Source: Desulfofarcimen acetoxidans DSM 771
GTDB taxonomy: Bacteria; Bacillota; Desulfotomaculia; Desulfotomaculales; Desulfofarciminaceae
Reading direction: 5' to 3'
DNA: 64,000 nt
Assembly (NCBI RefSeq): GCF_000024205.1
Contig: NC_013216.1
Span: forward strand, 3,906,001 to 3,970,000
Made by a program: the position numbers and the translations under genes. Positions 1 through 64,000 of this stretch are shown here, in pieces; the first letter of the stretch is position 1; every line of letters begins with the position of its first letter. The notes under the pieces are model-generated. The model was given only the letters and a program-made list of their open reading frames with translations, had not been told where the DNA came from and searched no databases.

Positions 1-204
1 AGATCCGGGACCTGAAGAAACGGCTATTCCCTCCAAACTCGCCGGAACTACACCCGCATCTTCCAGCACACCCTTAATCATAGGCAACAAGTTTACCGAG
101 TGTGTTCGACCGTTATTAAGCAATCGCTCAGATAAAACCTTTTCACCGTCAACTATACCGACAGTCGCTACCGGAGTGGCTGCTTCAATTCCCAGTACCG
201 GCAC
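1..204 (-). CDS. tsaB: TsaB, tRNA threonylcarbamoyladenosine biosynthesis protein (partial)
   Basis: Only the first 68 codons are present; the gene runs off the left edge. It starts with GTG at 204-202 and reads PVLGIEAATPVATVGIVDG, followed by an NNGRTHS segment. This matches the N-terminal strand and the THS-containing loop of the ASKHA-fold TsaB/YeaZ family. TsaB is the scaffold partner of TsaD and TsaE in making t6A37 on ANN-decoding tRNAs. The start lies 20 nt inside the 3' end of tsaE, so the two are translationally coupled, the usual tsaE-tsaB order in Firmicutes. TsaB lacks enzymatic activity of its own in studied species. Confidence 0.9.
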   Translation of the reverse strand, partial: MPVLGIEAATPVATVGIVDGEKVLSERLLNNGRTHSVNLLPMIKGVLEDAGVVPASLEGIAVSSGPGS

Positions 205-664
205 TATTCAACATCTCCTCTGCCAAACTACAATAGCGTTCTCCGTAAGGAACAAGCCTAATCTCCCGGTGCTCTATATGTTCCTCAGGAACAGACAACC
301 ATATATCCAATCTCTCCGGCGGAAGCAGTTCGTTTACCAGCTCCCCCCACTCCACAAGAGCAACTCCCTGTCCGTAAAAATACTCTTCATAGCCCAAATC
401 GTTCATTTCCTCAGGCCCGCCCAGCCTGTACACATCAAAATGATAGAAGGGTTCACGTCCTATATATTCATTAATTAAAGTAAACGTAGGGCTGGTAACA
501 GGCTCTTCAATACCCAATCCCCTGGCCACCCCGCGGGCAAAACAAGTTTTTCCGGCACCCAACCCACCATTCAAACACAAAACATCCCCGGCAATAAGCA
601 ACTTCCCTAAACTCTTGCCCACTGCTTCAGTCTCAGCAGGTGAAGTTGTAATAATTAATGGCAT
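185..664 (-). CDS. tsaE: TsaE, t6A biosynthesis ATPase
   Basis: This 159-residue protein has the P-loop GGLGAGKT at residues 33-40 and the family signature SPTF at 58-61, followed by the HFDVYRLG segment typical of TsaE/YjeE. It is the ATPase that drives turnover of the TsaB-TsaD complex in tRNA t6A synthesis in the cytoplasm. Length and motifs are normal for the family. It overlaps the downstream tsaB start by 20 nt. The upstream spacer of about 300 nt probably carries its promoter, so it may head its own operon. Confidence 0.95.
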   Translation of the reverse strand: MPLIITTSPAETEAVGKSLGKLLIAGDVLCLNGGLGAGKTCFARGVARGLGIEEPVTSPTFTLINEYIGREPFYHFDVYRLGGPEEMNDLGYEEYFYGQGVALVEWGELVNELLPPERLDIWLSVPEEHIEHREIRLVPYGERYCSLAEEMLNSAGTGN

Positions 665-790
665 TTATTCACCCCAGGCACATTATTATAACAAATATTA
701 TAACACAAAAATTACCGAAGCATAATTCATAAAAAAAACCGACAGAATAATACACTCTCTCGCCAGGATATATTTCTATCTACTGTCCCC

Positions 791-821
791 AAAAAATAAA
801 CGTCTTTCATCTAGAAAGGCG
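791..821 (-). terminator. Rho-independent terminator after the Spo0F-like gene
   Basis: A 7-bp stem (CGCCTTT against AAAGACG, one G-U pair) is followed on the minus strand by TTTATTTTTT. It lies about 140 nt beyond the stop codon of the response regulator and would separate it from tsaE. Confidence 0.6.
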
Positions 822-962
822 TAATTTAAAATCTGCTTATTTCCGAATAATATCTTAAGACCAGGTTTTTATCATTACCATATATTATATTACATAGTAT
901 TTTTGGCAAAATAAATTTGTATTATTTTTACTAGTCTAACATTAGCTTTTAATTCTCCAATA

Positions 963-1370
963 TTAACCGCAGCGATACCCATTTTTAAGGGCATCACGAG
1001 ATATATTCCAAACATATTGTTTGAGAAAATTTTTTATTTCTTCAATGTCAAAAGGCTTGGCAATACAAGTTAATGCCCCATTTTGCATTGCAGCTTCTAC
1101 TGTATCCTCTGCACCATAGGCAGTCATCATCACTACTTCTGTATCAGGGGATATCTTTTTAATTATTTTAAGAGCCTCAAGACCACCCATAACGGGCATA
1201 CGAACATCCATTAAAACCAGTTCAGGATGTACCAAACTAATCATATCCACAGCTTCTTTACCGTTTTGGGCAGTATAAACTTTGTGACCCTCTTCCTCAA
1301 TAATTATGTTCAATAAATACCTTACACCTGGCTGGTCATCAACAACCAACACCTTTAAATAATTCAACAT
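963..1370 (-). CDS. Single-domain response regulator, Spo0F-like
   Basis: This 135-residue protein is a lone receiver domain. The acidic pair D11-D12, phosphoacceptor D55 (LVLMDVRMP), T83 and K105 (AKPF) are all present, so it should be phosphorylatable. Receiver-only proteins of this type include Spo0F of the sporulation phosphorelay and CheY. The sequence around D55 and the AKPFD motif resemble Spo0F more than CheY, and the organism carries spore genes. A C-terminal tail of about 15 residues is not typical. The start ATG has a GAGGTGG site upstream. Assignment as the actual Spo0F is unproven; it could be another phosphorelay intermediate. Confidence 0.75.
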   Translation of the reverse strand: MLNYLKVLVVDDQPGVRYLLNIIIEEEGHKVYTAQNGKEAVDMISLVHPELVLMDVRMPVMGGLEALKIIKKISPDTEVVMMTAYGAEDTVEAAMQNGALTCIAKPFDIEEIKNFLKQYVWNISRDALKNGYRCG

Positions 1371-1496
1371 TATTCAACCACCTCCGACAAAACATGACAC
1401 CAGCTAACAAAAAAGTATAAAGATTACATTGCATAATTATAGATTCGTCGTAGTTGGTTTAAATTCCTTCTTTTAAGAAAAATTTTCTATATTTTA

Positions 1497-2663
1497 TTAA
1501 TCGAATGACAACAAGTTACAATTAATGTAAACCAATTCAACTTTTGACCTTAGATCAAAGGGGTGGCCTGACCAAACCACCAAGTCAGCCTTTTGACCTT
1601 TTTCCAGTGTACCCAGGCCATTCAAACCCAGTAATTTAGCAGCATTGACTGTTATTGCCTGCAGTGCTGTTTTTTCTGACAAACCGCCCTGTACCGTCAG
1701 GCCGGCTGATAACGCCAGGTACTGTATTGGGACAACAGGATGATCTGTCATTATAGCAAAATTAACCCCGGCTTTCTCCAAATATTTACCATTAGAAAGA
1801 TTAATACCCTGCAGTTCAACCTTGGCCCGGTTAGTAATTATAGGTCCGATTATCGCCGGAATATTCAAGCGCGCCAGTTCATCCGCTACTTTGTATCCCT
1901 CTGTACAATGCTCAATTATTATCTTCAGGTCGAATTCACGGGCGATACGAACTGCCGTCATAATATCGTCGGCCCGGTGAGCATGCACTCGCAGCGGTAT
2001 TTCTCGTTTTAAAACCCGGCCAATAGATTCCAGTTTCAAATCTCGCTCAGGCTCATGTTTATCTTTCTCCCCGTTAATCCAGTTTTCCTGCTTTTTTATG
2101 TAATTCTGTGCGCTGACCAGTGCTTCACGCAAAATTGCCGCACTGGCCATTCTGGTATGAGGCGCTTTGCTTGTTGTACCGTACACACGTTTGGGATTTT
2201 CACCCAGCGCTGCTTTTAAACCAATAGGAAACTTCACAATCATATCTTCGACAGTTTTACCCCAGGTTTTCAGAGCAGCCATCTCACCCCCCAGAATATT
2301 AGCACTGCCGGGACCGGTAACTACTGTTGTCACACCGCCCTTTAAAGCATCCTGAAAAGCTAAATCCTCCGGGTTAACTGCATCAATAGCCCTGAGATGC
2401 GGGGTCAGAGGATCGGTCATTTCATTCCCGTCATCACCCTCTACCCGGTATATCTCCTCAAACATACCTATATGACTGTGAGCATCAATTAAACCGGGTG
2501 TAATAATCCTGCCGTTCACCCTGATTATTTCCGTACCGGATGGGATAGCTATACTTTCTCCAATCTCGATAATATTACCGTCCTTAATAAGTACAGTACC
2601 GTTTTCAATATTATCACCAACCATAGTAAAAATATTTCCTCCGGTAAGTGCCAGCATATGCAT
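1497..2663 (-). CDS. Amidohydrolase, imidazolonepropionase-like
   Basis: This 388-residue metal-dependent hydrolase has the amidohydrolase layout: an N-terminal beta segment, the HSH metal motif in DAHSHIG (H62, H64), later metal histidines in VHAHRAD and IIEHCTEG, and the catalytic Asp in MTDHPVVP. The substrate is not determined; the subfamily resembles imidazolonepropionase-like and prolidase-type amidohydrolases and is often encoded beside peptidases. It directly abuts the upstream gamma-glutamyl hydrolase gene, whose TAG stop precedes its ATG with no gap. The AAAGGA site is only 3 nt from the first ATG but 9 nt from the ATG at codon 3 (2657), which is the more likely start. Confidence 0.8.
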   Translation of the reverse strand: MHMLALTGGNIFTMVGDNIENGTVLIKDGNIIEIGESIAIPSGTEIIRVNGRIITPGLIDAHSHIGMFEEIYRVEGDDGNEMTDPLTPHLRAIDAVNPEDLAFQDALKGGVTTVVTGPGSANILGGEMAALKTWGKTVEDMIVKFPIGLKAALGENPKRVYGTTSKAPHTRMASAAILREALVSAQNYIKKQENWINGEKDKHEPERDLKLESIGRVLKREIPLRVHAHRADDIMTAVRIAREFDLKIIIEHCTEGYKVADELARLNIPAIIGPIITNRAKVELQGINLSNGKYLEKAGVNFAIMTDHPVVPIQYLALSAGLTVQGGLSEKTALQAITVNAAKLLGLNGLGTLEKGQKADLVVWSGHPFDLRSKVELVYINCNLLSFD

Positions 2664-3383
2664 CTATCCTTTCTTTACTCTTTGCCTTCTGGTATTTAAA
2701 ATTAGAGCCTCGAATATTTTTAAAAATCTCCTGTCCCTGTGCCACATGGTTTCCGGGTGAAACTGCACACCCAGAATAAAATTATCTCCGGTCGACTCAA
2801 AGACTTCTATTACACCGTCAGAGGACCAGGCGCAGGCCTTTAAACCTTCACCCATTTTAGATATGACCTGGTGGTGAAAACTGTTCACACGAAGATATTT
2901 TTCAGTTATTAAGCTAAAGAAGTTTGATTCTTCCAATATAGCGATATTATGCGTAGCGCACCATCTGGGTGCCTGCTGGACATGCTTCAAGTGCTTCTCA
3001 AAACCCATACTAATATCCTGGTGCAAAGCCCCTCCTGCAGCAATGTTTAAAACCTGAGCCCCCCGGCAAATTCCGAGTGAGGGTATTTTTTCAGCTAAAG
3101 AGAGCTGTGCCAGCCTGATTTCCACAGCGTCTCTAAGTGGACTGATTTCCCCTGTTCCCGGCAGGGGTTCCTCACCGAAATAATGAGGATCCACATCTCC
3201 CCCACCGCTAAATATTAGTCCATCCAATACATCTAACAATTCTTCTGTTTCCGGCACAGAGGCCAGCAGCACGGGCAATCCACCGGCTTTAACTACAGCA
3301 TTGTAATAAGGCCGGGCCAAACAGGACCTGTTGTTTAACTCATCCTCGGCACAAGTTATTCCGATTAACGGACGCAAATCCAT
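2664..3383 (-). CDS. Class I glutamine amidotransferase-like hydrolase (peptidase C26, PuuD-type)
   Basis: This 239-residue protein has the full class I amidotransferase triad: C106 in LGICRGAQ, and H209 and E211 in QFHPE. The FSGGGDVDPHYFG segment marks the gamma-glutamyl-gamma-aminobutyrate hydrolase (PuuD) group. Such enzymes cleave gamma-glutamyl amides, although the true substrate here is unknown. No putrescine pathway genes are in view, so the puu symbol is not warranted. It is co-transcribed with the amidohydrolase. The GGAGGG site touches the ATG at 3383, so initiation may use the TTG at codon 3 instead. Confidence 0.85.
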   Translation of the reverse strand: MDLRPLIGITCAEDELNNRSCLARPYYNAVVKAGGLPVLLASVPETEELLDVLDGLIFSGGGDVDPHYFGEEPLPGTGEISPLRDAVEIRLAQLSLAEKIPSLGICRGAQVLNIAAGGALHQDISMGFEKHLKHVQQAPRWCATHNIAILEESNFFSLITEKYLRVNSFHHQVISKMGEGLKACAWSSDGVIEVFESTGDNFILGVQFHPETMWHRDRRFLKIFEALILNTRRQRVKKG

Positions 3384-3408
3384 CCCTCCATTATTTTTTA
3401 AATCATAA

Positions 3409-3553
3409 GAAAGTCAACTTAAGCAACTTTCGAAGCAGCCATAGGCACTTGCGCTCATCGGAAATTATGCAATACTAACCTTGTTTATGCAACATAAATT
3501 TGTACTTCATTAAACAGTGACTTATCCACGGCGCCATTTATAAGTATAATTTC
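3409..3553 (+). repeat. Dispersed structured repeat, copy A (full length)
   Basis: One of six related copies in this window. It runs from GAAAGTC to ATAATTT. It has the conserved middle box AGGCACTTGCGCTCAT, an AAATTATGC arm that partly mirrors the terminal ATAATTT, an inner segment TTATGCAACATAAATTTG, and the nonamer TTATCCACG, one base off a DnaA box. It sits between mazF and the amidotransferase gene, next to the mazF terminator. Confidence 0.8.
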
Positions 3554-3560
3554 TTTGAGT

Positions 3561-3590
3561 AAAACAAAACCCCCTTAATTCAAGGAGGTT
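3561..3590 (-). terminator. Terminator downstream of mazF
   Basis: A stem AACCTCCTT/AAGGGGGTT (8 of 9 pairs) is followed on the minus strand by TTGTTTT. It lies about 40 nt past the mazF stop and borders repeat copy A. Confidence 0.75.
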
Positions 3591-3627
3591 AATTAGTAAA
3601 ATAAAAAATTAAGTTTAAAAACATTAG

Positions 3628-3978
3628 TCATAGAGGTAAAAGACCCATACTTATTTCAATAGCATGATTAACCTTACTCATTAATTCATCATTTAACGTA
3701 GCAACTTTTTCTAAAAGCCTGCTTTTATCAATTGTCCTAATCTGTTCGATTAAAACAACTGAGTTCTTTTCCAGCCCGCAGGCTGAAGCCTCCATCTCTA
3801 CATGCGTAGGCAGCTTGGCTTTAGCAATCTGCGAGGTAATAGCCGCTACAATAGTAGTCGGACTATACTGGTTGCCTATATCGTTTTGCAGAATCAGAAC
3901 GGGCCTGGTACCACCCTGCTCTGAACCAATTACAGGACTCAAATCAGCAAAAAATATATCACCGCGACGGATCAGCAT
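3628..3978 (-). CDS. mazF: MazF/NdoA-family endoribonuclease toxin
   Basis: This 116-residue protein has the MazF/PemK core: [20 protein letters not shown], then [10 protein letters not shown], the TSQ segment and [11 protein letters not shown]. The conserved Arg of TRP and the Thr of TSQ that form the active site are present. The family cleaves single-stranded RNA at short motifs; EndoA/NdoA of Bacillus cuts UACAU. The length is normal. The gene begins 3 nt after the stop of the antitoxin gene, the standard antitoxin-toxin order. Confidence 0.95.
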
Positions 3979-3981
3979 AAC

Positions 3982-4257
3982 TTATTTTGCCCCCGTCAAA
4001 TATGCTTCAAAAGCCGGTGTAACCTCCGTCTCCAAACGGTACTGTTCCACCGCAAGCTGAAGATTAATATTTGCCATTTCCATATATCCCTTTTTCATCT
4101 GTTCTCTTAGCAACCGGCGCTTGCGCTCGGCAATGTACAATTTCATAGCCTCCCTGATGAATTCGCTGCGGTTTACTCTTTCAGCAGCTGCTATGCCGTC
4201 AACCTCAGCTAAAAGACTGTCCGGCAGACTTATCATAATCCGCTTGACATGGCCCAA
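3982..4257 (-). CDS. mazE: MazE/NdoAI-like ribbon-helix-helix antitoxin
   Basis: This 91-residue protein starts with the ribbon-helix-helix segment VKRIMISLPDSLLAEVDG, followed by RVNRSEFIREAMKLY, the dimerising DNA-binding fold of Firmicutes NdoAI antitoxins. The C-terminal half would wrap the toxin. Initiation is probably at the TTG at 4257, with GGGGAGG 8 nt upstream. RHH antitoxins usually bind their own promoter, here the AT-rich stretch 4259-4340 with its TATATATTATTATATA block. In Bacillus this pair follows alr; here alr lies about 32 kb away on the same strand. Confidence 0.9.
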   Translation of the reverse strand: MGHVKRIMISLPDSLLAEVDGIAAAERVNRSEFIREAMKLYIAERKRRLLREQMKKGYMEMANINLQLAVEQYRLETEVTPAFEAYLTGAK

Positions 4258-4339
4258 TTGCCGAACCTCCCCACGCAGGATGCAATCTAACTACATCTAT
4301 ACTATATATATTATTATATACACAACCGGATATATTATG

Positions 4340-4858
4340 TCAACATACTACTTCAAATTTACGATCGGCATCCCTGGCTGCCCTTGGCCCTCTGGATAGT
4401 GATATCTTACCCGTACGCACCATTTCCACAACCCCGTGATCCTGAAGCACAGCGCAAAGCGCGTCAATCTTACGGGCATCACCGGTCATTTCAATAACCA
4501 TTGTTTCACGGTTAACATCTACAATTTTTGCTCGGAATATTTCAACTATATCCACAATACCCGATCGGCTTTCCGGGTCAGCCTTAACTTTAACCAGAGC
4601 CAGTTCCCGGTCAATAGCCTCGTGTTCAATCAACTGACAAACCTTAATTACATCAACCAGCTTGGATACCTGCTTAATTACCTGATCCAGCACCCGATCG
4701 TCACCCTGCACTACAAGAGTTATTCTGGTTACATCAGGCTCCTCAGTATACCCGGCGGCAATACTCTCAATATTGAACATTCTCCGGCTCAAGAGGCCGG
4801 ATATGCGGGCTAAAACACCAGGCTTATTCACCACCAAAACCGCTAAAGTATGTTTCAT
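4340..4858 (-). CDS. ilvN: Acetolactate synthase small (regulatory) subunit
   Basis: This 172-residue protein has an N-terminal ACT domain (MKHTLAVLVVNKPGVLARIS, then RRMFNIESIAAG) and the C-terminal ALS small-subunit domain. It binds branched-chain amino acids and confers feedback inhibition and activation on the IlvB catalytic subunit. An ATG five codons further upstream (4873) is in frame, but its codons form the GGGGGG ribosome binding site of the ATG at 4858, so 4858 is the real start. No ilvB or ilvC lies next to it, unlike the usual ilvBNC order, so the partner must be encoded elsewhere. Confidence 0.92.
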   Translation of the reverse strand: MKHTLAVLVVNKPGVLARISGLLSRRMFNIESIAAGYTEEPDVTRITLVVQGDDRVLDQVIKQVSKLVDVIKVCQLIEHEAIDRELALVKVKADPESRSGIVDIVEIFRAKIVDVNRETMVIEMTGDARKIDALCAVLQDHGVVEMVRTGKISLSRGPRAARDADRKFEVVC

Positions 4859-5032
4859 TAAGCTGCCCCCCATTCAATTAATAGTTATACTTATTATTAT
4901 TTTATCATATGTGACGTATTTTTCCTAACATTTATTATCTTCTGTTTAGCAGCGATATTAAAAAGCAATCTGGAATCTTTACCAGTACAAGAGCTATACC
5001 AAAGCAAGTTGGTCATAAACGACACCGTCTTT

Positions 5033-6232
5033 TTATTTTATAAGTCCGGTTTTTGCGTGTAATTTCCGCATTCTGTCTATATCTTTCGTGGATACGGAAC
5101 GAATACTGTTAATTATCTGAAAAGTGTGTTTACGTTTGAACAGCAAGTACCTGCTCCCTCGGAGTACCCAGCAAGCGGGCAATAATTTCGGTACTTTAAC
5201 AAGAAACGGGTATTGTACCTGCATGACACTGATGGACGGGAAAAACAGTTTCAGACTATACATTTGCCGTGCAACCCATATAGGCAATTTCTTATCGACG
5301 CTTGAACTTATAGCGGATATAATAGAGTGTTGTCTTGTTCCGTAGACCCCGCTGGAGAGGATATATTCGGCCATTTCATTGTATATCCCATTACTTTCAG
5401 CACCTTCAAACCATGCGCCGCAAAGCCCTATAATGTTTTCCGCAAACTCCCGGAGGCCGATCTTCGCAAGCTCCGTCCATATGTAATTCCAATCCATGGT
5501 TTGTTTATAATAGCGGTTATATAAGCAGATATCCATGAAAGACCGGATGCCGGTGCCTCTGCCTAAATAATGCTTTGTAAGGTGGATAATAAGATAAATA
5601 TAAAAATCCTCATCCGAAAGCCTGTATGTATATTGACAACCCTCTTTTAATCCGGTTCTGTCCCATGTTTTGCTTAAATATACGCTGTAAGGGGAGTTAT
5701 CGGCTACAAGTTTTCGGTGCATTTCAATGTTCATATAAGGTTCCCTGTAATAGATATCATGGTTGCCCCCCTGACGCTTTGCGACAAAGCCCATATCCAG
5801 CATCAATTCCTTTGTTGGCTCCGCCTGCTCGGGTTTCATTAAAATATCAATGTCAGCCATCAGCCGCATATCGGGCCGGGGGTACAGATACTTTAAAAGG
5901 CAGCCCTTTAAGGGCAGGCAGGAAATACGGTGTTCTTCAAAGGTTTTCAGTATTTGCTCCACCGTCAGATGCTGCGTGGCTTCTTTTGCCACACACATTT
6001 TGTATTCTTTTTTGAATTTCATCAGAATATTTTGAGGCGGCCTGTGTTCAGTGTCCAATTGCATAATGCCGTACCAGGCCATATTAGATATGCCGTGCCA
6101 GATTGAAAGCTGATACAGCTTTTCCCAATCCAGTGTTTCCGGTGGGTTCTGCGGCTGCTTACCATCAATGATAGCGGATAACAGGCGGATTAAATAATCG
6201 TATTCAGGCAGTATCATAGGTGAAGCAACCAC
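5033..6232 (-). CDS. Nucleotidyltransferase-family protein (NTP_transf_5 type) of the RiPP-like locus
   Basis: This 399-residue protein carries the signature LPLKGCLLKYLYPRPDMR followed by MADIDIL, the nucleotidyltransferase fold with the paired acidic metal ligands DxD (here DID). Members of this family recur in lasso-peptide and related peptide-modification clusters, next to HPr-kinase-like, PqqD-like and ABC exporter genes, exactly the neighbours found here. The reaction is unknown; transfer of a nucleotide or of a group from an NTP to the peptide is a reasonable guess. The first 29 nt overlap the end of the ABC transporter gene, so it is the last gene of the operon. Confidence 0.8.
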   Translation of the reverse strand: MVASPMILPEYDYLIRLLSAIIDGKQPQNPPETLDWEKLYQLSIWHGISNMAWYGIMQLDTEHRPPQNILMKFKKEYKMCVAKEATQHLTVEQILKTFEEHRISCLPLKGCLLKYLYPRPDMRLMADIDILMKPEQAEPTKELMLDMGFVAKRQGGNHDIYYREPYMNIEMHRKLVADNSPYSVYLSKTWDRTGLKEGCQYTYRLSDEDFYIYLIIHLTKHYLGRGTGIRSFMDICLYNRYYKQTMDWNYIWTELAKIGLREFAENIIGLCGAWFEGAESNGIYNEMAEYILSSGVYGTRQHSIISAISSSVDKKLPIWVARQMYSLKLFFPSISVMQVQYPFLVKVPKLLPACWVLRGSRYLLFKRKHTFQIINSIRSVSTKDIDRMRKLHAKTGLIK

Positions 6233-7901
6233 TCCTTTCTCTGGTTTTCAGTCTGCCGTTTTCTATGCGGATTTCTTTATTGCACAGCTCAAAGGCAGCC
6301 TTTTTGTGGCTAATGATGATGCAGGTTTTATCAGTCATCTGCCGTATGTTGTGTAAAAGTTTTTTCTCTGTGGCTTCATCAAGGGCAGAGGTTGCCTCAT
6401 CAAGAAGCAATATGGGCGCGTCACACGCAATCGCTCTGGCGATTGCTAACCGCTGTACCTGACCCTGGGATAAGCCCAGCCCTTTTTCGCCTATGACAGT
6501 ATCTAAACCTTGAGGCAGAGCACAAATAAATTCTGCGGCACAGCTTATATCCACGGCCTCCATGATCCGTTCATCGCTTGCGTTGGCGTTTATAAAAGCA
6601 ATATTCTCCCGGATCGTTCCCGACAGCAATAAATTGTTTTGCGGGACGTAGGCAAAGAGCTTTCTTGTATGTTTATCCACCTGAATCATTTCACCGGTGT
6701 CAAGCTCAATACCGATGACCCCATTTGCGGGTGCGAATATTCCGAGCATCAGCATAATCAAAGTGCTTTTACCAATTCCGGAGCGTCCAGCTATCACGGC
6801 AAAATCGCCTTTTTCTATGGTTAATCCAGTATGGTGTAATACAAGCTCTCTGTCATACCTAAAGGAAACATCCTTCAGCCGCATACTGCGCATAGCGGAA
6901 TAAACCAACGTCATATGGATATCCTCTTTGTTCCTGTCCGCTTCATCGGGCATATTTTCAAGCTCTATCAGCCTTTCCGCCGATGCAATAACGCCATACA
7001 GCTTCGGGATTAACCCGGATAAACCGGTGAAGGGCATCTGTACCTGCCCGACAAGCTGTAAGACGGCAGTCATGGTTCCAAAGCTGACGGTCGCTGCCAT
7101 CAAACCGAAAGCTCCCCATATCAAGGCATACAGATAGCCTATGGAAAAGACAAAGTAAAAACCCGAATTTGCCAAAATAGTGACGGTGTTTTTCCTGATC
7201 TTCGCTATATAATGCTCCTGCCCAAGTCCCGCTGTTTTCGATTCCATTTCACGCTCCGCGCCGAAGGTTTTAATGACTACCAGACTTTCCAAAAGCTCCT
7301 GCATAAAGGAACGGACCACACCGTCCTTTTCCTGCATATTTTTATGCAGGTGTTTAAGCCTCTCACGGAAGTATTTCGTGGTCAGGAGCAGCAGCACACC
7401 GCCGGCGATAAAGATAAGGGTAAAGGCAGGGTCAAACACATACAGCACGGAAATGGCGCCAAACAGTCTTGTGAATAATGCCGCAAACTCAGGCAGAATG
7501 GTTGCGCTCCCTTCGGTGACCACCGAAACATCGCCGGTGAGCCTGTTCATCAGTTCACCGCTGTGGTGTTTTGTGGTGTGCGCATAGTCCTTGGTTAAAA
7601 GTTTCCCGATGAGGCTGCGTCTATAACTCAATTCCAGCTTGCCTTGTATACGGATTTCCAGACTGCGGGAGAGAATACGCAACATCAACTGCGATAGAAT
7701 GACTGCCAGCAGCCACAAGCCCTGCATTATCAGGACATTTTTATCCCCTGCCGCAGCAGCGTCAATTACGTCTCGGCTGGCAAGGGCAAAGAGGATAGCG
7801 CACGCCGCGAACAGCGCATTGCCCAAAACCAGCAACAGCATAGGAAAAAGCTGCGATTTTGAATTTTTATAAAGCCAAAGGAGCGTTTGCTTATCCTTCA
7901 T
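6204..7901 (-). CDS. ABC transporter, fused permease and ATPase (peptide exporter type)
   Basis: This protein of about 565 residues has an N-terminal six-helix permease domain and a C-terminal ATPase with Walker A (AGRSGIGKST), Q-loop (YVPQNNLLLSGTI), signature LSQGQVQRLAIARA, Walker B (ILLLDEATSALD) and switch His (IIISHKKAAF). The signature Gly is replaced by Gln (LSQGQ for LSGGQ), a tolerated variant. There is no N-terminal C39 peptidase domain, so leader removal would need another protease. It likely exports the product of the 40-residue precursor. The start at 7901 is preferred over 7916 because GGAG lies 9 nt upstream. It overlaps both neighbouring genes. Confidence 0.88.
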   Translation of the reverse strand: MKDKQTLLWLYKNSKSQLFPMLLLVLGNALFAACAILFALASRDVIDAAAAGDKNVLIMQGLWLLAVILSQLMLRILSRSLEIRIQGKLELSYRRSLIGKLLTKDYAHTTKHHSGELMNRLTGDVSVVTEGSATILPEFAALFTRLFGAISVLYVFDPAFTLIFIAGGVLLLLTTKYFRERLKHLHKNMQEKDGVVRSFMQELLESLVVIKTFGAEREMESKTAGLGQEHYIAKIRKNTVTILANSGFYFVFSIGYLYALIWGAFGLMAATVSFGTMTAVLQLVGQVQMPFTGLSGLIPKLYGVIASAERLIELENMPDEADRNKEDIHMTLVYSAMRSMRLKDVSFRYDRELVLHHTGLTIEKGDFAVIAGRSGIGKSTLIMLMLGIFAPANGVIGIELDTGEMIQVDKHTRKLFAYVPQNNLLLSGTIRENIAFINANASDERIMEAVDISCAAEFICALPQGLDTVIGEKGLGLSQGQVQRLAIARAIACDAPILLLDEATSALDEATEKKLLHNIRQMTDKTCIIISHKKAAFELCNKEIRIENGRLKTRERSGCFTYDTA

Positions 7902-8385
7902 TTTTCCAATCTCCATTGCGGTATTTTAAATGCCTGATTGCCCCGTGCAAAAACTGTTTTCCTCTTAAATACAGCCGCCGAAGGGGATATGCGGATACCC
8001 AAAGTATGCTGTAGGCCCGGTATAAAAAACCGCCGCAGGAGATGTATCTGCTACCGCGCCATATTCCCTGAACAACGCCTATCACCTGGGCATGCCGTAC
8101 CGGATATTCTGTGACGCATTGGTTATCGCCGGCAATTACATATCCCGACCGCGCTACCTTTACAATCCTGTGCAATATGTATTTGCCATCCTCACGTACA
8201 AACAGGGGAAGGTCATATTTTTTTAAGGGCCGCTCCTGCGGCTTAATCAGGCATACCCGGTCTTTTTTGTGGCGCAGCAGGGGCAGCATACTGGTTCCCG
8301 TTATGGTAAGAATTACTTTTCCGTCGTTTTGCAGGGTTTCCGCCATCAAAGGATGAAGTTCTGAAATAGCAACTATTTTATTCAA
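7891..8385 (-). CDS. S24/S26-family peptidase (signal peptidase-like)
   Basis: This 164-residue protein has the nucleophile motif GTSMLPLL and a second conserved block YILHRIVKV, in which His takes the place of the usual Lys, followed by YVIAGDNQ. This Ser-His arrangement resembles SipW/archaeal-type signal peptidases. The C-terminal third is basic and aromatic with little sign of a membrane anchor, so a soluble or peripheral form is possible. In the operon it overlaps PqqD by 8 nt and the ABC gene by a few nucleotides. A role in trimming the precursor peptide is inferred from context only. Confidence 0.8.
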   Translation of the reverse strand: MNKIVAISELHPLMAETLQNDGKVILTITGTSMLPLLRHKKDRVCLIKPQERPLKKYDLPLFVREDGKYILHRIVKVARSGYVIAGDNQCVTEYPVRHAQVIGVVQGIWRGSRYISCGGFLYRAYSILWVSAYPLRRLYLRGKQFLHGAIRHLKYRNGDWKNEG

Positions 8386-8650
8386 TTAAATCGGCCACCT
8401 CTAGTTTAGTAAGGAATATATCAATATCCGCTTTTGCCTTTGCCTCGGTGGTATCGTATTCTTCCAGCAGGGCCCCGAGCAGTTCCTTACTGGTTTTACC
8501 ATCGGCAAGCAGCTTCCACAGAAACGCGCCTGTTTCGTTCAGGGTGATCACACCGGTAAAGTCAAGGGTTGCTTTACCGGTAGGCACGACTACATGACTT
8601 CCCGCAACTTCCCGCAAAAGATATCCCTCTTTAATTCTCATATTATACAT
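8378..8650 (-). CDS. PqqD-like RiPP recognition element protein
   Basis: This 90-residue protein matches the PqqD/RRE fold: an N-terminal beta segment (IKEGYLLREVAGSHVVVPTG), then LNETGAFLWKLLADGKT, the helix signature of PqqD, and a C-terminal acidic helix. PqqD-like proteins bind the leader of ribosomally made peptides and present it to modifying enzymes. In lasso-peptide systems the equivalent (B1) recognises a YxxP motif, and such a motif is present in the nearby 40-residue peptide. It overlaps the HPr-kinase-like gene by 13 nt. Confidence 0.85.
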   Translation of the reverse strand: MYNMRIKEGYLLREVAGSHVVVPTGKATLDFTGVITLNETGAFLWKLLADGKTSKELLGALLEEYDTTEAKAKADIDIFLTKLEVADLIE

Positions 8651-9357
8651 CTCATCCTTTTGTTTATGGTGTCATAAGCGAGCTTTACAGCGTCCATGCT
8701 GATGTTGCAATCCAAATGGTATACAGGTGTTTTTTGCAGCAGGGTGTCCAGCAGGGTCAAAAGTGCGTCCATTTTACCTTTGTCGTGGTTGGGGCGTATG
8801 CTGTGGCGGATCAGGCGCTTTATGGCCTCTTTATTGGTAAGCCTTTCAATATGGTTTTCTCCTGCCTGTTTTAAAAAGACAACCGCCTGCAAGGGTACTT
8901 TAATATTGGCATTCAAATTGGTTTTTCCGCTCCACTGCGTCCCATATACATAGATTTCATCTCCGAGCAGGCGCAATGCGGGTCTGTCGTCGTTGATGAT
9001 AACCACCTTATCCTTGCCGAAATACTGCTGCCATAATCCCGCGTGGGTTGATTTTCCCGTCCCGCAGGGAGCGGAAAACAGCACGGCCTTATTGCCCATC
9101 GCCACCGCCGAAGCGTGAAGACAAAAGCCGGAGTGCTCCAGCAGCTTGTATGAAAAAGCAAAGCCCTTATGGATATACTCCCATTCGTCAAAGCAAAACT
9201 GAGGATAACTCTCTTTTGTCTTGGCCAGCGTTTCGTCGCTGATATCTATTATCATGTCCGGCTGGCCGGCAACAGCGGTCCGGTAGGGTTCTCCCTGCGC
9301 AAGCAGGGTCTCTCCCGAGCATTCCATCTTTACCTTCAGGCCGGCTATCTTGTACAT
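8638..9357 (-). CDS. HPr kinase-like (HprK/PEPCK fold) peptide kinase candidate
   Basis: This protein of about 239 residues carries a P-loop in SAPCGTGKSTHAGLW, a following acidic block IINDDRPALR and the GTQWSGKTNLN segment, features of the HPr-kinase C-terminal fold. Known homologues in paeninodin-type lasso clusters phosphorylate the precursor's C-terminal residue, whereas many clostridial members are uncharacterised. It lacks the N-terminal HPr kinase domain. The ATG at 9357 is chosen over the GTG at 9369 because AAGGAGTG is 9 nt upstream of it. It is the first enzyme gene after the precursor. Confidence 0.8.
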   Translation of the reverse strand: MYKIAGLKVKMECSGETLLAQGEPYRTAVAGQPDMIIDISDETLAKTKESYPQFCFDEWEYIHKGFAFSYKLLEHSGFCLHASAVAMGNKAVLFSAPCGTGKSTHAGLWQQYFGKDKVVIINDDRPALRLLGDEIYVYGTQWSGKTNLNANIKVPLQAVVFLKQAGENHIERLTNKEAIKRLIRHSIRPNHDKGKMDALLTLLDTLLQKTPVYHLDCNISMDAVKLAYDTINKRMRCII

Positions 9358-9411
9358 CAAAGTGATCACTCCTTTCCGCAGCCGCTAAATTTTTATGCTT
9401 TAGTGAAACGG

Positions 9412-9438
9412 ACAGGCAGATTATGTCCGCCTGCCTGT
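9412..9438 (-). terminator. Attenuator-like hairpin after the precursor gene
   Basis: An 8-bp perfect stem (ACAGGCAG/CTGCCTGT) with an 11-nt loop lies 6 nt past the stop codon of the 40-codon precursor and before the kinase gene. There is no strong U-tract, so partial termination or mRNA 3'-end protection is more likely than full termination. Such an element would favour precursor over enzyme expression. Confidence 0.5.
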
Positions 9439-9443
9439 TTTAG

Positions 9444-9566
9444 TTATTCATACCATGCCATAGGTGCCCCGAGTTGATCATCGCTACTGGCGGTGATGGT
9501 GGTAATGTTCTCGCTGATCTCAAATTCGGTGATTTCGATTTCCGGGCTTTCGTAGGGCTTTTTCAT
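9444..9566 (-). CDS. Candidate RiPP precursor peptide, 40 residues
   Basis: This short gene encodes a 40-residue peptide beginning MKKPYESPEIEITEFEISEN and ending in GAPMAWYE. A strong ribosome binding site, GAGGTGA, lies 6 nt before the ATG. The first half is charged, as in leader peptides, and contains Y5-E-S-P8, matching the YxxP leader motif read by PqqD-like proteins of lasso systems. The C-terminal part has Thr/Ser, Asp, Trp and Tyr residues and a Gly-to-Glu spacing of eight. It is followed by kinase, PqqD, peptidase, exporter and nucleotidyltransferase genes in one operon. The upstream reading frame stops 5 nt before its start, within the binding site. The modification it receives is unknown. 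Confidence 0.75.
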   Translation of the reverse strand: MKKPYESPEIEITEFEISENITTITASSDDQLGAPMAWYE

Positions 9567-9571
9567 CGTCG

Positions 9572-12500
9572 TCACCTCGTTCCCTGCGCAATATTAGCGC
9601 TGTATACCGTTGCCGTATGGCCTGCGCCGTCCTTGTAAATCAAATAGGCTCTCCCGTACCAGGTGTCGCCGTCTTCAACATTCCCCTTGATGATATAGAA
9701 CTGGCTGGCGGAGGTATCCAGTATTTTGCCGAGGATTACATTGGGAGTATCCACCTTCAGGTCAGCCACCGCTGTCGGTGATTTTAGCAGCAACACGCCG
9801 CTCTCCACCAAAGTGAAGCCAGCCGGAAGATCTTTGATTGCCGTGAACATGATGGTCCCGTTTGTCGAATTTACCATTACATCATCAGACAATGTGATAA
9901 ACGGTTTATTTTCAATCACCCCACCGTTGTCAACAAACACGGCGACAAGCGTGGTGTTCTCCATAGGGGTAAAGAATGTAAACGTGGATTTCGTGCTTAC
10001 CTTTTTACCGTCCTGCTCCCAATGGCTGAATTTTCGTCCGTCCGGCGCGGTGTCCGCCACCACCGTTACCGGCATATCGAACCTGTAGCTGCCGTTATTT
10101 CCGCCTGTGGATAGGGTTCCGCCCGTCACGGTTACCGTATGGTCATCCGCTTTTCTTACATAGACGGCGGTGATAACCATATCGGAGGTTACGCTGCCCG
10201 ACGAATGGCTCCAATGAGAGAAGCTGTACCCGAACAGCGGGGGAGCGATGGGAGGAGTTACCGATCCGTTCTTCGCTACATTCGTCGATTGCAGAATTCT
10301 TCCGTTCTTGTCTTTAAATGTAACGGTGTAACAAGTGTCCCCCGCAGCGGGAGCTTTGCTGAACACCGCTATCAGGTTAATCCCTGATCCCATAATGATT
10401 TCATAATCCGGGCTGGTGGAAATGACGCTTGAGCTTTCCACGTTCAGCCAATAAGCAAAGATATATCCCGAATTTGCCTTGGCTTCCAGGCGAATGGGGT
10501 CACCCATTTCACACGGCTCGCTATATACCGTCGAAAGGGGCGCCGAATCGCCGTTCAGCTTCACTGCCCCTCCGGCCAGTGTCTTGACTTCCAGGTAACC
10601 TCTTTTGACAGCTGTGCTTACATCTTCCCAAACGGCGTAGAGGATAAGGTCGTGGGCCGGCATGGTCACCGTCGCGTCCGGCGCGTCCTTGGCGTAAGCG
10701 GTGCCTCCCGTGCAAAGGGGATTGGTATACCAGTACTTGAACTTCTTACCGCCCGGCGGGGTAAATGTATTGTTTGCCGCCGCGAAGGTTGCGCCGGCGG
10801 TTTTGACACTCTCTGTCGGGGCGGTGCCGGTACCGCCGTTGGCGTCGTAGGTGGCGCTGTAGGTCACCGCAGGCTCTGCTCCCGTCGCCGGGAACTCCGC
10901 CGTGATTATGCCGGAATTGGCAGCGTTGGTCGCGGTTGCTCCGGTCACAGTGAAGAAGTTCTCGGTAACACCGTTAAAGGTATAACCGGCTTTAGGAGTA
11001 AGAGTGATGGTCACCGTATACACCGTGATTGGCGCAAAGGGGTTATGGGCAGGATTCCAGGTCACGGTCCCGGTGTATTGTGCCGTTTCGATGATCCCTG
11101 CCGCAGGCGCCGCGCCGCATACCGGAGCTGTCACACCTGTGATCGCCGCGATGCTGACTGGGGTATCCGGTACCGCATCGTTAATCGCTATGGTCAGCGT
11201 CGCCGGTGCGCCTTTGGCGAATACGACAGTCAATACGAGGTTGCCCGGGGCCTTTGCCGCCAGATATTCCTTATTGATGGCCAGGGCCGGGGTGGCTGTG
11301 TCGCCGTCGATGGCGGTCACGCTGTAGCTTCCCGTCCCGATGGAGGTTGTACCCGCCTTGATGTCGGATATGGAAACCGCGTCGTTCAAGGTGACGGTCG
11401 CGGTCACATTCGCCGGCTCAGCTTTGTAAAAGGTCCCGCTGGCAGGGCTGATGACGGCGCCCTTGATCAGGCTTGCGTAACACGCGAGATAATCCAGATT
11501 CAATATCGCGTCACCCTTGTCATATTGAACTTTCAGGCTGTCTCCGCCGGCAATTTCCAAAGGAAGCCATAGGCTGCTAAAGCACCCTTCGCCGTACCAA
11601 TCACCCGTAGAGGCGAATGTAACGTCTTGAATATGCGCGCCATTTTTGTAAATGCTGATCGTTCCGCTGTTTGGGCTGGCGTAGCGGATTTCAACCATAG
11701 GCGACTGGGGCAGGCTGTTCCATTGGACGTAGCTGCTTCCCTTTTGGTTGATATCCCCAACCTGTTTTCCTCCCAAAGCCCCACAGCCTGAGCATCGCCG
11801 AAAACCTTCGCTTTGTAAATAACCGCGTCTTCCGCCTCAAACTTGCCCGGGATAGCGGGAACAGTCAGGTTAAAGGTCTTTGGCTTTTCCGTCCCGCCCA
11901 TATAGGAAACCGTTGCGGTCAAAGCAACCGCTTGGTCGACGAGCTGCCTTGTTACGGCACCCGTATCGGTGTTAATAATACCCGTGGGGAGTGCGCTCCA
12001 GGCTATGGCCGTGCCGTTTGCCCCTATTTTTGGTAGATTAAGGGCCGCTTTAACATTATTTTCCGTGCTGTTGCCGCTTTTTATAGCGTCCCATACGAGG
12101 GCGTCAAGGTCGGCGTCAATCCGCTCGACGGGCGTGTAGTCGCACCAGATGGCGTACAGCGTCAGGTTCTGCGGGGGCACCGCAGCTGTCGTTCCCGGCG
12201 AATACGCCGTGCGGGAGCCATCCGCCGCCGTGTTCCACTCCTTGAACTTTTTGTTCGCCGGGGGAGTGAAGGTGTTGTTTGCCACCGTGAAGGTATTGCC
12301 CATGACCACGGTCTCCCCCGCCGGTGCCGTTCCACTGCCGCCGTTGGCGTTATAGCTTAAGGTGAAGTTACCTGCATTCCAGCTTGCATAGAGAATCACA
12401 TCGGCATCCGGCATCGTGTAGAGCGCACCGTTGACATATTGTACGTAACCAGTCGCCGGTGTCGTGTTCCAGCCGGCAAAGCTGTATCCGGCCCGGGTGA

Positions 12501-12609
12501 ATGTATTGCTTGCCAAATAGAACTGCTGACCTGTATTCGTTGCTTTATTGGTCATCGTACCGGCGCCGCCGTTGGCGTTATATTTCAGGGTGTGGGGATT
12601 TCCCGTCCA
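9572..12609 (-). pseudogene. Decayed Listeria-Bacteroides-repeat surface protein
   Basis: Two overlapping frames together encode a secreted-type repeat protein of about 1,010 residues. From the N-terminal side it has two Listeria-Bacteroides repeats (TLKYNANGG, YANGG-like and FAGWN signatures), an atrophied-Ig-like domain, a CBM6-like start (KFEAEDAVIYKAKVFG), an X2-like domain (SIGTGSYSVTAIDGDT), and further YDANGGTGTAP and YWYTNP repeats. The frame breaks near 11772-11774; one extra G in the run would restore LWGGKQVGDINQKGSS. Upstream the frame hits a stop at 12610-12612 just after a repeat ending (WTGNPHTLKY), and there is no signal peptide, start or binding site, so the N-terminus is missing. 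There is no sortase or SLH anchor. Its end is immediately followed by the precursor peptide gene. A separate small in-frame surface-protein fragment cannot be excluded. Confidence 0.7.
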
Positions 12610-12712
12610 TTAATCCTCAGGCAGTTTTTTTTCATAAACCGGATTTCCCCTTCCCTGGATTAAAATACTTCAAGTAAAATTTTATTAAATGGTCAGGGGA
12701 AACACAAGTTAC

Positions 12713-12748
12713 TTTCCGACTAAAAGTCATATGACTTTTAGTCGGAAA
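12713..12748. promoter_or_regulatory. 36-bp perfect palindrome between response regulator and repeat gene
   Basis: Two 18-nt arms, each TTTCCGACTAAAAGTCAT or its complement, meet without a loop. This is long for an operator and has no spacer for a normal terminator loop. It could be the binding site of the adjacent LuxR-type regulator, a second terminator, or a mobile-element end. Confidence 0.55.
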
Positions 12749-12749
12749 A

Positions 12750-12770
12750 ACCGTACAAAATTTGTACGGT
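12750..12770 (-). terminator. Terminator of the two-component operon
   Basis: A 10-bp stem ACCGTACAAA/TTTGTACGGT with a 1-nt centre begins directly after the TAG stop of the response regulator and is followed on the minus strand by TTTT. The tiny loop means the A-T pairs at the top must open. Confidence 0.65.
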
Positions 12771-13421
12771 CTAGATGCTTTCACTATAATTGAGTCCCTT
12801 GATGACAAGTATCGCCTCCTGGCGGCTATTAGCTTCAAGCTTGGAATATATCACGCTGATGTAATTCTTGACAGTTCCCAAGGAAATTCCCAGTGTTATA
12901 GAAATAAGTTCATTGCTGAAGCCCCTTGCCATCAGTCCGGCTATTTCTATTTCACGCTGTGTTAATCCATAATCCTGCAGACTGTTTTTTTTAACATCTT
13001 CATGAATATGTACAATAATTCTGGAGGCAATTGACGCAGGCATGGTAACATTGCCGTTAAAGGCATTGCGAATTGCCACAACCAATTTTTCCGCCGTCAT
13101 GTCCTTCAACAAATAACCGTCTGCGCCGCTGCGGAAAGCCCCGATGATATATTCATCCGGATCAAAAGTTGTCAACATCAACACCACTGTCTTCGGATAA
13201 TTGACCTTGATTTCCTTCAGTGCCTCGATACCGCTCATCACAGGCATACTGATGTCCAACAGGGCCACATCCGGCTGACAGGCACTTACGAATTCCACCG
13301 CCTTTTGTCCGTTGTCAGCTATACCGACTACCTCCATATCCGGTTGGGAATCAAGTATGATGCGTATCCCGTCACAAATCAGATTTTGGTCATCGGCTAT
13401 AACTACCCTTATTTTTGACAC
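12771..13421 (-). CDS. NarL/LuxR-family response regulator
   Basis: This 216-residue protein has an N-terminal receiver (D10, D11, phosphoacceptor D56 in VALLDISMP, and LLKDM for the Lys) and a C-terminal LuxR helix-turn-helix (LTQREIEIAGLMARGFSN, then ISLGTVKNYISVIYSKL). It should bind DNA as a dimer once phosphorylated by the adjacent kinase. The start overlaps the kinase gene by 13 nt. It is the last gene before the palindrome and the RiPP-like operon, so it is a plausible regulator of that operon. Confidence 0.93.
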   Translation of the reverse strand: MSKIRVVIADDQNLICDGIRIILDSQPDMEVVGIADNGQKAVEFVSACQPDVALLDISMPVMSGIEALKEIKVNYPKTVVLMLTTFDPDEYIIGAFRSGADGYLLKDMTAEKLVVAIRNAFNGNVTMPASIASRIIVHIHEDVKKNSLQDYGLTQREIEIAGLMARGFSNELISITLGISLGTVKNYISVIYSKLEANSRQEAILVIKGLNYSESI

Positions 13422-14638
13422 TTTGCCATCCTCCCCATTGATTCATCTTCATCAGAAATCACAATTTCTATGACACAGCCGGCATACCCCCTAATTTTTA
13501 GTTCTGCTCCGAAACGCACCGCGTCTTTTTGAATTTTTGTCAGCCCATACCCGTATCTAATATTATGAAAGCCAGTACCGTTATCCTGCAGCCTGAAAAG
13601 AATTCGCCCGCCTGTTTTTCTTAATTCAAACTCAAATCCGGTAGCCTTCCCATGCCTCAGGCCGTTTGTCAGCCCTTCCATAAGTGTATTGTATAGAAAA
13701 GACTGTTTAGGGACGGCAAGCTCATCAAGCTCCTTTGCCGGCGCTTCGGACAAATTGTGGACTATCGTTATTCCGGTAAGCCTTTCAGTTTCCGAAATAA
13801 GGCTGAGGATTCTGTCGGTATAGTCCCAGCCAATGTCTGAAGGATAGCTTGCCTCACCTATGATCACGCTGCGCAGGGATTGCATGGCGGCGCGGATTTG
13901 CTGTGCCACGCTTTCCAGCTGCATTTTGGCGTGGGAAATATTCTTGTCCATCAAAACCGCAGTTGCCTGAGCCCCTATGGAAGCGGTCGCCAGGATATGC
14001 CCAAGCTTGTTATGGAGCTCATGCATAAGCCGTTCTCTTGCCCGGAGGTCCGCTGTTTTCTTCAACTCGTCCATATATACCGCCATTTGATCCATTGCCG
14101 CTTCAAGCTCACGGTTTTTTTTCGCCAACGATGCGGAAAGCTTCCTGTTTTTCTGATCCGAATTAATTACGTTGCGCGTATTGATAATCACCAAAATAAT
14201 TATGATTCGGGGAAGCAGGATTACCCTGTTTTCAAGCCAGAAATCATACAAGACAGGCGCGTCAGCCTTATAATACAATATCCCTATGTAGGCAAAAAGG
14301 GCAATCAAGGTATAGGGTACGCTGAAACGAGCCTCATAGACCAATATGGCATAAGAAATTATGAGAACAATAGAAATGCCCGGGAATACGGAATGTTCAA
14401 AATACAGAACGCATAACGCGCAAGCCAACTCTGCCACCATAAGCTTTTTCCCCCCGGGCAGCAGTCCTTCCGGTTTATTATAGCAAAGATGATGGTATGT
14501 CATTAGCGCCATCAGTATTATGTAGAGTATCCCGGCAATCAGACGATCTGAAGTTTTATCAAAATACAATGTAATTGCCACAAAGAAGATTCCAAAATAG
14601 TATAGGGATAAAAAAAGCCGTCTTATGTTAGGATCCAT
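13409..14638 (-). CDS. Membrane sensor histidine kinase, DegS/NarX-type (HisKA_3)
   Basis: This 409-residue protein has about six N-terminal hydrophobic segments (residues 8-155), a coiled coil, the HisKA_3 dimerisation segment ERLMHELHNKLGHIL and a C-terminal ATPase (GLTNGLRHGKA, then LQDNGTGF). The phosphoacceptor is H209. The residue after it is Asn (N210), where the family normally has an acidic residue that acts as general base for autophosphorylation or phosphatase activity. The short loops between helices suggest it senses something in or at the membrane, as in LiaS-type kinases that respond to peptides. It is co-transcribed with the regulator. Confidence 0.9.
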   Translation of the reverse strand: MDPNIRRLFLSLYYFGIFFVAITLYFDKTSDRLIAGILYIILMALMTYHHLCYNKPEGLLPGGKKLMVAELACALCVLYFEHSVFPGISIVLIISYAILVYEARFSVPYTLIALFAYIGILYYKADAPVLYDFWLENRVILLPRIIIILVIINTRNVINSDQKNRKLSASLAKKNRELEAAMDQMAVYMDELKKTADLRARERLMHELHNKLGHILATASIGAQATAVLMDKNISHAKMQLESVAQQIRAAMQSLRSVIIGEASYPSDIGWDYTDRILSLISETERLTGITIVHNLSEAPAKELDELAVPKQSFLYNTLMEGLTNGLRHGKATGFEFELRKTGGRILFRLQDNGTGFHNIRYGYGLTKIQKDAVRFGAELKIRGYAGCVIEIVISDEDESMGRMAKCQK

Positions 14639-15106
14639 TTTTTATTTTCACCGCGCCCTCAATCCTGCTTTCGTTACAATATATTGTTACAATCCGGGTG
14701 CCCACGCCCCATTTTTAACCTGCTTCTTTTACCGTTAAATAATCTCTATCATCTCTCCCGATAAAGTTTTCTATTATTATGCTACAAAATATTGTATTAC
14801 GCAATAAATTGTATCATGTTTAATTTAGAGTTTATTGCATGGATCCGCAATAATTCTGATTTCCACCATATCACTCTCATTAAACAAGAAAGGCAAAGGA
14901 GAAACTCCTTTGCCTTTCACTTTTATCAATCTAATATTTTATGCAATTCCTCCGTACCGGTGGAATCTCCTGCGGGCAACACCGTCTTCTCGCATATCTG
15001 GTCATCCGGCATGAACGGTCTGCCGCTTCAAACCTATCTCTGGCTTCTGTCAGCCGGTCTCAGATCCTGCAAAGACGAGAAACTGCTGCTTTCCGGGTTT
15101 AGTCTG
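14639..15106. other. 468-bp interval between the two-component system and gltD
   Basis: The part next to the kinase gene (14639-14790) is AT-rich and probably holds its promoter. A strong hairpin lies at 14889-14917. The stretch 14940-15100 is more GC-rich and looks structured or gene-derived. On the minus strand it contains a 28-codon open frame starting MPDDQICEKTVLPAGDSTG, with no ribosome binding site and with stops just upstream. No recognised RNA family was identified. The longer plus-strand frame here runs into gltD and looks like a shadow. Confidence 0.4.
14889..14917. terminator. Strong hairpin, terminator downstream of gltD
   Basis: A 13-bp perfect stem (AAAGGCAAAGGAG/CTCCTTTGCCTTT) with a 3-nt loop. 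On the minus strand it is followed by CTTGTTT. It would end the gltBD transcript about 190 nt past gltD. Confidence 0.7.
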
Positions 15107-16591
15107 CTATTTAATTACGCTTTTGCCCATCAAATATCTATCAACTTCCCTGGCAGCAAGTTTTCCTTCCTGAATAGCCCAGACCACGAGGCTCTGACCT
15201 CTTCTCATATCACCTGCGGCAAATACCTTCTCCACATTGGTCTCGAAAACTTCGAATTCTGCTTGCACATTACTGCGGGAATCTCTCTCCAGCTTAAGTT
15301 CGTTCGGAATCGTATCTTCCGGCCCTAAAAATCCCATGGCCAGAAGCACAAGATCAGCTTTCCATACTTTTTCACTACCCGGAACTTCCTCAGGAACCAT
15401 TCTTCCGGAAGCATTCTTTACCCAGGTAATTTCTACGGTATGAACTTCTTTAACTTCACCGTTTTCATTGCCTACAAGCTTTTTAGTAGAGATGAGGTAA
15501 TTTCTCGGGTCTTTACCATAAAGGCTGATAGCTTCTTCCTGGCCGTAGTCCACCTTCAGCTTAATAGGCCATTCCGGCCAGGGATTCGTTTCTTCTACTC
15601 TCTTTTTAGGCGGTTCAGGCATAATCTCAAACTGGTAAACACTCTCGCAGCCATGCCGGAGGGAGGTGGCAACACAGTCTGTTCCTGTATCCCCTCCGCC
15701 AATGATAATCACATTCTTGCCCCTGGCACTGATATAGTTCCCATCCTGCAAATTGGAATCCAGCAGGCTTTTCGTATTAACCGCCAGAAAGTCGACCGCA
15801 AAGTGAACTCCCCTAAGTTCCTTTCCTTCCACATCGAGTCCCCGCGCTTTGGTTGCACCGGCACACAACACCACTGCATCATGCCGATCAACGAGTTCCT
15901 GTGCGGCAATATCCTTACCTATCTCAGTATTGAGCACAAACCGGATACCTGAGGCCTTCATCAGTTCAATCCGTCTTTCCACAATTCTTTTTTCAAGCTT
16001 CATATTAGGAATCCCGTACATCAAGAGACCGCCCGGTCTGTCGCTTCGTTCGTACACCGTCACGTCATGGCCTACGGCATTTAAATAGTAGGCTGCTGAC
16101 ATCCCCGCGGGCCCGGACCCGACAACAGCGATTTTCTTTTCAGTCGATTTGCTTTTAACCGGTGTTACCCAGCCTTCAGCAAAAGCCTTTTCGATAATTT
16201 CATATTCAATAGTATTAATCGTAACAGGCTCCATAATATGACCTTCTGTACAAGCTCCTTCGCAGGGTGCAGGACAGACTCTTGAAGTAAATTCCGGAAA
16301 AGGGCTGGTTCTCGTCAGCCTTTTGTAAGCCTCTTGCCACTGCCCTTCATACACTAATTCATTCCAATCCGGTATTAAATTGTGCAGGGGACAGCCTGAG
16401 GCCATGCCGTTTAAGAGTACTCCACCGTGACAAAAAGGAACTCCGCAACTCATACATCTCGCACCCTGTATTTTAACAACCTCAGGGTCGAGAGGAAGCC
16501 TTAGTTCATTCCAATCTTGAAGGCGTTCTTCCGGAGACCGTTTCTTTGGATTGATTCTTTCATACTCTAAAAATCCAGTAGCTTTTCCCAT
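15107..16591 (-). CDS. gltD: Glutamate synthase small subunit
   Basis: This 494-residue NADPH-dependent subunit begins [12 protein letters not shown], the classical start. It has the N-terminal cysteine clusters for two 4Fe-4S centres ([10 protein letters not shown], and [12 protein letters not shown]), an FAD-binding [14 protein letters not shown] motif and an NAD(P)H-binding GGGDTGTDC motif. It passes electrons from NADPH to the large subunit in making two glutamates from 2-oxoglutarate and glutamine. The ATG at 16591 has AAGGTGGG upstream, while the GTG at 16603 does not. It follows gltB by about 29 nt and shares its transcript and leader. Confidence 0.96.
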
Positions 16592-16620
16592 TGTAAGTCC
16601 CACCTTAATTCTAAAGTCCT

Positions 16621-19600
16621 TTAGCTTTTAAACCTCTCTTCGAACGCGACCATTAAAGCTTCCTCACCGCTAAAGCCCGCCTTGTATGCTTTATCAATGT
16701 TTTCCAGCATAAGTTTGTAATCCTTAGGTATTACCTTGGTGAATCTCTGTAAATGGCCTGCCCAATCATTGAGAACCTTCTTACCCAAAGGACTGCCGGT
16801 ATGCTCAACATGCTTTTCAATCATGGATTTGATCTCATTTAACTCTTCTTCTGATTCGATCTTTTCCAGCAACACCATAGACTTGTTACAATATATATCG
16901 TCAAAGTCCAATAGATACGCTACACCACCGGACATTCCCGCAGCAAAGTTTCTTCCTGTTTTACCCAGAACAACAACTTTACCGCCTGTCATATATTCAC
17001 AACCATGGTCACCAACACCCTCGATGACCGCTTTAACCCCGCTGTTTCTTACACAGAACCTTTCACCTGCAACCCCATTAATATAGGCCTCTCCTGAAGT
17101 TGCACCGTAGAAGGCAACATTTCCGATCAGGATATTTTTATCAGGCTCAAAATCAGAGTTTTTAGGAGGATAAACTATAATTTTACCGCCGGATAAGCCT
17201 TTTCCCAAATAATCGTTGGCATCACCTTCCAGTTCTAGAGACATCCCTTTGGGAATAAATGCTCCAAAGCTCTGTCCGGCAGAACCCACAAAGGTGAGCT
17301 TGATAGTATCCTCAGGAAGCCCGTTTTCACCGTATCTCTTAGAGATTTCGCTTCCGATAATCGTTCCGACTACCCGGTCAGTATTATTAATCTTTATTTT
17401 AGCCCTAATGGATTTACCATTCTCCAGCGCCGGCTTACACATCCTGAGCAGCCTCTTCATATCCAGTGATTTATCCAGCCCATGATTCTGTGCCTGGCTA
17501 TGGAACCGACCGACATCAGCACCGGCATAAGGTTGATAGAGCACCCGAGACAGATCTACCGTAGCTGCCTTCCAATGCTTGGTATTCTCCTTATGTTTCA
17601 ATTTGTCTGTCCGTCCAACCATTTCATCGATTGTTCTAAAGCCTAGTTTAGCCATGATTTCACGCATTTCCTGAGCGACAAAACGCATGTAGTTTTCAAC
17701 ATGCTCGGGTTTGCCCGTGAAATTCTTTCTTAATTTTTCATTCTGAGTGGCTATGCCCACCGGACATGTGTTGAGGTTGCAAACTCTCATCATTACACAT
17801 CCCAAGGCAATAAGAGGTGTTGTGGCAAAACCGTATTCTTCCGCCCCAAGCATTGCTGCAATAATAACATCTCTTCCCGAGAGCATCTTTCCGTCTGTTT
17901 CCAAAACAACCCTGTCCCTTAGCTTGTTGAGAACTAAAGTCTGGTGAGTCTCGGCAAGTCCCAATTCCCACGGAAGTCCCGCATTCCTGATACTAGTCCG
18001 TGGAGAGGCTCCGGTTCCGCCATCATAACCGCTAATCAGGATTACATCAGCTTTTCCTTTCGCTACCCCGGCAGCGATTGTGCCAACCCCAACCTCAGAA
18101 ACAAGTTTAACGTTAATCAGGGCATCCTTGTTGGCATTCTTCAAATCGTGGATAAGCTCAGCCAAATCTTCAATGGAATAGATATCATGATGCGGCGGCG
18201 GCGAAATAAGATCCACACCCGGAGTTGAGTGCCTAACCCTGGCAATTGCCGGGTAAACCTTGCGTCCCGGAAGTTGGCCGCCTTCACCTGGTTTTGCCCC
18301 CTGAGCCATTTTTATTTGTATTTCTTGAGAATTCACTAAATAATTGCTGGTCACACCGAAACGCCCTGAGGCAACTTGTTTAATAGCACTTTTTTTAGAG
18401 TCCCCATTGTCCATAACCTTGAACCTTTCGATGTCCTCTCCACCTTCACCGGTGTTGCTCTTTCCGCCCAGCCTGTTCATAGCGATAGCCAGACATTCGT
18501 GAGCCTCCTTGCTGATAGAGCCGTAGGACATAGCTCCGGTCTTAAACCTTCTGACAATTGCCTCAACCGGTTCCACTTCCTCAATGGGAATAGTATCACC
18601 TGTATCATACTTGAAATCAAGAAGATTCCTTAAAGTGTATATCTCTTCATCGTTTATCTTCCTGGAGAAATCTTTATATAGAGAGTAATCTCCTTCCCGG
18701 CATGCCCTCTGAAGCTGGTAAATAGTTTCGGGATTGTACATATGGACTTCCCCATCATCCTTACACTGAAAATAACCTCCTACTTCAAGGGTACCCGCAT
18801 AAGGTGAATTTTCCAGATAGGCACTCTCATGCCGCAGCTGGTTTTCCGTGGCGATTTCTTCAAGCCCTATCCCCTCGACTCTCGAAGGTGTGAAAGTAAA
18901 ATACCTGTCAATCAGATCTTTTCTAAGACCCACTGCCTCAAAAATCTGAGCTCCGTGATAGCTTTTGATTGTTGAAATACCCATTTTGGTGAGCACTTTA
19001 AGCATACCTTTAACGGAAGCCTTAATAAAGTTCTTTATGCCATCTTCGTAAGTCTTACCTTCAAGTAACCCTTTTTCAGCAAGCTCCTTAATTGTTTCGT
19101 AGGCTAAATACGGATTGATTGCCGTGACCCCATAACCGATAAGCGTACAGAAATGGTGTACTTCCCTTGGCTCTCCGGATTCCAAAACTATGCCGACATT
19201 TGTTCTGATCTCTTTTCTAATCAGGTGCTGGTGCAATCCGGATGAGGCTAAAAGTGCCGGGATCGGTGCGAGACTCTCATTAACGCCTCTGTCCGAAAGA
19301 ATAATGATATTAGCCCCTTCCCTGATTGCCTTATCCGCCTCTTTAAAAATCCTGTCCAGGGCTCGTTCCATTGCTCTTGCCCCTTTTGACATATTATAAA
19401 GGATGGAAATCGTCGCTGCCTTAAACTTGTCATTGTTTAGCTGCTTAATCGTATTAAGCTGTTCATTAGTTAATATCGGATGCTCCAAGGCTATACTGGC
19501 CGTATTTTCCCGATCGGGATCGAGCAGGTTTCCACTGTTCCCAAGGAGGATACTGCTGGAAGTTATGATTTCCTCTCTTATTCCATCAATAGGAGGATTG

Positions 19601-21186
19601 GTAACCTGTGCAAAAAGCTGTTTAAAGTAAAGATACAGCATTTGAGGTTTCTCCGATAATACAGCCAAAGGAGAATCCATACCCATTGCTCCAACAGGAT
19701 CTACACCCGTGACGGCCATAGGCTGAATAATTGACTTAATATCTTCATACGTATAACCAAAAGCTTTTTGCCGCTTAACCAGCTCCCCCTTTACGCTCTC
19801 TTCCTTCACTTTTTCAACGGGAATATTGCATAAGGGAATGATATGACGACTATTCCATTCAACATAGGGCTGTGACATCGAAACACTTCTCTTGAGTTCT
19901 TCATCAGAGATGATTCTCTTCTGCTCTGTATCAATAAGCAGCATCCTGCCTGGTTCCAGCCGTCCTTTATACTTTACATTTTCAGGCTTGATATCCATGA
20001 CCCCGACTTCCGAAGCCATGACCACCCTGTCATCTTTGGTAACATAATACCGGGAAGGCCGGAGCCCGTTTCTGTCCAGTACTCCACCGATAACTACACC
20101 GTCAGTAAAAGCCATAGCCGCAGGGCCATCCCAGGGCTCCATAAGAAAATCATGGAATTTATAGAAATCCTTCTTCTCCTGGGACATGAGCTCATTTCTT
20201 TCCCAGGGTTCCGGGATCATCATCATCACAGCATGAGGAAGAGACCTTCCTGTGAGATGAAGGAATTCCAGGCTATTGTCGAACATTGCAGAATCACTGC
20301 CTGTCTCGTCGACAATGGGATAGACTTTCGAAATATCATCAAAAAGCGGTGAATCAATACATTTCTGTCTGGCTTTCATCCAGTTGACATTACCTCTGAT
20401 AGTATTAATTTCACCATTATGAACGAGGTATCGATTGGGATGTGCTCTCTCCCAACTGGGAAAGGTGTTGGTGCTAAACCTCGAATGGATCATAGCCAGA
20501 GCTGATACAAAATCAAGATCGGCAAGATCAAGATAAAAGTTCCGAAGTTGTTCTGCAGTCAGCATGCCTTTATAAACAATGGTTTTTGAGGAAAGGCTGG
20601 CTATATAGAAAGCCCCGCCCTTATCTTCACACATCGGTACTATAACTTTTTCTGCACGTTTTCTAATGGTATAAAGCTTTCTTTCAAAATCCATCTCGTC
20701 TTTGATACCGGCATCCTTGCTGATAAAAACCTGAACAAAACGGGGCATTACTGCTTTTGCGCTTTCCCCAATAATCGCTTTATCGACAGGAACTTCCCTC
20801 CAGCCCAGGATTTTTTGACCTTCCTCCCGGACAATTTTTTCAAAGGTTTCCATCTGAGTTTTCCGAAAATCATCATACTTATGGGCAAATATCATCCCTA
20901 CGCCGTAGCTTCCTTGTTCGGGTAAATCAAAACCGATAACTTCACTTTCCCGTTTAAAGAAATCGTGAGGGATCTGAATCAGTATTCCGGCACCATCTCC
21001 TGTATTTTCGTCAGCTCCACTTGCGCCTCTGTGGCTTAAGTTTTCCAGTACGGTTAAGGCTTGATCGATTATATCATGAGATCTTTCGCCATTGATATTC
21101 ACAACGAACCCCATACCGCAGGCATCATGTTCGAAGGCCGGATCATACAGACCTTGTCTTCTTGGCAGACCATAACTCTGTTGCAT
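16621..21186 (-). CDS. gltB: Glutamate synthase large subunit
   Basis: This 1,521-residue protein has a propeptide of 22 residues before the nucleophile C23 (HDACGMGFV), which is exposed after cleavage, then the class II amidotransferase domain, central domain, FMN-binding barrel with the 3Fe-4S cysteines ([15 protein letters not shown]) and the C-terminal GXGXG beta-helix. It releases ammonia from glutamine and adds it to 2-oxoglutarate. The length is normal. The upstream 5' leader carries a promoter and an ANTAR-type antitermination element, implying nitrogen-dependent control of gltBD. Confidence 0.97.
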
Positions 21187-21284
21187 AATAGCACACCCTT
21201 GTACAGATTTCTAAGTAACTAATTGCGAAATAAATCTACAAAATGAATAACCAACAGGTATTACTAAATACACCCCTAACAAAA

Positions 21285-21374
21285 CAAAAAAACCCGGACA
21301 CAGCAAATCCAAACAAGATTTAACTGCATTCCAAGGCTCCTTTGCCTTCCAGATAACCAGTACCACACTGTACT
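21285..21374 (-). promoter_or_regulatory. ANTAR-type antiterminator/terminator leader of gltB
   Basis: On the minus strand, hairpin P1 (21374-21359) is AGTAC-AGTGTG-GTACT. After a 10-nt linker, P2 (21348-21333) is AAGGC-AAAGGA-GCCTT. Both loops are six bases with A at position 1 and G at position 4, the published ANTAR recognition rule. The 3' arm of P2 overlaps a terminator that ends in GGGTTTTTTT near 21290. ANTAR protein binding would stabilise P2 and let transcription reach gltB. Confidence 0.8.
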
Positions 21375-21510
21375 AAATATCAGGTTTACATATATTTGTT
21401 ATTTTTCTATTACAATACTAATCAAAAACCCAAGAAAAAAAAACGCCCCAAAATAGACCAATATAAGATCTAATTGCGGACACCCTCGCCCTTAATATTA
21501 ACTTTGCCTA

Positions 21511-21538
21511 AGTATATCATTATTAGATAAAAAGTCAA
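21511..21538 (-). promoter_or_regulatory. Sigma-A-type promoter for gltBD
   Basis: The minus strand reads TTGACT, a 16-nt spacer, then TATACT. It lies about 135 nt upstream of the P1 hairpin of the gltB leader and is the only good -35/-10 pair I see in this intergenic region. Confidence 0.6.
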
Positions 21539-21614
21539 CTCCGGCAAAAGAAGAATATTGTATACTAAAGGCCAGGTATTATAAGGCATCCCTTTGTATG
21601 TTTACAGAACTTTC

Positions 21615-21656
21615 GACAAAACAATTATTGCACTGACGTATAATAATTGTTTTGTC
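21615..21656. terminator. Long AT-rich hairpin after the first glnA
   Basis: A 15-bp perfect stem GACAAAACAATTATT with its complement and a 12-nt loop lies about 17 nt past the glnA stop. The 3' arm includes GTTTTGTC rather than a clean U-tract, so it may terminate weakly or protect the mRNA end. Confidence 0.6.
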
Positions 21657-21673
21657 TCAGGACTGCTTAAAAT

Positions 21674-23008
21674 CTAAAACTTTGTTAAATATTCTTCAAT
21701 TTCCCATGGGTGAACCTGTATCCTATAGCGATCCCACTCAATAAGCTTAGCATCTATAAATCGCTGGCAGACATGTTTGCCAAGTGCATCCTGCATCAAT
21801 TCACTTCTTTGAAGTTCCAACAAAGCGGCATAAAGATTCTCCGGCAAATTGCCAATGCCTAATTCACTGCGTTCAGCATCAGTCATATCATAAATATTGC
21901 GGTCACAGGCAGGTGGGGGCATTGTTTTATTCTTTATACCATCAAGACCGGCCCGCAGGCAAACTGCCAGTGCTAAATAAGGATTGCAGGACGGATCAGG
22001 ACTTCTTAATTCAATTCTGGTTGACAAACCCCGTTTAGCAGGAACACGAATCAGAGGACTTCTGTTACGGGAGGACCAGGCTATATATACAGGAGCTTCG
22101 TAACCTGATACAAGCCGTTTATAGGAATTTACATTGGGATTAGTGATCGCAGCAATAGCACGGGCATACTTAAGCAAGCCGCCAATATAATACATAGAGT
22201 CTTCACTCATCTGATTGGGCAAATTAGGATCAAAAAAGATATTCTTACCATCCTTCATTAAGGACTGATTTAAATGCATACCGGAACCGGCAATACCGAA
22301 AATCGGTTTGGGCATAAAAGTAGCGTGCAAGCCATGCCGCTGGGCAATAGTGCGAACAACAAATCTAAATGTAACTATCTTATCGGCTATATCCAGAGCA
22401 TCGGAATATTTAAAATCAATCTCATGCTGCCCCGGAGCCACCTCGTGGTGAGAAGCCTCGATTTCAAATCCCATACTTTCCAAAGCCAAAACCATATCAC
22501 GCCGGGCATTTTCCCCTAAGTCTACCGGAGTCAGATCAAAGTAGCCGGCCCGATCATGGGTAACAGTAGTCGGCCTGCCTTCAGTATCAACATGAAAAAG
22601 GAAAAATTCAGCCTCCGGCCCCACATTCATCGTGCTGTAACCCATAGATTCCGCTTCCTGCAAAGATCGACGCAAAACAAAGCGAGGATCACCTTCAAAA
22701 GGTGTACCGTCAGGATTATAGATATCGCAAATAAGTCTGGCAACCGCCCCATCCCTGGGTTTCCAAGGAAAAATAACAAAAGTGGAAGGATCAGGGCGTA
22801 AATACATGTCGGATTCTTCAATACGCACAAAACCATCAATAGATGATCCGTCAAACATTAACTCCCCTGCTAAAGCCTTCTCCAACTGTTCAACGGTAAT
22901 CGAAACATTTTTTAAGACGCCAAAAATATCTGTAAACTGTAGGCGGATAAATTTGACTCCCAAATCATTTGCTAAACTACGAACATCGTCGTTAGTAAGT
23001 TTAGACAT
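21674..23008 (-). CDS. glnA: Glutamine synthetase type I (copy 1)
   Basis: This 444-residue enzyme has the standard Firmicutes GS I-alpha motifs: [42 protein letters not shown], the flap [21 protein letters not shown] and the C-terminal [16 protein letters not shown]. There is no adenylylation-site signature of the I-beta class, so control is likely by feedback and transcription. It makes glutamine from glutamate, ATP and ammonia. The ATG has GGAAGGTGA 8 nt upstream. It is preceded by its own ANTAR-type leader. Confidence 0.96.
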
Positions 23009-23046
23009 TTGTTTAATTCACCTTCCCCCGGTTAATCAATGGAGTC

Positions 23047-23128
23047 CAAAAAACGCAAAAAGGCCACACCTACAGGTATTTCTCACCCCTGCATGCAGGC
23101 TCCGTTGCCTTAGGCACAACATTGTACC
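23047..23128 (-). promoter_or_regulatory. ANTAR-type antiterminator/terminator leader of glnA copy 1
   Basis: On the minus strand, P1 (23128-23113) is GGTAC-AATGTT-GTGCC (one G-U pair). P2 (23110-23097) is AGGC-AACGGA-GCCT, after a 2-nt linker. Both hexaloops have A1 and G4. The P2 3' arm merges into an imperfect terminator stem (CTGCATGCAGG against CCTGTAGGTG) followed by CTTTTTGCGTTTTTT. Confidence 0.78.
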
Positions 23129-23186
23129 CCATTTATATTTAAAATAAACTATAGCATATCTCCTTAAGAAAATCCACACATTTTGC

Positions 23187-23222
23187 AAGAAAAAATCCCT
23201 TACCTAATTAAGGTGAGGGATT
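23187..23222 (-). terminator. Terminator of glnA copy 2
   Basis: On the minus strand, AATCCCT-CA-CCTT pairs with AGG-TA-AGGGATT and is followed by TTTTTT. A second small hairpin CCCCT/AGGGG precedes it at about 23239-23253. Together they end the transcript before the next leader. Confidence 0.75.
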
Positions 23223-23290
23223 ATAGAAGGATGGTAGTCCCCTAATTAAGGGGAAAATATATGCCATAAATAAAAATTACACCAAACATA

Positions 23291-24622
23291 TTAGAACTTT
23301 GTCAAATACTCTTCAACTTCCCAATTATGCACTTGTACACGATAGTTATCCCATTCAACAAGTTTTGACTCCATGAAACGATCAAAGATATGATTTCCCA
23401 GAGCACTCTTAATTACCGGATCAGCGGCTAATTCATCCAAAGCCTCTCTCAGGCTGCCAGGCAAACTGGGAATATTGTTTTCCAAACGCTCAGCAGCATT
23501 CATATGATAAATATTGCGATCACACGCAGCCGGATGCTGAAGCTTGTTTTTAATGCCATCCAAACCTGCTTTTAAAGCCACAGAGATAGCTAAATACGGA
23601 TTGCAGGAGGGATCGGGATTTCTTAATTCTACTCTGGTTGACAGTCCACGCTTAGCAGGTACTCTTATAAGAGGGCTGCGATTGCGGCAAGACCAGGCTA
23701 TATATACAGGTGCTTCATAGCCGGGTACCAAACGTTTATATGAATTTACAGTAGGATTGGTAATAGCCGCCAATGCACGTGCATGCTTAACCAAACCGGC
23801 AATATAATAATAAGCTGTCTCACTTAATGCATTCGGCCCACTCGGATCATAAAAAGCATTCTGGTCATCCTTAAATAAAGACTGGTTCATATGCATACCG
23901 GAACCATTAATACCGAAAATCGGTTTAGGCATAAATGTCGCATGCAAACCGTGACGTTGTGCAACAGTACGCACAACAAATTTAAATGTCATAATCTTAT
24001 CGGCAATATCCAAAGCATCCGAATATTTAAAATCAATCTCATGCTGACCGGGAGCTACCTCATGGTGAGAGGCCTCTACCTCAAAACCCATATCTTCCAG
24101 TGTTAGTACCATATCACGGCGGGCATTTTCGCCTAAATCTACCGGAGCCATATCAAAATAACCGGCGCGATCATGTGTTTCCAGTGTAGGACGACCCTCT
24201 TCGTCCACATGGAACATAAAAAATTCTAATTCGGGCCCTACATTCATGGTATAACCCAACTCTTTAGCCTCTGCCAGAGTTTTTTTCATAATATGCCTGG
24301 AACAACCTTCAAAAGGAGTGCCATCGGGATTATAAATATCACAGATTAAACGAGCAACAGCCCCTTCACGTGGACGCCAGGGAAAAATTACAAAGGTTTT
24401 CGGATCCGGACGTAAATACATGTCTGACTCTTCAATACGTGTAAAACCATGAATTGAGGAACCATCAAACATTAACTCACCGTCTAATGCTTTGTCTAAT
24501 TGTTCCACCGGAATAGCAACATTCTTCAAAAGCCCAAAAATATCGCTAAACTGTAATCTAATAAACTTAACTCCCGCCTCCCGAACTTTTTCAAAAACCT
24601 CCATTTTTATTGCAGCATCCAT
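23291..24622 (-). CDS. glnA: Glutamine synthetase type I (copy 2)
   Basis: This 443-residue enzyme is closely similar to copy 1 and retains [35 protein letters not shown], the flap [22 protein letters not shown] and the [11 protein letters not shown] segment. The frame is open 24 codons further up, but those codons are leader sequence; AAAGGTGG precedes the ATG at 24622, which is the real start. Tandem GS copies may be expressed under different nitrogen conditions. It follows the first ANTAR gene and has its own ANTAR-type leader between them. Confidence 0.95.
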
Positions 24623-24700
24623 GTTTTTATGCCACCTTTCATATCTTGTATAAAAAATATTTAATAAAATAGATAATAATACATAATTTACCATATAACA

Positions 24701-24775
24701 TAAAGAAACCTTTAAAGTAATTTTATTATCACTTTAAAGGCCTCGTTGCCTTATAAAATATAGACAGCATTGTCT
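24701..24775 (-). promoter_or_regulatory. ANTAR-type antiterminator/terminator leader of glnA copy 2
   Basis: This is the clearest example in the window. On the minus strand, P1 (24775-24762) is AGAC-AATGCT-GTCT and P2 (24752-24737) is AAGGC-AACGAG-GCCTT, with a 9-nt linker. Both loops have A1 and G4. The P2 3' arm is the start of a terminator with a perfect 10-bp stem CCTTTAAAGT/ACTTTAAAGG (24740-24709) followed by TTTCTTTA. P2 and the terminator are mutually exclusive. It begins immediately after the ANTAR gene stop. Confidence 0.88.
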
Positions 24776-24792
24776 GTAATATAGTAAACCAG

Positions 24793-25368
24793 CTACAAGT
24801 TATTTGCTAAAATTATTGCATCTGCAATAACCCGCATGGAAACCCTTTTGTTCATACTTTGTTTGCGCATCCGGTTAAAGGCCTCAGATTCGTTCAAGCC
24901 ATGCTTCTCCATTAAGATACCCTTAGCCCGCTCCACAACTTTTCTTGTTTCCAATGTTTCCTTAAGTTCAGCCACCTGCGATTCCAATTTGACTAACTCT
25001 TTATACTTTGTAATAGTTAATTCTATGGTCGGCACCAAGGTGGTTTCCTCTATCGGACTTACCAAAAAAGCAAAAACATTTGCCCTTTTAGCTTTCTCCA
25101 CTAAATCAGCCTGTGAAGTGGAAGCAATCAAAACAACAGGAGCCAATTTATCCTCATGAACAATTCGGGCTACTTCCAACCCATCCATTCCCGGCAGCAG
25201 GGGTTCCATTATCACCAATTCCGGCTGCCTGCTCCTAATCATTTTTAAAGCAGTCAAACCGTCGCCGGCTTCACCCACAACATAGTAACCCGACCGGTTC
25301 AGTATAGATTTAATATTGTTCCTCCACGCGGTATCTTTGGCAACCAAAACTATTCTTTGTTCACCCAT
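24793..25368 (-). CDS. ANTAR-domain antitermination regulator with degenerate receiver
   Basis: This protein of about 191 residues has a receiver-like domain, a coiled-coil linker (VKLESQVAELKETLETRK) and a C-terminal ANTAR RNA-binding domain (ERAKGILMEKHGLNESEAFNRMRKQSM). In the receiver the phosphoacceptor Asp is replaced by Glu (IMEPLLPGMDG), the paired N-terminal acidic residues are reduced to one (VAKD), and the switch Lys is Ser (LVSPI). It is therefore unlikely to be phosphorylated normally and may be always on, or controlled by protein binding. It sits between the glutamate synthase and glnA genes. The ATG at 25368 fits the upstream GGGG better than the GTG at 25377. Its own leader carries the ANTAR motif. 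Confidence 0.9.
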   Translation of the reverse strand: MGEQRIVLVAKDTAWRNNIKSILNRSGYYVVGEAGDGLTALKMIRSRQPELVIMEPLLPGMDGLEVARIVHEDKLAPVVLIASTSQADLVEKAKRANVFAFLVSPIEETTLVPTIELTITKYKELVKLESQVAELKETLETRKVVERAKGILMEKHGLNESEAFNRMRKQSMNKRVSMRVIADAIILANNL

Positions 25369-25394
25369 GGAGTACACACCCCGTTACTCAAGAT

Positions 25395-25467
25395 AAAAAT
25401 GCCCTCAACAGAAAATATACTGTCGGGGCACCATTGCCGAGTTTAAGATACGTCATTGTATCTTAAA
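25395..25467 (-). promoter_or_regulatory. ANTAR-type leader of the ANTAR gene itself
   Basis: On the minus strand, P1 (25467-25442) has a 10-bp stem TTTAAGATAC/GTATCTTAAA around the loop AATGAC. P2 (25438-25427) is GGC-AATGGT-GCC, a short stem. Both loops have A1 and G4. P2 overlaps a terminator, GCCCCGACAG against CTGTTGAGGGC with one bulge, followed by ATTTTTA. The placement implies autoregulation of the regulator. Confidence 0.72.
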
Positions 25468-25515
25468 CAATTATATATTAACCTAATCCGCAATGCAATA
25501 GTTTTTTTAGCAACC

Positions 25516-27093
25516 TTAGCCGAGAATTTGTTCCACCTCTTCAGCATCAGCGTCCATGATATAGCTTATACCTGTGATTTCAGCAGCTTCCTTAGTAAGC
25601 GATACAATATCGTCGCGGCCAATCAGACCCAAGTTAAATTTACGCGCTCCACACATGAACTGACGTAAGCCTTGAGACAAACGCTCGTAGTAACTGTATA
25701 CACCGATAGCACCGACCGGCAGGTCATCAAAATCAGAACCCAACTTATCCTTTAGCTCACTTGCAGCAACAAAAATCTGTTCCATACTTTCACCATACTT
25801 CTTATACTCGGCTATAGTCAAACCTTTCTTTATAGCCTGCCCCACAGTCTTGCCTACCATAGCGGCAGTTAACGCCGAACGTGCCATTCCGATAGCCTTC
25901 ACATAAGGTGCGCTTATAGCAAAACCCTTAAACATATGATCTTCCAAAGCTAAACCACCGGCAATAGCTACATCAGGCACATAGGCACCTTTAGCAGCCA
26001 AACGGTCCAAATACTGGGTCATTAAAGCCTGTATATATACGGTCGGCAAACCCCACTCATTCATCATTCTCCAAGGACTCATACCTGTTCCGCCACCTGC
26101 GCCGTCAACAGTCAAAAGATCCAGTTTAGCATCAGAAGCATATTTAACTGCACGGGCTAAGTCGGCCGGACGATATGCACCGGTTTTCAGGAAAACATAT
26201 TTAGCACCGGCATTACGCAGTACTTCCACGCGCTGCATAAAGGACTCGTATTCGACCATACCAACACGGGAATGACGCTCAAACTCACTGAAAGCACCGG
26301 CTTTATAAGCTTCCTGAACCTTCGGGTCTTCCGGGTTTGGCAGCACGATGTAACCGCGACTCTTTAACTGAAGTGCACGTTCCAAGGTATTCAGCTTTAC
26401 TTCGCCGCCAATATCCTTAGCACCCTGACCCCACTTAAGTTCAACCGCATCAACACCCAACTTTTCCAAAGCATATTCCTGAACACCCAAAGTGGTATCT
26501 TCCACATTAGCCTGAACGGCAATAAAACCTTTACCGTTATACCACTTCTGAAAATCTTTAACCCGGCGAGCCAGGTTCGGAGAATTAACTACACGGCCAT
26601 TTTTGATTTCCACATTCGGATCCATGCCACAAACGTTCTCACCAATAGCAATACCGCCACCACAAATAGCCACACCGGCTGCCAGGTGATCCCAGTTATC
26701 GGCGGCTACATTAGTGGAACCCATAGCTGCCACAACAATGGGAACATCCATCTTAATCTTGTTTGTGCTGCCAAATTCCGTAGAAATATCGACGGCCGGG
26801 AAAATCGCCTTTTCGGAATCGGCTTCGATGCCATGAGCACCAACAGCTGTACCCATAATATTAAAGTGAGAATAATCTACAGGATATTCTTTTTGTGAGG
26901 CAGACGTAGTTTTGCCAAACGGGGCAGGATAGAGAACCTCTTTCCCCCTTACTGCCGATTTACCGATTTCACAAAGGCCCGGACACCCATCCAAACAAGT
27001 TACACACATCCCGCTAGGACTAAAATCCTTACCTGTCCGCAGTTTGGTTAATGTTGCGGTACTCGCGTTAACACCTTTACTAAATCCACTCAT
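25516..27093 (-). CDS. FMN-binding glutamate synthase-family protein (stand-alone synthase domain)
   Basis: This 525-residue protein has an N-terminal cysteine cluster CVTCLDGCPGLC, a ferredoxin-like or 4Fe-4S motif, followed by the glutamate synthase FMN barrel (ELKWGQGAKDIGGEV, TVDGAGGGTGMSPWRMM, AGGLALEDH). It lacks the amidotransferase and GXGXG domains, so ammonia must come from free ammonium or another subunit. Related single-domain proteins occur in archaea and clostridia as ferredoxin-linked glutamate synthases, but activity here is inferred. It lies between the divergent glnA and the ANTAR gene in the nitrogen block. No ANTAR hairpins were seen in the 145-nt upstream spacer. Confidence 0.85.
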   Translation of the reverse strand: MSGFSKGVNASTATLTKLRTGKDFSPSGMCVTCLDGCPGLCEIGKSAVRGKEVLYPAPFGKTTSASQKEYPVDYSHFNIMGTAVGAHGIEADSEKAIFPAVDISTEFGSTNKIKMDVPIVVAAMGSTNVAADNWDHLAAGVAICGGGIAIGENVCGMDPNVEIKNGRVVNSPNLARRVKDFQKWYNGKGFIAVQANVEDTTLGVQEYALEKLGVDAVELKWGQGAKDIGGEVKLNTLERALQLKSRGYIVLPNPEDPKVQEAYKAGAFSEFERHSRVGMVEYESFMQRVEVLRNAGAKYVFLKTGAYRPADLARAVKYASDAKLDLLTVDGAGGGTGMSPWRMMNEWGLPTVYIQALMTQYLDRLAAKGAYVPDVAIAGGLALEDHMFKGFAISAPYVKAIGMARSALTAAMVGKTVGQAIKKGLTIAEYKKYGESMEQIFVAASELKDKLGSDFDDLPVGAIGVYSYYERLSQGLRQFMCGARKFNLGLIGRDDIVSLTKEAAEITGISYIMDADAEEVEQILG

Positions 27094-27238
27094 TGACTAC
27101 CATCCCCCTGTTTTTATCTATATTTTTATCTAAACACTTATTCAAAAGTCGGCCAGAGCTATTATGCTATATGATTAACATATAAGCTCGCATTAAAATC
27201 ACCGGCTTTTAAATAAAGAAATTTTCAGTTCACTTTCT

Positions 27239-28573
27239 CTAATAATTCCTTAAATATTCCTCGATTTCCCAAGGGTGTATTATAGTATTAAAGCGCTTGC
27301 ATTCTTCCTCCTTAGTTTCAATAAAACGACTATAAATTTGTTCACCAAGCGTTTCTTTAATTACTTCGTTAGCTGATAAAGCACATAAGGCTTCATTAAG
27401 ATTGGACGGCAAGCCGTAATTCTTGATAATTTTTCCCAATCCACCATGCAAATTATTTTCTTCCATGGCGGCAGGAGGTTTAATTTTAGATATAATCCCA
27501 ACTAACCCTGCTTTCAAGGTTACCGCCATAGCCAAGTAAGGGTTGCAAGTGCCGTCAGGACTGCGTAAAACAATTCTAGTGCCGCTTTCCCGCTGAGACG
27601 GCACACGAATCATGGTACTGCGATTTTGCTCAGACCATCCGGCCAAAACCGGAGCTGCCAGATCCAAACCAAGTCTTTTATATGAATTAATCAGCGGGTT
27701 GGTTATAGCTGTTAAGGCTCTTGCATGTTCCAGCAATCCACCCATATAATAATAAGCTGTCTTACTCAGCTGCTGGCAATTAGCATGAGAAGGTGCGTGA
27801 AAAGCATTCTCCCCCTCTTTCCACAGAGAATGATGCAGATGCAGACCGGATCCGTTAAAACCGGCCAGAGGCTTTGGCATAAAAGAAGCATGCAAACCAT
27901 GCCGCTGAGCAATTGTTCTTACCACAAACTTAAAAGTAGCTAAGTTATCCGCCATTGATAGAGCATCACTTTCTTTTAGAGAAATTTCGTGCTGACCGGC
28001 AGAAACCTCGTGATGAGAAGAAGAAATCTCAAATCCCATACTTTCCAGAGTGAGTACCATATCCCTCCTGGCGTTTTCCCCCAAATCCACGGGGGTTAAA
28101 TCACAATAACCGGCTTGATCGTGAGTTACCGTAGTAGGCTTACCCTGATCATCCATATAGAACATAAAAAACTCAATTTCGGCTCCTGAACGAAGCCCAT
28201 AGCCCAACCGCTCCGCCTCCAACAACACCCGCTTTAGGACACTGCGCGGGCATGCCGAAAATGGCTCACCATCAGAACCATATACGTCACAAATTAAACG
28301 AGCTACCGCTCCATTCCTTGGCCTCCAAGGAAATATAACAAAAGTTTCCGGATCCGGACACAAATAAATATCTGACTGCTTGCTTTGCGCAAAACCTTCT
28401 ATTACCGCATTATCGAACATTATCCCACCATTTAGGGCTCTCTCCAGCTCTTCTATAGTGATAGCAATATTTTTAAAGGATCCTAAAATATCGGTAAACT
28501 GCAGCCGGATAAACTTAACATCATACTCCTTGGCTTTTTCCAATACATCCTCTTTTGATAATAGACTCAGCAC
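27239..28573 (-). CDS. Divergent glutamine synthetase-like protein (copy 3)
   Basis: This 444-residue protein aligns along its whole length with the two normal copies but has changed catalytic regions. MFDGSSI is MFDNAVI, so the Ser of the ammonium-site loop is gone. [10 protein letters not shown] is [20 protein letters not shown] is GSGLHLHHSL. The flap [11 protein letters not shown] is LDLAAPVLAGWS, losing the flap Glu. Many nucleotide-site residues remain (RVPSQRESGTRIVLRSPDG). It may be a regulatory pseudo-enzyme or act on another amine. The GTG at 28573 follows GAGGTG and gives the same length as copy 1; the frame is open 13 codons further up. A partial ANTAR-type leader precedes it. Confidence 0.85.
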   Translation of the reverse strand: MLSLLSKEDVLEKAKEYDVKFIRLQFTDILGSFKNIAITIEELERALNGGIMFDNAVIEGFAQSKQSDIYLCPDPETFVIFPWRPRNGAVARLICDVYGSDGEPFSACPRSVLKRVLLEAERLGYGLRSGAEIEFFMFYMDDQGKPTTVTHDQAGYCDLTPVDLGENARRDMVLTLESMGFEISSSHHEVSAGQHEISLKESDALSMADNLATFKFVVRTIAQRHGLHASFMPKPLAGFNGSGLHLHHSLWKEGENAFHAPSHANCQQLSKTAYYYMGGLLEHARALTAITNPLINSYKRLGLDLAAPVLAGWSEQNRSTMIRVPSQRESGTRIVLRSPDGTCNPYLAMAVTLKAGLVGIISKIKPPAAMEENNLHGGLGKIIKNYGLPSNLNEALCALSANEVIKETLGEQIYSRFIETKEEECKRFNTIIHPWEIEEYLRNY

Positions 28574-28600
28574 AAAACACCTCAATCCCAGTTTAAAAAT

Positions 28601-28659
28601 AAAAAAATCCATTAATTGATCCTGCCATACAACAGGTCAACTAACGGACGTCTCTGCCC
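28601..28659 (-). promoter_or_regulatory. Partial ANTAR-type leader of the divergent glnA
   Basis: On the minus strand, GGGC-AGAGAC-GTCC (28659-28646) has a hexaloop with A1 and G4. Its 3' arm overlaps a long terminator, TCCGTTAGTTGA paired with TCAATTAATGGA (28648-28608), then TTTTTTT. A convincing upstream P1 hairpin was not found. TTGACT with a 17-nt spacer to TACCAT (28718-28690) is a likely promoter. Confidence 0.55.
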
Positions 28660-28721
28660 AAATATTAACTTATAACTTCTCTACAGGTAATGGTACATTA
28701 TCTTCAAAAAAAAGTCAAGCT

Positions 28722-29306
28722 TCAATTATTTTCTTTTTGTAGAAGAGAAATAATTTTTTTTGCTACCTTGGGAATTGCAATTCCCTTATCCATACTAATT
28801 TTTTGGATGAACTTGTGAGCTTCTTTTTCAGACAACCCTTTTTGGCTGATTAACAAACCCTTGGCTTTCTCTATAAGTTTTCCTTCCTCCAGCAACTTTT
28901 TCAATTCTTTGTTCTCATTTTCCAGTCTAAGAAGTCTTTTGAAACTTGCAATAGCTATCTCAATTGCCGGAAAGAGATTTTCTTGATTAATAGGTTTTAA
29001 TAAATAGCCAAACACCCAGGAATGTTTGGCTTCCTCAATCAATTCACGTTGGCTATAGGCAGTTAAAAGCAAAACGGGAGCCACCCTATGTTCCTCAATA
29101 ACACGTGCTATTTCCAGTCCTTCACAACCAGGAATATTAGAATCCATAATAATTAAATCCGGTTCGGTCTTAAAGATAACCTGCAGAGCGCTTTTTGCAT
29201 CATATACCTCACCTACCACCATATATCCGACATGAGTTAAACTGTCTTTCAGTTTTTTTAAAAACACCCTGTCAGCATCTGCAATAACTATTCTGGTCCC
29301 GTACAT
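28722..29306 (-). CDS. ANTAR-domain response regulator with intact receiver
   Basis: This 194-residue protein has a receiver with D10 and D12, phosphoacceptor D55 (LIIMDSNIP) and Lys in LLKPI, a coiled coil (LENENKELKKLLEEGKL) and an ANTAR domain (EKAKGLLISQKGLSEKEAHKFIQKISM). Unlike its paralogue in the same block it keeps the residues needed for phosphorylation. It is likely a transcription antiterminator for the nitrogen genes downstream. The cognate kinase is not beside it. It is the first gene of the nitrogen block in transcription order, with a 350-nt upstream spacer. Confidence 0.92.
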   Translation of the reverse strand: MYGTRIVIADADRVFLKKLKDSLTHVGYMVVGEVYDAKSALQVIFKTEPDLIIMDSNIPGCEGLEIARVIEEHRVAPVLLLTAYSQRELIEEAKHSWVFGYLLKPINQENLFPAIEIAIASFKRLLRLENENKELKKLLEEGKLIEKAKGLLISQKGLSEKEAHKFIQKISMDKGIAIPKVAKKIISLLQKENN

Positions 29307-29653
29307 CGGGCGACACTCCTAAAACTCTTGTTATAATTAATTCTAACATTATTTTTTTAAAATTAAATAGCAGAATTCAAATATATTATCATATCATATT
29401 TAGCCCGCAATAGACCTAAATATTTATACCATATTATCATTTAAAAGTGTACTTACTCACAGCTTAAAATTATTAGGAAAATCAAAAAAGTTTATTTCGA
29501 AACAGTCCGGCTGATAAAATAAAAAAATTTATATTTTTTAAGATCTGTTTTACTGATATAGATATGCATTATAATGATTAAAACAAGAAGCTGGCAATAT
29601 ATCAACAAAAGAATAGAGGATAAATTTTCTCGGTAAATATGGGGGTGTAGTTA
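29307..29653. other. Divergent intergenic region between the ANTAR gene and fliY
   Basis: This very AT-rich spacer must hold promoters for both flanking genes, which point away from each other. I see no convincing hexaloop pair, riboswitch or flagellar sigma promoter. The end before fliY has GGGGGTG as ribosome binding site. Confidence 0.4.
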
Positions 29654-30649
29654 TTGAGTCATCGTGAACTGTCACAGGCCGAGATAGATGCACTTTTTGA
29701 ACGCTATAATAATCCTGTATCAGAGGATTTCAGCAGTCTCCTGTCGCATCATCAGCTTGATACAATCGGTGAAGTTGGTAACATTTCCATGGGAACTGCT
29801 GCCACAACATTATCACAAATTCTAAACCAACGCGTAACTATAGGCAACCCGCGCGTAATAGTCTGTAAACAAGAAGAGGTCTTTAAAAGTTTTGCCACAC
29901 CCTACCTTCTGGTTTATGTGTCTTTTAAAGAAGGCTTAACGGGTTTTAATGTACTTATCATTACTGAAAATGAAGTGGCGACAATAGCCAATCTGATGCT
30001 GGGCGGGGACGGAAATATCCCGCCTGTTGTTGAATTAAGTGAACTGGAAATAAGCGCTGCCCAGGAAGCCATGAACCAAATGATAGGTTCAGTATGTACC
30101 GCTATGACTGATATGTTTGGTATTCCTATCGATATAACCCCGCCAACAATAACCATGGTTCATGACATCAAAAATGCAAGTCTTACCCCTCTTCCTACCG
30201 AACAACCGGTGGTTGTAGTTAGATTTGATACTTTTATCAGTAATATATTAAAAACTACTATTATGCAGATACTCAGTGTGGACGCAGCTCAAGAAGAAGC
30301 AAATTACCTTCTGCAAAAAGCCGGTTATATGGATAAAGAAGCAGAAATTGTTGCCAATAACGCTAATTCAGATAATGACCAGGTTGCAGTTGCTTCCAAA
30401 TTGCCTAATCTTACAGCAGCCTTATCACTCCCTGTTAACCTGACTGTGGTACTCGGCAAAACTCTGTCGACTGTTGAGGAACTGGCAAGATTGGAAATCG
30501 GCAAAAAACTTACACTGCCGCTCTCTGCGGAATGCGTTGAGATATATGCAGGGGATACACTGGTAGGTAAAGGTAAGCTAATTGATCAAAAAGGAAAAAT
30601 GCAGGTCGAAATAAATCAACTAAGTATGCCTAATTGGAAATTAGAATAA
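29654..30649 (+). CDS. fliY: FliY, flagellar motor switch phosphatase
   Basis: This 331-residue protein has an N-terminal FliM-like segment (LSQAEIDALFERY) for CheY-P binding, two CheC-type phosphatase motifs (IGEVGNISMG, and AAQEAMNQMIGS) and a C-terminal SpoA/FliN domain (LPVNLTVVLGKTLSTVEEL, then GDTLVGKGKLI). This is the FliY arrangement, which forms part of the rotor C-ring and removes phosphate from CheY-P. The start is a TTG with GGGGGTG upstream. No other flagellar gene lies nearby, so it may be a second or relocated copy. Confidence 0.9.
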   Translation: MSHRELSQAEIDALFERYNNPVSEDFSSLLSHHQLDTIGEVGNISMGTAATTLSQILNQRVTIGNPRVIVCKQEEVFKSFATPYLLVYVSFKEGLTGFNVLIITENEVATIANLMLGGDGNIPPVVELSELEISAAQEAMNQMIGSVCTAMTDMFGIPIDITPPTITMVHDIKNASLTPLPTEQPVVVVRFDTFISNILKTTIMQILSVDAAQEEANYLLQKAGYMDKEAEIVANNANSDNDQVAVASKLPNLTAALSLPVNLTVVLGKTLSTVEELARLEIGKKLTLPLSAECVEIYAGDTLVGKGKLIDQKGKMQVEINQLSMPNWKLE

Positions 30650-30709
30650 TATTTTGTTTACACAATCACCAACAAACAGTAAAATAGCCGGACATTATTT
30701 TACAAACAG

Positions 30710-30852
30710 GAAAGTCGCTCAAAGCGGCTTTTGAGCAGCCACACGCACTCGTGCTTGTTGAGAATTATGCATTACTGACATTGATTATGCAATATGAATT
30801 TGCACTTCATTATAAAATGGTTTATCCACAAATCCACCATAAGGTATAATTT
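30710..30852 (+). repeat. Dispersed structured repeat, copy B (full length)
   Basis: This full-length copy begins with a 5' hairpin AAAGTCGC/GCGGCTTT. It carries the conserved box GCACTCGTGCTTG, the AATTATGC arm, the inner segment ATTATGCAATATGAATTTGC and an exact DnaA-box nonamer TTATCCACA, and ends GGTATAATTT. It lies just after fliY and before the SASP terminator. Confidence 0.85.
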
Positions 30853-30870
30853 GGCAAGGAATAAAAAGAT

Positions 30871-30901
30871 CATACCCTGCCGGAATATTGGGCAGGGTAT
30901 G
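30871..30901. terminator. Terminator between fliY and the spore protein gene
   Basis: An 11-bp perfect stem CATACCCTGCC/GGCAGGGTATG with a 9-nt loop. The minus strand continues ATCTTTTTATT, so it best serves the SASP gene, and it may also stop fliY. Confidence 0.8.
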
Positions 30902-30923
30902 AGGTATAATATACTTATATTTT

Positions 30924-31220
30924 TTAGCTGTTGCCCTTAATCATTTTCCTGTTTCTATAGTCCCAGGCCAAAACAGCCTCGGCAAAGGCAACCATTTTTT
31001 TAGTCATACCCCCACCAACTCTGCCGTTCTGCCGGCTGGTTAGTTCCCCTTTATCAATATAAGCATAATCATGTATACCGATTTCGGAAGCCATCTCATT
31101 CTTAAATTCCTCCAACGCCGGTTGAACATATGGCTGCAGCTCGCTTGGAACTATCCCTATGGAAGCAGTTATTTTGGCCAGAGAATTGGGCTGTAAATCC
31201 GGGAAGGTTTTTTGGGACAA
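30924..31220 (-). CDS. Alpha/beta-type small acid-soluble spore protein
   Basis: This protein of about 98 residues has the alpha/beta SASP core: EFKNEMASEIGI with the germination-protease-type site, then the DNA-binding signature DKGELTSRQNGRVGGGMTKKMV. These proteins coat DNA in the dormant spore and protect it from UV and heat. It has an N-terminal extension of about 40 residues compared with the shortest family members. A TTG at 31220 follows AGGAGGGG by 6 nt; the frame is open 10 codons further up but without a binding site. The gene shows the host forms endospores. Confidence 0.88.
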   Translation of the reverse strand: MSQKTFPDLQPNSLAKITASIGIVPSELQPYVQPALEEFKNEMASEIGIHDYAYIDKGELTSRQNGRVGGGMTKKMVAFAEAVLAWDYRNRKMIKGNS

Positions 31221-31315
31221 AATAATCCCCTCCTGGTAGTTTTTTATCAATATAAAAAATCATGTTGTCCTGCTTATTAAATTATTATGCCCTGCAATGA
31301 CCAAAATATTAAAGC

Positions 31316-31386
31316 AAAATAATGCAATATAAATTTGTACTTCATGCAACAATGACTTGTCCACAGATCCGCCATAAGCATAATTT
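31316..31386 (+). repeat. Dispersed structured repeat, copy C (3' part)
   Basis: This copy retains the inner segment ATGCAATATAAATTTGTACT, then a TTGTCCACA nonamer (one mismatch to the DnaA box) and the end AAGCATAATTT. The 5' half is missing or too diverged. It lies between the SASP promoter side and the aconitase 3' end, in the same orientation as copy B. Confidence 0.8.
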
Positions 31387-31411
31387 ATTAAAATATAAAA
31401 AAGGCAAAGGG

Positions 31412-33334
31412 TTAACGGTTTTTAGTGTAGTTTAAAAGGCCGCCGGCCTTAATTATTATTTTTTGTCTTTCGGAAAGATTGTGCACTACTTTAAATTCCG
31501 TACCTTTAGTCAAGTTCCGAACCAGCATATGCTCCGCAGACATTTGAGCGGATGTATCTGATAACAGCAGCAAATCTTCTTGATCAATACCGTCGTAATC
31601 TTTTTCATCAACAAAAGTTAGCGGCAAAATACCAAAATTAACCAAATTTTGTCTGTGTATTCTGGCAAAGGACTTCACAAGGACTGCCTTAACTCCCAGA
31701 AACATGGGAGCCAGAGCGGCGTGCTCACGACTGGAACCTTGACCGTAGTTGCTGCCTCCGATAATAATTCCCCTGCCTGTTTCTTTAGCACGCAAAGGAA
31801 AACACTTGTCCACCGTACAGAATACATACTCGGAAATAGCGGGGATATTTGATCTGAGCGGCAATATTTTAGCTCCGGCCGGCATAATATGATCAGTGGT
31901 AATATTATCCCCGACTTTTAACAAAACACTGGCTTTAATCTCACCCGGCAAAGCTTCATTTACCGGCAGTGGCTTGATATTGGGACCACGCAGAACTTCT
32001 AAGCCTGCCCCGTTTTCCGGTGGGGATATAATCATATTATCATTAACCGTAAAAGTTTCCGGCCAAACAACCTCTTCATAATTCATCTGAAGATCCCTGG
32101 GATCGGTTAAAACACCGGTTATTGCAGTAGCGGCAGCCACTGCCGGACCGGTCAAGTAAATGCTGGCATCCTGTGTTCCACTGCGACCCTCAAAATTGCG
32201 GTTAAAGGTACGCACTGAGTTGGCAGCTGACGAAGGTGACTGCCCCATACCGATACATGGCCCGCAGGCTGATTCCAATATCCTGGCGCCGGCATCAATT
32301 AAATCAGCCAGCGCACCGTTTTGAGCAATCATTGTATATACTTGCTTGGAGCCAGGGGCAATAGCCAAGCTGACAGAAGGATGCACAGTTCTGCCCTTAA
32401 GCATTTTAGCCACAATCATTAAATCGGCATAAGATGAATTAGTACAGGATCCGATAGCCACCTGTTGAACAGGAACCGGCCCGATGTCACGCACCTTGGC
32501 CACATTGTCCGGGCTATGCGGCCTGGCTGACAGGGGTTCCAGCTCATCCAGTTTAATTTCTAAAAGTTCGTCATATACGGCATCAGCATCAGCATTCAGG
32601 GAAACCCAGTCTTCTTCCCTGCCCTGAGATTTTAAATAGGCCCTGGTCTCTTCATCGCTGGGAAAAATTGAGGTTGTCGCACCCAGTTCCGCTCCCATAT
32701 TGGTAATCGTAGCCCTCTCCGGTACGGTTAAAGATTTAACACCCTCACCAAAATACTCAATTACCTTGCCTACCCCTCCTTTAACACTGAGAATACGTAA
32801 AACTTCCAATATAATGTCCTTGGCCGAAACCCATGGCTGTAATTTGCCCTTTAGCTCGATCCCTACAACTTTGGGCATGGTGGTGTAAAAAGCTCCCCCG
32901 CCCATTGCTACAGCTACATCCAAACCACCTGCGCCGATAGCTATGACAGCCATCCCACCGGCAGTCGGCGTATGAGAATCAGAGCCTAACAGTGTTTTAC
33001 CCGGTTTAGCAAAACGTTCCAAATGCACCTGGTGGCAAATGCCGTTTCCGGGACGGGAAAAATAAATACCATACTTGGCAGCCACTGTTTGTAAAAAACG
33101 GTGATCATCAGCATTCTCAAAACCGCTTTGCAAAGTATTATGATCAACATAGCTGACGGACAATTCTGTTCTAACTCTGGGAATTCCTATAGCTTCAAAC
33201 TGCAGGTAGGCCATAGTTCCTGTGGCATCCTGAGTTAAGGTCTGGTCAATTTTTATCGCAACTTCTTTGCCAGCAATCATTTCCCCTTCTATCAGATGTT
33301 CTGCAAAAATTTTCTGCGTAAGACTTCTGCCCAT
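31412..33334 (-). CDS. Aconitate hydratase
   Basis: This 640-residue aconitase of the shorter bacterial/archaeal class has the 4Fe-4S ligands in IGSCTNSSYADL and SACGPCIGMGQ, substrate-binding segments (GSDSHTPTAGG, GSNYGQGSSREHAAL) and the C-terminal swivel domain in the same chain. It interconverts citrate and isocitrate. With the CO dehydrogenase operon it would connect acetyl-CoA to 2-oxoglutarate and thus to glutamate synthesis in this same region. It is transcribed alone on the minus strand. The start is well placed by homology. Confidence 0.93.
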   Translation of the reverse strand: MGRSLTQKIFAEHLIEGEMIAGKEVAIKIDQTLTQDATGTMAYLQFEAIGIPRVRTELSVSYVDHNTLQSGFENADDHRFLQTVAAKYGIYFSRPGNGICHQVHLERFAKPGKTLLGSDSHTPTAGGMAVIAIGAGGLDVAVAMGGGAFYTTMPKVVGIELKGKLQPWVSAKDIILEVLRILSVKGGVGKVIEYFGEGVKSLTVPERATITNMGAELGATTSIFPSDEETRAYLKSQGREEDWVSLNADADAVYDELLEIKLDELEPLSARPHSPDNVAKVRDIGPVPVQQVAIGSCTNSSYADLMIVAKMLKGRTVHPSVSLAIAPGSKQVYTMIAQNGALADLIDAGARILESACGPCIGMGQSPSSAANSVRTFNRNFEGRSGTQDASIYLTGPAVAAATAITGVLTDPRDLQMNYEEVVWPETFTVNDNMIISPPENGAGLEVLRGPNIKPLPVNEALPGEIKASVLLKVGDNITTDHIMPAGAKILPLRSNIPAISEYVFCTVDKCFPLRAKETGRGIIIGGSNYGQGSSREHAALAPMFLGVKAVLVKSFARIHRQNLVNFGILPLTFVDEKDYDGIDQEDLLLLSDTSAQMSAEHMLVRNLTKGTEFKVVHNLSERQKIIIKAGGLLNYTKNR

Positions 33335-33378
33335 TTTTATCCTCCTAGTTATTAATTATAGTGTATAAACAATTTATT

Positions 33379-34143
33379 TTACATAAAACCCCAGTACCAT
33401 AAGATAAGCTTCTCTCCCCAGAATACAGCAAGAAGTGCTCCCAGTGACAAAAACGGCCCAAACGGTACGGGATCCTTCCTGCCCTTGCGACCGGACAACA
33501 TTAAAACCAAGCCAACAACACCACCGGTTAAAAAGGCCAAAAAGAAAGCTACAATTAAATTATTTAAGCCCAAATACAACCCTATCATTGCACCAAGCTT
33601 AATGTCACCGCCTCCCATTCCGCCGCAGGAAACAATAGCAACAATTAAAAGAAAGCCTCCCCCGACAACAAATGCCATTAAGCCTGACTTTAGTACCTCC
33701 CAGGACTGCAAGGCCGTAAGCGGCAAACCGGCAATAAGACCTGCCAAAATAATGCGATTAGGGATAATTTGGTGATATAAATCTATTACTGAAGCCACTA
33801 TTAATAAAGAAATAAATAACCACATAGCCGGGGTTATCCAGGCATAACCAAAACGCAGCCACACTGCTGTATAGCTCAGTGCTGTAAACAATTCTACCAT
33901 AGGGTATTGCCGGGAGAAAACTGCTCCACAATATTTACAACGGCCCTTGAATAATAAATAACCTGCTATTGGTAAAATTTCAGGCAAGCCCAACCTGTTA
34001 TGACAACTCATACAATGTGATGGCGGGCTAATAATCGATTCGCCCAGAGGCATGCGGCAAATACATACATTTAAAAAGCTGCCTACACAGGCACCGACAA
34101 TAAAGACCAATAAAAAAGACAAGTAACTCATAATATCACCCAC
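33379..34143 (-). CDS. Type IV prepilin peptidase (A24 aspartic protease)
   Basis: This protein of about 250 residues has the paired CxxC zinc motifs (CMSCHNRLG, CKYCGAVF) between the first two membrane helices, and the two catalytic Asp sites VIDLYHQIIPN and GGGDIKLGAMIG. It has about eight membrane segments. It cleaves and N-methylates type IV prepilins or competence pseudopilins. No pilin genes are visible here. The ATG at 34131 (MSYLSFLLVF) is a likely alternative start to the GTG at 34143. Confidence 0.92.
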   Translation of the reverse strand: MGDIMSYLSFLLVFIVGACVGSFLNVCICRMPLGESIISPPSHCMSCHNRLGLPEILPIAGYLLFKGRCKYCGAVFSRQYPMVELFTALSYTAVWLRFGYAWITPAMWLFISLLIVASVIDLYHQIIPNRIILAGLIAGLPLTALQSWEVLKSGLMAFVVGGGFLLIVAIVSCGGMGGGDIKLGAMIGLYLGLNNLIVAFFLAFLTGGVVGLVLMLSGRKGRKDPVPFGPFLSLGALLAVFWGEKLILWYWGFM

Positions 34144-34365
34144 GACAACAGTTATCTGTTAAATATTATTATAACGTGTTTATTAAATCAATTAACTGTA
34201 TTATTTTAAAACAATATTTTATAATTAAGATGTGATTATCTGGGTCAATTATCTCTGTAGCTATTACTTGACATGTACTAATTATATATTTTTTGCAGGA
34301 AATAATAAACATACATCTAAATATTATTGTTGAAACAAATACTTTACGAGCGGTGGCGGTCAACC

Positions 34366-36654
34366 ATGTTTGACTTACTGGCCAAAAAAGCACCCGGACG
34401 CAACACCTATCAAACCCTTACCGGACATACAATAGACGACATAAAAGTGCTGGCCTGCTATATTAACGAGAATAAATCTTCACTTCAAAGGTTTGCCCGT
34501 GATTTTACCATAGATTACGAGGAACTGTGCAACATTATTTTTCTGGCCCTGTTTTTCCATGACCTTGGTAAAGCTACTCAGGAATACCAGAAAAATATTA
34601 TTACCGGCCAGGTAAACCTCAATGTTTCTCACCCTTTTTTTGCTATGCCTTTTACACAAACAAATTTACCCAAGGAAAGTGAACTTCTTTTACGCTGCCT
34701 TGTTTTATCTCATCACAATCAACTTTATGATTATATATACAGGCGTGTTCCCATAAAACCACGTGTGAACTATCATTTTGAGCAAATTACGGCTTTTATA
34801 GAAAGTTACGCTGAAATATACCGACAATATCTGGAGAATATGTTTAAACTGCGTTATCATCCCATCTCTGAATATCCGGCCTATATATACAGCAACAATC
34901 AGAGAGATCATATTTTCTCCTTGATAACCTCTACCCGTTATGATATAGACAACCTTGAAGACAAGGTTAAATTTAAAGCGATATATTGTTATCTGTTGTC
35001 AATTATGAAATACTGCGATCAACAATCCAGCAAAGCTTTTTCTCAAAATTGCCTGCAGCCGGAAACAATTTATGACCAAGTGTTTGATCCCGGAAATCTT
35101 GCCGGTTCTGCACAGATTTTGAAAAATACATTGCCGCCTGTTGTTTCTCTCAAAGCCTGCTGCGATGAATTAACAACAGGGCAATTTAATTTGTTTTTAG
35201 CCCCGATTAACCGCAACAGGCGGGAACTTGTGGTACAGCAGGCACTGATGCTGGCTAACCGGGAACACAGATCACGAATAATCTATGTGCTGCCGTATCA
35301 ACTGGCTTCCGAGCCCATTTTTGAGTGGTTGAAGGATATTTTTGGTTCTGCCAATGTAGGGTTGATCCATACTATGAGTTATTATGTAAAGGAGCAGCTG
35401 ATACCCAATGAATTAAAGCAAAAAGGGGATCAGGGCAGAGATACCGCCAGAAACTTGCGCTACGGAGATCGTATTTTTGACAAACAAGTGACTGTTACAA
35501 CAATAGACCACTTAGTCTATACAATGGTACACGGCTATAAGCAATCGGACTTCGCTCTGGGCAAATTGCTAAACTCAGTTATTATTTTTGAGGGATTTAA
35601 TCCCAACAGTTGTTCTTCTCAACGATACCTGCTTGACTGCATTAAGCTGTTGTGGAAAATGAAAATTCCATGCTTGGGAGCAACAAGTTTTGTACCTGGT
35701 CAATTCCAAAACTATATTTACCAAAACCATAATTGCAGGATTTTTGATTTACATAACAGCGATCAAAAATTTCAATGCAAAATAACGGAAAAGACTTTGG
35801 AGGGAAACAAGGACGAATACATTCGACTTTATCACCAGGGAAAAAAACAGTTAATTTTCTGTGATAATATATTTCAAGCACAAAGGCTTTTCCTGAAACT
35901 TAAAAAATTATTATTTAATAGCAATGTTTATCTGTGTCATTCTGTTTACAGCAGTCATGATCGCTACTATTCTCCTACCAGTAAGCACAAGCAGATCAGC
36001 AAACTGGACAAACTGCCTGGCCCATGGGTAATAGTTGCCACCCAGGCAATTCTGGCCTATACTTTCGATATCAATTGTGATACTGTTCATACTGGCACTA
36101 AATCTTTAGAATGCCTGCTGCACCGCATCAATACTTTGTATCAGCCTGGACGTGGAACAGACCAGACTGCCTACATATATCCCGGGCAGCAGGGTATCAA
36201 TCAAGAGACGGACTGGGATGAACTGCATGATCGTTGCTTTAGCTTTTCCCAAATTACTCAGCTGTACTATCAAAACAAATTTTCTACTGAATCAAGTTCA
36301 GCTACCAACCTGGCTAAAGTATTTAACTACTGTACACTATTTGGCTATTCACCTCAGGAAGTGCGGCAAGCCGCGGGAAATCGCAAGCAGATTCAAATGT
36401 GGAATGAAAAACAATACAAAATGGATGTCATACCGGAATGCGTCTGGGATCCGTATCTGCACAAAAACCCTGAAATGGCCGACAGTCTATATATTAAGTT
36501 ACCCTATTACTGGTACATTAAATATCCCCAGTATTTTTATCATGATGACGGTTTTTTTAAAAGCTTTATGATCTGCAAGCTGTCTTATAACAGCGAAATG
36601 GGACTGGACCTGCGAAAAATACAAAAAGAAGACAATGATGCGCTCTGGGTTTAA
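34366..36654 (+). CDS. Stand-alone Cas3-like protein with HD domain and degenerate helicase
   Basis: This protein of about 762 residues resembles Cas3. Its HD nuclease region keeps the metal residues: H21 (GHTID), H65-D66 with K69 (FHDLGK), H89 (SHPFF) and H116-H117 (SHHNQ). The helicase region is recognisable from motif Ic (TTIDHLVYT), motif III (GATSF), motif V (VATQAILAYTFDINCD) and a remnant of motif VI (HRINTLYQPGR). The Walker A loop is LAPINRNRRE without GKT, and the DEAD box is FEGFN, so ATP-driven unwinding is unlikely. The frame is intact. No CRISPR array, cas8/5/7 or adaptation gene lies near. It is the lone plus-strand gene between minus-strand genes. The ATG is preferred over TTGs 13 codons upstream. 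Function unknown; defence is a guess. Confidence 0.75.
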   Translation: MFDLLAKKAPGRNTYQTLTGHTIDDIKVLACYINENKSSLQRFARDFTIDYEELCNIIFLALFFHDLGKATQEYQKNIITGQVNLNVSHPFFAMPFTQTNLPKESELLLRCLVLSHHNQLYDYIYRRVPIKPRVNYHFEQITAFIESYAEIYRQYLENMFKLRYHPISEYPAYIYSNNQRDHIFSLITSTRYDIDNLEDKVKFKAIYCYLLSIMKYCDQQSSKAFSQNCLQPETIYDQVFDPGNLAGSAQILKNTLPPVVSLKACCDELTTGQFNLFLAPINRNRRELVVQQALMLANREHRSRIIYVLPYQLASEPIFEWLKDIFGSANVGLIHTMSYYVKEQLIPNELKQKGDQGRDTARNLRYGDRIFDKQVTVTTIDHLVYTMVHGYKQSDFALGKLLNSVIIFEGFNPNSCSSQRYLLDCIKLLWKMKIPCLGATSFVPGQFQNYIYQNHNCRIFDLHNSDQKFQCKITEKTLEGNKDEYIRLYHQGKKQLIFCDNIFQAQRLFLKLKKLLFNSNVYLCHSVYSSHDRYYSPTSKHKQISKLDKLPGPWVIVATQAILAYTFDINCDTVHTGTKSLECLLHRINTLYQPGRGTDQTAYIYPGQQGINQETDWDELHDRCFSFSQITQLYYQNKFSTESSSATNLAKVFNYCTLFGYSPQEVRQAAGNRKQIQMWNEKQYKMDVIPECVWDPYLHKNPEMADSLYIKLPYYWYIKYPQYFYHDDGFFKSFMICKLSYNSEMGLDLRKIQKEDNDALWV

Positions 36655-36693
36655 GAGAGTTGATTCCAAAGGTGTCGACAGCTAATCAAACTC

Positions 36694-36737
36694 AAAAAGA
36701 GACCGTATCACCCCAAAAGTGGTACCCGTCTCTTTTT
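36694..36737. terminator. Bidirectional terminator between the Cas3-like gene and alr
   Basis: A long stem with AAAAAGAGAC and GTCTCTTTTT outer arms and an inner GTATCAC/GTGGTAC section. It has A-runs and T-runs on both sides, so it can stop transcription from both convergent genes. Confidence 0.88.
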
Positions 36738-36781
36738 GACTGCCGTCTAACTTGTAATGCTATATTTTAAAGAAAATTATG

Positions 36782-37903
36782 TTAAATATACACTCTTGGC
36801 ACACGAACATTCACCATACAAACTAATTCATAGTTAATAGTACCCATTTTCTCCGCCACCTCTTCAACCGGCAGGCTAGACTCACCCTGCTGGCCCCACA
36901 ATACCACTTCATCCCCGATCAAAGGGTCATTTATGTGGCCAACATCGATCATGCACTGATCCATACATACCCTGCCCACAACAGGTGCGCGCTGACCGTG
37001 AATCAACACCTCCGCCCGCGAGGATAGGAGACGGCTGTAACCGTCGGCATACCCAACAGGCAACGTGGCAATAAGAGTAGGCCGCCTGGTTATATATGTA
37101 CAACCATAACTGACCGGATAGCCCGCAGGCACCCTTTTTATATGTCCTACCTGCGTTTTAAAGGACATGGCCGGCTGCAAAACAATCCTGCTTTTGTCAA
37201 CCCCTTCAGATGGGTACAAACCGTACATGGCTATACCCGCGCGAACCATATTCAAATGCGTATCCGGCATATCAATAATTGCCGCGCTGTTGGCTGCATG
37301 CTTTAACTGTATATCCACCCCTTTGCGATGTAACTCCCGCAGCACTTCTTGAAACCTGAATAATTGCTGTCTGGTATAGCTTTTATCAATAATATCAGAC
37401 ACGGCAAAATGTGTAAAAATACCATCCACTTTTAAATGTGAAAGTCTGGTAACAGCTATAACCTGCTCAACAACAGCCTGACAGGCCTCAAAGCCCAATC
37501 GTCCCATACCGGTCTCAATTTTTATATGTACTTTCGCTTTTATACCTGCTTTAGTGGCTATGTCCGAAAGAATCTCGGCCTGCTGCATATTGAAAACAGT
37601 ATGAGACAGGTCATTTTTTAACGAAAACAACACTTCCCCGGGGGACAGATAGCCCAGCACTAAGACCGGACAGTCAATTCCGGCCTCGCGCAGTGCTACA
37701 CCCTCTGAAACACGGGAAACTGCCAGTATCACAACACCGTTATCCAAAGCAATCCTGGCGGTTTCCACAGCTCCGTGACCGTAAGCATCCGCCTTTACTA
37801 CAGCCATCAACTGTGCTCCGGGCGCAGCTATCCGCCGCAATTCTTGAATGTTATGAGCTATCGCCGAAAGATTAATTTCTGCCCAGGTGGTTTTCTCATA
37901 CAT
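36782..37903 (-). CDS. alr: Alanine racemase
   Basis: This 373-residue PLP enzyme has K37 in VVKADAYGHG, which forms the Schiff base, the catalytic Tyr in VSYGCTY, and the VGRVCMDQCMIDVG segment of the C-terminal domain. It supplies D-alanine for peptidoglycan and, in spore formers, influences germination. It begins where nnrDE ends (a shared base at 37903), so they form an operon with acpS upstream. This is the classical acpS-nnrD-alr order, but the mazEF genes that usually follow are about 32 kb away. Confidence 0.96.
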   Translation of the reverse strand: MYEKTTWAEINLSAIAHNIQELRRIAAPGAQLMAVVKADAYGHGAVETARIALDNGVVILAVSRVSEGVALREAGIDCPVLVLGYLSPGEVLFSLKNDLSHTVFNMQQAEILSDIATKAGIKAKVHIKIETGMGRLGFEACQAVVEQVIAVTRLSHLKVDGIFTHFAVSDIIDKSYTRQQLFRFQEVLRELHRKGVDIQLKHAANSAAIIDMPDTHLNMVRAGIAMYGLYPSEGVDKSRIVLQPAMSFKTQVGHIKRVPAGYPVSYGCTYITRRPTLIATLPVGYADGYSRLLSSRAEVLIHGQRAPVVGRVCMDQCMIDVGHINDPLIGDEVVLWGQQGESSLPVEEVAEKMGTINYELVCMVNVRVPRVYI

Positions 37904-39471
37904 TATATTTCACCTTCTAATATCATATTTAAAGCTCCGGGCAGGCAATCCAGAAAGTCACCGGCAATCAACCCCATAACACCTTTATCCGCCAGGGCCA
38001 AATCTCCGGCTCTGCCATGCACAAACGCACCGGCAGCAGCTGCTCTGAGAGGACTCAAGCCTTGCGCTAAAAGCGCAGCAATAACTCCGGTCAAAACATC
38101 ACCGCTTCCGCCGGTAGCCATTCCCGGATTACCTGTGGCATTAATATAGATTTCCTCCCCATCCGTTATCAGAGTGCGGGAGCCCTTCAAAAGCACAATG
38201 CACCCGCCGGCCTCCACTAATTTTTGAACTGAGCCTAAGCGATCAGACAACACTTCCCCGGCAGTTATGCTTAACAAACGAGCCATTTCTACCGGATGGG
38301 GTGTTAGCACAACAGGTGCTTTAATTCTGCTCAAAATACCGGTCTGCCCGGCCAGAGCATTTAACCCGTCCGCGTCTATTACAGCAGGTATTTTTAGATC
38401 TTCCAGTACCTTTTGCACTAAAGCCACGGTCTCAGGATGCACCGTCAGGCCCGGCCCCAAAGCAAGCACATCAGACCTGTCTAACAGCGCTTTTATCTGA
38501 TCCAGGGCCTCCAGAGACAGAGTTTTCCTGTCTGTTTCCGGCAACGGCACCGTCATAACCTCGGTTAACTTAATCTCCATAATATCGTGCAAACCTTCAG
38601 GTACACCAAGCGTAACCAGGCCCGCACCGGATCTGATCGCAGCCTGAGCTGTCAGGCAGGCAGCTCCTGTCATTCCCCGGGATCCGGCTAGAATTAATAC
38701 TCTTCCACAATCTCCTTTATGAGCACCGGTAAAACGGCGAGGCAGCCACTCACTGACAAGCTCATCCCGCAGCAAATAACGCCCGTAATTCCGGAACTTT
38801 AATAAAACGGCCGGCAAAGAAATATCCACTATGTGCAGCTTGCCGGAATAGTACGAACCCGGTTCCAGCAAAAGACCCAGCTTGGGCAGCGCAAATGTAA
38901 CTGTATGATCAGCCTTAAAACAGGGTCCCCGGACACAACCTGTATCAGCTTCTACACCGGAAGGAATATCCACACATACAATGGGTTTGCCGCTGTTATT
39001 GGCCAGCAAGATAAAAGAAGCCGCTGGTTCAGGCACAACTCCTTTAAAGCCGGTACCATAAAGAGCATCTACCATAATATCAGCGGAAGCAACCGCAAGT
39101 TCAGCCGGAGACTTACCGTTTCCATCATTTATCCGAACAATAGTCTGGCCCATTTTAAGCCATATATTTAAATTGATGGCGGCATCGCCGGAAATTTGCG
39201 CAGGATCAGCAAAAAGCAAGACATCTACAGCGGCACCCAGATTATGCAAGTGGCGGGCAATAACAAACCCATCCCCGCCGTTATTGCCTTTGCCGGCAAA
39301 AATAACCACTCTCTTGCCATTTACTTGTTTATCCAAAAGATCAACTATAACCTTAACCACTTGAAGACCTGCATTCTCCATAAGAACAATGCCCGGTATA
39401 CAATACTGCTCAATAGCCTTCCTGTCAAGAGCAGCCATTTCCCCTGCCGTAACAACCTGCATTAGCTTCAC
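37903..39471 (-). CDS. nnr: Bifunctional NAD(P)H-hydrate epimerase/dehydratase
   Basis: This 522-residue fusion has the YjeF-N epimerase domain first (FAGKGNNGGDGFVIARHL, VDALYGTGFKG) and an ADP-dependent dehydratase domain of ribokinase fold second (LAGSRGMTGAACLTAQAA, TPHPVEMARL, NPGMATGGSGDVLTGVIAALL). It repairs hydrated NADH and NADPH. The order of domains and length match the usual bacterial fusion. It overlaps acpS by 4 nt and meets alr. Confidence 0.95.
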   Translation of the reverse strand: MKLMQVVTAGEMAALDRKAIEQYCIPGIVLMENAGLQVVKVIVDLLDKQVNGKRVVIFAGKGNNGGDGFVIARHLHNLGAAVDVLLFADPAQISGDAAINLNIWLKMGQTIVRINDGNGKSPAELAVASADIMVDALYGTGFKGVVPEPAASFILLANNSGKPIVCVDIPSGVEADTGCVRGPCFKADHTVTFALPKLGLLLEPGSYYSGKLHIVDISLPAVLLKFRNYGRYLLRDELVSEWLPRRFTGAHKGDCGRVLILAGSRGMTGAACLTAQAAIRSGAGLVTLGVPEGLHDIMEIKLTEVMTVPLPETDRKTLSLEALDQIKALLDRSDVLALGPGLTVHPETVALVQKVLEDLKIPAVIDADGLNALAGQTGILSRIKAPVVLTPHPVEMARLLSITAGEVLSDRLGSVQKLVEAGGCIVLLKGSRTLITDGEEIYINATGNPGMATGGSGDVLTGVIAALLAQGLSPLRAAAAGAFVHGRAGDLALADKGVMGLIAGDFLDCLPGALNMILEGEI

Positions 39472-39866
39472 TCCCTCATCAAAATAGCCTCTGCGCTGAC
39501 TGCCGCGGCAAAAGCCACAGCCCGCTCCCTGTCATGCGAAAGACTGATCAATACCCCGGCAATCTTTTTTTCCTGCGCAATCTGAGCAGCCTGACCGTAC
39601 AGAAAAACTTGCGGCCGCCCACCGGCTTCATTTATTATTTCCACATCTGTCCACTTACAGCCGCCCAGTCCCAAACCCAGAGCTTTAAAAACCGCTTCCT
39701 TTCCGGCAAACCTGGCAGCATAACTGCTATAGGGATCCTTTTTACCTTCACAATACTCCTCTTCCCTTTCAGTAAACAAGCGCCTGACAAAGCTGCAGCC
39801 GATTTTCTCTATGGCCGCTCTTACCCGCACAATTTCAATACTGTCTGTACCGACACCGATTAACAA
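39468..39866 (-). CDS. acpS: Holo-[acyl-carrier-protein] synthase
   Basis: This 132-residue protein has the AcpS magnesium-site residues D8 (GVGTDSIEI) and E57 (RFAGKEAVFKALG). It transfers phosphopantetheine from CoA to acyl carrier protein for fatty acid synthesis. The size is at the upper end of the family. It heads the acpS-nnr-alr operon. Confidence 0.95.
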   Translation of the reverse strand: MLIGVGTDSIEIVRVRAAIEKIGCSFVRRLFTEREEEYCEGKKDPYSSYAARFAGKEAVFKALGLGLGGCKWTDVEIINEAGGRPQVFLYGQAAQIAQEKKIAGVLISLSHDRERAVAFAAAVSAEAILMRE

Positions 39867-39895
39867 TACAAGCCCCCGCTTCCTTTTTCAGATAA

Positions 39896-39921
39896 AAAAC
39901 CTGCCTCTGGAGACAGGTTTT
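39896..39921 (-). terminator. Terminator of the LytS/LytT operon
   Basis: An 8-bp stem AAAACCTG/CAGGTTTT directly touches the stop of the LytTR regulator gene and is followed on the minus strand by TTATC, with the T-run partly within the stem. Confidence 0.75.
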
Positions 39922-40716
39922 CTAAAAGCCCAATATTTTACGCAGCTTTTTAGCCTGGGCACGGCTAACCGGAACTTCCCCGCCTTCCTTATCTTCCACC
40001 ACAAGATTATACGTACCGTTAAAAAAAGGCACAATTTCTTTGACTTTGTGCAGGTTAACAATGTAGCAGCGGTGAGTGCGGAAAAAAGAATTTGTATTCA
40101 AGCGTGCTTCCAGATCTTTTAAAGTGAACCTGGTCAAAAGTTTATCATTATGAGTCTTTATATAGACATAATCCTGCTCGGTAAAAGCGTAGATAATATC
40201 CGCTTCATTGATCAGCACAGTTTTGCCCATTTTCTCTGCCGGTATTCGGTCAATTTGAATTTGTTTAGGCTCCTGCTTGACCTTACCGGCGGAAATATCA
40301 ACTGCCTCCTCATCTTTCTCTACTGCAGGCGCGGATTCTCCAACGGCCTTCATAACCTTTTCGATAGCTTGTTTTAACCTTCTCGGTTCCACAGGCTTTA
40401 ACAGGTAGTCAACTGCATCAACTTCAAAGGCCTGTACGGCATACTCATCGTAGGCTGTAACAAATATGACATAGGGCCTGTTAGGCAGATCCTGAATTGC
40501 TCTGCCTAATTCCAGGCCGTTCATGCCAGGCATAGATATATCTAAAAATAACACGGTATAATCAAGTGCCTTAATTAAAGACAGCGCTTCCTTTGCATTA
40601 GCCGCCTCACCGACAATCTCCACATTATCAAATTCACTTAGAGCATAGCGCAGTTCCTGACGGGCAGGATATTCGTCATCCACGATCAAGGTCTTCAGTT
40701 TCACCGGACATTTCAC
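39922..40716 (-). CDS. LytTR-family response regulator
   Basis: This 264-residue protein has a receiver (D13, D14, phosphoacceptor D59 in LFLDISMPG, Lys in LLKPVEP), a charged linker of about 40 residues and a C-terminal LytTR DNA-binding domain (YIKTHNDKLLTRFTLKDLE, FFRTHRCYIVNLHKV). Such regulators control murein hydrolase, holin-like or carbon-import genes; the target here is unknown. The start GTG (40716) has AGGAG very close, so the GTG at 40704 is an alternative. It overlaps the kinase gene by 41 nt. Confidence 0.92.
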   Translation of the reverse strand: MKCPVKLKTLIVDDEYPARQELRYALSEFDNVEIVGEAANAKEALSLIKALDYTVLFLDISMPGMNGLELGRAIQDLPNRPYVIFVTAYDEYAVQAFEVDAVDYLLKPVEPRRLKQAIEKVMKAVGESAPAVEKDEEAVDISAGKVKQEPKQIQIDRIPAEKMGKTVLINEADIIYAFTEQDYVYIKTHNDKLLTRFTLKDLEARLNTNSFFRTHRCYIVNLHKVKEIVPFFNGTYNLVVEDKEGGEVPVSRAQAKKLRKILGF

Positions 40717-42016
40717 CTCTCCTAATCAGATCCCTTTTTATGGGTACCCGGACATAAACAGCTGTACCCTCACCAGGTTTACTGATTATCCTTAACCCGT
40801 ACTCTTCGCCAAATAAATTCTTTAGTCGTTCATGAACATTGCTTAAACCTACTCCGTTGCCCGAGCCGTAGCCTGGCTGCAAAACTTTCGGGATCATATC
40901 CAAACTGATACCAACCCCGTCATCCTCCACAACAATTAAAAGCTCATCATTCTGCATCTTTACAGTAATTGATACGGTACCCGCACCTTCTTTTGGCATA
41001 ATCCCATGCTTGACAGCATTCTCCACCAACGGCTGTATAGTTAAAACCGGCACCCGGTATTCCAGCAATTCATGAGCTATTTGACGGCGCACCCTGATCT
41101 TCTCACGGAAGCGGGCCCGCACCAATACTAAATAAGTGTTTATATATTCAATCTCACCTTTTAAAGTATTGAAATGTCCCTTTCTCTGCAAAGCCTGACG
41201 AAAGAAAGAGGACAGACGAATTAACAGCCTACGTGCGGTTTCCGGGTTTGTCCGGCTGAACATGATTATGGTGTTTAGAGTATTAAATAAAAAATGAGGG
41301 TTAATTTGAGCGTGCAGGGCATCGAGTTCGGCTACAGCTACCAACTGAGCCCGGCGATCCAGTTCAGCCAACTCCATTTGCACATCCAGCATCTGAGCCA
41401 CCCCAACAGCCAGCTTTACCAAATGATCCGGCATTCTACCCTGTTTGGTTCTGTACATTTTTACAGTGCCGACAACCTCCCCGTTACATCTAAGCGGCAC
41501 AATAACTGCCGCTTCCAGGGGACAATGAGGCACCGAACAGTTTATATCCCGACTGTTATGAATTACCTTTATCTCACCGGTTATAATAGCCCGCCTGGTT
41601 GCATAGGTTAAAATCTCCCCACCCGGTTTATGGTGATCGGAACCTTCTCCTATATAAGCCAGCACTTTTTCCCTGTCGGTTATGGCCACGGCATCAACAT
41701 CACTGATTTTTTTAATTATTTCCGCCGTACTCCCGGCCGTTTCAACATTTAAACCCCGCCGCATAAAAGGCAGCGTCTCACTGGCTATCTGCAACTCAAT
41801 CGGCTGGTCGGTAGATTTAAGCTTCACCGGACGACGGTTTAACCAGTAGTAAAGAACAAAGGAAACAGATAAACCGCTGATAATAAACAAAATAAAAACC
41901 GCCTGCCATAATTTTAGAGATAAGGCCAGCACCATGACAGAACCGATAAGTTGAACTATCAACCATCTGATAATAACGTTTAATAAATCCTTTGTATCTA
42001 TATTCATAGTCCTCAT
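40676..42016 (-). CDS. LytS-like sensor histidine kinase (GAF, His_kinase)
   Basis: This 446-residue protein has two N-terminal membrane helices (about residues 12-60), a GAF-like domain (SDVDAVAITDREKVLAY to VGTVKMYRT), the kinase motif QINPHFLFNTLNTI with phosphoacceptor His, and an ATPase domain (VENAVKHGI, VEDDGVGIS, GVGLSNVHERL). It lacks the five-helix 5TM domain of classical LytS. The cysteine-bearing stretch in the GAF region (NCSVPHCPLEAAV) may bind a ligand or metal, which is speculative. It pairs with the downstream LytTR regulator. Confidence 0.9.
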   Translation of the reverse strand: MRTMNIDTKDLLNVIIRWLIVQLIGSVMVLALSLKLWQAVFILFIISGLSVSFVLYYWLNRRPVKLKSTDQPIELQIASETLPFMRRGLNVETAGSTAEIIKKISDVDAVAITDREKVLAYIGEGSDHHKPGGEILTYATRRAIITGEIKVIHNSRDINCSVPHCPLEAAVIVPLRCNGEVVGTVKMYRTKQGRMPDHLVKLAVGVAQMLDVQMELAELDRRAQLVAVAELDALHAQINPHFLFNTLNTIIMFSRTNPETARRLLIRLSSFFRQALQRKGHFNTLKGEIEYINTYLVLVRARFREKIRVRRQIAHELLEYRVPVLTIQPLVENAVKHGIMPKEGAGTVSITVKMQNDELLIVVEDDGVGISLDMIPKVLQPGYGSGNGVGLSNVHERLKNLFGEEYGLRIISKPGEGTAVYVRVPIKRDLIRRGEMSGETEDLDRG

Positions 42017-42210
42017 TTCTTAGATGCTATATTTTAATTAAGGTATTCTACAAGAAGGCCCGATTTCCTGCACCGAAATGGGTCTGTATAATTACAGAAT
42101 TAATAATTTGCTATTTTCTAATTTTTTTTATAAAAATTGCTAAATCAACTTATTAATTAACGTTTTCTGGGCATACTATTGTTAGCAAAAATTTTAGGGG
42201 AGGATAAAAA

Positions 42211-42489
42211 ATGCATCAAATAACTTTAAACGAATACTTGACTCAAGCCAATAAAAGACTGCCTACAGAAGCAAAAAAGGTATTACAGGCCTTATTCGAT
42301 CAGGGCAGTATGAACAAAGAGGAATTATCACTAACAGCCAGAGTAAAACGGGCTGTCCTGGATCATATTATTATGCAATTGTACGCTTTAGGCTTAGTCG
42401 ATGTATCCACCGAAGGGAAAAGCAAAATCTGTAATCTCACCAAACTTGGCAATGAATTTTTAAATATCATTGAAGCGGAAGCCAGTTAA
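42211..42489 (+). CDS. Small winged-helix-like protein, unknown function
   Basis: This 92-residue protein has an excellent ribosome binding site (GGGGAGG 7 nt before ATG). The sequence VLQALFDQGSMNKEELSLTA, then LDHIIMQLYALGLVDV and KICNLTKLGNEFL, has the helix pattern and beta-wing spacing of a winged helix-turn-helix of MarR/ArsR size. No ligand or metal residues were recognised. It is monocistronic, flanked by the LytS-like kinase gene and a strong terminator. A transcription regulator is likely. Confidence 0.65.
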   Translation: MHQITLNEYLTQANKRLPTEAKKVLQALFDQGSMNKEELSLTARVKRAVLDHIIMQLYALGLVDVSTEGKSKICNLTKLGNEFLNIIEAEAS

Positions 42490-42541
42490 TATTAAAAAAA
42501 CCGGCTGTACCAATGCTGCGGACAAAGTCAATAACTCAAAA

Positions 42542-42579
42542 AAAGAAACCCGTGTCACTAAAGCGGCACGGGTTTCTTT
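42542..42579. terminator. Strong bidirectional terminator
   Basis: A 13-bp perfect stem AAAGAAACCCGTG/CACGGGTTTCTTT with a 12-nt loop sits between the winged-helix gene and the convergent LysR gene and can serve both. Confidence 0.9.
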
Positions 42580-42601
42580 GCTTGCTATACCGGCTAAAAG
42601 C

Positions 42602-43506
42602 TTATCCCAGTATTTGTGAAACAGACCGATCCATAATAAACTTGACAAATTCCTCTGTTGCTTTTGACTCAAATTTATCCTTGTTCCTAATCAGGTAAAA
42701 TTCTCTGGTTACATTAAAATCCTTAATTCTCAAAAGCTTCAGTGTACCTAATTGCAACTCCTTGCGCAGGGCCCATTTGGAGATAAAGGAAATGCCCAGA
42801 TTAGCCTCTACAGCTTCCTTAATAGCCTGGGTACTGCCCATAGTCATGCTCCTGGCCGGCTTTAACTTCAATTCGTGCAAAACATCATCCATAGCCAATT
42901 TTGTTCCGGAACCAACTTCCCTCAGGATGAAGGTAAAAGGAATTTCACTGATATCCTCTCTGGTCAAAAAGGTTTTTTTAGCCAGTGGGTGTCCCGGTGC
43001 GGCAATAAACACCAATTCATCTTGCAAAAACGGTTCAATGATTAAATGGCTGTCCTCAACCAAACCCTCCACCAGACCAACATCAATAACTCGTTCACGG
43101 GTTTTTTCATGTATAAACTCCGTATTGCCAATTAACTCTGAGAACATGACCTCTGTGTATTTCTGTGAAAAGGCACCTAAAAGACGGGGCAGCACATATT
43201 CTCCAATAGTAAAACTGGCCCCAATTTTCAAATCACCGGAAACCATCTCCACCAAATCGGCAACCGCTCTTTTAGCCACCTGGTGCATTTTCATTATTTC
43301 CTGGGCATAATGATGAAGTACCTCCCCGGCTTTAGTAAGCTCCACTCTTTTACTGGACCGTTCAAAGAGCTTTGCACCATAATACTCTTCAAGGGCATGT
43401 ATATGCTGGCTTATAGCCGGCTGGGTCAGCTTTAAGAGCTCACCTGCCCTGGAAAAGTTTTTTTTTCCGAAACAACCATAAAAATCTGCAGTTGATGTTC
43501 TAACAT
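42602..43506 (-). pseudogene. LysR-family transcription regulator with a poly-A frameshift
   Basis: The main frame encodes a LysR regulator from NFSRAGELLKLTQPAISQHI through the substrate-binding domain (FTIGEYVLPRLLGAF, EVGSGTKLAM, GISFISKWAL), close to the CysL/CbbR group. The proper N-terminus MLEHQLQIFMVVSEKK is in another frame, starting at the ATG at 43504-43506 behind GGAGGAG. The two frames meet at a run of nine A at 43458-43466; ten A would join them perfectly. In the reported sequence an in-frame route exists only from an unlikely ATG at 43546. It is either a sequencing error, a null mutation, or slippage-corrected expression. It is divergent from the small gene at 43.8 kb. Confidence 0.75.
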
Positions 43507-43694
43507 AGAGGCTCCTCCAACTATTTATAAAAATTTTGATTTGCATAAGTCATTCTTATATATGAACTATTTTAACATTAATATGTAAATTTGAAAATAA
43601 TAATTATAAAAAAAAATGTTTTTTATTCAACCTTATGAATTATACTTTCGAGAAGGAAAACTACTATTAAAAGCGAAGTCTTTACTTTACTCCA

Positions 43695-43818
43695 GGAAAT
43701 TATGCTTATGATGAATCTACAGATAAGTCATTGCTTAATGAAACACAAATTTATATTGCATAAGCAATGTTAGTACCGCATAATTTCCGTCGAGTACGAG
43801 TGCCTGTGGCTACTCAAA
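43695..43818 (-). repeat. Dispersed structured repeat, copy D (reverse orientation)
   Basis: This is the most symmetrical copy. Its outer arms GGAAATTATGC and GCATAATTTCC are perfectly complementary, and a nested pair CATTGCTTA/TAAGCAATG encloses the inner AT-rich loop. The 5' hairpin is missing. The DnaA-like nonamer is degraded (TTATCTGTA). It lies upstream of the 43.85-kb gene, inverted relative to copy E. Confidence 0.85.
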
Positions 43819-43837
43819 AATATAATTTTTTGAAGGG

Positions 43838-44107
43838 ATGTCTGATATTATGTCCTCTGTATTTTATGATGATCAGGATTTTGAGTTAGAACTCTCAGAT
43901 GATGTTATGAGATTAATCGATGAATACGCTGAGAAAACCAACAGAACAGGTGAAGAAGTGGTTGAATACATTCTAAAGGAATTTTTGCAGGATCAACTGC
44001 ATGTTTTTGTAAAAATAGCAGAGCGGGATGACAAACCTTTGAAAAAGGTTTTGAGCAGGCAATTTTATAAGACGTTGCAAAGCCTTATGGTAGCCCCCAA
44101 CAAATAA
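43838..44107 (+). CDS. Small acidic protein, unknown function
   Basis: This 89-residue protein with an acidic N-terminus (DDQDFELELSDDVMRLIDEY) and a middle helix RTGEEVVEYILKEFLQDQL resembles a ribbon-helix-helix or dimerisation pattern but lacks the typical basic beta strand. No family was recognised. AAGGG lies directly before the first ATG, so the ATG at 43850 (12 nt from the site) may be used. It is flanked by inverted copies D and E of the dispersed repeat, each within about 130 bp, which is unusual. Confidence 0.55.
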   Translation: MSDIMSSVFYDDQDFELELSDDVMRLIDEYAEKTNRTGEEVVEYILKEFLQDQLHVFVKIAERDDKPLKKVLSRQFYKTLQSLMVAPNK

Positions 44108-44231
44108 AAAAGTTTGAGATTCACTAACCGGCACTTTTCTTTTTTGAGAAGAGTCAAAGGGCTGACCCCATAAAGGTGCTTAAATCTGCCTTTCTGGAAC
44201 AGCCCTCCTTCATACTATTTTCCTAATACAA

Positions 44232-44337
44232 GAAAGTCGCTTAAAACGGCTTTCGAGCGGCCACAGGCACTCATACTCGCGGGAAATTATGCGGTATTAA
44301 CTTTAGCTTATCCACAGATCCATCATAAGCATAATTT
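44232..44337 (+). repeat. Dispersed structured repeat, copy E (inner segment deleted)
   Basis: This copy has the 5' hairpin AAAGTCGC/GCGGCTTT-like arms, the box CCACAGGCACTCATACTCGC, the arms GGGAAATTATGC and GCATAATTT, and an exact DnaA-box nonamer TTATCCACA. The inner ATGCAATATAAATTTG stem-loop is cleanly absent. It ends one base before the stop codon of the YkgJ-like gene. Confidence 0.85.
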
Positions 44338-44338
44338 G

Positions 44339-45070
44339 CTAGAGCAATAAAAAAGCCTCTCTCTGCTTTTGCATATCACTCAGAACAGAACGCAGCCATT
44401 CAAAACCAAACTTCATAAGCTGAACATCGTCATCCCTAATTTTCCCAACTACCTCTTTCGATATGGAGAGTTTATCCACAAAACTTAAGCTAAAAAGCTT
44501 ATATTTAAATTCATCCGTATTGTAGCAAACCAAAAAGATAAGTTCACCAATTTTTCCGTCATGTTCTTTCTCCCCGGAAAACTCTATCAATGCGGGTAAA
44601 TCCTTAAAAGACTCTTCCATCTGATCATAGATGCCCAATCCCTGCTCCTGCATCCACTCATCTACAGTTTGCTCCTTGGCCTCCTTCAATCCATGACAGC
44701 GTGCAGGTTTAAATATAAAACCAAACTGGCCGTTGCCCAGCATATCCACCGGGGCAATGCGGCAGGCCCAGGGCCTTTCCTGGTAAACCATACAGCCATA
44801 GGAGGTAATAAAAGGGCAAACCAGGTTTTCATCTTCTTTCATCTTAATCAGCACCAGAGGAAAACGCTGCTTTTGAAACGATAAACGAAGTGTATGGAGA
44901 TTTAAAAACTCCTGTGAGGTAAGCCCGAGCTTGTTTTTCATGCGCAAGACATCATAAGGACTTAGAAAAATGTTTATATTACGGCAGCACTGCTTAAAAC
45001 ATTCCAGCCCTTGATGGCAGGAAAAATTAAACTTACTCTCTAAATTAAGAATAATTTCTTCTTTCATCAA
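44339..45070 (-). CDS. YkgJ-family zinc/iron-chelating protein
   Basis: This 243-residue protein has the cysteine pattern of the UPF0153/YkgJ family: CHQGLECFKQCCRNINIFLS at the N-terminus, then CPFITSYGCMVYQERPWACR. These residues are thought to bind an iron-sulfur or zinc centre. The C-terminal 100 residues are less conserved. The biological role is unknown. The gene is convergent with the small acidic gene and shares a strand with the downstream unknown gene at 45.1 kb. Confidence 0.8.
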   Translation of the reverse strand: MMKEEIILNLESKFNFSCHQGLECFKQCCRNINIFLSPYDVLRMKNKLGLTSQEFLNLHTLRLSFQKQRFPLVLIKMKEDENLVCPFITSYGCMVYQERPWACRIAPVDMLGNGQFGFIFKPARCHGLKEAKEQTVDEWMQEQGLGIYDQMEESFKDLPALIEFSGEKEHDGKIGELIFLVCYNTDEFKYKLFSLSFVDKLSISKEVVGKIRDDDVQLMKFGFEWLRSVLSDMQKQREAFLLL

Positions 45071-45091
45071 TACACCCCTAAAGACAATATA

Positions 45092-45472
45092 TTAATAAAC
45101 ATCTGAGTCATTCTGATAACTGCTGCCGGCAAACTCGTATCTGGGATTCCTTAAGTCATACTTTAAAGCCAGTTCACTTTCTCCTTCATACCATTCCAGC
45201 CGGACAATTTCCCTTCCTTCAACAGTTGCTATCATTAAAGGCGGCTGACAATGCATTTCCTTACCCTCGTCAACTCTTTGCCGCCGGTCATTGATTAATA
45301 TACTCCCAAAGGTGCGCGGATTCTCACTCCAAACATCCAATATATTGACATCAGCCTTATGAAAACGCACGTTTAATACATATGAACTGAACAAATCCTC
45401 CAACTGCCTCAAAGTAGCATTTCCGTCAAGCGCGTTTCCCACCTGGTCAAAACCTATCCAATACTGATCCAT
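45092..45472 (-). CDS. Conserved hypothetical protein, 126 residues
   Basis: No family was recognised. The protein is soluble and acidic, with aromatic residues (MDQYWIGFDQVGNAL, then DVWSENPRTFGSILINDRRQ and LEWYEGESELALKYDLRNP). It lies 21 nt upstream of the YkgJ-like gene on the same strand, and the two probably form a short operon, so a joint role is plausible. The ATG has GGAG upstream. Confidence that it is a real gene rests on length, spacing and the binding site. Confidence 0.6.
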   Translation of the reverse strand: MDQYWIGFDQVGNALDGNATLRQLEDLFSSYVLNVRFHKADVNILDVWSENPRTFGSILINDRRQRVDEGKEMHCQPPLMIATVEGREIVRLEWYEGESELALKYDLRNPRYEFAGSSYQNDSDVY

Positions 45473-45691
45473 TCTCCAACCTCCAAAGCTATCTCTTGTT
45501 CTTTTTATAATACCTCATTTACCCCGTTGATTCAATTCATCAAATTCCAGTATTTCAACAGACTCTTCTAAATCTATTTCAAATCCCGGCAGTTAACCTG
45601 CACTTTGTTCATATAAATTATCGGGTTTATTTTGGTTTTGAACAATATTCTAAACTTGTCCCGCTAAATATCAGTCTTTCCTGGCTCAATT

Positions 45692-45773
45692 AAATTATAT
45701 CGAAATAAATTTCAAAAAAAATTTATTTTTTTAGCAGGACTTTTGAAATATATTGCGAAATATATTTCAATAT
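45692..45773 (+). promoter_or_regulatory. Two palindromic operator-like sites upstream of cooS
   Basis: Two copies of a palindromic core, GAAATAAATTTC and GAAATATATTTC, lie about 55 bp apart. The second lies in a perfect 11-bp inverted repeat TGAAATATATT/AATATATTTCA. The wider form TTGCGAAATATATTTCAA resembles a CRP/FNR-family site (TTGnnA-N6-TnnCAA). The binding protein is not identified. The rest of 45473-45837 is very AT-rich spacer with no gene, ending in the AAAGGAGG ribosome binding site of cooS. Confidence 0.55.
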
Positions 45774-45837
45774 AAAAAAACAGTCTTTTCAAACTAATCA
45801 GAAAAGGACAAATTTTATTTTAAAGGAGGTTTCATTT

Positions 45838-47862
45838 ATGCCAAGGTTTAAAGACACCAGTCTTACCTGCCGGTCTTCTGACAAATCACCTCGTGTTGTT
45901 GATCCCAAGTCTGTAATGAGAACCATAGATCCGGCAGCATTAGAAATGATCAAAGTAGCACAGGAAGAAGGCATTATAACTGCATTTGACCGGGTTGTAG
46001 CCCAACAGCCCCAGTGCCAATTTGGTTACAAAGGTATTTGCTGCCGTTTTTGTATGATGGGACCCTGCCGCATTAAAGCGGATGAAGGCCCGGCCAGCAG
46101 AGGTATTTGCGGAGCCAATTCCTGGACTATCGTAGCCCGCAGCGTAGGTCTGATGATTCTTACCGGTTGCGCTTCCCATGCCCAGCACGGCAACCACATA
46201 GCCCACACATTGCACATGGTTGCTGAGGGCCATGCAACTGATTATTCTATTAAAGATCCCGCAAAATTACGCCGGTTAAGTGAGAGATACGGTGTTGAGA
46301 ACATTGATAGCAAGAATGATATGACTCTGGCCAAAGAACTGTGTGAACTGGCCCTGGAAGATATGGCCATGCTTAAAGGTGAAGGAGAGGTTCGCTGGAT
46401 TACCAAGAATGTTGTTCCTGAACGCAATAACCTCTACAGAACCCATAATGTTATGCCCTTTGGTATCCACTCGGTTATTTCAGACCTGGTAACCCAGGCA
46501 CACGTCGGTATGGACAATGACCCGATTAACCTGGTGTTCAGCGCAGTACGGGTAGGCCTGGCTGACCTGGCCGGCAAATGGATTGCCACCGACCTGTCAG
46601 ATATAATTTTCGGCACTCCCGAACCTGTAGCAAGTGAAGCTAATATGGGTGTACTTGAAGCCAAAAATGTTAATATAATTCTGCACGGACATAATCCTCT
46701 GTTAAGTGAAATGATCGTTGCTGCGGCCCGGGAAATGGAAGCAGATGCAAAAGCCGCCGGTGCCGGAGGGATTACACTCTCAGGTATTTGTTGCACAGGT
46801 AATGAGGTCTTGATGCGCCAGGGTGTTCCACTTGTCACATCTTTCTCATCCCAGGAACTGGTTATCTGCACTGGTGCCGTTGACTTAATGGTAGTTGATG
46901 TGCAGTGCATCATGCCCGGCTTAGGACCAGTATGCCAATGTTTCCATACAAAACTGGTAACAACTTCCGATATCGTTAAGATTCCTGGCTCTATCCATAT
47001 TGACTACCAGGAAAAAACAGCCATGGATAACGCTAAAGAAGTTATTGCCATGGCCATAGAAGCCTTTAAAGAGCGGGGAGATCGCCCGGTTAAAATACCG
47101 CAACACAAACAATATGTGGTTGCAGGTTACAGTCTCGAAGCTATTTACAATATTTTTGCCTCAGTTAACCCGGAAAATCCGGTTCGCGTTCTAAATGATG
47201 CTATTCTGTCCGGAGAACTGAAGGGTGTTGCCTTTATGGTCGGTTGCCACAACTTGAAGACCATGCAGGATAAGGCTCACTTAGAAATTACCAAAGCTAT
47301 GCTGGCCAACGATGTATTTGTTATCTCCACCGGTTGCCATGCCCAGGTTTGTGCCAAGCACGGCTTAATGGATCCCGCCAATGTTGAAACATATTGCGGA
47401 GATGGCTTAAAATCCTTCTTCAAGCGCATCAGCGCCAATGCCAACATGAAATATCCGATCCCGCCGGTACTGCACATGGGTTCTTGTGTTGATAACTCCC
47501 GTGGTGCCGAATTGCTGATGGATATGGCCAGAGATCTGGGCGTTGATACCCCGAAAGTACCGTTTGTAGCATCTGCTCCGGAAGCCATGAGCGGTAAAGC
47601 TACCAGTATCGGTACCTGGTGTGTTGATATTGGATGCCCGACTCACGTGGGTACTATGCCTCCGGTAGAAGGCTGCGACCTGATATACAGCGTTTTAACA
47701 CAAGTTGCCGGTGACGTTTTAGGCGGTTACTTTATTCTGGAATGCGATATAGAAGAATCTATTAAGAAGATTCTCAATGCTCTGGAATACAGGGCTTGGA
47801 AACTGAAAATACACAAAGCAGTGGCCGAGGATTTGGAAACCAGCCTGTCCAAGTGCTGGTAA
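45838..47862 (+). CDS. cooS: Anaerobic CO dehydrogenase catalytic subunit (CooS/AcsA)
   Basis: This 674-residue protein begins with the B/D-cluster cysteines (CQFGYKGICCRFCMMGPCR), then C-cluster ligands: His in ILHGHNPLLSEM, and Cys in GICCTGNE, VDVQCIMPG, STGCHAQVCAKHG and MGSCVDNSR. All needed residues for the Ni-4Fe-4S active site and the electron wire appear present. It reduces CO2 to CO, or the reverse, for acetyl-CoA synthase. A strong AAAGGAGG site lies before the ATG. It is followed within 26 nt by acsB, the AcsA-AcsB form of the Wood-Ljungdahl complex. Confidence 0.96.
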   Translation: MPRFKDTSLTCRSSDKSPRVVDPKSVMRTIDPAALEMIKVAQEEGIITAFDRVVAQQPQCQFGYKGICCRFCMMGPCRIKADEGPASRGICGANSWTIVARSVGLMILTGCASHAQHGNHIAHTLHMVAEGHATDYSIKDPAKLRRLSERYGVENIDSKNDMTLAKELCELALEDMAMLKGEGEVRWITKNVVPERNNLYRTHNVMPFGIHSVISDLVTQAHVGMDNDPINLVFSAVRVGLADLAGKWIATDLSDIIFGTPEPVASEANMGVLEAKNVNIILHGHNPLLSEMIVAAAREMEADAKAAGAGGITLSGICCTGNEVLMRQGVPLVTSFSSQELVICTGAVDLMVVDVQCIMPGLGPVCQCFHTKLVTTSDIVKIPGSIHIDYQEKTAMDNAKEVIAMAIEAFKERGDRPVKIPQHKQYVVAGYSLEAIYNIFASVNPENPVRVLNDAILSGELKGVAFMVGCHNLKTMQDKAHLEITKAMLANDVFVISTGCHAQVCAKHGLMDPANVETYCGDGLKSFFKRISANANMKYPIPPVLHMGSCVDNSRGAELLMDMARDLGVDTPKVPFVASAPEAMSGKATSIGTWCVDIGCPTHVGTMPPVEGCDLIYSVLTQVAGDVLGGYFILECDIEESIKKILNALEYRAWKLKIHKAVAEDLETSLSKCW

Positions 47863-47888
47863 TATAGATATTGAAAGGAGGAGTTAAA

Positions 47889-50084
47889 ATGTCTGAAGCG
47901 ATCAATTTCGATCAAATCTTTGAAGGTGCAATAGAACCGGGAAAAGAGCCGAAAAAGCTATTTAAAGAGGCATATGAAGGTACAATAACCGCACTTAGTT
48001 ATGCTGAAATTTTATTAAATCAGGCCATCCGGACCTACGGGAAAGATAAGCAGATAGGCTATCCCGATACTGCCTACTATCTTCCGGTAATCCGCTGCTT
48101 AAGCGGTGAAGAAATTAAGACTCTGGGTGACTGCGTACCCGTATTAAACAGAATGCGGGCCAGGGTTAAAGAGGCTAAAACCTTTGAAAATGCCCGTTTC
48201 TGGGGTGAGGCTACCTGGTATGCGGCTGACATTATCGAAGCGGTTCGTTATATCCAAAATACACCGGAAAATCCTTTACACGTTAAACCCTGGACCGGCT
48301 TTGTCGGTGACCCGGTAGTTCGTTCCTATGGGACTAAGATGGTTGACTGGACCATCCCCGGTGAAGCAGTTATTCTTGGCCGTGCTAAAGACAGCGCCTC
48401 AGCTAAGAAAATTGTTACCAGCTTAATGGCTAAAGGCCTAATGCTATTCCTTAGTGATGAAATCATTGAGCAGTGCCTGGAAGAAAACGTTAAACTCGGT
48501 ATTGACTATATCGCCTACCCACTGGGTAACTTCACTCAGATCGTTCATGCTGCCAACTACGCTCTGCGTGCCGGTATGATGTTCGGCGGCATTAAGCCGG
48601 GCGACTATGAAGCTCAAAAAGATTACCAGCGCCGTCGTGTTTTGGCCTTCGCTCTCTACCTTGGTGAGCATGACATGGTTAAAACTGCTGCGGCTATGGG
48701 TTGTATTAACGTTGGTTTCCCGGTTATTACCGACCAGGTGTTGCCGGAAGATAAGCAAATTCCTGAATGGTTCATTTCAGAACCTGATTATGATAAAATC
48801 GTTCAAGTTGCACTGGAAGTTCGCGGAGTTAAAATTACAGCCATTGATATTGATGTGCCGATTATGGTTGGTCCCGCTTTCGAAGGTGAGAGCCTGCGTA
48901 AGAAAGATATGTTCGTTGAATTCGGCGGTCAGAGAACACCTGGTTTTGAACTGGTGCGTATGGCCGGAGATGACATTGAAGACGGTACTATTGAGCTCGT
49001 CGGGCCGGATATTGATGGATTGGAACCGGGCAGCCAGCTGCCTATAGGTATTGTAGTTGATGTATACGGCCGTAAAATGCAGGAAGATTTCGAGCCTGTT
49101 CTGGAGCGCCGGGTACACTACTTTACCAACTACGGTGAAGGTCTCTGGCACGTGGCCCAGCGCGATTTAATGTGGGTCAGGATCAGTAAAGACGCTTATG
49201 CTAAAGGTTTCCGTATGAGACATATAGGAGATATCCTTTATGCCAAGTTTAAATCCGAGTTCTCCGCTATCGTAGACCGGATTAAGATAACCCTTATCAC
49301 CGATGAAGCAAAAGTTTTAGAAATGCGTGAAGTAGCCCGCAGTTACTACACTAAGCGTGACGCACGCCTTAAAGAGTTAACTGACGAGGGTGTTGATACC
49401 TTCTACTCCTGCCTGCTCTGCCAGACCTTTGCTCCTACCCACGTTTGCGTGGTAGCTCCCGAGCGTGTTGGTCTCTGTGGGGCTGTTAGCTGGCTGGATG
49501 CCAAAGCTGCTTTTGAAATTAACCCACACGGCGCTAACCAACCCATTCCTAAGGGCGAGGTTATTGATGATGTTAAGGGTCAATGGGAATCCTTTAACGA
49601 GTATACTTTCTCCAACTCTCAGCGTACCGTAGAAAAGGTTAACTTCTACACCATTATGGAATACCCGATGACCTCCTGCGGTTGCTTCGAAGCTATTATG
49701 GCCATGGTGCCTGAGTGCAACGGTTTTATGGTGGTTTCCCGTGAGCACAGCGGTATGACCCCAACAGGTATGACCTTCTCGACTTTAGCCGGTATGATGG
49801 GTGGCGGCGCTCAAATGCCCGGTTTCATGGGTATCGGTAAATCCTATCTGCTTTCCAAGAAATTCGTACCGGCTGATGGTGGATTAGCCCGCCTTGTCTG
49901 GATGCCTAAAGCATTAAAGGATCTGTTGCGTGAAGGTTTAACCGAAAGAGCTATAGATGAGGGACTTGGTGAAGATTTCGTAGATAAGATTGCAGATGAA
50001 ACCATTGGAGCCTCCGGCGAAGAAATTCTGCCGTTCCTGGAGGAAAAAGGCCACCCGGCTTTAACTATGGACTCTATGTTTTAA
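47889..50084 (+). CDS. acsB: Acetyl-CoA synthase (CODH/ACS alpha subunit)
   Basis: This protein of about 731 residues has the A-cluster cysteines in CLLCQTFAPTHVCVV, GLCGAVSW and the paired TSCGCFEAI, which hold the Ni-Ni-4Fe-4S centre. It joins CO from CooS with a methyl group from the corrinoid protein and CoA. The ATG at 47889 (MSEAINFDQ) follows AAAGGAGGAG by 5 nt; the frame is open a few codons further up. No acsC, acsD, acsE or cooC follow, unlike the classical cluster. It ends in a stack of hairpins. Confidence 0.95.
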   Translation: MSEAINFDQIFEGAIEPGKEPKKLFKEAYEGTITALSYAEILLNQAIRTYGKDKQIGYPDTAYYLPVIRCLSGEEIKTLGDCVPVLNRMRARVKEAKTFENARFWGEATWYAADIIEAVRYIQNTPENPLHVKPWTGFVGDPVVRSYGTKMVDWTIPGEAVILGRAKDSASAKKIVTSLMAKGLMLFLSDEIIEQCLEENVKLGIDYIAYPLGNFTQIVHAANYALRAGMMFGGIKPGDYEAQKDYQRRRVLAFALYLGEHDMVKTAAAMGCINVGFPVITDQVLPEDKQIPEWFISEPDYDKIVQVALEVRGVKITAIDIDVPIMVGPAFEGESLRKKDMFVEFGGQRTPGFELVRMAGDDIEDGTIELVGPDIDGLEPGSQLPIGIVVDVYGRKMQEDFEPVLERRVHYFTNYGEGLWHVAQRDLMWVRISKDAYAKGFRMRHIGDILYAKFKSEFSAIVDRIKITLITDEAKVLEMREVARSYYTKRDARLKELTDEGVDTFYSCLLCQTFAPTHVCVVAPERVGLCGAVSWLDAKAAFEINPHGANQPIPKGEVIDDVKGQWESFNEYTFSNSQRTVEKVNFYTIMEYPMTSCGCFEAIMAMVPECNGFMVVSREHSGMTPTGMTFSTLAGMMGGGAQMPGFMGIGKSYLLSKKFVPADGGLARLVWMPKALKDLLREGLTERAIDEGLGEDFVDKIADETIGASGEEILPFLEEKGHPALTMDSMF

Positions 50085-50116
50085 ATAAAGCCTGATTTCA
50101 GAAATTCGTTAATCTT

Positions 50117-50246
50117 GGTTAAAAGTCTTTCTTGGCGAGTCTTTTAACCTCCTTATAAATTCTCAGATTGCAATTCTGGGTTATTGTGATCTGAAGATGT
50201 AATAACCTCTGTGTGGCATGTGCAGCAAACACATGCCTTTTTTTTT
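50117..50246 (+). terminator. Hairpin stack and terminator after acsB
   Basis: Three hairpins follow: GGTTAAAAG/CTTTTAACC (50117-50149), GGTTATT/AATAACC (about 50179-50206), and GGCATGTG/CACATGCC (50215-50237) followed by a run of nine T. The last is a textbook terminator. Confidence 0.88.
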
Positions 50247-50573
50247 CTATAAAACAAAGTCTATTTGAATGCGCTCAAGATAATTAGTAAGTTCTTGTAC
50301 TTTTTTGTCAATTAATTCGCAATTTCTTTCTTTTGCCGCCACTTCCAAGCAGCAACCGATTTCAGTAATATAATCAAACCCGTAGGCGCCGCCTGAACCC
50401 TTCATATTATGCCCAATAAATATTATGCTATCATAATCAACCTGTTCTAACGCCTCTAATAAGTTCTTAATGTCTTTTTGCCTGTTGCTTAAATATTCTG
50501 GTATTAAATCTTCTAAACAAGAATCCACCTTTATTATAATCTTTTCTTGACTTAATATTTTATGAATCTCCAT
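50247..50573 (-). CDS. Histidine phosphotransfer (HPt) domain protein
   Basis: This 108-residue protein has a single HPt four-helix domain. The phosphoacceptor is H55 in FIGHNMKGSGGAYGF, the standard HPt motif. It likely relays phosphate between the hybrid kinases upstream and a terminal regulator. It lies 7 nt beyond the stop of the hybrid kinase gene on the same strand, so it belongs to that operon as its last gene. Confidence 0.9.
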   Translation of the reverse strand: MEIHKILSQEKIIIKVDSCLEDLIPEYLSNRQKDIKNLLEALEQVDYDSIIFIGHNMKGSGGAYGFDYITEIGCCLEVAAKERNCELIDKKVQELTNYLERIQIDFVL

Positions 50574-50580
50574 AAGCCCA

Positions 50581-52215
50581 TCAACTCCCGATATATTTAT
50601 GTATTGCCTCCAACAGCACTGACTTTTTAATAGGTTTTGTCAGATGATCCGTGCATCCAGCATCATAACTTTTCAGCACATCTTCCTTTAATGCGTATGC
50701 TGTCAACGCGATTATCGGGGTTCGTGTTAAATTATTGGCCTTTTCATTCTCCCTGATAATGCTTGTAGCAGTATATCCGTCCATTACCGGCATTTGCATA
50801 TCCATAAGCACCAGGTCATATTTGCCTGCCCTAAACTTTTCAACTGCTAATTGACCGTTCTCGGCAATATCTATTTCATAGCAGGTTCTCTTTAAATATG
50901 CCATTATTAACATACGGTTGTCTCCGGAATCATCTACCAGTAAAATCCTCCGCCTTAAGCCTCTGCTGTGCAAGGACAGGTCTGACCGGTCTTCTGTGAA
51001 TTGCTGCTGTAAATCACGTTCACCATTCTCTAAAGCAGGCTCTTTTCCTATTTTCAATTGAATGGAAAAAAAGAAAGTACTCCCCTGCTCTATCTCACTC
51101 TCAACCCCAATATGCCCGCCCATCGCTTCTACGAGTCTTTTGCAAATAGTCAATCCCAGACCGGTGCCGCCAAATTTACTGGTAGTAGAAGCATCTGCTT
51201 GCGTAAAACTCTCAAATATAATTTCACTTTTCTCCTTTTCAATACCGATACCCGTATCGGAAACAGAGAATTTAAGAAAAACATTTTCTTCCTGCATCGA
51301 TAGCTTTTCAATTATGAGAATAACTTCACCTTTTTCGGTAAACTTAATGGCATTACCGAGCAAGTTAACCAGTATTTGCTGCAAACGATTCTGATCTCCG
51401 ACTACAAAACCCGGCACATCAGGTTTTATCTGGTATGACAAAGAAAGAAACTTAATATTTGCCTGGACAGACATAAATTCAACAGTTTTTTCAACTAACT
51501 TTTTAATGTTAAAGTCCTGCTGCTCCAGTTTAAGATGACCTGCTTCAACCTTTGAAAGATCTAAAATATCATTAATCAGATTCAACAGATTTTGTCCGGC
51601 TGTCCGAAATATACCCACATATTCGCGCTGCTCCTTAGTCAAGGAGGTTTCCCAGAGCAAATCTGCCATGCCTATTATAGCATTCATAGGCGTTCTAATC
51701 TCATGACTCATATTAGCAAGAAAGGCACTTTTAGCAATATTAGCAGCTTCAGCCGCTTTTTGCGCCAAACTTAATTGCATCATCTTTTGTTCCAGTTCCT
51801 CCGCTTGCTTTTGCAACAAGATTTTTTGTTTATGCAATTCCAGAAATACCTTTACCTTGCTTCTCAAGATTTCCGGTTCCAGCGGTTTAAATAAATAGTC
51901 AACAGCACCGGCTTCGTATCCTTTAAAAATATGTTTCTGTTCTTTACTGATTGCTGTTACAAAGATTATTGGGATACTTTTAGTTTTTTCAATTCCTCTC
52001 ATTAATTCGGCAATTTCAAAACCGTCCATACCCGGCATCTGCACATCAAGCAACACCAGGGCAAAATCATGGGAAAGCAACAAAGCTAAAGCTTCATTGC
52101 CGGAATTGACTTTATAAAATTCCACTTCTTGATCTACCAGTATATTTTCCAGAACTAAAAGATTTTGGGGTCTGTCATCTACCAGAAGAACTTTCGCCAT
52201 TTCATTTATTTTCAT
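50581..52215 (-). CDS. Hybrid histidine kinase, REC-HisKA-HATPase-REC
   Basis: This 544-residue soluble protein begins with a receiver (D13-D14, D57 in [15 protein letters not shown]), then a coiled coil, HisKA with [19 protein letters not shown], an ATPase domain ([42 protein letters not shown]) and a second receiver ([25 protein letters not shown]). There are no membrane segments. It likely receives phosphate or a signal at its front receiver and passes it on via the neighbouring HPt protein. It overlaps the CheB gene by 14 nt. Confidence 0.93.
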
Positions 52216-52864
52216 AACTCTTTCCTTTCGATAAACTCATCAAAAAAGAAGCTATTTGTTCTAACGACAGTATGAAATCAACTGCGGTGGCAGCCAGTGC
52301 AGCGCGGGGCATGGAATCCACTTCAGCGTCCAGAGGGTCTTGCACCACAGCAAGCCCCCCTCCTTCTTTAATCCTTTTGAGCCCCTTACTGCCATCGTTA
52401 TTAGATCCGGTTAAAATAATCCCGATTAATTTTTCTCCATAAGCCCGTGCAGCAGTTTCAAATAACACATCAATAGAAGGACGGGCATAATTAACTCTAT
52501 TATCAACTGTTAAGGAAAAAGTTCTATCCTCCTCAACCAGCAAGTGATAATTAGGTGATGCCAGGTAAACCGTACCAGGCTTAATAGACTCTTTTTCATC
52601 CGCTTGTTTAACTATTAGTGAACATTTATTATTTAGGTGCTGAACTATATAGCTGCCTGAAGCAGGGTGCAAATGCTGCACAATAATCACCGGCAGGCTG
52701 AAGTCTTCAGGCAAAGAAGGAAGCAAGAAACTCAACGCGGCAAACCCTCCAGCCGAAACACCTATTACAACCGCTTGATATACCCTTTTCTCTTTTAAAC
52801 TAGTATTTAGACTTCTTTCGATATATTTTTTCCTCCTTAACAATGTCTTCAAAGCATCGACCAT
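52202..52864 (-). CDS. CheB-type methylesterase domain protein without receiver
   Basis: This 220-residue protein has the CheB catalytic fold: S37 in [13 protein letters not shown]64 in [11 protein letters not shown] and a later Asp in [11 protein letters not shown]. There is no receiver domain, so its activity is not controlled in the usual way. Such stand-alone CheB proteins occur with CheR and hybrid kinases in non-chemotaxis clusters, where they may modify a membrane sensor. It overlaps the CheR gene by 65 nt; the AAGGAGG in the overlap has no standard start codon close behind it, so the true start is uncertain. Confidence 0.88.
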
Positions 52865-53696
52865 ATTCTGAAAACATCAGGCTTTCTTTGGAACCAAGGC
52901 AAAGAAAGCCGTTTCGGCAAAGACTGTCATAAAATAGTCCTATAACTCTGTTTTGTAAAATCTTATCGAAATATATGAGCACATTGCGGCATAAGATCAA
53001 ATTCATCTCGCCAAACACCCCGTCAGTCACTAAGTTATGATCGGCAAACAGAATATTTTTTTTTAACGACTGGTTAATAATAACCGAATCGTATTTAGCC
53101 GTGTAGTAACTGGAAAAGGATTCCTTGCCTCCTGCTTTTTGATAGTTAATTGTATATTCTTTTATATTTTCAATTGGGAAAATTCCTTCTTTGGCCTTCT
53201 GCAGTACTACCTGATTGAAATCAGTAGCGTAAATCTGGCACCTGTCATAGATCCCTTCCTCTTTTAGAAGTATAACCATAGAATATACTTCTTCACCTGT
53301 AGCACAGCCAGCGTGCCATATTTTTATATAAGGATAGGTTCGTAAAACAGGAATTATCTCTCGCCTGAGAGAATAATAGAAAGACGGATCACGAAACATC
53401 TCAGTTACATTAATTGAAAAATCAAGCAATAGTTTTTTAAAAAAATCCAAGTCATATAAAGATAAATGCTGCATTTCTGAAATGCTTTGCAACCCGGACA
53501 TAGCCATTCTGTGCAATATACGTCGCTTTATAGAGGCTTTGGCATAATTTCTAAAATCATAACCATACTTCAAATATATCGCATCTAACAATAGCCTTAT
53601 TTCAATATTTTGATTTTCCCGATTAACATCTATTGTAGACTCGTCTGTTATATCCAGTTTGCTCCCCCCCTGGAAAAGACTTACTGGTAAAGCCAA
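52800..53696 (-). CDS. CheR-type methyltransferase
   Basis: This protein of about 290 residues has the CheR N-terminal helices (RRILHRMAMSGL), the SAM-binding motif IWHAGCATGEEVYSM, YATDFNQVVLQKAKEG, and NLILCRNVLIYFDK. It methylates glutamates of chemoreceptor-like proteins using SAM. It has no TPR extension. The start is uncertain: the annotated TTG lacks a binding site, while AGGGGGGAG lies nearer a CTG or ATA in LDITDE. It begins within the last bases of the large hybrid kinase gene. No chemoreceptor gene is visible. Confidence 0.9.
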   Translation of the reverse strand: MALPVSLFQGGSKLDITDESTIDVNRENQNIEIRLLLDAIYLKYGYDFRNYAKASIKRRILHRMAMSGLQSISEMQHLSLYDLDFFKKLLLDFSINVTEMFRDPSFYYSLRREIIPVLRTYPYIKIWHAGCATGEEVYSMVILLKEEGIYDRCQIYATDFNQVVLQKAKEGIFPIENIKEYTINYQKAGGKESFSSYYTAKYDSVIINQSLKKNILFADHNLVTDGVFGEMNLILCRNVLIYFDKILQNRVIGLFYDSLCRNGFLCLGSKESLMFSEYGRCFEDIVKEEKIYRKKSKY

Positions 53697-56600
53697 ACCC
53701 TGAGAAGTGACAACAACTTGTCCGTGTCAATCGGTTTGGACAAATAATCACTGGCCCCCGCTTCAATACACTTGCTCCTGTCACCCACCATAGCCTTTGC
53801 CGTAAGTGCAATAATAGGAGTAAGCTTAAACTTATTCTGTTTTCTTATTTCTTTCATAGCTTCATACCCATCCATTTCAGGCATCATGATATCCATTAGT
53901 ATGAGATCAACGTCAGGATTATCTTCCAACAGGAAAATGCCCTCCTTGCCGTTCTTGCCCACCAGTACCTTCATGCCTTTTTCCTCAAGAACATTCATTA
54001 AGGCAAACACATTGCGCATATCATCGTCAATAAGCAAAATTTTCTTATTTTGAAAGATCATTTCTTTATTATGAATCATCTGCAGCATTTTCTGACTGTC
54101 TTCAGACAAATTAGCTTCTACCCTGTGCAAAAATAAAGTAGTCTCATCCAGCAGCCTTTCCGGTGATTTTACTCCTTTAATAATAATGCTTTCCGCATGC
54201 TCACTAAGTATGGCTTCTTCTTCTTTGGTAAGATCTTTGCCCGTATAGATGATCACCGGAATATGCGAAATTGCATCATGGTTTCTTATCTTTTCCAACA
54301 GATCGAAGCCTGACATATCCCGAAGTCCTAAATCTAAAACTATACAGTCAAAATTGCCTGTTCTCAACAATTCAAAAGCCTCATAACCACTTCCCACAGC
54401 CGTAGTCATAACATCCCCTTCACCAATTAATTCAAGGATGCTTCTTTGCTGCAGCTCGTCATCTTCTACAACCAAAAGTTTTTTGATATTTTTTGATATA
54501 ATATCCTGAATTTTATTAAAAGCTCCGTCCAAGACTTCCATGCTTACGGGTTTTGTTAGATACCCTATGGCACCCATTCGCATGGCATCAAGACCACTGT
54601 CGTAAGCTGAAATAAAATGTACCGGAATATGTCTGGTTTCAGGATTACCTTTAAGCCTTTCCATAACCGCCCAACCATCTATATCTGGAAGCCCGACATC
54701 TAGAATTATGGCACTGGGTCTATACTTTAGCGCAAACTGCAATCCTGTTTCCCCGTCTGCCGCAGTATATACATGAAATCCCTTGCCTCCGGCCAAATCC
54801 ACCAGGATTGCAGAAAACCTGGGATCATCCTCAATAATTAATACAGAAACACCCAGTCGATTATCTTTAAGTTGATCCTTGGCAGATCTGGAAGCTAACT
54901 GCTGTTCCTGTATTTCTGCAACAATGTGTTTAGTGTCCCTTGCCTGCGTAAACTCTATTGCTTCCGGCAAACCGGTTCGGACAACCTTCTTGTCTGCTGC
55001 ATCTTTCTTTACAGTCCACAGCTTATAGGCACTCTGCTCGCTCAATATTTCCGGCAAATATATCGTAAAAGTGCTGCCATAGCCCTCCCTGCTTTCAAGC
55101 TGAATTTCACCACCCAGACATCTAACTAGTTCCCTGGATATGGAAAGACCTAAGCCTGTACCCCCATATTGCCTGCTGGTAGTACCATCGGCTTGCTGGA
55201 AAGGCTCAAAAATCAATTTCATTTTATCAGCCGCTATACCGATACCTGTATCGGAAACTGTGAAAGCTACCGTATTTCTTATGTCAAGATCACTGCGCAT
55301 CAGCTTTGCTTCTGAATAGGGTCTGCCGATCTTTAAACAAATGCTCCCCTGAGAAGTAAATTTAATAGCATTGGACAACAAGTTTTTAATTATCTGTTCC
55401 AACCGCTGCCTGTCTGTTCTAATAATGGAAGGCATGGACTGAGATAATTCTATGTCAAAGGTTAAGCCTTTTTCCTCCGCCATATGACGTAAATTTCTTT
55501 CAACACTACCGGCCAAATCAGCAATATCCAAATCTTGAATAAATAAATCTACTTTACCGGCCTCTATCTTTGAGAGATCCAAAATATCATTTATCAACTC
55601 CAATAAATCGGAACCGGAAGAATGAATAGTACGAGCAAACTCTACTTGCTTTTCTGTTAAGTTGCTTTCCTTATTCTCATATAGCAATCTGGAAAGTATC
55701 AACAAACTATTTAAAGGAGTTCTTAATTCATGTGACATGTTAGCTAAAAATTCCGATTTATATTTGCCGGACAACTCTAAATCCCTGGCCTTTTCTTCAA
55801 TCATCCGGCGACTGTACTCCAGTTCCTCATTTTTTTTCTTAATATCATTTTGCTGTTTTTCCAGATACCTATTTTTCTCCTCCAACTCTTCATTTGTCTG
55901 CCGCAATTCTTCCTGCTGTACTTGCAATTTAGCTTCAGAATCCCTCAGCGCTCTGGCCTGTTCTTCTAATTCCTCATTTGTCTGCCGCAATTCCTCCTGC
56001 TGCACCTGCAACTCTTCCGACTGCTGCTGTCTTTCCTCCACCAGAACTTTTAAGCGAGACCTGGAAGCACTGGTGTTTATGGCAATAGCAATGCTGGAAA
56101 CGGATTGCTGCATAAAATCAACTTGGATATCTGTAAGTTCATGAAACGTGCCCAATTCAATTACTGCTTTTACTTCTCCTTCATACACAGCCGGGACAAC
56201 TATTAAATTACGCGGTGCCGATTCACCTAAACCGGAATTAATCTTTACATAATCATCAGGAACACCGGTTATCAATATGCTCTTTTTTTCCAGCGCCGCC
56301 TGGCCTACCAATCCCTCACCGGGTGCATATGAGTTAGCAATATGTTTTCTTTTTGTATAAGCAAAACTGGCAACCAATTTGAACTTATCCTGCTCTTGCA
56401 GAAAAAAAGCTCCGACCTGTGCCCCTGCATAATTGCTTAAAAAACCAATTATATTCTGCGACAGCTCAATTAAATCTTGTTCTCCTTTTATGGTATCATA
56501 TAATTGGTTTAAACCTGTTTTCAGCCAGGCCTGCTTGTCATTTTCCGCCGTTACCTGCCTGAGGGTCGAGGTCATATGGCTTAGAGCTACTCCCAATTCA

Positions 56601-57148
56601 TCATTGTCTGAATGAGGCAATATATCTAAAGAATAATTTCCGTTAGCAATAGCCACTGCTTGGTGAACAACATTGCGCAGGTTTTCAATGATCTGATTGA
56701 TAGCAGTGCAAAGACCATCTTCCTCACTTCGGACAAAAACGGTATGGCTCAAATCACCCCCGGCAACCTCCTTACATACAGAAGTAATTAATCTTCTGGA
56801 ATCAATTAGTTCTTTAAAATCATTGTCCATATGTTTGATCTCATAAATTGACGATGAGATTTGTTCATATATTAGATTGCCTATAGCTAAATTTCTAGCA
56901 CAGCGAGAAAGCTGCAGCATTGGCCTGACAATACTTCTTGTTACCATCGCAGCAGCAAATATGACCAGTATAGCAGCTGATATAGATCCAATAAGAACAA
57001 CTTTTTGCTGCAATTCAAGGTATAAAATAATAGTAACACCAAAAATCGGCAATAATGCGGCACCTACAAGCCAGAACAATAGCACTCTGGCAATACCGCC
57101 TCTTCTTAATGAATTTAAAATACTTGAATCATCTTTTTGGCCTGTCAT
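53681..57148 (-). CDS. Large membrane-bound hybrid histidine kinase with three receivers
   Basis: This 1,155-residue protein has two close N-terminal membrane helices (about 20-70), a HAMP region and a second HAMP-like segment, a GAF domain (LSNYAGAQVGAFFLQ to LIVVPAVYEGEVKAVIELG), a long coiled coil with a duplicated 16-residue unit (QVQQEELRQTNEELEE), HisKA with MSHELRTPLNSLLILSRLL, an ATPase (GGTGLGLSISREL) and three receivers with Asp in AIILDVGLP, CIVLDLGLR and LILMDIMMP. This architecture matches multi-receiver phosphorelay kinases of developmental or biofilm type. It is followed by cheR, cheB, a second hybrid kinase and HPt in one operon. Confidence 0.92.
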   Translation of the reverse strand: MTGQKDDSSILNSLRRGGIARVLLFWLVGAALLPIFGVTIILYLELQQKVVLIGSISAAILVIFAAAMVTRSIVRPMLQLSRCARNLAIGNLIYEQISSSIYEIKHMDNDFKELIDSRRLITSVCKEVAGGDLSHTVFVRSEEDGLCTAINQIIENLRNVVHQAVAIANGNYSLDILPHSDNDELGVALSHMTSTLRQVTAENDKQAWLKTGLNQLYDTIKGEQDLIELSQNIIGFLSNYAGAQVGAFFLQEQDKFKLVASFAYTKRKHIANSYAPGEGLVGQAALEKKSILITGVPDDYVKINSGLGESAPRNLIVVPAVYEGEVKAVIELGTFHELTDIQVDFMQQSVSSIAIAINTSASRSRLKVLVEERQQQSEELQVQQEELRQTNEELEEQARALRDSEAKLQVQQEELRQTNEELEEKNRYLEKQQNDIKKKNEELEYSRRMIEEKARDLELSGKYKSEFLANMSHELRTPLNSLLILSRLLYENKESNLTEKQVEFARTIHSSGSDLLELINDILDLSKIEAGKVDLFIQDLDIADLAGSVERNLRHMAEEKGLTFDIELSQSMPSIIRTDRQRLEQIIKNLLSNAIKFTSQGSICLKIGRPYSEAKLMRSDLDIRNTVAFTVSDTGIGIAADKMKLIFEPFQQADGTTSRQYGGTGLGLSISRELVRCLGGEIQLESREGYGSTFTIYLPEILSEQSAYKLWTVKKDAADKKVVRTGLPEAIEFTQARDTKHIVAEIQEQQLASRSAKDQLKDNRLGVSVLIIEDDPRFSAILVDLAGGKGFHVYTAADGETGLQFALKYRPSAIILDVGLPDIDGWAVMERLKGNPETRHIPVHFISAYDSGLDAMRMGAIGYLTKPVSMEVLDGAFNKIQDIISKNIKKLLVVEDDELQQRSILELIGEGDVMTTAVGSGYEAFELLRTGNFDCIVLDLGLRDMSGFDLLEKIRNHDAISHIPVIIYTGKDLTKEEEAILSEHAESIIIKGVKSPERLLDETTLFLHRVEANLSEDSQKMLQMIHNKEMIFQNKKILLIDDDMRNVFALMNVLEEKGMKVLVGKNGKEGIFLLEDNPDVDLILMDIMMPEMDGYEAMKEIRKQNKFKLTPIIALTAKAMVGDRSKCIEAGASDYLSKPIDTDKLLSLLRVWLYQ

Positions 57149-57189
57149 TTTTTATTCTCCATATATCATAATTTTTAAAGAGCAACACC

Positions 57190-58224
57190 TTATATATCCT
57201 CAATACTACAATGCTTATCGTACAAATGAGTGTCCATATTAATATCAACCACCTTGACCATGTTACCACCGGCACGTTTGGCCTGAAACATAGCCCAATC
57301 AGCCGCCAACAAAAGATCCGCAGGCGTTGATTTTTGGCCCGGCCAATGAGTTGCTATGCCAAAACTCATAGTAATGCAATTAGAATTTGTTGATTTTTTA
57401 TGCTTAATACAGAGTTCAGTAATAGATGAGCGCATTCTCTCCGCAACAACCAACGCTCCCTCCGCTGTTGTTTTGGGCAAAACAGCTACAAACTCCTCCC
57501 CACCGAAGCGAGCAACCAGATCACTGGGTCGGTGCAGTGTACCGGTTAAAACATTTGCTACTTGCACCAGGCAATCATCACCCATTAAATGACCATAAGT
57601 ATCGTTATATGCTTTAAAAGAATCAATATCTGCCATAATTATAGATAAAGGGTTCGCCTCATTGACAGATCTGGTCCATTCAACAGCCAAAAACTCATCA
57701 AGACGCCGCCGGTTATGAATACCTGTAAGACCGTCCAGCGATGAAAGCCGGTATAAGGTACGGTTGGCCTCTTCCAGCAAACGTGTCACTTCGTGCAATT
57801 CCTTTTCTCTGGCTCTGCGCCTATCCATTTCATGCTTAAGTTTTAGAACTGAGCGCAGACGCACCAACAATTCCACCTTATTAAAAGGTTTTTTAACATA
57901 ATCTACAGCCCCCGCAGCAAAAGCTGCCTGAAGATCATTAGCATCCGTCTTCGCTGTGACAATTATTATAGGAATATTTCGCAGACGTTCTTTCGCCCTG
58001 ATTAGATTACATGCCTCTATACCGTCAATTCCCGGCATCATAATATCCATCAAAATCGCATCAATATTAGTTGCCCCGCGCCTCCTGTCATCTGTTATCC
58101 CAAGATAATCAAATGCCTCGTGTGCAGAATGTGCCATCAAGATATCAGTATAACCATCTGCCTGCAGAATAGTTTTAATTAAATTCAGATTATCAGGCAG
58201 ATCGTCAACTACCAGTATGCTCAT
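57190..58224 (-). CDS. Response regulator diguanylate cyclase (REC-GGDEF)
   Basis: This 344-residue protein has a receiver (D7-D8, D60 in AILMDIMMPGIDG, Lys in VKKPF), a coiled linker and a GGDEF domain with active GGEEF. The I-site RPSD lies five residues before GGEEF, so product inhibition is expected. It makes c-di-GMP from two GTP when phosphorylated. It lies 40 nt upstream of the large hybrid kinase on the same strand and is the first gene of the signalling operon, so c-di-GMP is a likely output of this system. Confidence 0.94.
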   Translation of the reverse strand: MSILVVDDLPDNLNLIKTILQADGYTDILMAHSAHEAFDYLGITDDRRRGATNIDAILMDIMMPGIDGIEACNLIRAKERLRNIPIIIVTAKTDANDLQAAFAAGAVDYVKKPFNKVELLVRLRSVLKLKHEMDRRRAREKELHEVTRLLEEANRTLYRLSSLDGLTGIHNRRRLDEFLAVEWTRSVNEANPLSIIMADIDSFKAYNDTYGHLMGDDCLVQVANVLTGTLHRPSDLVARFGGEEFVAVLPKTTAEGALVVAERMRSSITELCIKHKKSTNSNCITMSFGIATHWPGQKSTPADLLLAADWAMFQAKRAGGNMVKVVDINMDTHLYDKHCSIEDI

Positions 58225-58631
58225 ATTTTTGAGCCCCCTTAATTATTTCGGAATATTGAAATCGTTTATATAGTTAAATAACGCTATGTGATAATCTTTT
58301 TTATTAAATAATAACTCTCATATTTTTAATAGTTCAATCCACAAATTTAAAATAGACAGGTGATAGCCTGAAAACCTATTTTCTCACTAATAAAATACCA
58401 TATTTTGATGCTATATAGTAGATATTTTTTTAAACATATGATCTTTTATATAATAGTTATATTATTTATGCCAATAAGATAAACAATTAGGAAAATTAAA
58501 TTAGCATTTGACATTGCTATTGTTTAGTTTATTAAGAAAATATTACGGATAAAACAGGGACTTGCAGGATTATTATCACCACGAACGAATTATCTTATAT
58601 GTAAATGATCATTTTTTTGAGGGGGTTATTC
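58225..58631. other. Divergent AT-rich spacer between the signalling operon and the lipoprotein gene
   Basis: About 400 nt with very low GC. It must hold promoters in both directions. I found no c-di-GMP riboswitch core, terminator or repeat copy here. Confidence 0.4.
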
Positions 58632-59030
58632 GTGAAAAAGCTACTGATTTATATTCTTTTGCTCTCATTATTGGGAGGCGGCTGTTCAACTGTCCCAAAT
58701 ACACAGACATTGAATAAGAATGTTACAGAACAAGATGTACGCAATGTTATCACAGAATTAATCAATGGAATCAACAGCGGCAATATTGAGATTGTGCAAA
58801 AATATGTGGAGGGGGCCGGACCGGTTGCCGAAAAACTAATTGAAAAATTACACAATAATATTCGCCTGACCAATATCAGGGATATATCTATTCAGGGCAC
58901 CACCGCTCAGGCAACTGTGACACTGGAAATTGTTCCTTTGAAAATACAGAAAGATGTTGCGCTTCATTTTAACATAACTGATGTTTTGCTGCTGAACAGC
59001 CCACTGGGATTATTATCGTTATTGCTATAG
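58632..59030 (+). CDS. Small lipoprotein, unknown function
   Basis: This 132-residue protein starts with a GTG behind GAGGGGG (6 nt). It has a lipoprotein signal: KKLLIYILLLSLL then the lipobox LGGGC with C18 as the lipidated residue. The mature part (VRNVITELINGINSGNIEIVQK) resembles a cystatin/NTF2-like or DUF4878-type fold, as commonly seen in small lipoproteins, with low certainty. The C-terminus is hydrophobic. It lies 60 nt upstream of the MFS gene and may be co-transcribed. Confidence 0.7.
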   Translation: MKKLLIYILLLSLLGGGCSTVPNTQTLNKNVTEQDVRNVITELINGINSGNIEIVQKYVEGAGPVAEKLIEKLHNNIRLTNIRDISIQGTTAQATVTLEIVPLKIQKDVALHFNITDVLLLNSPLGLLSLLL

Positions 59031-59089
59031 TCCTTTCGTAGTATTTATTATGATATACTATTACCAACAAATTAAGAGGAGGTAATTAT

Positions 59090-60280
59090 TTGGAGCAAAA
59101 AGAATCTCTTTGGACCAAAGATTTCATTTTAATCTGTCTGGCCAATATGATTATGTTTATCAGCTTCTATCTGCTTTTACCTACATTACCGGTTTTTGTT
59201 ATTGATGTATTAAAAGGGGATAAGAGCAAGGTTGGCTATATCATTGGTATTCTGTCTCTAACAGCAGTCTTGGTGCGGCCAGTTTCCGGCTATATGCTGG
59301 ATACCCTGAGCCGCAAAAAAGTTTTGCTTGTGGCCCTGCTGGCTTTTATCCTTTCTATGGCAGCTTATAATTTTGTCACCGGTTTAACACTCTTATTAGT
59401 TTTAAGGGCCCTACATGGTTTTTCCTGGGGTTTTACTACCACCGGGGCCGGAACCATCGCCGCTGATGTGGTACCGCCGACAAGAAGGGGCGAAGGAATG
59501 GGTTATTTCGGGCTGTCCAACACCTTCTCTATGGCGATAGGACCCAGCCTGGGTTTATTCATCATCAATAAAGCCGGCTTTACTTCGTTATTTAATGCCT
59601 GTGTGCTTACCGCCCTGCTAGGCCTATTGTTTGTTCTTCCCATATCTTATAAAGAACAGATTACTTCAAAAGATAAAAGTATTATGAGCCTGAATAGCTT
59701 TTTCGAGGCCAAAGTTTTTTCACTGTCAGCCATGATTTTTTTTATTGCCGTAGTCTATGGAGGTATTGTTTCCTTTATTACTATTTACGGAAAGGACCTG
59801 GGAATAAAAAACGCCGGCACCTTTTTTCTGGTATACGCACTCACATTACTATTGGTAAGACCGATAGCCGGTAAAACCTTCGACAAAAACGGCCCGCTGA
59901 AAATCATGGCCCTGGGCTTTATCTCCATATCCATGGCCTTCGTTCTTCTTTTTATAGCCAAAGGAAACACGCTTTTTCTTTTATCAGCCGTCAGTATGGG
60001 TATAGGTTTTGGCATAGTCCACCCCACAGCAATGGCTATGGCTATTAACCGGGTAAAACCTTACCGCAGGGGTGCCGCCAACGCTACTATTATGAGCGCC
60101 TTTGACTTAGGGATAGGTTTAGGGTCAATTTTTCTAGGCATTCTTTCCGATCAAACAGGCATGTCCTACATGTATCTAACCTGTAGTCTGATAATTCTAA
60201 TACCGCTTGTCATGTTTTATTTGATAGATGCCCGGGAATTCATAAAAAAACGGGAAACAAAACACCACTCCCATAAATAG
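59090..60280 (+). CDS. Major facilitator superfamily transporter
   Basis: This 396-residue protein has twelve predicted membrane helices and the MFS motif A-like loop (VRPVSGYMLDTLSRKKVLL). The 6+6 halves are clear, with the central loop around residue 190. It starts with TTG behind AGAGGAGG. It resembles drug-efflux MFS proteins (YttB/YfcJ type); the substrate is unknown. The radical SAM gene begins 24 nt after the stop, so the two are likely co-transcribed, which might link it to export of a modified metabolite. Confidence 0.85.
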   Translation: MEQKESLWTKDFILICLANMIMFISFYLLLPTLPVFVIDVLKGDKSKVGYIIGILSLTAVLVRPVSGYMLDTLSRKKVLLVALLAFILSMAAYNFVTGLTLLLVLRALHGFSWGFTTTGAGTIAADVVPPTRRGEGMGYFGLSNTFSMAIGPSLGLFIINKAGFTSLFNACVLTALLGLLFVLPISYKEQITSKDKSIMSLNSFFEAKVFSLSAMIFFIAVVYGGIVSFITIYGKDLGIKNAGTFFLVYALTLLLVRPIAGKTFDKNGPLKIMALGFISISMAFVLLFIAKGNTLFLLSAVSMGIGFGIVHPTAMAMAINRVKPYRRGAANATIMSAFDLGIGLGSIFLGILSDQTGMSYMYLTCSLIILIPLVMFYLIDAREFIKKRETKHHSHK

Positions 60281-60304
60281 ATTTATGTAAAGGATTCACT
60301 TAGC

Positions 60305-61321
60305 ATGCATTTTGACACTGCTCCGGGCACAGTCTATCGCCCGCCGGGTGAGGCAAATAGCCTTATTATACGTGTAACCCTGGGTTGCTCTCACAATGCC
60401 TGCACTTTCTGCGGCATGTACAGAAACGTAAAATTTCGGATCAGAAAACAGGATGAAATTCTGGACCAGATAAATCGGGCTGTGCTTTACCTGCCTCATG
60501 CACGCAAGATTTTTCTGGCTGACGGCAATGCACTGGTGCTGCCTGCGGGCAAATTGCTTAATATAATGCAACTACTGCATTTAAATTTCCCCAGATTGAC
60601 CCGCATTTCCTGTTACGGCGGGCCTAATGATATATTAAATAAGAGCCTTGATGAACTGGTTGCCTTAAAAAATGCCGGACTAAAAATCATTTACCTGGGT
60701 CTGGAGAGCGGTGACGGGGAGGTTCTGTCAGAGATAAACAAAGGCGCAACCCCCGCTGAGATGATTGAAGCAGGACAAAGAGTTATGGCTGCAGGTATAA
60801 AATTGTCCCTTATGATCATACTGGGTCTGGGGGGTAAAAAACATTCAGTGAATCATGCCCAAAACACCGCGCTCGCTATAAACAAAATTAATCCTTACAT
60901 GTTGAGCACACTGACATTAATGCTGCAGAAAAAAATTCCCCTGGCGATTGCTGCGGAGCAGGGCAAATTTATAACCCTGTCCGATTTAGAAGCAATACAG
61001 GAATTAGAAATGATAATCCGCAATATTAATGTCAGCAGGCCTTGTATTTTTCGCAGCAATCATATTTCCAACCTGCTGCCGCTGGCCGGCACCTTGCCCA
61101 GGGACAAAGCTCAGCTGTTATCCGGGATCAACGAAATGCTTGAGTTTCTGAGTGAAAGGGGTGAATCAAAAATGGCTGTCTGGAAATGTAATGAATGCGG
61201 AGCAGTTATTGAAGGCCGTTGCAAACCGGGAAAATGCAAAACCTGCGGCGCGCCAAAGGATATGTTGATAAAAGAAACAGTGGAAGGAGAAAAAAAGAGC
61301 GCCACAAAAAAGTCGACTTAA
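60305..61321 (+). CDS. Radical SAM protein with C-terminal rubredoxin-like domain
   Basis: This 338-residue protein has a radical SAM cluster with spacing CX4CX2C (C28, C33, C36 in GCSHNACTFCGMY), a GGPNDIL SAM-site motif and YLGLESGDGEVL. The last 55 residues form a rubredoxin/rubrerythrin-like zinc or iron ribbon (WKCNECGAVIEGRCKPGKC, then KTCGAP). The two-part fusion may let the ribbon pass electrons to the cluster. Its reaction is unknown. The final codons and stop lie inside copy F of the dispersed repeat, so the C-terminus was probably altered by the repeat. Confidence 0.85.
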   Translation: MHFDTAPGTVYRPPGEANSLIIRVTLGCSHNACTFCGMYRNVKFRIRKQDEILDQINRAVLYLPHARKIFLADGNALVLPAGKLLNIMQLLHLNFPRLTRISCYGGPNDILNKSLDELVALKNAGLKIIYLGLESGDGEVLSEINKGATPAEMIEAGQRVMAAGIKLSLMIILGLGGKKHSVNHAQNTALAINKINPYMLSTLTLMLQKKIPLAIAAEQGKFITLSDLEAIQELEMIIRNINVSRPCIFRSNHISNLLPLAGTLPRDKAQLLSGINEMLEFLSERGESKMAVWKCNECGAVIEGRCKPGKCKTCGAPKDMLIKETVEGEKKSATKKST

Positions 61322-61413
61322 GCGAATTTCGGTCAGACATAGGCACTTGTACCCGCTGGAAATCATGCAGTACTAACCTTAACTTATCCGCAAATCTAAT
61401 ATAGGCATAATTT
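61309..61413 (+). repeat. Dispersed structured repeat, copy F (inner segment deleted)
   Basis: This copy begins AAAGTCGACTTAAGCG, in the last codons of the radical SAM gene, and supplies its TAA stop. It has the box CATAGGCACTTGTACCCGC, the GGAAATCATGC arm, the nonamer TTATCCGCA and the end GGCATAATTT. Like copy E it lacks the inner stem-loop. Confidence 0.82.
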
Positions 61414-61420
61414 ACTGGAA

Positions 61421-61468
61421 TAAGAAAAAGGTCACAGCTTGCAAACACAAGACTATGGCCTTTCTTAT
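61421..61468. terminator. Bidirectional terminator between the radical SAM and glnS genes
   Basis: An imperfect long stem TAAGAAAAAGGTCACAG with CTATGGCCTTTCTTA and a roughly 15-nt top lies between the two convergent genes, with T-rich and A-rich flanks. Confidence 0.75.
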
Positions 61469-61513
61469 TGCACCATAAAAAACTTTTCTGATACTAATCG
61501 CTGTCATATTAAT

Positions 61514-63211
61514 TTAATTGCCGGTCATTGCCTTTTGAATTTTTGCCCAAGAATCCTTTAGAGATACTATGCGGTTAAAAACAAGCCTGTTTTCGTTTGC
61601 CTCAATATCTATTATAAAATAGCCATGCCTCAAAAACTGGCAGCGGCTCCCCGGCAGCGCTCCTGCCAGACCCGGCTCAAGCAAACAATCAGTAAGCACT
61701 TCCAAAGAGTTTTCATTCAAACAATCTTTAAAGTCAACACCTTCTCTGGCGTCTTCGGGATTATCCTTAGTGAAAAGATGATCGTAAAGACGAACTTCCG
61801 CTGTTACGGCATGAGCAGCGGAAACCCAATGCAGTGTTCCTTTTACCTTTCGCACATCCGCATTTACACCGCTTTTAGTCTCAGGATCGTATGTGCAATG
61901 CAGCTCGATAATTTCACCTGTTGTCTCGTCTTTAACAACCCGCTCACATTTGATAATATAAGCATGCTTTAGACGCACCTCACGGCCCGGTGCCAGGCGG
62001 AAAAATTTTTTCGGCGGATTTTCACTGAAATCCTCCTGCTCAATATACACTACACGGGAAAAAGGAAGTTTACGGGAACCCATAGCCGGGTTCTCCTGAT
62101 TATACTCGGCATCCAGTTCTTCTACTTGATTCTCCGGGTAATTGTCAATAACAACTTTCAGTGGCCGCAATACAGCCATCACTCTGGGAGCCCGCGCGTT
62201 CAAATCCTCACGAATACAGTGCTCCAGCATTGCAATATCAACTATACTGTTGCTTTTAGCCACACCAATACGGTCGCAAAAGTCGCGAATAGCTTCCGGG
62301 GTATAGCCCCGGCGCCGCAAACCGGATAAAGTTGACATCCTGGGGTCATCCCAACCATTAACATAGCCCTGCTCAACCAGAATGCGCAGTTTGCGCTTAC
62401 TCATAACAGTAGAGCTCAAATTAAGACGGGCAAACTCTATTTGCTGAGGGTGACACTCAAGTTCCAGAGCATCCAGCACCCAGTCATAAAGAGGACGGTG
62501 ATCTTCAAATTCCATTGTGCAAATAGAGTGAGTAACCCCTTCAATAGAATCCGACAGGGGGTGGGCATAATCATACATAGGATAAATGCACCACTTGTCA
62601 CCTGTCCGGTGATGGGTCGCCCGTAGAATACGGTATAAAACCGGATCTCTCATATTTAAATTGGGCGAAGCCATATCAATCTTGGCCCGCAGCACGCGGG
62701 AACCATCCGGGAATTCTCCGGCTTGCATCCTCTCAAACAAATCCAGGTTCTCCTCAACCGAACGGTTGCGGTAAGGACTATCTCTGCCCGGTTCAGTCAG
62801 TGTACCCCGGTAATCCTTGATTTCCTGCGCGCTCAAATCACAGACATAAGCCTTGCCGGACTTAATCAACTGTACCGCATAATCATACAGCCGGCCAAAA
62901 TAATCTGAAGCATAAAACATTCTGTCATCCCAATCAAAACCCAACCACTGCACATCTGCTTTTATTGAGTCTACATATTCAACTTCTTCTTTACTGGGAT
63001 TGGTATCATCAAAACGTAAATTACAAAAACCCCCGTTATCCCTGGCTATACCGAAATTAAGACATATGGATTTAGCATGTCCAATATGCAAATAACCGTT
63101 AGGTTCGGGCGGAAATCTGGTTTGAACCCGTCCGTTGTTTTTGTTTTGTTTTAAATCTTCAGTAATTATGTTCTGAATAAAGTTTGAAGGTAATTCCGGT
63201 TTGATCGTCAT
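61514..63211 (-). CDS. glnS: Glutaminyl-tRNA synthetase
   Basis: This 565-residue class I synthetase has HIGH at residues 42-45 ([12 protein letters not shown]) and the KMSKS-type VMSKRK, plus a C-terminal beta-barrel anticodon-binding domain. It charges tRNA-Gln directly. Most Firmicutes use GatCAB instead, so the gene is of the laterally spread clostridial GlnRS group. The ATG follows AAGGAG. No T-box leader was seen in the upstream 377 nt. It lies convergent with the radical SAM gene. Confidence 0.95.
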
Positions 63212-63588
63212 ATTATTGGCTCCTTAAGGTTTTCTCTCAGCTATCAAAACATATAATGTTAATCAAAATATAATTTAACCTGATTAAAGCAAAAAACTGG
63301 ATTAAGCAAGCAATTTACTTATATATAATAACATTTCAAACAATCTTAAAGCAACTGTATCAAAACAATGTTTGCAACACTAGTTAAAATCCACTCTAAT
63401 TTATAGATAACCAAACCTGCAGTCCGGCAAACATTTTATATTGACAATATCAGTTATTATTAATTTGTGACAAATATCACCCTTAGCTATATTATATTTA
63501 ACACTCAAACATCATAAATAATGATAAAATTATTAATATGCAGATAGAATAAGAAGCTTATTTTAACCGTTGCAGGAGGTTCTCAACA
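63212..63588. other. Divergent AT-rich spacer between glnS and the HPP gene
   Basis: About 377 nt with low GC and no detected gene, T-box or repeat copy. It probably holds promoters for both flanking genes. A clear CAGGAGG site (63573-63579) precedes the plus-strand gene. Confidence 0.4.
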
Positions 63589-64000
63589 ATGAACAACAGT
63601 GAAGAAAACGATCAAAAACAACTGGCCAAAACTAATGTTAAGGGATTAGCCAAAAGCTATCTGTGTAAGATGAAAGGCGGTAAATGTCCCGCTATGAATA
63701 AATCATCTTTCACTGGTTTACTGGTTACATCAATAGGAAGCTTCATGGGCATTGGACTAATTACACTACTGGCCACCTACTATAAACTACCCCTGCTCTT
63801 GCCATCTTTCGGAGCCTCTGCGGTACTGCTTTACGGCGCCTGCCATGTACCTATGGCACAACCCAGAAATGTTATCGGCGGACACATAATCTCAGCTCTG
63901 ACAGGGGTAACCACCTATCAACTCTTTGGCAACCCCTGGTGGGCAATAACACTGGCGGTAACTGTATCCATCGTTATGATGACAGTTACACACACACTCC
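63589..64000 (+). CDS. HPP-family membrane protein (partial)
   Basis: The first 137 codons are present; the gene runs off the right edge. After a cytoplasmic N-terminus of about 40 residues (with CKMKGGKCP), it has hydrophobic segments and the family signature LLPSFGASAVLLYGACHVP, then AQPRNVIGGHIISALTG. HPP proteins are four-helix integral membrane proteins; some plant and cyanobacterial members transport nitrite. The role here is unknown. In the family motif H-P-P the region here reads CHVPMAQPRN, which is usual for bacterial members. Confidence 0.85.
   Translation, partial: MNNSEENDQKQLAKTNVKGLAKSYLCKMKGGKCPAMNKSSFTGLLVTSIGSFMGIGLITLLATYYKLPLLLPSFGASAVLLYGACHVPMAQPRNVIGGHIISALTGVTTYQLFGNPWWAITLAVTVSIVMMTVTHTL

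Follow-up and report, generated by a model that had tools for sequence, protein, structure and literature searches.

Cas3 nicks in a magnesium-dependent step that is separate from the later ATP-driven processive degradation and translocation (PMC8001533); certain type I systems have the HD nuclease as a protein of its own (PMC5965380). There is hardly any record of class 1 interference nucleases being reused outside CRISPR in the open-licence papers searched, and no description of a stand-alone, solitary or orphan Cas3 away from CRISPR was found in them. The protein described here is encoded in a 64-kb window (the whole stretch of DNA that was analyzed) covering positions 3,906,001-3,970,000 of the single 4,545,624-bp contig of Desulfofarcimen acetoxidans. 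Strain 5575T of this species, formerly Desulfotomaculum acetoxidans, is a free-living sulfate reducer, for whose genome 11 CRISPR repeats are given (PMC3035247).

The protein resembles type I-B Cas3 (PADLOC Cas3b PDLC01762; TIGR01587 and TIGR01596) in its domain order, HD ligands, fold and phylogenetic origin. Unlike type I-B Cas3, it has lost ATPase motifs I, II, III and VI, has no cas operon, occupies a chromosomal locus of its own and belongs to a single clade on a long stem. With Cas3'' (MJ0384, PDB 3s4l; type I-A Cas3-HD, PDB 7tr8 chain Q) it shares the HD fold and ligand pattern and, like it, is a predicted nuclease whose own chain supplies no helicase drive; it differs from Cas3'' in having its HD domain still attached to a dead helicase shell and in being encoded away from CRISPR loci. 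Its best whole-length structural match is the type I-E Cas3 of T. fusca (PDB 4qqw-4qqz), an active helicase working with Cascade to which it is only ~15% identical. The orphan is a clean natural split of the two Cas3 halves, with the nuclease residues kept and the motor lost, and it is never found in a cas locus in 11 genomes. It offers a test of how the Cas3 nuclease can act when its motor, and perhaps Cascade as well, is absent. It also cautions that a Cas3 annotation by itself is no proof of a CRISPR system.

A full-length Cas3 homologue with all HD ligands and without ATPase motifs

The gene lies on the plus strand at 34366..36654 of the window. Its ORF starts with an ATG at 34366 and remains open for 762 codons up to 36654, an alternative in-frame TTG start being possible at 34327. 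The 762-aa protein scored above the cut-offs of the Pfam models Cas3_HD and Cas3-like_C_2 and of NCBIfam cas3_HD (TIGR01596), and just under that of cas3_core (100.7 vs 102.45 bits). Over the whole length the closest models were those of Cas3b (PADLOC PDLC01762, residues 17-766, 2.3e-64). Together with the orthologues and the structural model presented below, these matches show that the Cas3 homologue encoded by the ORF is full-length and of type I-B origin.

As originally predicted, the metal ligands of the HD nuclease domain (aa 1-230, 34366..35055, plus strand) are all present. They form the H-HD-H-HH-D pattern of Cas3 (H21, H65, D66, H89, H116, H117 and D218), and the seven positions are invariant across 21/21 aligned Cas3s. 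The pseudo-RecA1 domain (aa 268-445, 35167..35700, plus strand) retains the motif Ic region (TTIDHL). Its Walker A motif is lost (LAPINRNRRE, aa 278-287), as is the DExH of motif II, which reads FEGFN (aa 408-412); both losses had been noted from the sequence and were found in the alignment. Motif III reads GATS, the SAT being lost. The pseudo-RecA2 domain (aa 446-612, 35701..36201, plus strand), which is the least conserved, has lost motif VI and contains no QRxGR. The C-terminal domain (aa 640-762, 36283..36651, plus strand) is well conserved and carries the pattern TNL...CTLFGYSP.EVR...DVIP.

The predicted fold of the orphan is that of Cas3

The Cas3-like nature of the protein agrees with its AF2 model (mean pLDDT 82.8, pTM 0.87), which has the overall Cas3 arrangement HD-RecA1-RecA2-CTD. 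The best structural match was whole-length T. fusca Cas3 (4qqx, Z 18.6 over 640 residues, rmsd 5.0), and comparison with Cas3 HD chains, Cas3'' included, gave Z values of 15.7-17.6. Active Cas3 homologues are part of the AF2 alignment; such a match was therefore expected from homology and carries no information on activity.

The orthologue of genome G033 (L042:7679-9700) has undergone a large internal deletion. An in-frame loss has removed the whole of the second RecA domain together with the P-loop strand, and stretches predicted to be disordered stand in their place. The HD, RecA1 and C-terminal parts were predicted with good confidence, and the model still matched Cas3 (4qqw, Z 16.9, 411 residues). 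Since RecA2 was lost while the other three parts were kept, it is not helicase function that selection keeps.

The same motif pattern defines a clade of eleven orthologues

All 113 genomes available for the class were searched, and orthologues with the same motif pattern were found in 11 of them. The carriers comprise both genomes of Desulfofarcimen's own family and all nine of a second family, which includes Desulfovirgula thermocuniculi. The "lone" Cas3 of the original prediction does lie outside cas loci, but it is a member of a conserved family and its host genome has ordinary CRISPR loci elsewhere.

The seven HD residues are invariant in 11/11 orthologues, across a divergence reaching ~30% identity. 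The Walker A (GxGKT) and DExH motifs of the SF2 helicase core are lost in every one of them: the catalytic E of motif II is G in 11/11, the T/S that follows the Walker lysine is lost in 11/11, and the lysine itself survives in one orthologue, its position being taken by R in nine others and by Q in the remaining one. Motif VI is likewise lost throughout. GxGK[ST] is retained in all 26 ordinary Cas3s resident in the carrier genomes and in all of the ~20 further Cas3s that the same searches returned from other genomes.

In the phylogenetic trees, the 11 orphans form one clade (support 100/100) on a long stem, sister to a I-B Cas3 clade. Long stems could help the orphans to group together; the shared motif losses argue in the same direction. 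Wherever the surroundings of the nearest non-orphan relatives were read, these relatives were located in type I cas operons, next to genes that resemble cas7, cas5, cas8 and cas4/cas1 as recognized from sequence. ATPase loss appears ancestral because the motif II glutamate is replaced by glycine in all orthologues, and the simplest account would be a single ancestral loss followed by drift of the dead motifs.

A wider spread of the family was considered and, within the reach of the following searches, rejected; the genome-wide and viral scans rest on short peptide patterns. Among the matches listed from 84,980 species, only Desulfovirgula and one ordinary Cas3' locus appeared. No further orphan was detected in 398 genomes sampled from the phylum, where the further matches were all ordinary Cas3s. 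A mobile origin was considered and rejected, no match being found in 72,556 plasmids or 50,697 phages; a scan of IMG/VR limited to two peptide patterns did not match the orphan either. Strictly vertical descent is not supported by the rpoB tree, in which the two carrier families are not sisters, but this tree is poorly resolved, so that the two-family distribution may reflect either ancient loss elsewhere or one old transfer.

The orphan gene is under purifying selection

Selection was estimated by the Nei-Gojobori method among six species, all from a single genus in the second family. The whole orphan gene gave dN/dS values of 0.27-0.42, compared with 0.20-0.28 for the resident active Cas3s and mostly 0.05-0.22 for the neighbouring housekeeping genes (one value of 0.52 came from a pair nearly without differences). 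In pairs split by domain, dN/dS was 0.15-0.20 for the HD domain (a single close pair, in which changes were few, gave 0.40) and 0.26-0.68 for the two RecA domains of the pseudo-helicase; values from close pairs are noisy. These data show purifying selection on the gene, weaker than that on housekeeping genes. The HD domain is about as constrained as an active Cas3 and has the lowest dN/dS in most second-family pairs.

A slowly decaying relic without function would account for dN/dS values above those of the neighbours and somewhat above those of the active Cas3s, as well as for the large internal deletion in one orthologue. None of the 11 orthologues contains an internal stop or frameshift at a divergence reaching ~30% identity, the HD residues have not changed, and the G033 deletion is in frame and spares the C-terminal domain. 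We consequently disfavour decay as highly improbable, in keeping with the original view that an open 762-codon frame is maintained; the random frameshifts by which relatives might have betrayed decay do not occur.

Conservation follows a different order in Desulfofarcimen's own family. Between D. acetoxidans and its family relative, pseudo-RecA1 is 80% identical and the HD domain 65%, so that the shell is not merely tolerated there. With pseudo-RecA1 as the best conserved domain, the protein could be a binding-only scaffold, attached to DNA or to protein, in which HD catalysis is unneeded. Such a scaffold would hardly hold seven ligands invariant at ~30% identity or give the HD domain the lowest dN/dS in most second-family pairs, and we consider it quite improbable.

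Orphan loci lie among housekeeping genes

None of the 11 loci is inside a cas operon or near cas genes, and none is co-encoded with Cascade genes or a CRISPR array; the case that would have refuted the original reading, degenerate homologues always encoded in type I cas operons, thus did not arise. They always lie amid housekeeping genes, in a neighbourhood that is constant within most of each carrier family. In both species of the Desulfofarcimen family, the orphan is flanked by alr and a prepilin peptidase gene. In most members of the second family its neighbours are a HIT-family gene on one side and an SDR gene on the other. A conserved operon partner common to both families was not found. 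Within the second family, there is one genus in which the orphan stop codon overlaps the start of the SDR-family gene (L039:9386-9389; also L038 and L070), and therefore both may be translated together in that genus.

Enzymes of the HD superfamily include phosphohydrolases and phosphodiesterases. The HD domain of the orphan might have been turned to such a reaction on a small molecule or nucleotide, and the HIT-family hydrolase gene that adjoins it in most of one family would suit this role. There is no adjoining HIT gene in Desulfofarcimen, however; the domain has the ligands and the fold of a Cas3 HD nuclease, and a Cas3-specific shell would be superfluous, which makes this reading unlikely. 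Of the repurposing originally envisaged, an HD nuclease is the best-supported form, whereas a phosphodiesterase or a role in defence is not specifically supported, the neighbours being housekeeping genes.

Relation of the orphan to resident CRISPR systems

All 11 carrier genomes have type I CRISPR, with cas1 and at least one intact ordinary Cas3; a carrier without CRISPR, which would oppose a role with Cascade, was not found among them. In D. acetoxidans, several ordinary CRISPR loci are present elsewhere in the genome, the nearest other Cas3 being ~98 kb away. Weak Cas3-like C-terminal helicase matches were also observed outside the window, at 3758426-3758680 and 2766040-2766312, in open frames of 914 and 1506 aa, respectively.

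This co-occurrence could mean that the orphan is an accessory acting in trans, either recruited by resident Cascades for nicking rather than shredding or competing with active Cas3 in a way that damps interference or promotes priming. The C-terminal domain, one of the better conserved portions of the shell, has been suggested as the connection between Cas3 and Cascade (PMC5965380). Against this, the resident Cas3 subfamilies differ between carriers, which weakens the case for a Cascade partner: genomes G042 and G087 possess a single ordinary Cas3 apiece, and the two belong to different subfamilies. Moreover, the nearest I-B relatives of the orphan are present in only 2/11 carrier genomes, and the orphan itself is never near cas genes, keeping a neighbourhood of its own within most of each family. 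An accessory role therefore appears doubtful.

We consider it fairly probable, given the homology, the motifs lost and kept, the conservation, the selection and the genomic isolation shown above, that the protein is an exapted, ATP-independent HD nuclease in a Cas3-shaped shell, derived from a I-B cas3 that left its operon and lost its ATPase once. In an ancestor of these Desulfotomaculia, an ordinary type I-B cas3 would have departed from its cas operon to become a fixed chromosomal gene. ATP hydrolysis would then have been lost once and early, with E replaced by G in motif II of all orthologues and the Walker lysine by R or Q in 10/11. Selection would have kept the two-metal HD site together with the Cas3-shaped shell, namely the first RecA lobe and the C-terminal domain. 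If only the nicking step has been retained, the orphan should cut or trim ssDNA delivered to it: a metal-dependent, ATP-independent HD nuclease could act on ssDNA presented by another factor or structure, and DNA would not be unwound or shredded as in the usual action of Cas3. We infer nuclease activity, from the residues, as well as an ssDNA substrate and independence from Cascade.

With somewhat less assurance, it is plausible that this Cas3 was domesticated after escaping CRISPR and, its motor lost once, has worked throughout the history of both families as a nuclease of the host in a pathway other than CRISPR, such as DNA repair, replication or a new defence. A Cas3 descendant kept far from CRISPR loci, with an apparently intact cutting centre and a motor lost in a shared ancestor, suggests that a CRISPR part has been recruited for another job in a group of sulfate-reducing bacteria.

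Surroundings of the gene in D. acetoxidans

In agreement with the original prediction, no cas genes or CRISPR-like arrays were found in the 64-kb window; tandem repeats were not found either. The surroundings of the orphan comprise a prepilin peptidase-like gene, an aconitase gene and an alr operon, named from sequence. The prepilin peptidase-like gene (33379..34143, minus strand) is divergent from the orphan and the alanine racemase-like gene (36782..37903, minus strand) is convergent with it; both hold the same positions in genome G001 and are regarded as neighbours outside the system.

Two further regions of the window were noted. At 9572-12555, long minus-strand ORFs resemble pieces of a surface protein with repeats of the InlB/Listeria-Bacteroides type. 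The G+C content of this region is 55%, compared with a window mean of 43%, a contrast that suggests a foreign or repeat-driven origin. At 21674-29306, three neighbouring glutamine synthetase-like genes were observed, two of which adjoin response regulators resembling the ANTAR type. The repetition of gene pairs suggests a local duplication, and the last glutamine synthetase/regulator pair is also present in G001.
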